Notes under the pieces: generated by a model
The model's input: only the letters and a program-made list of their open reading frames with translations
Told to the model about the DNA's origin: nothing
Databases searched by the model: none
Shown: one piece after another, positions 1-13,194 of the stretch
Numbering within the stretch: position 1 is the stretch's first letter
Layout: every line of letters begins with the position of its first letter
Made by a program: the position numbers and the translations under genes
Assembly: GCA_002368865.1 (NCBI GenBank)
Contig: DFDT01000206.1
Span: 1 to 13,194 of the forward strand
Origin: Lachnospiraceae bacterium UBA3821
GTDB lineage: Bacteria > Bacillota > Clostridia > Lachnospirales > Lachnospiraceae
Length of the DNA stretch: 13,194 nucleotides
Direction of reading: 5' to 3'

Positions 1-699
<699 letters not shown>

Positions 700-747
700 G
701 CGGCAGAAGAAGTGATAAAGTGATAAGTAACAGAGAGGATCAGACAA

Positions 748-1152
748 ATGGCAGACAATCAGAATTTTCATCTGCGTATCATCACACCGGACAGAATGTT
801 TTATGAGGGCGATGTGGATATGGTGGAATTTAATACCACAGAGGGCGAAATAGGCGTTCTGCCGGGTCATATTCCTCTGACAGTTATTGTGAAACCGGGC
901 ATTCTGGTCATCACGGAGAAGGACGGCCAGAAAGAGGCGGCGCTTCATGCCGGCTTTGCGGAAATCCTGCCGGAGGGGATCACGATTCTTGCGGAGATCA
1001 TTGAGTGGCCGGAGGAGATTGACGGACACCGCGCGGAGGAGGCTATGAACCGTGCGAAAGAGCGTCTCGCCAGCAAGACACCGGAGACCGATATTGCCAG
1101 GGCTGAGACAGCGCTTCTGCGTGCAATGGCGAGAATTGAGGTTTTGAAATAG
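748..1152 (+). CDS. atpC: ATP synthase F1 subunit epsilon
   Basis: Epsilon subunit of the F1 central stalk. It couples rotation to the c-ring and in bacteria can inhibit ATP hydrolysis. The 134-residue length is normal. The N-terminal beta-sandwich domain (about residues 5-85) contains the typical FHLRIITPDRMFYEGDV start and the TTEGEIGVLPGHIPL segment. The C-terminal part (about 90-134) is the expected helical hairpin, rich in Ala, Glu and Arg. The ATG at 748 is preceded by AGAGAGG about ten bases upstream. It is the last gene of the atp operon: a strong terminator begins 23 bp after the stop. Confidence 0.98.
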   Translation: MADNQNFHLRIITPDRMFYEGDVDMVEFNTTEGEIGVLPGHIPLTVIVKPGILVITEKDGQKEAALHAGFAEILPEGITILAEIIEWPEEIDGHRAEEAMNRAKERLASKTPETDIARAETALLRAMARIEVLK

Positions 1153-1175
1153 TGAGGAAATATATGTAATAAGGG

Positions 1176-1211
1176 AGCTCTCAGGTGAAGTTTTTCGCCT
1201 GAGAGCTTTTT
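1176..1211 (+). terminator. Rho-independent terminator of the atp operon
   Basis: A 14-bp stem (AGCTCTCAGGTGAA paired with TTCGCCTGAGAGCT, one G-T wobble) closes a GTTT loop and runs into a T tract at 1207-1211. It lies 23 bp after the atpC stop, where the operon should end. Confidence 0.93.
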
Positions 1212-1511
1212 GCGGTGCAGAGAAGGAAATGCTTTTTAGTATAGATTTTAGAAATATTTTACTTGCACAAATTAATATTTGGTGATAGCTTAAAATTATA
1301 AAAGCAAATTCTTCTTTGCCGGAAATATACGGCGTCTACTATCATCTGCATGATTTTCAGAAAATTCTTGCTTTTATCCCATACAAAAGAGCAGGAGATT
1401 TCTGAAGGGTACAAAGGGCACAAAGGAAGGGATAGTTTTCACCGAATGACGCACTTTGAGGTTCCAACAAAGAACTCCTGCGGTAAGAAAATAACGACAG
1501 GAGGGAAAGAA
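1212..1511. other. AT-rich intergenic stretch without a convincing gene
   Basis: These 300 bases separate the atp terminator from the small gene at 1512. An open frame runs from 1350 into that gene, but its upstream part has no ribosome binding site and low-complexity composition, so I do not call it coding. The only structure I see is the inverted repeat at 1298-1377. TTGCAC at 1263 could be a -35, but the hexamer 17 bp later is TAGCTT, a poor -10, so no promoter is called. Confidence 0.6.
1298..1377. repeat. Long-range perfect inverted repeat with an inner hairpin
   Basis: ATAAAAGCAA at 1298-1307 and its exact reverse complement TTGCTTTTAT at 1368-1377 enclose 60 bases. Inside lies a small GCCG/CGGC hairpin around 1318-1333. 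In RNA this would give a long stem with at least one branch. It could be a leader structure for the gene at 1512 or a small remnant element. I do not recognise a known RNA family. Confidence 0.4.
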
Positions 1512-1729
1512 ATGAACAAATGGAAGAGAAGTGCGTCAAAGAAACGTAAGCAAGGAAGTATTTTTGATGATGTGATGCGGAGTACCCGATCCATAACTTT
1601 GACCATATCAATAAGCTGATGCGCAGCGACAAGAAAGCGGCAGCGGTAGTGGAGCTGCGCAAGATCACAGGGATGACTTATGAAGAATCGGTAGAGATTT
1701 TAGATAAATGGTACTTATATTATTATTGA
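1512..1729 (+). pseudogene. Small bL12-C-domain-like protein gene, disrupted by a single-base frameshift
   Basis: A perfect AGGAGG at 1499-1504 stands seven bases before the ATG at 1512, which begins MNKWKRSASKKRKQGSIFDD. That frame then loses sense and stops at 1617-1619. A second frame starting at 1577 continues with protein-like sequence (AEYPIHNFDHINKLM, then the VVELRKITGMTYEESVEILD region) and stops at 1727-1729. Joining them with one extra G at ATGCGGAG restores about 72 residues. The second half resembles the helix-turn-helix segment of the ribosomal protein bL12 C-terminal domain (VVREITGLGLKEAK type), which is my inference from pattern only. Frame 2 has a stop at 1568-1570 and no slippery heptamer follows, so programmed frameshifting looks unlikely. 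A real inactivating deletion and a sequencing error are both possible. A terminator follows 14 bp downstream. Confidence 0.68.
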
Positions 1730-1743
1730 GGCAGACTAACGGC

Positions 1744-1781
1744 AGGGCGCATGGTTTGGAAATCATGCGTCCTTAACTTTT
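1744..1781 (+). terminator. Hairpin terminator after the frameshifted small gene
   Basis: AGGGCGCATG (from 1744) pairs with CATGCGTCCT (to 1773) with one wobble. The stem continues inward three further pairs to a TGGA loop. The tail is TTAACTTTT, an imperfect T tract, so termination strength is uncertain. Confidence 0.7.
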
Positions 1782-1809
1782 GGCCGCAGTTTTTTTACGA
1801 GAACAATCA

Positions 1810-1838
1810 TTGAAACCCGCGTTCATATCTGCTAAAAT
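1810..1838 (+). promoter_or_regulatory. Sigma-A-type promoter of the four-gene operon
   Basis: TTGAAA at 1810-1815, a 17-bp spacer and TAAAAT at 1833-1838 (five of six consensus bases in the -10) predict a start near 1845. A 6-bp hairpin (GCAGTA/TACTGC, 1840-1861) would lie at the 5' end of the transcript. No other good promoter is seen before the gene at 1896. Confidence 0.72.
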
Positions 1839-1895
1839 GGCAGTATCACCAAAATTACTGCTCCCGCATACGTTATAAAAAAGACGATAAGGCAT

Positions 1896-2327
1896 ATGTG
1901 TATGGATTCCGGTTTGAAATTATTGCACACGTTTCCAAGCCATATTCCGTTGCCATATTATATGGATTACCCCGGTTATCAGGGGGCGAAAAAGGAGCAG
2001 GAGATACTGAAGGATATGGAATATCTGCAGCAGGCCTATCCCGGCGAGGTGAAGAAATACCAGCGGCGGATTGCGCAGATCCTGGATAAAATGGATTATG
2101 AGGGCAGCATGATCTACGATGAGTATCCGGACTTTACCAGTCTGCGGGATATGGCGGACAGTATGGTGAAAGTCATGCAGAACGAGGACAGGGATTGCCC
2201 CGAGGAAGAACGCGTGCCCGAGGAGAAATGGTGCTGGATCAGGGATATGGTCCAGGTGCTGTTGTGTGATGAAATATACAAAAGGCGGCACGGCGGCAGG
2301 AGAGGAAGCTATTTTTGGATGAATTAG
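1896..2327 (+). CDS. Conserved hypothetical protein, acidic, probably cytosolic
   Basis: 143 residues with no signal peptide, membrane helix or nucleotide-binding motif that I recognise. The pattern (a Tyr/Pro-rich N terminus, then a LEYLQQAYPGEVKKYQ-like helix, a KMDYEGSMIYDEYPD core at about 65-79, and a C-terminal DMVQVLLCDEIYKRR helix at about 117-131) is one I associate with uncharacterised Lachnospiraceae proteins; this is recollection, not a search. The start is uncertain. The ATG at 1896 is only three bases from AAGG at 1889-1892, whereas the ATG at 1902 sits nine bases from it and may be the real one. The 3' end overlaps the next gene by 13 bases, which suggests translational coupling. 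Function unknown. Confidence 0.82.
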   Translation: MCMDSGLKLLHTFPSHIPLPYYMDYPGYQGAKKEQEILKDMEYLQQAYPGEVKKYQRRIAQILDKMDYEGSMIYDEYPDFTSLRDMADSMVKVMQNEDRDCPEEERVPEEKWCWIRDMVQVLLCDEIYKRRHGGRRGSYFWMN

Positions 2328-3493
2328 GAAAACTGTTAGAGGAAATATTGAATAAAGATCTGCAGCAGATCGTGCTGAGCAACACCCGTGACGCGGCGCA
2401 GGGCACCAAGGTGAAGGTACGCCCTGTGCTGTTAGCGGGGGAGTTGTATTTTCAGGAGACACTGCAGAAAGGGACGCAGGTGTTCCATGAGAATCTGAAA
2501 AAGGACGGGATGCAGGAGCGCATTGCCGGCTATCTGGACAAGCTGTTCAAGCAGGGGAGTTTTACCGGGGCAGACGCAGACGGGCGGCAGATAGAGGCCA
2601 CGGTGCTGGTCAGCAAAAAGGGAAAAAAGACGGTGAAGGTGCGTAGGCAGCAGGAGGCATTCCCGCAGAGGGATCTGTCCCACAATCGCACCAAGCAATA
2701 CATTCTGATGGACGGCACGCCGGTTGATTTTCTGGTCGGGCTGGGGGTACAGACGCCGGACGGCAAAGTGACTAAGACAAAGTACGATAAATTCCGCCAG
2801 ATCAACCGATATCTGGAGTTCATTGAAGATGTGCTGGAGGCGCTGCCGAGGGACAGGACGCTTCGCATTATTGATTTCGGCTGCGGAAAGTCTTATCTTA
2901 CGTTTGCCATGTATTATTATCTGCATGAATTGCAGGGACGGGATATTCAGGTGACGGGGCTGGATCTGAAAGAAGACGTGATCCGTCACTGCAATGAACT
3001 GGCGGACAAGCTGCATTATACAAATCTGCATTTTGAGCGGGGCGACATCAGCACTTATACCGGTGCGGACCGGGTGGACATGGTGGTCAGTTTGCATGCC
3101 TGCGACAAAGCGACAGATTTCGCTCTGGAGAAAGCGGTAAAATGGAATGCAAGGGTGATCCTTGCGGTGCCGTGCTGTCAGCATGAGCTGAACGGGCAGA
3201 TGCGCTGCGAAACGCTGCAGCCGGTGCTAAAGTATGGGATCGTCAAGGAGCGCATGGCGGCATTGCTGACGGATGCTCTGCGGGCGGATCTGCTGGAGCA
3301 GCAGGGATATGAAACGCAGATATTGGAATTTATCGACATAGAGCACACGCCGAAAAATCTGCTGATTCGGGCGGTGAAGCGGACGGATCAGACCGGTGTA
3401 AAGAACATGAAACGCAGGTCGGAGAATTCCGACATCCGTGGGGTTGCGGAATTTTTACATGTGAATCCCACATTGGAGCAATTGTTGCAATAA
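2315..3493 (+). CDS. Class I SAM-dependent methyltransferase (Methyltransf_32-like)
   Basis: A 392-residue predicted S-adenosylmethionine-dependent methyltransferase; substrate unknown. The Rossmann core begins near residue 183. The SAM-binding loop is IIDFGCGKS (185-193), followed by the acidic end of strand 2 (TGLDLKED, 214-221). VVSLHACDKATD (257-268) and the VPCCQHEL segment (285-292) are the features that point to the Methyltransf_32 group. The 180-residue N-terminal extension contains SHNRTKQYILMDG (122-134), which looks conserved but which I cannot assign. The frame starts at TTG 2315. AGGAGAGG at 2298-2305 lies nine bases upstream, and no ATG gives a comparable frame, so a TTG start is preferred. 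It overlaps the preceding gene by 13 bases, and the next gene follows after 19 bp. A nucleic-acid substrate is plausible but not shown. Confidence 0.9.
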   Translation: MDELGKLLEEILNKDLQQIVLSNTRDAAQGTKVKVRPVLLAGELYFQETLQKGTQVFHENLKKDGMQERIAGYLDKLFKQGSFTGADADGRQIEATVLVSKKGKKTVKVRRQQEAFPQRDLSHNRTKQYILMDGTPVDFLVGLGVQTPDGKVTKTKYDKFRQINRYLEFIEDVLEALPRDRTLRIIDFGCGKSYLTFAMYYYLHELQGRDIQVTGLDLKEDVIRHCNELADKLHYTNLHFERGDISTYTGADRVDMVVSLHACDKATDFALEKAVKWNARVILAVPCCQHELNGQMRCETLQPVLKYGIVKERMAALLTDALRADLLEQQGYETQILEFIDIEHTPKNLLIRAVKRTDQTGVKNMKRRSENSDIRGVAEFLHVNPTLEQLLQ

Positions 3494-3512
3494 CGGCTGG
3501 AGTAATTTTTCA

Positions 3513-6041
3513 ATGAAAAAAGTTTTGATAAAGATCATTGTCTTTCTGGTGACTTTTGTGGTGGCGTTAATCGTTGCCGGCAAAGTGATGAACCAGGGGC
3601 ATGACAATATGACGATGGAGATGGCTGCGGCTACGCTGCCTGTCATGCATGTGGAGCGCGACGGCGTGGCCTACAATGAATTGCATGGTTATGTCGTACC
3701 CATGGATGTAGCGTCCATGCGGGATGTGGTGACCGTGCTGGGGGAAAATCGGGAATTTTCCGTGCAGGTCGACACCTACGGCAGGAATGTGACGGGAATG
3801 TCATTGGAAGTGCGCAGTATCGACGGAACCCGCCTGATCGAGAATACACCGGTCACGGGGCTGCAGACGGAAAAGAAAGCGTTTTCCGTGGTTGTGAGCC
3901 TGAAAGACCTGATCGAGAAAGACCGGGAATATTCTGTGAAGCTGACGCTGACACTGGATGATGACAGGCAGGTTTCCTATTACACCCGCGCCATATGGAG
4001 CGAGTCGCTGCATATGGAGGAAAAACTGGATTTTGTCAGGGATTTTCATGAGAGGCTGTATGATAAAGAAGCGGCGAGAGAGCTGACAAGATATCTGGAA
4101 ACCAACGCCCAGCTGGAGGACAATACCTCCTTTCACAAGGTTAACATTCACAGCAGTTTTAAGCAGATCACCTGGGGAGATCTGGGGGTAAGGGAAGAAA
4201 CGGAGCCCGTGATCCTGATGACGGAGATCGGGGAGCAGACAGCTTCCTTTTTGGTGAATTTTCTGGTTTCCACAGAGTCGTCTCAGACCAGGACCTATTA
4301 TCGGGTGGTGGAGCATTACCGGATCCGATATACCTCGGACCGGATCTATCTTTTGAATTATGAGCGCACCATGACGCAGATCCCGGATGTGGAGAAGATG
4401 TATGCCAATGATAAGATCCTGCTGGGGATCACGGACAGCAACATTCCGCTGGCAGAAAGTGAGGACGGCAGTACGGTGGCCTTTGAAGTGGACGGATCCC
4501 TGTACAGCTACAACTCGGTGAGCAATAAGCTGGCGGTGGTATTCAGTTTTTACGATCAGGCTTACACGGACAACCGTGCCATGTATGACCGGCATGGAAT
4601 CAAGATCCTGAATGTGGATGAGGGCGGTAATATCTGTTTTGCGGTTTACGGTTATATGAACAGAGGGCGGCATGAAGGGGAAGTCGGGATTCAGGTTTAT
4701 ACTTACAACAGTACTCTGAACACGATAGAGGAAAATGTTTATATCCCTTATCACAAAGAGTATGCCCTGCTAAAGCCGCAGATGGAGCGGCTCCTGTATC
4801 TGAACCGGGAGCAGGTGCTTTATCTGATGCTGGAGGATGTGATCTATTCCATCAATCTGGAAGAAAAGACCTACTATCCGCTGGCTACGATCACCCAGAT
4901 AGACACTGCCCAGATTTCGGAAAGTAACTGGATCGTCGTCTGGCAGGAGGGAGAGGATATCTATCACAGCCGCAAGCTGAATATCCGAAATCTGAATAAT
5001 GATGTCCAGCAGGAGATCCGTGTGGGTGCGGACGACGCGGTGAAGCCCCTGGGATTTATGGGGGAGGATATTATTTACGGCGTTGCCAGAGAGGAAGATA
5101 TTTACAGGGAGAGTTCCGGACGAATCCTTTTTCCCATGTACAAAGTATGCATCTGTGACGCCCAGGGGAATCTGCTGAAGGAATATCAGCCGGAGGGAGT
5201 ATATGTCACGGAGTGCAATGTGGAGAGTAATCAGATCACGCTTTCCCGGGTGAAAAAGCAGGAAAACGGCAATTATGTCGAGACCACGGCGGATCAGATC
5301 ATGAACAGTACGAAAGAGGAGACCGGGAAGTTTGTGATCGTGGCTCCCGGGATCGACATTTATGAGCGCTATGTGCAGATCCAGACCAGACACAATATTG
5401 ACAGTAAGACGATCCAGATCCTGACTCCGAAAGAGGTGGTGTTCGAGGGCGGACGAGAGCTTGTGCTGGAGGCGGAAAGCGATGCCACCAGATACTATGT
5501 TTATGGGGCGTACGGTGTGGAGAACCTGTTCAGCTCTCCGGCGAAGGCGGTGCTGCTGGCAAACGAAGTGTCCGGGGTGGTGGTAGATCAGAACGGTCAC
5601 CGCATCTGGCGGAAGGGAAACCGTGTGGCACGCAACCAGATCATGGCAATCCGGGAGGATAAGACGACGGAGGAAAAAGGCAGTCTTGCAGTCTGCCTCG
5701 ATACCGTGTTAAAATATGAGGGAGTTGTGCGGAACACACAGGCTTTGCTGGAACAGGGACAGACGGTGCAGGATATTCTGCAGGCGAATCTGGAGAACGT
5801 GCAGGTGCTGGATCTGGCGGGCTGTGAATTGGATGCCATGCTCTATTATGTAAATCAGGATCTGCCGGTGCTGGCGCTTCTGTCGGATGGCGAGGCAGTT
5901 CTGATCACCGGATTTAATGAGTACAATGTGGTGGTTATGGATCCGAAGAAGGGAACCTTAGCCAAGATGGGCATGAACGATGCCACGGATTGGCTGAAAA
6001 AGAACGGGAACAATTTTGTGACCTATATCCGCACAGAATAA
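3513..6041 (+). CDS. Membrane-anchored extracytoplasmic protein with a C-terminal degenerate C39-like domain
   Basis: 842 residues. Residues 5-24 form one strongly hydrophobic helix after MKK, so the rest is predicted outside the membrane; I see no lipobox and no signal peptidase site I would trust. Residues about 50-310 are mixed alpha/beta. About 310-640 is rich in short strands (Tyr, Val, Ile alternating with turns such as DGSLYSYN and DEGGNICFAVYG), consistent with a beta-propeller-like fold; this is inference. The last 115 residues match the layout of C39-like peptidases: a Cys in CLDTVLKYEG (C728), a helical middle, PVLALL, then GEAVLITGF and VVMDP (D810). In active members the GEAVLITGF position reads GHxVVVTG, so the catalytic His is Glu794 here, and the domain is probably a binding module. 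The ATG at 3513 has a weak GGAG ten bases upstream. It lies in an operon with the methyltransferase before it and the small helical protein after it. Function unknown. Confidence 0.88.
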   Translation: MKKVLIKIIVFLVTFVVALIVAGKVMNQGHDNMTMEMAAATLPVMHVERDGVAYNELHGYVVPMDVASMRDVVTVLGENREFSVQVDTYGRNVTGMSLEVRSIDGTRLIENTPVTGLQTEKKAFSVVVSLKDLIEKDREYSVKLTLTLDDDRQVSYYTRAIWSESLHMEEKLDFVRDFHERLYDKEAARELTRYLETNAQLEDNTSFHKVNIHSSFKQITWGDLGVREETEPVILMTEIGEQTASFLVNFLVSTESSQTRTYYRVVEHYRIRYTSDRIYLLNYERTMTQIPDVEKMYANDKILLGITDSNIPLAESEDGSTVAFEVDGSLYSYNSVSNKLAVVFSFYDQAYTDNRAMYDRHGIKILNVDEGGNICFAVYGYMNRGRHEGEVGIQVYTYNSTLNTIEENVYIPYHKEYALLKPQMERLLYLNREQVLYLMLEDVIYSINLEEKTYYPLATITQIDTAQISESNWIVVWQEGEDIYHSRKLNIRNLNNDVQQEIRVGADDAVKPLGFMGEDIIYGVAREEDIYRESSGRILFPMYKVCICDAQGNLLKEYQPEGVYVTECNVESNQITLSRVKKQENGNYVETTADQIMNSTKEETGKFVIVAPGIDIYERYVQIQTRHNIDSKTIQILTPKEVVFEGGRELVLEAESDATRYYVYGAYGVENLFSSPAKAVLLANEVSGVVVDQNGHRIWRKGNRVARNQIMAIREDKTTEEKGSLAVCLDTVLKYEGVVRNTQALLEQGQTVQDILQANLENVQVLDLAGCELDAMLYYVNQDLPVLALLSDGEAVLITGFNEYNVVVMDPKKGTLAKMGMNDATDWLKKNGNNFVTYIRTE

Positions 6042-6070
6042 TTCGAAACAGAAAGAGAGGAAAAAGAAAC

Positions 6071-6322
6071 ATGGACATTGATCAGATCAAGAACAATCTC
6101 CCCGAGAAGATCCAGGAGGTAGTGGCAAAGGTTTCTGCGGATAAAACGCTGCTGGAGCAGTTTCAGAAGGAACCGGTGAAAGTTGTGGAGAAAGTGGCAG
6201 GCGTAGACCTTCCCGATGATGTGGTGAACAAGATCATCGACGGAGTCAAGGCAAAGCTGACGGCGGACAAGGCTTCCGGCGTGATTGGCGATGTGGCGGG
6301 AGCGCTCAAGAAACTGCTGTAA
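6071..6322 (+). CDS. Small helical protein of unknown function, leader-peptide-like
   Basis: 83 residues, predicted almost wholly helical, with no signal peptide or membrane helix. The sequence has an acidic/amphipathic front (MDIDQIKNNLPEKIQ), a middle with LLEQFQKEPVKVVEKVAGVDLPDD (about 32-55), then NKIIDGVKAKLTADK and a short amphipathic cationic tail ending in ALKKLL. The 'FxxxPxxxxxxxxGVDLPDD' pattern is recurrent in small clostridial proteins in my memory and weakly resembles the nitrile-hydratase/Nif11-type RiPP leaders, which carry a Leu-Pro motif after a Pro-containing helix. The ATG at 6071 is preceded by GAGAGG ten bases upstream; an open frame from 5990 overlaps the previous gene and has no such site. 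It is the last gene of the operon, 29 bp after the C39-like protein gene. No modifying enzyme is visible next to it, so a precursor role is speculative. Confidence 0.85.
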   Translation: MDIDQIKNNLPEKIQEVVAKVSADKTLLEQFQKEPVKVVEKVAGVDLPDDVVNKIIDGVKAKLTADKASGVIGDVAGALKKLL

Positions 6323-6364
6323 CCTATCTGCCGGAATGGGCAGAAAGCTATAGGGAATTATAGG

Positions 6365-6402
6365 GAAACCCGGATGTGCAATGCATTTGGGTTTCTTTTT
6401 TT
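6365..6402 (+). terminator. Strong rho-independent terminator of the four-gene operon
   Basis: A 12-bp stem (GAAACCCGGATG with CATTTGGGTTTC, two G-T pairs) and a 7-base loop are followed by seven T at 6396-6402. A weaker hairpin (TCTGCC/GGCAGA, 6327-6344) precedes it. Confidence 0.93.
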
Positions 6403-6437
6403 CGAGAACAATGAGGCGGGCGGACACGTTTGCCATG

Positions 6438-6461
6438 CTTTTGCAGAAAATGTTGCAAAAG
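6438..6461. promoter_or_regulatory. Candidate operator: perfect 8-bp inverted repeat upstream of the first Xre gene
   Basis: CTTTTGCA at 6438-6445 and TGCAAAAG at 6454-6461 form a perfect dyad with an 8-base centre, ending 30 bp before the -35. A further half-site, TTTTGCA, sits at 6525-6531, just after the -10 and touching the ribosome binding site. This is the layout expected of a regulator that controls its own transcription, but the binding protein is inferred. Confidence 0.5.
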
Positions 6462-6491
6462 TAATCTATAAAAAATAAATGTAAAATATAG

Positions 6492-6521
6492 TTGACAAAA
6501 GCAAAGCAAGTGATGTAATAT
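6492..6521 (+). promoter_or_regulatory. Promoter of the Xre / membrane protein pair
   Basis: Consensus -35 TTGACA at 6492-6497, an 18-bp spacer and -10 TAATAT at 6516-6521. The predicted start near 6528 leaves a very short leader, with AAGGAGG at 6531-6537. Confidence 0.82.
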
Positions 6522-6544
6522 ATATTTTGCAAGGAGGAAACATT

Positions 6545-6757
6545 ATGAGAAATTTGAAACTGAAATTCAAACGGATTGAATTAAACATGTCACAGACGGA
6601 GCTGGCGGAGAAAGCCGGCGTGACCAGACAGACCATCGGTCTGATCGAAGCGGGGGAGTTTAATCCGTCACTGAAACTGTGTATCGCTATATGTAAAGCG
6701 TTAGGCGTTACCCTGGATGATATTTTCTGGGAGGAAGAGGAAAAACAGGAATCATGA
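6545..6757 (+). CDS. Short Xre-family helix-turn-helix regulator
   Basis: 70 residues, almost only a Cro/C1-type DNA-binding domain. The helix-turn-helix is at about 16-37 (MSQTELAEKAGVTRQTIGLIE), followed by the FNPSLKLCIAICKALGVTLDDIF part that completes the five-helix fold. The tail is acidic. The start is the ATG at 6545, seven bases after a perfect AAGGAGG; the TTG at 6527 in the same frame overlaps that site and is not used. This class usually represses its own operon. Its stop overlaps the nearest downstream in-frame ATG (6754) as ATGA, so it is co-transcribed with the membrane protein that follows. An adjacent dyad (6438-6461) is a candidate binding site. Confidence 0.94.
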   Translation: MRNLKLKFKRIELNMSQTELAEKAGVTRQTIGLIEAGEFNPSLKLCIAICKALGVTLDDIFWEEEEKQES

Positions 6758-6783
6758 AACAGATCATGGAGAGGAGAATGATG

Positions 6784-7299
6784 ATGAAACAGAATGAAAA
6801 GAGAAAAAATAATCTGGATGAGAGACAGGAGCAGATATTGCTCCAGGTGGAGCACCGCGGCTGCTGGCTGGCCTTTTGGGGACTGTTGATCGCGCTGATG
6901 GTGCAGTTTGTCATGGGAAGAGATTTTACTTATATGGCAGGAGAGTGGATCGTGTTCATGGTGCTTGCGGTGTATCTGGTGGGTGCCTGTGCCAAAAGGG
7001 GAATTTGGGACAGACATTTTAAGCCGGATGGAAAGACGAATTTGATTTTTTCCGCAGTCTCTGCCATAGTGTTCGGCGGTGTGATGTTTGCTAAGTGTTA
7101 TCGAAATTTTCCGGATAAACCGATAGGCAGTATTGCATCCGGTGTATTCACGACAGGGTTTGTGTTTGTGATCGTTTTTGCCACATTGAGTGTTATGGCA
7201 GGGATCGTCACCAAAAGGCAGAAGAATCTGGATGCCGAACCGCTGGATGTCGAAGCGGATGCGGATAATCTGACTGATGCAAATGACCTGAGACGATAA
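6784..7299 (+). CDS. Four-helix membrane protein (possibly DUF6773), partner of the Xre regulator
   Basis: 171 residues from this start. Hydrophobic segments lie, from the start at 6784, at about 27-44, 53-70, 87-103 and 118-141, giving four predicted membrane helices. A conserved-looking entry sequence NNLDERQEQILLQVEHRG precedes the first, and the tail is acidic and cytosolic. The LDERQEQ...EHRGCWLAFWGLL pattern recalls the family I know as DUF6773; I cannot confirm this. The frame is open from ATG 6754, which overlaps the Xre stop. I prefer ATG 6784 because AGGAG at 6772-6776 is seven bases before it, whereas 6754 has only a poor site. In-frame ATGs at 6778 and 6781 are also possible. Pairing of a tiny Xre protein with a small membrane protein is common in Firmicutes, but the signal they handle is unknown. 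Confidence 0.86.
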   Translation: MKQNEKRKNNLDERQEQILLQVEHRGCWLAFWGLLIALMVQFVMGRDFTYMAGEWIVFMVLAVYLVGACAKRGIWDRHFKPDGKTNLIFSAVSAIVFGGVMFAKCYRNFPDKPIGSIASGVFTTGFVFVIVFATLSVMAGIVTKRQKNLDAEPLDVEADADNLTDANDLRR

Positions 7300-7306
7300 A
7301 ATAAAA

Positions 7307-7346
7307 TTTAATGAAAAACATTAAAAAGTTATTTACAAACATGTTT
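7307..7346. promoter_or_regulatory. Two candidate operators at the DUF2975-xre promoter
   Basis: TTTAATG at 7307-7313 and CATTAAA at 7319-7325 form a perfect 7-bp inverted repeat just upstream of the -35. AAACATGTTT at 7337-7346 is a perfect 10-bp palindrome within the -35/-10 spacer, a classical position for repression. Binding by the Xre protein of this operon is inferred. Confidence 0.45.
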
Positions 7347-7360
7347 ACCCATGATATAGT
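7332..7360 (+). promoter_or_regulatory. Promoter of the DUF2975-like / Xre operon
   Basis: TTTACA at 7332-7337, exactly 17 bp, then TATAGT at 7355-7360; both boxes match five of six consensus bases. Predicted start near 7367, about 79 nt before the gene. Confidence 0.8.
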
Positions 7361-7445
7361 AGCCTCACAAGACATTTAACGATAAACATAAAAAAATTAA
7401 TGTAAAATGTGGCGCGGGAACAACGCAAAGAAAGTGAGGCAAATT

Positions 7446-8159
7446 ATGGAAAAACAGGCAGCAATCAGGAAGATCAATCAAATCGGTAAAGCGGGGTATA
7501 TCATCTCCGTCATTGTGCAGGTGCTTGTTATCATAGCTCTGGTGGGCGCACTGATCGGAGGGGCTGTGATGGCGGCATTTCCCAAAGAGGCGATCACCAT
7601 GACAATGAGCGGATCAATGGACGTGGACCTGAACCTGAATCGGCTCGGGGGCGCACATCTGACGGATACACAGCTGCAAAACCTTCAGAGCGAACTGCAA
7701 AGCGGAAGTGCGTCTTTCTCCATAGATGACAGGGACTACCTGGTGACCGGCGTCGAAACCACACAGGATGGCGTGCGGGTTTCGGCGGAGACTTCCAATA
7801 TTACGGCAGATTTAAAAACAATCCTTTGGCCGACGGTTGTTTCCGGAGTTGTCTATATCGTGGTAGTATTGATCACGATCCATTTTATCAAGCGTCTGTG
7901 CAAAGAGATCAAGAACTGCGAGAGCCCTTTCAGTGAAGGTGTGATCCGAAAGATCAAGCAGCTTGCCTATGCACTGATCCCCTGGGTTTTTATCTCCGGC
8001 ATCACAGAAAGTATTATGAGCAGCGGAATGACCGGAAGAACGAGTGTGGATCTGAATATTGATCTGGGCAGGGTAATGGTGGTGTTGGTGGTTCTGGCGC
8101 TTGCCTATATCTTCCAATATGGTGCGGTGCTCCAGCAAGAGTCTGACGAGACTTTGTGA
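7446..8159 (+). CDS. DUF2975-family membrane protein (YoaS-like)
   Basis: 237 residues with four predicted membrane helices at about 18-44, 127-149, 172-191 and 207-226. The C-terminal half carries what I recognise as the DUF2975 pattern: CESPFSEGVIRKIKQLAYALI (158-178), a middle helix, and a last helix ending in an IFQYGAVLQQESDETL tail. Between helices 1 and 2 there is an exterior loop of about 80 residues with alternating polar strands, which could be a small sensor domain. The ATG at 7446 has GTGAGG six bases upstream; an ATG at 7407 in frame has no ribosome binding site. It is followed after 12 bp by an Xre gene, the same order as the yoaS-yozG pair of Bacillus subtilis. Its biochemical role is unknown in the family. 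Confidence 0.9.
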   Translation: MEKQAAIRKINQIGKAGYIISVIVQVLVIIALVGALIGGAVMAAFPKEAITMTMSGSMDVDLNLNRLGGAHLTDTQLQNLQSELQSGSASFSIDDRDYLVTGVETTQDGVRVSAETSNITADLKTILWPTVVSGVVYIVVVLITIHFIKRLCKEIKNCESPFSEGVIRKIKQLAYALIPWVFISGITESIMSSGMTGRTSVDLNIDLGRVMVVLVVLALAYIFQYGAVLQQESDETL

Positions 8160-8171
8160 GGAGGTGCGCAT

Positions 8172-8390
8172 ATGGGAAAAATAATTCTTCGGTTGGACAG
8201 AGTGATGGCGGACCGTAAGATGAGTCTGAATGAACTCTCTGAAAAGGTAGGCGTGTCCAATGTGAACCTGTCCAAGATCAAAACCGGTAAGATCAGTGCC
8301 ATACGGTTCTCCACGCTGGAAGCAATCTGTGACGTGTTGGACTGCCAGCCGGGAGATATTTTGGAATATGATAAAAACGCCTTGAAATAA
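8172..8390 (+). CDS. Short Xre-family regulator (YozG-like)
   Basis: 72 residues consisting of a single Cro/C1-type domain. The helix-turn-helix lies at about 18-39 (SLNELSEKVGVSNVNLSKIK), then TGKISAIRFSTLEAICDVLDCQPGDILEY, the usual ending of the YozG/HTH_26 subgroup. GAGGAGG at 8158-8164 is seven bases before the ATG and overlaps the stop of the DUF2975-like gene, so the two are translated from one message. It probably represses the promoter at 7332-7360. Sequence differs clearly from the Xre protein at 6545, so the two modules are not recent duplicates. Confidence 0.94.
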   Translation: MGKIILRLDRVMADRKMSLNELSEKVGVSNVNLSKIKTGKISAIRFSTLEAICDVLDCQPGDILEYDKNALK

Positions 8391-8419
8391 CAAAATCCTT
8401 CGGACAAGAGGAGTGGATC

Positions 8420-8450
8420 AAAATCCTTTTGCCTGGAGGATTTTTGCTTT
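8420..8450 (+). terminator. Probable terminator after the second Xre gene
   Basis: AAAATCCT (8420-8427) pairs with AGGATTTT (8437-8444) around a 9-base loop; the tail TTTTTGCTTT is an interrupted T tract. A second copy of CAAAATCCTT at 8391-8400 could compete for the same 3' arm and weaken the hairpin. The stem is AT-rich, so strength is doubtful. Confidence 0.6.
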
Positions 8451-8463
8451 CCAAACTTAAACA

Positions 8464-8492
8464 TTGAAAATAAATTTAACATATTGTATTCT
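8464..8492 (+). promoter_or_regulatory. Promoter of the BlaI/M56 pair, with a possible BlaI-type half-palindrome
   Basis: TTGAAA at 8464-8469, a 17-bp spacer and TATTCT at 8487-8492. ACA-TAT-TGT at 8479-8487 in the spacer recalls the ACA...TGT arms of BlaI/MecI operators, but it is short and imperfect. Confidence 0.58.
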
Positions 8493-8543
8493 ATAAATAA
8501 GCAAAAATCAATCAAAACAAACCAATAAAGGAGAAGATACAGA

Positions 8544-8963
8544 ATGGAAAAGCAGATCATGGACAAGCGCGAGCAACGCATCATGGAGAAAATCTGGGAG
8601 CAGACGGACGCAAAGAATTCTGTGAGCGTTACGGAGCTGGAGGAGTTGTTTGCCGGTGAGAAGATGAGCAAGGTGTCGATCTTCAAAGCGGTACAATCTC
8701 TGTTGAAGAAGGGCTATATCGGTGTGGAAGGACTGGAACTGTCAGGGACGGTTTATGCGCGGAAATATGAGGCGCAGATCACCAGAGAGCAGTATGCGGC
8801 TATTGTACTGGCAAACGGCGGAATCCGCACATCATCTCTGGGAAGTCTTGTACTTGCTATGATCGGCAATGACAGAGATGACATGCCAAATGAAACGAAG
8901 GACGAGGAGTTGATCGCAGAGCTGGAAAAGGTGATCGAGCGCATTAGAAACAGAGAGGTATAA
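8544..8963 (+). CDS. BlaI/MecI/CopY-family transcriptional repressor
   Basis: 139 residues. A winged helix-turn-helix spans about residues 8-75: QRIMEKIWEQ, then VSVTELEELFA, the recognition-helix segment MSKVSIFKAVQSLLKKGYI and the wing YARKYEAQITREQYA. The rest (80-139) is helical and should form the dimer interface. In this family a dimeric repressor is removed when a partner M56 membrane protease is activated by an outside signal. The gene for such a protease starts 5 bp downstream, which supports the call. AAAGGAG at 8527-8533 is ten bases before the ATG. I cannot identify the cleavage site used in BlaI. Length is close to the usual 120-130. Confidence 0.9.
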   Translation: MEKQIMDKREQRIMEKIWEQTDAKNSVSVTELEELFAGEKMSKVSIFKAVQSLLKKGYIGVEGLELSGTVYARKYEAQITREQYAAIVLANGGIRTSSLGSLVLAMIGNDRDDMPNETKDEELIAELEKVIERIRNREV

Positions 8964-8968
8964 GCGAT

Positions 8969-10207
8969 ATGCCCCAGGAAAATTGCTATGGCATTTTTAT
9001 GTTTTTCATCAAGCTTATGAGTGGAAACTCACGCATCAGTGTATGGTCGATCGTTTCCTGTTTATTTTGGGGCAGTCTTCTGATTCTGTTTTATTCTCTC
9101 CTGTGGCGGAGCAAAAAATTTAAAGAAGTTGTAGGTGTGAGGGGGATGCTTGGTCTGTATGTCCTTTGTATCTTCCAACTGCTTATACCGGTCAGCGCCA
9201 CCTGGCAGAAGAATATTACGCTTCCCAATAAGCTGAATCTGTTTCTTGGAGGATTTCATCGTACGATCATCACCTATGATTCCGTGGAGATCTCTATCGG
9301 GGAATTGTTCCTGATTATCTGGATGATAGGGATTGGCGTGAAACTCATCTCCCTTTTGGTGGGATATGCCAGAAATAATCGGATATTAAGGAAACTCCCG
9401 CACAGACAGATCTCGCGGGAAGCGTTTTCCAAACAAATGGGGGTGGAAGTGCCAAGACAGATTGCGGTTTACCGCTGCACAGGGATTACAGTGCCTTTTA
9501 GCTTTGGGATATTCTGTAAACGTATCCTGATCCCGGATCAGCTTTATACAGCGCAGGAGTTGAAGTATATTATTCTGCATGAGAGGATTCACCTGGAAAA
9601 AGGAGATCATTATCTCGCCCTTTTGACAGAGCTGCTCTGTGTGATCTACTGGTGGAATCCCTGCGTATATCTTTTGAAAAAAGAAGTGGAGCAGAGCCTG
9701 GAGATGCGTTGTGACAGCGAGGTGACCCGCGGCATGGAGAGAGATGAGGTCGCGGATTATATGACAACGCTTCTCACCATTTTTCGTGGACGCAGCAGAA
9801 GAGGTGTCTGGCGCGGGCTGAGTTTGTTGGGAACAGGAAACGGGCTGCGGTCGGAGTTGAGACATCGTTTTACCATGTTGGAAAATAATCCGGGACAGAA
9901 GACATACGCATTGGGTGTACGGCTTGCGGTGGCGGGCTTTGCATTTCTGATGGTATTGCTATCCAACAGTATTGTCATAGCGCCTTTTTTTCTGCCGGAT
10001 CTGGATGACCTGGCTATAGGCGGAAAGGGTCCCCAAAACGGATTCAACATGGATGAGGTTTATTTTGCCACGCCGGATTCCTATATTTATCAGGGAGAAG
10101 ACGGAAGCTATTATATGGAGAGCTCTGACGGTACCAAGCAGATCCGCGATGAGGTGGCGGAGGTATTGATAGAGGAAGGCGTAAATTTCAAAGGGCAGAT
10201 TCAGTAA
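8969..10207 (+). CDS. M56-family membrane metalloprotease (BlaR1-like, no penicillin-binding sensor)
   Basis: 412 residues. Predicted membrane helices at about 25-45, 58-76, 108-132 and 318-340. The zinc protease signature is intact: HERIH (204-208) in LKYIILHERIHLEKGDH, with E245 in SLEMRCDSEV as the likely third ligand. BlaR1 and MecR1 are about 585-600 residues and end in a beta-lactam-binding domain; here only about 70 residues follow the last helix (SYIYQGEDGSYYMESSDG and beyond), so beta-lactams are not the expected signal. By analogy it cleaves, or triggers cleavage of, the BlaI-like repressor encoded just upstream. GAGAGG at 8953-8958 within the end of that gene serves as ribosome binding site. 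The last codons Ile-Gln-stop are also the first half-site of the LytTR-type operator. No terminator is visible before the next operon. Confidence 0.9.
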   Translation: MPQENCYGIFMFFIKLMSGNSRISVWSIVSCLFWGSLLILFYSLLWRSKKFKEVVGVRGMLGLYVLCIFQLLIPVSATWQKNITLPNKLNLFLGGFHRTIITYDSVEISIGELFLIIWMIGIGVKLISLLVGYARNNRILRKLPHRQISREAFSKQMGVEVPRQIAVYRCTGITVPFSFGIFCKRILIPDQLYTAQELKYIILHERIHLEKGDHYLALLTELLCVIYWWNPCVYLLKKEVEQSLEMRCDSEVTRGMERDEVADYMTTLLTIFRGRSRRGVWRGLSLLGTGNGLRSELRHRFTMLENNPGQKTYALGVRLAVAGFAFLMVLLSNSIVIAPFFLPDLDDLAIGGKGPQNGFNMDEVYFATPDSYIYQGEDGSYYMESSDGTKQIRDEVAEVLIEEGVNFKGQIQ

Positions 10208-10228
10208 AAAAATACTATCATTCAGTAA
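10199..10228 (+). promoter_or_regulatory. LytTR-type operator upstream of the response regulator (copy A)
   Basis: ATTCAGTAA occurs at 10199-10207 and again at 10220-10228: 9 bp, a 12-bp gap, 21-bp period. LytTR regulators (AgrA, ComE, VirR) are known to bind two 9-bp direct repeats about 12 bp apart. Read as TCAGTAAAA, each half-site fits seven of nine positions of the published consensus [TA][AC][CA]GTTN[AG][TG]. The regulator encoded next is a LytTR protein. The first half-site overlaps the stop codon of the M56 gene. Confidence 0.72.
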
Positions 10229-10253
10229 AAAATCTGATTTCCCAAATTAGTTC

Positions 10254-10262
10254 TGATATACT
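10254..10262 (+). promoter_or_regulatory. Extended -10 promoter element, copy A
   Basis: TGATATACT is an extended -10 (TGn plus TATACT) inside the 15-nt block TTCTGATATACTTCT that recurs at 13144. No -35 is present at the expected place (CTGATT at 10234), as at activator-dependent promoters. Predicted start near 10269. Confidence 0.68.
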
Positions 10263-10315
10263 TCTGATATGACTATTTTGTCGACATGGGTATGGGAAAT
10301 GCAGGAGGAAAGACG

Positions 10316-11053
10316 ATGCGAAAAATACTGATATTGGAGGATCGCCCGGAGGAGCAGGAGGAAATTGCCGCTCTCATCAATACGATCGAGAGCCCTACAG
10401 AAGTGATCCGATGCGTGGATACGAAAGAGGCTTATGTATGCGCATTGGAGGGGAATATTGACCTTTTCATCATTGATGTGATCTTAAAACCGGATCAGCA
10501 GGAGGATACATCGGGGCTGAAGTTTGTGGAGAGCATTCGGGGTGTTACGCGATATGAATTTACACCGGTGATTATCCTTACCTGTCTGGAGGATCTGAAA
10601 TCATACAGCTATGAAAAGCTTCACTGCTACGCATACATTGAAAAACCGTTCGTGACGGAACACTTGCGCAAGACGATCGTGGAGTGCCTTCGCTCGCCCA
10701 GACTGCCGGAGCGGGAGCGCACACTCTACTATCGGAAAGACGGCGCAATCGTGGTGGTGCAGCGCGAGGATGTGGTTTATGCCAAGAGTATACGGCATGC
10801 ACTTCATATTTTTACACGGAAAAAAGACAATATTGCAATTCCGTATCTGACGGTGAAACAATTTCTCATGGATGCGGACAGTCATGATTTTATTCAATGC
10901 AGCCGCAATACGGTCATCAACCGGAAATTTGTGGTTTCCGTTGATCTGCCGCGGAGAAGAGTCTGCTTACAGGGGGAGGAGAATCCTGTGGAGATAGGCG
11001 GAACCTATGTGGCGGCGATCAGGGAAACCTTCGGGAGCAGAGAAAATGAGTAA
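10316..11053 (+). CDS. LytTR-family response regulator
   Basis: 245 residues. The receiver domain (about 2-125) has the acidic pair E8-D9, the phospho-acceptor D54 in LFIIDVIL, T89 and K110 (EKPF): all key residues are present. The LytTR DNA-binding domain (about 137-240) shows the typical VVYAKSIRHALHIFT strand region and FIQCSRNTVINRKFV. Phosphorylated proteins of this kind activate transcription from direct-repeat sites. The start is the ATG at 10316, seven bases after a perfect AGGAGG (10303-10308), giving a leader of about 47 nt from the predicted promoter. An ATG at 10286 in frame has no such site. The 3' end overlaps the kinase gene by 8 bases. Presence of its own operator type upstream suggests positive autoregulation. 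Confidence 0.95.
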   Translation: MRKILILEDRPEEQEEIAALINTIESPTEVIRCVDTKEAYVCALEGNIDLFIIDVILKPDQQEDTSGLKFVESIRGVTRYEFTPVIILTCLEDLKSYSYEKLHCYAYIEKPFVTEHLRKTIVECLRSPRLPERERTLYYRKDGAIVVVQREDVVYAKSIRHALHIFTRKKDNIAIPYLTVKQFLMDADSHDFIQCSRNTVINRKFVVSVDLPRRRVCLQGEENPVEIGGTYVAAIRETFGSRENE

Positions 11054-13100
11054 ACAGCGAAAGGCAGATACCAATCCGCAATCCGACAGATTGACGCAGG
11101 AGGCAAAGGAACAATACGAGCAGTTGGTGCGGGAAGTGCGCATGCGTCAGCACGAATTGGGGAATCAGCTGAGCGCGGCGAAAACGCTTTCTTCCGGGGA
11201 GGCATCGCAGTATCTGGAGGAGCTGAACAGGGATCAGCGTTACAATGTGCTTTTGCTGTGCGGAGATCCGCTGCTTGCGGGACTGCTTTATCAGAAATGT
11301 AAGGAGGCTGAGGCTCAGGGAATCCGTGTGGAGAGTCATATATCTGCAAGGCTTGAAGCCTATGCGCTTCCACAGCATGAGTTGATCGCCATAGTGGGCG
11401 GTCTGCTGGATAATGCCATTGATGCGGAATTGTCCCGGCCGGCGGACGAGCGGAGCATACGTATCCTGGTGGATGCGGAGGACGGACAGTATCGGATCAC
11501 TGTGGCCAATCGTTTTCCCTATGTTCCCTATGAGACTATGCACGGCTGGTTCCGTGAGGGACATACCAGCAAGGGTACGGGCAGAGGATTGGGACTCGCA
11601 CATACCCGGGAGATCTGCGCGGACGGCAGGGCGGATATCGCCTACGGCAACCAGGAGACGGACGGGGACAACGAAGTATTCTTCATGCTGTATCTGAAAC
11701 CGGCGCAGGAAACAGAGCCTGCCGGGGAGTCAGTGCGGCAGGATATAAGGGAAGAATACGCACTTGAGAAGACGGGGAGATTGACAGGATTTGGAATGTA
11801 TGCAGGCATAGCAGCGCTTTTGGCGGTTGCGGGCCTGCTTATTTTTGTTATCATGCCGTCGAAAGATCAAGAACGATCACTGGATTTACCGCAGGACGAT
11901 ACGCAGGCTGGGACACAGGTGTCCGTATCCAGACCTTTTACCCTGTATGATGTGGGCGAGGCACCGGAAGGCGGACAGGAGATCGAGCGGCCGGATGAAA
12001 GCTTCTGGCATCCGTATAAGCTGTTCCCGGAATCCGTGGGGCTGGCAAAGATCCGGTATGAAACCTATGATGCGCAAGGGAATCATATTGCCAGTGACAG
12101 TTACATTCCGCGCAAGTACGACAGCAGCAAGGACAGGGGAATTCTGGTGAGCCTGGGAAGTGATTACGCGGACTTTAAAGGTTATTGCAGACGTTTGCAG
12201 GAATATTGGACTTATGATGAAAAAGGACAGGCAGTGTCTTACCGGTCCTACAAGCAATACGGGGCCGATCTGGAGCCCCAGTTGTATGAAGAAATAGATT
12301 ATGAGCCGCAGGCGGACAACCCAGGCAATGCGGACGGCATACCGCAGGAGGTGCTTGCTGCGCAGAAAAATGAGGACATGACGTGTGATTGGGACGCAGA
12401 GCTTAGGCGTGCCCATATCACAGAGACTGACTATTATGGTGAAGAGCACCAATTTGTTTACGACTATGATGCGCAGGGGCGCAAAACCAGAGGATATTCC
12501 ATACAGGATAACGTGGCACAGTTGATCTATGAGGCGTATTTCGATGACAAAGGGCGCGTCAAGGAGATCGATGACAATACGCCGCGCCTGATCAAAGAAC
12601 GTCTGTCAGAGGAATATCGGGAAAATTTCTATGACGAGGCGCTCACGCAGCCGCTGCGTCCGCGACAGTCGGAAAACAGGTATCAATTTTATTTTTACAA
12701 CACTGCGGAGGACTCTCCGGCATATATGTTGAATATTGATGCGCAGGAAGGCGACGGCGAGCTGTATGTATATCAGTATGATGCGGCAGGGCAGCTTTCG
12801 GTGACCTATCTCTATTATATTCAGGATGCCTATTTGGGAGAATTTTCTCTGGACACACCGGAGGGAGGATGCTTATACTTCTCTGATAGCCATGAGGAAT
12901 CCTATACCTATGAGAAAACAGGACTGAAATGGTTGGAGGATCAATATTTTGTGACGGAGATCGCCATGGAGGATGCTTCGGGCAGACTGGCATGGACCTT
13001 CTCCTTTGACAAAGGGCAACCTGTGCTGCGCAAAGAGGGAGATTCTGTTGTGGATTGGACCGAGGTGATCGATCAAAATATCCTGTCTGAAATTCAGTAA
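11046..13100 (+). CDS. AgrC/HPK10-like histidine kinase with C-terminal YD-repeat ectodomain (reversed topology)
   Basis: 684 residues in an unusual order. Residues 15-50 form a coiled-coil dimerisation segment with the phospho-acceptor H36 in RQHELGNQLSAAK (the H-E-x-x-N form of AgrC-type kinases). The GHKL ATPase follows: N-box LIAIVGGLLDNAIDA (N123) and G-box HTSKGTGRGLGLAHT (173-187). A single hydrophobic helix at about 249-269 comes next. The remaining 414 residues (271-684) are Tyr/Asp-rich and should lie outside. They carry repeats of YD/RHS type: YETYDAQGNHI (338), YWTYDEKGQAV (387), FVYDYDAQGRKT (470), YEAYFDDKGRV (495), YVYQYDAAGQLS (574), with a weaker one at 640. Usual kinases of this class have the membrane sensor before the kinase core. 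The ATG at 11046 overlaps the regulator stop and has GGGAG eight bases upstream. The gene ends Ile-Gln-stop within the second operator copy. The signal is unknown; it may be a cell wall or surface component. Confidence 0.88.
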   Translation: MSKQRKADTNPQSDRLTQEAKEQYEQLVREVRMRQHELGNQLSAAKTLSSGEASQYLEELNRDQRYNVLLLCGDPLLAGLLYQKCKEAEAQGIRVESHISARLEAYALPQHELIAIVGGLLDNAIDAELSRPADERSIRILVDAEDGQYRITVANRFPYVPYETMHGWFREGHTSKGTGRGLGLAHTREICADGRADIAYGNQETDGDNEVFFMLYLKPAQETEPAGESVRQDIREEYALEKTGRLTGFGMYAGIAALLAVAGLLIFVIMPSKDQERSLDLPQDDTQAGTQVSVSRPFTLYDVGEAPEGGQEIERPDESFWHPYKLFPESVGLAKIRYETYDAQGNHIASDSYIPRKYDSSKDRGILVSLGSDYADFKGYCRRLQEYWTYDEKGQAVSYRSYKQYGADLEPQLYEEIDYEPQADNPGNADGIPQEVLAAQKNEDMTCDWDAELRRAHITETDYYGEEHQFVYDYDAQGRKTRGYSIQDNVAQLIYEAYFDDKGRVKEIDDNTPRLIKERLSEEYRENFYDEALTQPLRPRQSENRYQFYFYNTAEDSPAYMLNIDAQEGDGELYVYQYDAAGQLSVTYLYYIQDAYLGEFSLDTPEGGCLYFSDSHEESYTYEKTGLKWLEDQYFVTEIAMEDASGRLAWTFSFDKGQPVLRKEGDSVVDWTEVIDQNILSEIQ

Positions 13101-13121
13101 GAAAATGATGTAATTCAGTAA
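13092..13121 (+). promoter_or_regulatory. LytTR-type operator at the end of the kinase gene (copy B)
   Basis: ATTCAGTAA at 13092-13100 and 13113-13121 repeats the 21-bp period of copy A. The first half-site again is Ile-Gln-stop of the preceding gene. An inverted half-site ACTGAAT follows at 13133-13139 and has no clear counterpart in copy A. Confidence 0.72.
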
Positions 13122-13146
13122 AAAAATTGTATACTGAATCTGTTTC

Positions 13147-13155
13147 TGATATACT
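13147..13155 (+). promoter_or_regulatory. Extended -10 promoter element, copy B
   Basis: TGATATACT within TTCTGATATACTTCT (13144-13158) lies 52 bp from the first operator repeat, exactly as in copy A. Predicted start near 13162, directing transcription out of the window. Confidence 0.66.
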
Positions 13156-13158
13156 TCT

Positions 13159-13194
13159 ATGGAAGTGTTTTTTTATGCATACAAATATTGGGAA
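13159..13194 (+). other. Beginning of an unseen downstream transcription unit
   Basis: Only about 36 bases remain. An ATG at 13175 has no ribosome binding site, and an open frame from ATG 13159 would begin upstream of the predicted transcription start. No gene can be called, but the promoter at 13147-13155 implies one starts just beyond the window. Confidence 0.35.

Follow-up and report, generated by a model that had tools for sequence, protein, structure and literature searches.

Two copies of one promoter-like cassette flank a two-component operon in a 13,194-nucleotide stretch of DNA from Lachnospiraceae bacterium UBA3821 (contig DFDT01000206.1), referred to here as the window. We consider it probable that the cassettes are operator-promoters of the LytTR regulator encoded between them, through which it would feed back on itself and activate its neighbour, with immunity genes as targets.

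Architecture of the Cassettes

Each cassette is built of two direct repeats of the TCAGTAAAA type with a 12-bp spacer, and the extended -10 TGATATACT follows 23 bp on. Cassette 1 spans positions 10201-10262, ahead of the operon for the LytTR response regulator and the GHKL kinase, and cassette 2 spans positions 13094-13155, after it (Table 1). Exact matches to ATTCAGTAA were found at 10199, 10220, 13092 and 13113 and at no other place on either strand of the window; three additional matches appeared when one mismatch was allowed. TTCTGATATACTTCT is present at 10251 and 13144, which are its only two window matches at up to three mismatches. The offsets of 21 and 52 are identical in the two cassettes. 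This bears out the original prediction, which had described the same arrangement at both ends of the operon with base-exact geometry. It had also stated that the operon encodes a LytTR protein, and PF04397 is indeed present in the regulator. The repeats stand just upstream of the predicted promoter: a constant gap of 23 bp separates them from the putative extended -10, in both window copies and at all four sites of the sister genome described below.

Table 1. Positions of the cassette elements and of the genes around them
Feature	Coordinates	Strand	Remarks
BlaI/MecI-like repressor	8544..8963	+	PF03965 21.5 bits, just below the cut-off of 22.6
BlaR1-type M56 peptidase	8969..10207	+	gene upstream of cassette 1
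Cassette 1, distal LytTR-type repeat TCAGTAAAA	10201..10209	+	holds M56 gene stop codon
Cassette 1, proximal repeat TCAGTAAAA	10222..10230	+	12-bp spacer
Cassette 1, -35 hexamer position CTGATT, poor	10234..10239	+	predicted; 3 bp after repeat, 14 bp before TG
Cassette 1, extended -10 TGATATACT, regulator-kinase operon	10254..10262	+	sequence
Response regulator, receiver PF00072 + LytTR PF04397	10316..11053	+	ATG 10316 by eye; longest ORF from 10286
GHKL histidine kinase	11046..13100	+	ATG overlaps regulator gene end; start and topology by eye
Cassette 2, distal repeat TCAGTAAGA	13094..13102	+	holds kinase gene stop codon
Cassette 2, proximal repeat TCAGTAAAA	13115..13123	+	sequence
Cassette 2, -35-like TTGTAT	13127..13132	+	predicted; 14 bp before TG
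Cassette 2, extended -10 TGATATACT, off-contig target	13147..13155	+	similarity to sister genome stops at 13175

The M56 peptidase gene and the kinase gene both end on the first box of a cassette (ATT CAG TAA), so the stop codon of each upstream gene lies inside the distal repeat. The two cassettes agree at all 33 of 33 box positions and at 18 of 34 spacer positions, where shuffling gives a mean of 11 (p ~0.005). The intervening bases had been said to differ widely, which this comparison contradicts. Because of these identities the cassettes are probably duplicates, and the likeness of the spacers suggests that one promoter may have been copied, with its boxes preserved afterwards. It could be argued that recent copying of promoter DNA, as part of a duplicated or mobile segment, explains the identity by itself, with no shared regulator. 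The spacers, more alike than chance, would fit such an origin, as would the upstream gene ending at the same codon in both copies and the similarity between the window's genome and its sister genome breaking off close to the cassettes (window position 13175; L093:5200). We regard this explanation as quite unlikely, since the boxes are better kept than the spacers, the flanks of the cassettes are without similarity (4-8 matches per 16-20 block), and two unlinked sites of the sister genome, as well as orthologue loci, show these boxes again around spacers that have diverged. Copying accounts for the origin of the cassettes, not for their retention.

In both genomes cassette 1 directly follows the BlaI-like repressor/M56 pair, and the repeats might therefore be operators of this pair. 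BlaI/MecI operators are palindromic, whereas the sites found here run head-to-tail at 21 bp and form no palindrome. In addition, tblastn gave no match to BlaI or M56 in the nine distant orthologue loci, and neither gene was seen by eye at the two extra cassettes of the sister genome. This explanation is very improbable, and a BlaI operator identity was set aside on repeat geometry and gene context.

Cassettes and Immunity-Like Arrays in the Sister Genome

The sister genome (G083), whose regulator is 97% identical to that of the window's genome (G000), keeps both cassettes; over the two together, 2 of 66 box positions and 9 of 68 spacer positions have changed. One of the box changes yields TCAGTTAAA, which fits a LytTR consensus at 8 of 9 positions instead of the 7 of 9 for TCAGTAAAA. 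Behind cassette 2 of G083 lies a same-strand gene array, one product of which is a polyimmunity-like protein with the domains DUF4241-Imm33-DUF1266. The predicted second target next door is thus visible as a gene array in G083; in the window the contig ends 36 bp past the second box, and the window's own cassette-2 target gene is off the contig. The first target gene of G083 cassette 2 was not found in the 70%-complete G000 assembly, and no cassette was present at the loci of six relatives that match this gene in part (32-40% over its C-terminal portion).

On contig C59 of G083, two further cassettes precede operons in an immunity-like stretch of ~7.95 kb that is absent from G000. The stretch carries DUF4261, UPF0167 and DUF4303 genes, with SUKH genes beyond its end; at this place G000 has other genes and no cassette. 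An integration site at the junction was considered and rejected, as the overlap is 4 bp only.

The putative G083 targets, their domains being taken from the part of the array genes that was scanned, resemble polyimmunity loci as described in the extract of PMC3482391: they are tandem and on the same strand, have SUKH and Imm33 domains among them, and differ in content between relatives. SUKH and Imm33 are the only named immunity families of that extract among them, and the names DUF4241, DUF1266, UPF0167 and DUF4261 were not found in the literature searched. No toxin domain was detected in the G083 target proteins scanned. The G083 arrays differ from polyimmunity loci in having a two-component-type promoter cassette ahead of them. 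Overall, the neighbouring genes in G083 look like a collection protecting against toxins of rival bacteria.

Genome-Wide Scans for the Motif

The composite of two repeats and extended -10 was searched at up to one mismatch in 138 genomes of the same genus, and only the two window sites and the two orthologous G083 sites were found. A chance origin of the composite pattern is excluded. The repeat pair without the -10, at three mismatches, gave 132 + 122 matches in the window's own genome, compared with 104 + 109 for the reversed control. At this tolerance the pair alone, with 254 matches against 213, says little, and for this reason only near-exact or composite matches count. A scan with a generic LytTR consensus returned mostly noise, although the sites in G108 and G122 that emerged later were among its matches. 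The 3-mismatch pattern had four matches in other genomes (G132, G106, G091 and G100). That in G132 was kept because this genome has a regulator orthologue, although it is no independent test because it was used to build profile R1; that in G106 was dropped, with no evident link.

Profile R1 was built from seven sites chosen from 14 aligned side by side. Over the 138 genomes, the best site that had not gone into its construction was G132:C1:56832 (E 5.6e-8), which belongs to the orthologue locus. The next unused sites were in G122:C25, an orthologue-bearing genome but at another locus, and then in G065 at the orthologue locus. The matches ranking below G132 have weak E-values of ~1e-3, and genomes lacking the regulator score almost equally. 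Among eight entirely unused orthologue-bearing genomes, the best site was at the orthologue locus in three (G065, G108 and G087) and away from it in five. Strong sites (E<1e-6) were seen only in G000, G083 and G132, all of which have the regulator, though most of these sites built R1.

The cassettes might instead serve a different LytTR regulator present in the same cell, or more than one, and not specifically the local one. There are seven LytTR matches in G083 and three in G000, one of them on the contig with the two extra cassettes, and at another LytTR protein's locus (L098) the matrix-only score of 16.6 is as high as at orthologue loci. However, the L098 match falls in apparent coding sequence and has no -10, and the composite scan gave no match at any of the eight loci of other LytTR matches in G000 and G083. 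The motif is present at loci of the local regulator's orthologues, and the strong R1 sites are confined to genomes with the regulator. We therefore consider control by another regulator unlikely, and retain the local regulator as the one probably acting on the cassettes.

Distant Orthologues of the Regulator

Nine distant orthologues of the regulator, 39-48% identical to it, were compared. By eye, eight of the nine loci are agr-type, with genes for an AgrC-like kinase and an AgrB-like protein; AgrB was Pfam-confirmed in one. In none of the nine did the 400 bp ahead of the regulator contain a cassette, and a repeat pair at 20-22 bp was absent upstream of it in eight; the single pair in G010, at 22 bp, is AT-rich and unrelated. 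Conservation of the cassette in related genomes had been proposed as a check, and absence upstream of orthologous regulators as a refutation. Both cassettes are kept in G083, and literally taken the absence holds for all nine distant orthologues. Their sites lie in the agrB/XRE region, so that the presumed autoregulatory copy is seen in G000 and G083 only.

Spacing was analysed with a matrix of eight repeats from the four cassettes of G000 and G083:C23 in hand-defined agrB/XRE regions of all nine distant loci, a choice made partly post hoc, after the first composite scan. A spacing of 21 bp scored best of 31 (111.4; others: mean 80.6, sd 7.6, maximum 99.2), and none of 200 permuted matrices, nor any of 200 random-region sets, reached this score. 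The specificity is limited to the agrB/XRE region: locus-wide, 21 bp was not best, ranking 1 to 14 of 21 spacings depending on the locus, and the best 21-bp pair lay outside the regulator region in four of the nine loci. At the threshold of the first composite scan, which revealed these sites, about one match in 20 kb is expected by chance, and the scan gave other scattered matches. The repeat pair of G087 is weak, and in some loci (G065) the sites after the XRE gene have no convincing -10 or obvious downstream gene. As judged from these scans and scores, conservation of the motif follows the lineage of the regulator.

Comparison with Known Systems and Proposed Mechanism

The cassettes resemble the LytTR promoters of HdrRM, BrsRM and SilA in having direct repeats with a 21-bp period just upstream of -35, often with an extended -10, and these published systems combine positive autoregulation with target promoters, as proposed here (extracts of PMC6193735 and PMC2766830). 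The 9 + 12 bp spacing had been predicted to match LytTR sites and does so: LytTR promoters in the extract of PMC6193735 have a 9-12-9 arrangement upstream of -35. In S. mutans, according to the same extract, the repeats end 4-11 bp (usually 10) before -35, several promoters have an extended -10, one promoter with direct repeats was tested by gel shift, and positive autoregulation was shown for HdrRM. The SilA site has two 10-bp repeats with an 11-bp spacer (extract of PMC2766830). In contrast to the promoters in these extracts, whose repeat is mostly ACCNCTTNN, the repeat found here is TCAGTWAAA, and the gap to -35, in our own assignment, comes to 3-4 bp, no longer than the shortest of the reported 4-11 bp. 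LytTR Regulatory Systems (LRS), as described there, pair a regulator with a membrane inhibitor, whereas the operon of the window has a receiver-domain regulator and a GHKL kinase.

With its PF00072 and PF04397 domains, the regulator is of the AgrA type, and it is the regulators of agr-type loci that form its distant orthologues. In a comparison of its LytTR part with solved structures, S. aureus AgrA chains were the only matches at E<1, although weak (E ~0.04). The core of the cassette box resembles the AgrA box ACAGTTAAG. The kinase differs from agr in lacking a polytopic N-terminal sensor and in having a large C-terminal domain after the catalytic part. AgrB was not found among the eight window proteins scanned, nor by eye among the ORFs of the G083 locus. 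For AgrA-type LytTR operators, positive autoregulation with activation of a neighbour would be a known kind of switch; the kinase and the targets appear unusual.

In the proposed mechanism, the LytTR response regulator whose gene lies between the two cassettes would use each of them as an operator-promoter. The activated regulator would bind the two direct repeats beside a weak -35 and recruit polymerase to the extended -10. From cassette 1 this would give positive feedback on the regulator-kinase operon, and from cassette 2 it would turn on the neighbouring operon. A signal sensed by the C-terminal, presumably outward domain of the kinase would in this way raise the stock of immunity proteins, a likely job because the cassette-bearing operons of G083 hold polyimmunity-like genes. 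We infer that the hidden target in the window is of the same kind.

To our knowledge, how orphan immunity-gene arrays are turned on is an open question, and no paper combining "polyimmunity", "two-component" and "promoter" was found in the literature searched. If such arrays have a two-component system with a promoter cassette that is defined and can be searched for, their switching would become directly testable. The system would also present an agr-type regulator with a conserved box and exchanged signal input and targets.

The Kinase

The HATPase domain (PF02518/PF14501) lies near the N-terminus, at residues 111-206 of 683. It is followed by one hydrophobic segment, assigned by eye, and then by about 400 aa of C-terminal sequence, presumably outside the cell. 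The structure model is too poor to be searched by fold (mean pLDDT 56, pTM 0.37). An RHS_repeat match of 16.8 bits is below the Pfam cut-off of 22, and the description of the C-terminus as Rhs-like is therefore a lead only. On this lead, we tentatively raise a wider and rather doubtful scenario: a derived agr lineage may have given up its peptide signal and acquired a kinase whose C-terminal sensor faces outward and is Rhs-like (YD-repeat-like). It would then serve as an attack alarm for toxin-delivery or envelope signals, and a portable LytTR cassette travelling with its cargo would switch on exchangeable polyimmunity islands across the genome and the system itself.

With the full-length protein as query, the kinase had matches in 60 of 397 family genomes; beyond the window itself, the matches listed cover the kinase part only. 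Eight close relatives of the kinase were identified. The search of the genome contigs for the kinase found one relative, a G083-type record.

Two Putative Promoter Cassettes Flank the Regulator-Kinase Operon

In the window, genes for a BlaI-like protein, an M56 peptidase and a receiver+LytTR response regulator are followed by a GHKL histidine kinase gene, which overlaps the end of the regulator gene. The original prediction described a cassette of two direct repeats and an extended -10, occurring on both sides of the operon with base-exact shared geometry, and both copies are present as described. The gap from the proximal repeat to the extended -10 is 23 bp in each. The claim that boxes are kept while the rest drifts was upheld for the boxes (33/33 identical), but the spacers are not as widely different as proposed, with 18/34 positions identical where shuffling gives 11 on average (p about 0.005). 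The flanks share only 4-8 matches per block of 16-20. On these counts the boxes are conserved while the remainder drifts; the two cassettes likely share an origin by duplication. The stop codons of the M56 peptidase and kinase genes both lie inside the distal repeat (ATT CAG TAA).

Coordinates of the features in the window and in the locus stretches (L)
Feature	Position	Remark
Cassette 1 repeats	10201, 10222	register TCAGTAAAA
Cassette 2 repeats	13094 (TCAGTAAGA), 13115	register TCAGTAAAA
Extended -10, both copies	10254, 13147	TGATATACT
842-aa protein	3513-6041	unmatched in Pfam (E<=0.001) and NCBIfam (E<=0.01)
DUF2975 membrane protein and small XRE-type gene	7266-8371	~1.1 kb
Immunity-like genes in G083	L093:5201-13150	about 7.95 kb
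Cassette-like site in G132	L094:7218 (G132:C29:21217)	
21-bp repeat pairs (oriented loci)	L074:4779, L075:11384, L076:10954	agrB-facing strand

PMC6193735 describes LytTR promoters with 9-bp repeats, mostly 12 bp apart and 4-11 bp before the -35, a frequent extended -10, and gel shifts in which HdrR binds the repeats of its own promoter. SilA uses a pair of 10-bp repeats separated by 11 bp (PMC2766830). With these precedents, and with TTGTAT-14-TGATATACT in cassette 2 and a poor -35 in cassette 1, we infer that the cassettes are activator-dependent promoters. Cassette 1 would provide positive feedback on the regulator-kinase operon, and cassette 2 would feed out to neighbouring genes. The target of cassette 2 lies outside the visible sequence, since the window is the entire contig C185 of a 70%-complete assembly (G000). 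The cassettes are genuine, were predicted well and form a regulatory feature of a kind already known. Their interest grows because a sister genome, G083, ties them to polyimmunity-like arrays, and also because the regulator's input side differs from that of its agr relatives.

Cassettes and Immunity-Like Genes in the Sister Genome

Regulator matches at E<=1e-20 were found in 11 of the 138 genus genomes, the window's own counted, and the closest (97%) is in G083. Conservation in a related genome was confirmed here: G083 retains both copies with unchanged spacing, and 2/66 box and 9/68 spacer positions are changed. Downstream of cassette 2 in G083 (oriented L071) is a same-strand array encoding a 229-aa membrane-type protein, which starts 33 nt after the -10 (no Pfam/NCBIfam match), a Sel1-repeat protein, a 233-aa protein (no match), an ATPase-like protein split across two frames (by eye), a 173-aa protein (no match) and a 783-aa DUF4241-Imm33-DUF1266 protein, where the stretch examined ends. 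The similarity to G083 stops at window position 13175, 20 bp past the -10, and with just 19 bp of the window left, this gives no more than a hint that the cargo after cassette 2 differs. A search of the 70%-complete G000 assembly did not recover the 229-aa protein.

Elsewhere in the window, the DUF2975 and XRE-type genes are missing in G083. The 842-aa protein is encoded ~2 kb downstream of ATP synthase subunit-like genes (by eye).

The cassette had also been proposed as a genome-searchable motif. A composite scan of the 138 genomes (<=3 mismatches) gave four exact or near-exact sites in G000 and G083 and two more in G083; four other genomes had one each. The two extra cassettes lie 6.8 kb apart on G083:C59, each ahead of a same-strand gene group: DUF4261, UPF0167, DUF4303 and zinc-ribbon membrane-type genes follow one, and a 138-aa gene without a Pfam match follows the other. 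SUKH genes occur further on, beyond a stretch missing from G000. G000 matches C59 at 90.7% over 10.4 kb, ending ~25 bp before the first cassette; the next match, of 70 bp, lies 7.95 kb further on, and longer similarity does not return until a shared SUKH gene near L093:16618. At the junction in L093 (the C59 stretch), the G000/G083 matches overlap by 4 bp. The immunity-like genes of G083 are missing at this place in G000, which carries other genes there, including an AAA_14/DUF4143 ATPase. No cassette was found in the 34 kb of the corresponding G000 contig.

SUKH and Imm33 are immunity families, and strain-variable polyimmunity loci have been described (PMC3482391). For the other DUFs, a role in immunity is suggested by the company they keep; in the available text of PMC3482391, the names DUF4241, DUF1266, UPF0167 and DUF4261 were not found, nor was any occurrence of DUF4303.

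Distant Orthologues and Profile Search

The cassette, expected upstream of orthologous regulators, was absent from that position at all nine distant orthologue loci (39-48% identity). Judged by eye, eight are agr-type, with an XRE-like gene, regulator, AgrC-like kinase and opposite-strand agrB; in the ninth (G071) neither kinase nor agrB adjoins the regulator. Further along, all of the nine except G132 have a second XRE gene (by eye), and AgrB was Pfam-confirmed at G087, the one locus scanned. A scan with a chance rate of about 1 per 20 kb, which matched other sites too, placed 21-bp repeat pairs around agrB/second XRE gene in G132, G108, G122, G065, G016 and, weakly, G087. A matrix from the G000/G083:C23 repeats only was applied to this region in all nine loci. 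The 21-bp spacing ranked first of 31 (111.4; others 80.6 +/- 7.6, max 99.2) in a test that is partly post hoc, because the region was hand-defined after that scan. This score was reached by 0/200 column-permuted matrices (max 109.7) and 0/200 random-region sets (max 87.6). Locus-wide, the top pair fell in the regulator region at 5/9 loci, and 21 bp was the best spacing in only 1/9. The pairs in L074, L075 and L076 may be agrB promoters in agr-type loci of Lachnospiraceae.

A sequence-only profile of seven sites, R1, was run over the 138 genomes with stricter filters. Among the matches listed, the training sites ranked top, followed by an orthologue-locus site, G132:C1 (E 5.6e-8), then G122:C25, at another locus of an orthologue-bearing genome, before a metalloprotease-like gene (by reading), and G065:C92 at the orthologue locus (1.5e-3). 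From 2e-3 on, these matches form a dense field of regulator-less genomes, amid which G108 (5.6e-3) and G087 (0.03) score highest at the orthologue locus. Counting G065, this locus holds the top site in 3/8 orthologue-bearing genomes that did not contribute to R1; in G122, G071, G010, G121 and G016 the best site is elsewhere.

The cassette-like site on G132:C29 precedes genes for ATP-grasp, AMP-binding and carrier proteins, possibly a quorum-controlled small-molecule or peptide cluster; this genome has an agr-type orthologue.

Domain Organization of the Kinase

The HATPase domain occupies residues 111-206 of 683 and is followed by one hydrophobic segment and a C-terminal part of roughly 400 residues. 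H-box-like (RMRQHELGNQL) and N-box-like (LLDNAIDAE) motifs were recognized by eye. YD-like motifs occur in the C-terminal part (RHS_repeat at 16.8 bits, under the 22-bit cut-off), which a low-confidence structure model renders mostly as strands. The catalytic domain comes first, and the C-terminal domain is presumably extracellular.

A search of 5.8 billion proteins, in which the best 7,997 word-sharing candidates were scored, gave 12 matches, eight close (P0001-P0008) and four weak (E 1e-6 to 2e-5, 17-29% of the query). P0008 is 74% identical over 31% of the query, the kinase part, but differs in its C-terminal part, which would fit an exchange of sensors. Matches occurred in 60 of 397 family genomes; among those listed, the window itself excepted, the kinase part alone was covered. 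A matching kinase is present in JAFUZJ010000053.1, from the MAG Lachnospiraceae bacterium RGIG4964 of roe deer rumen.
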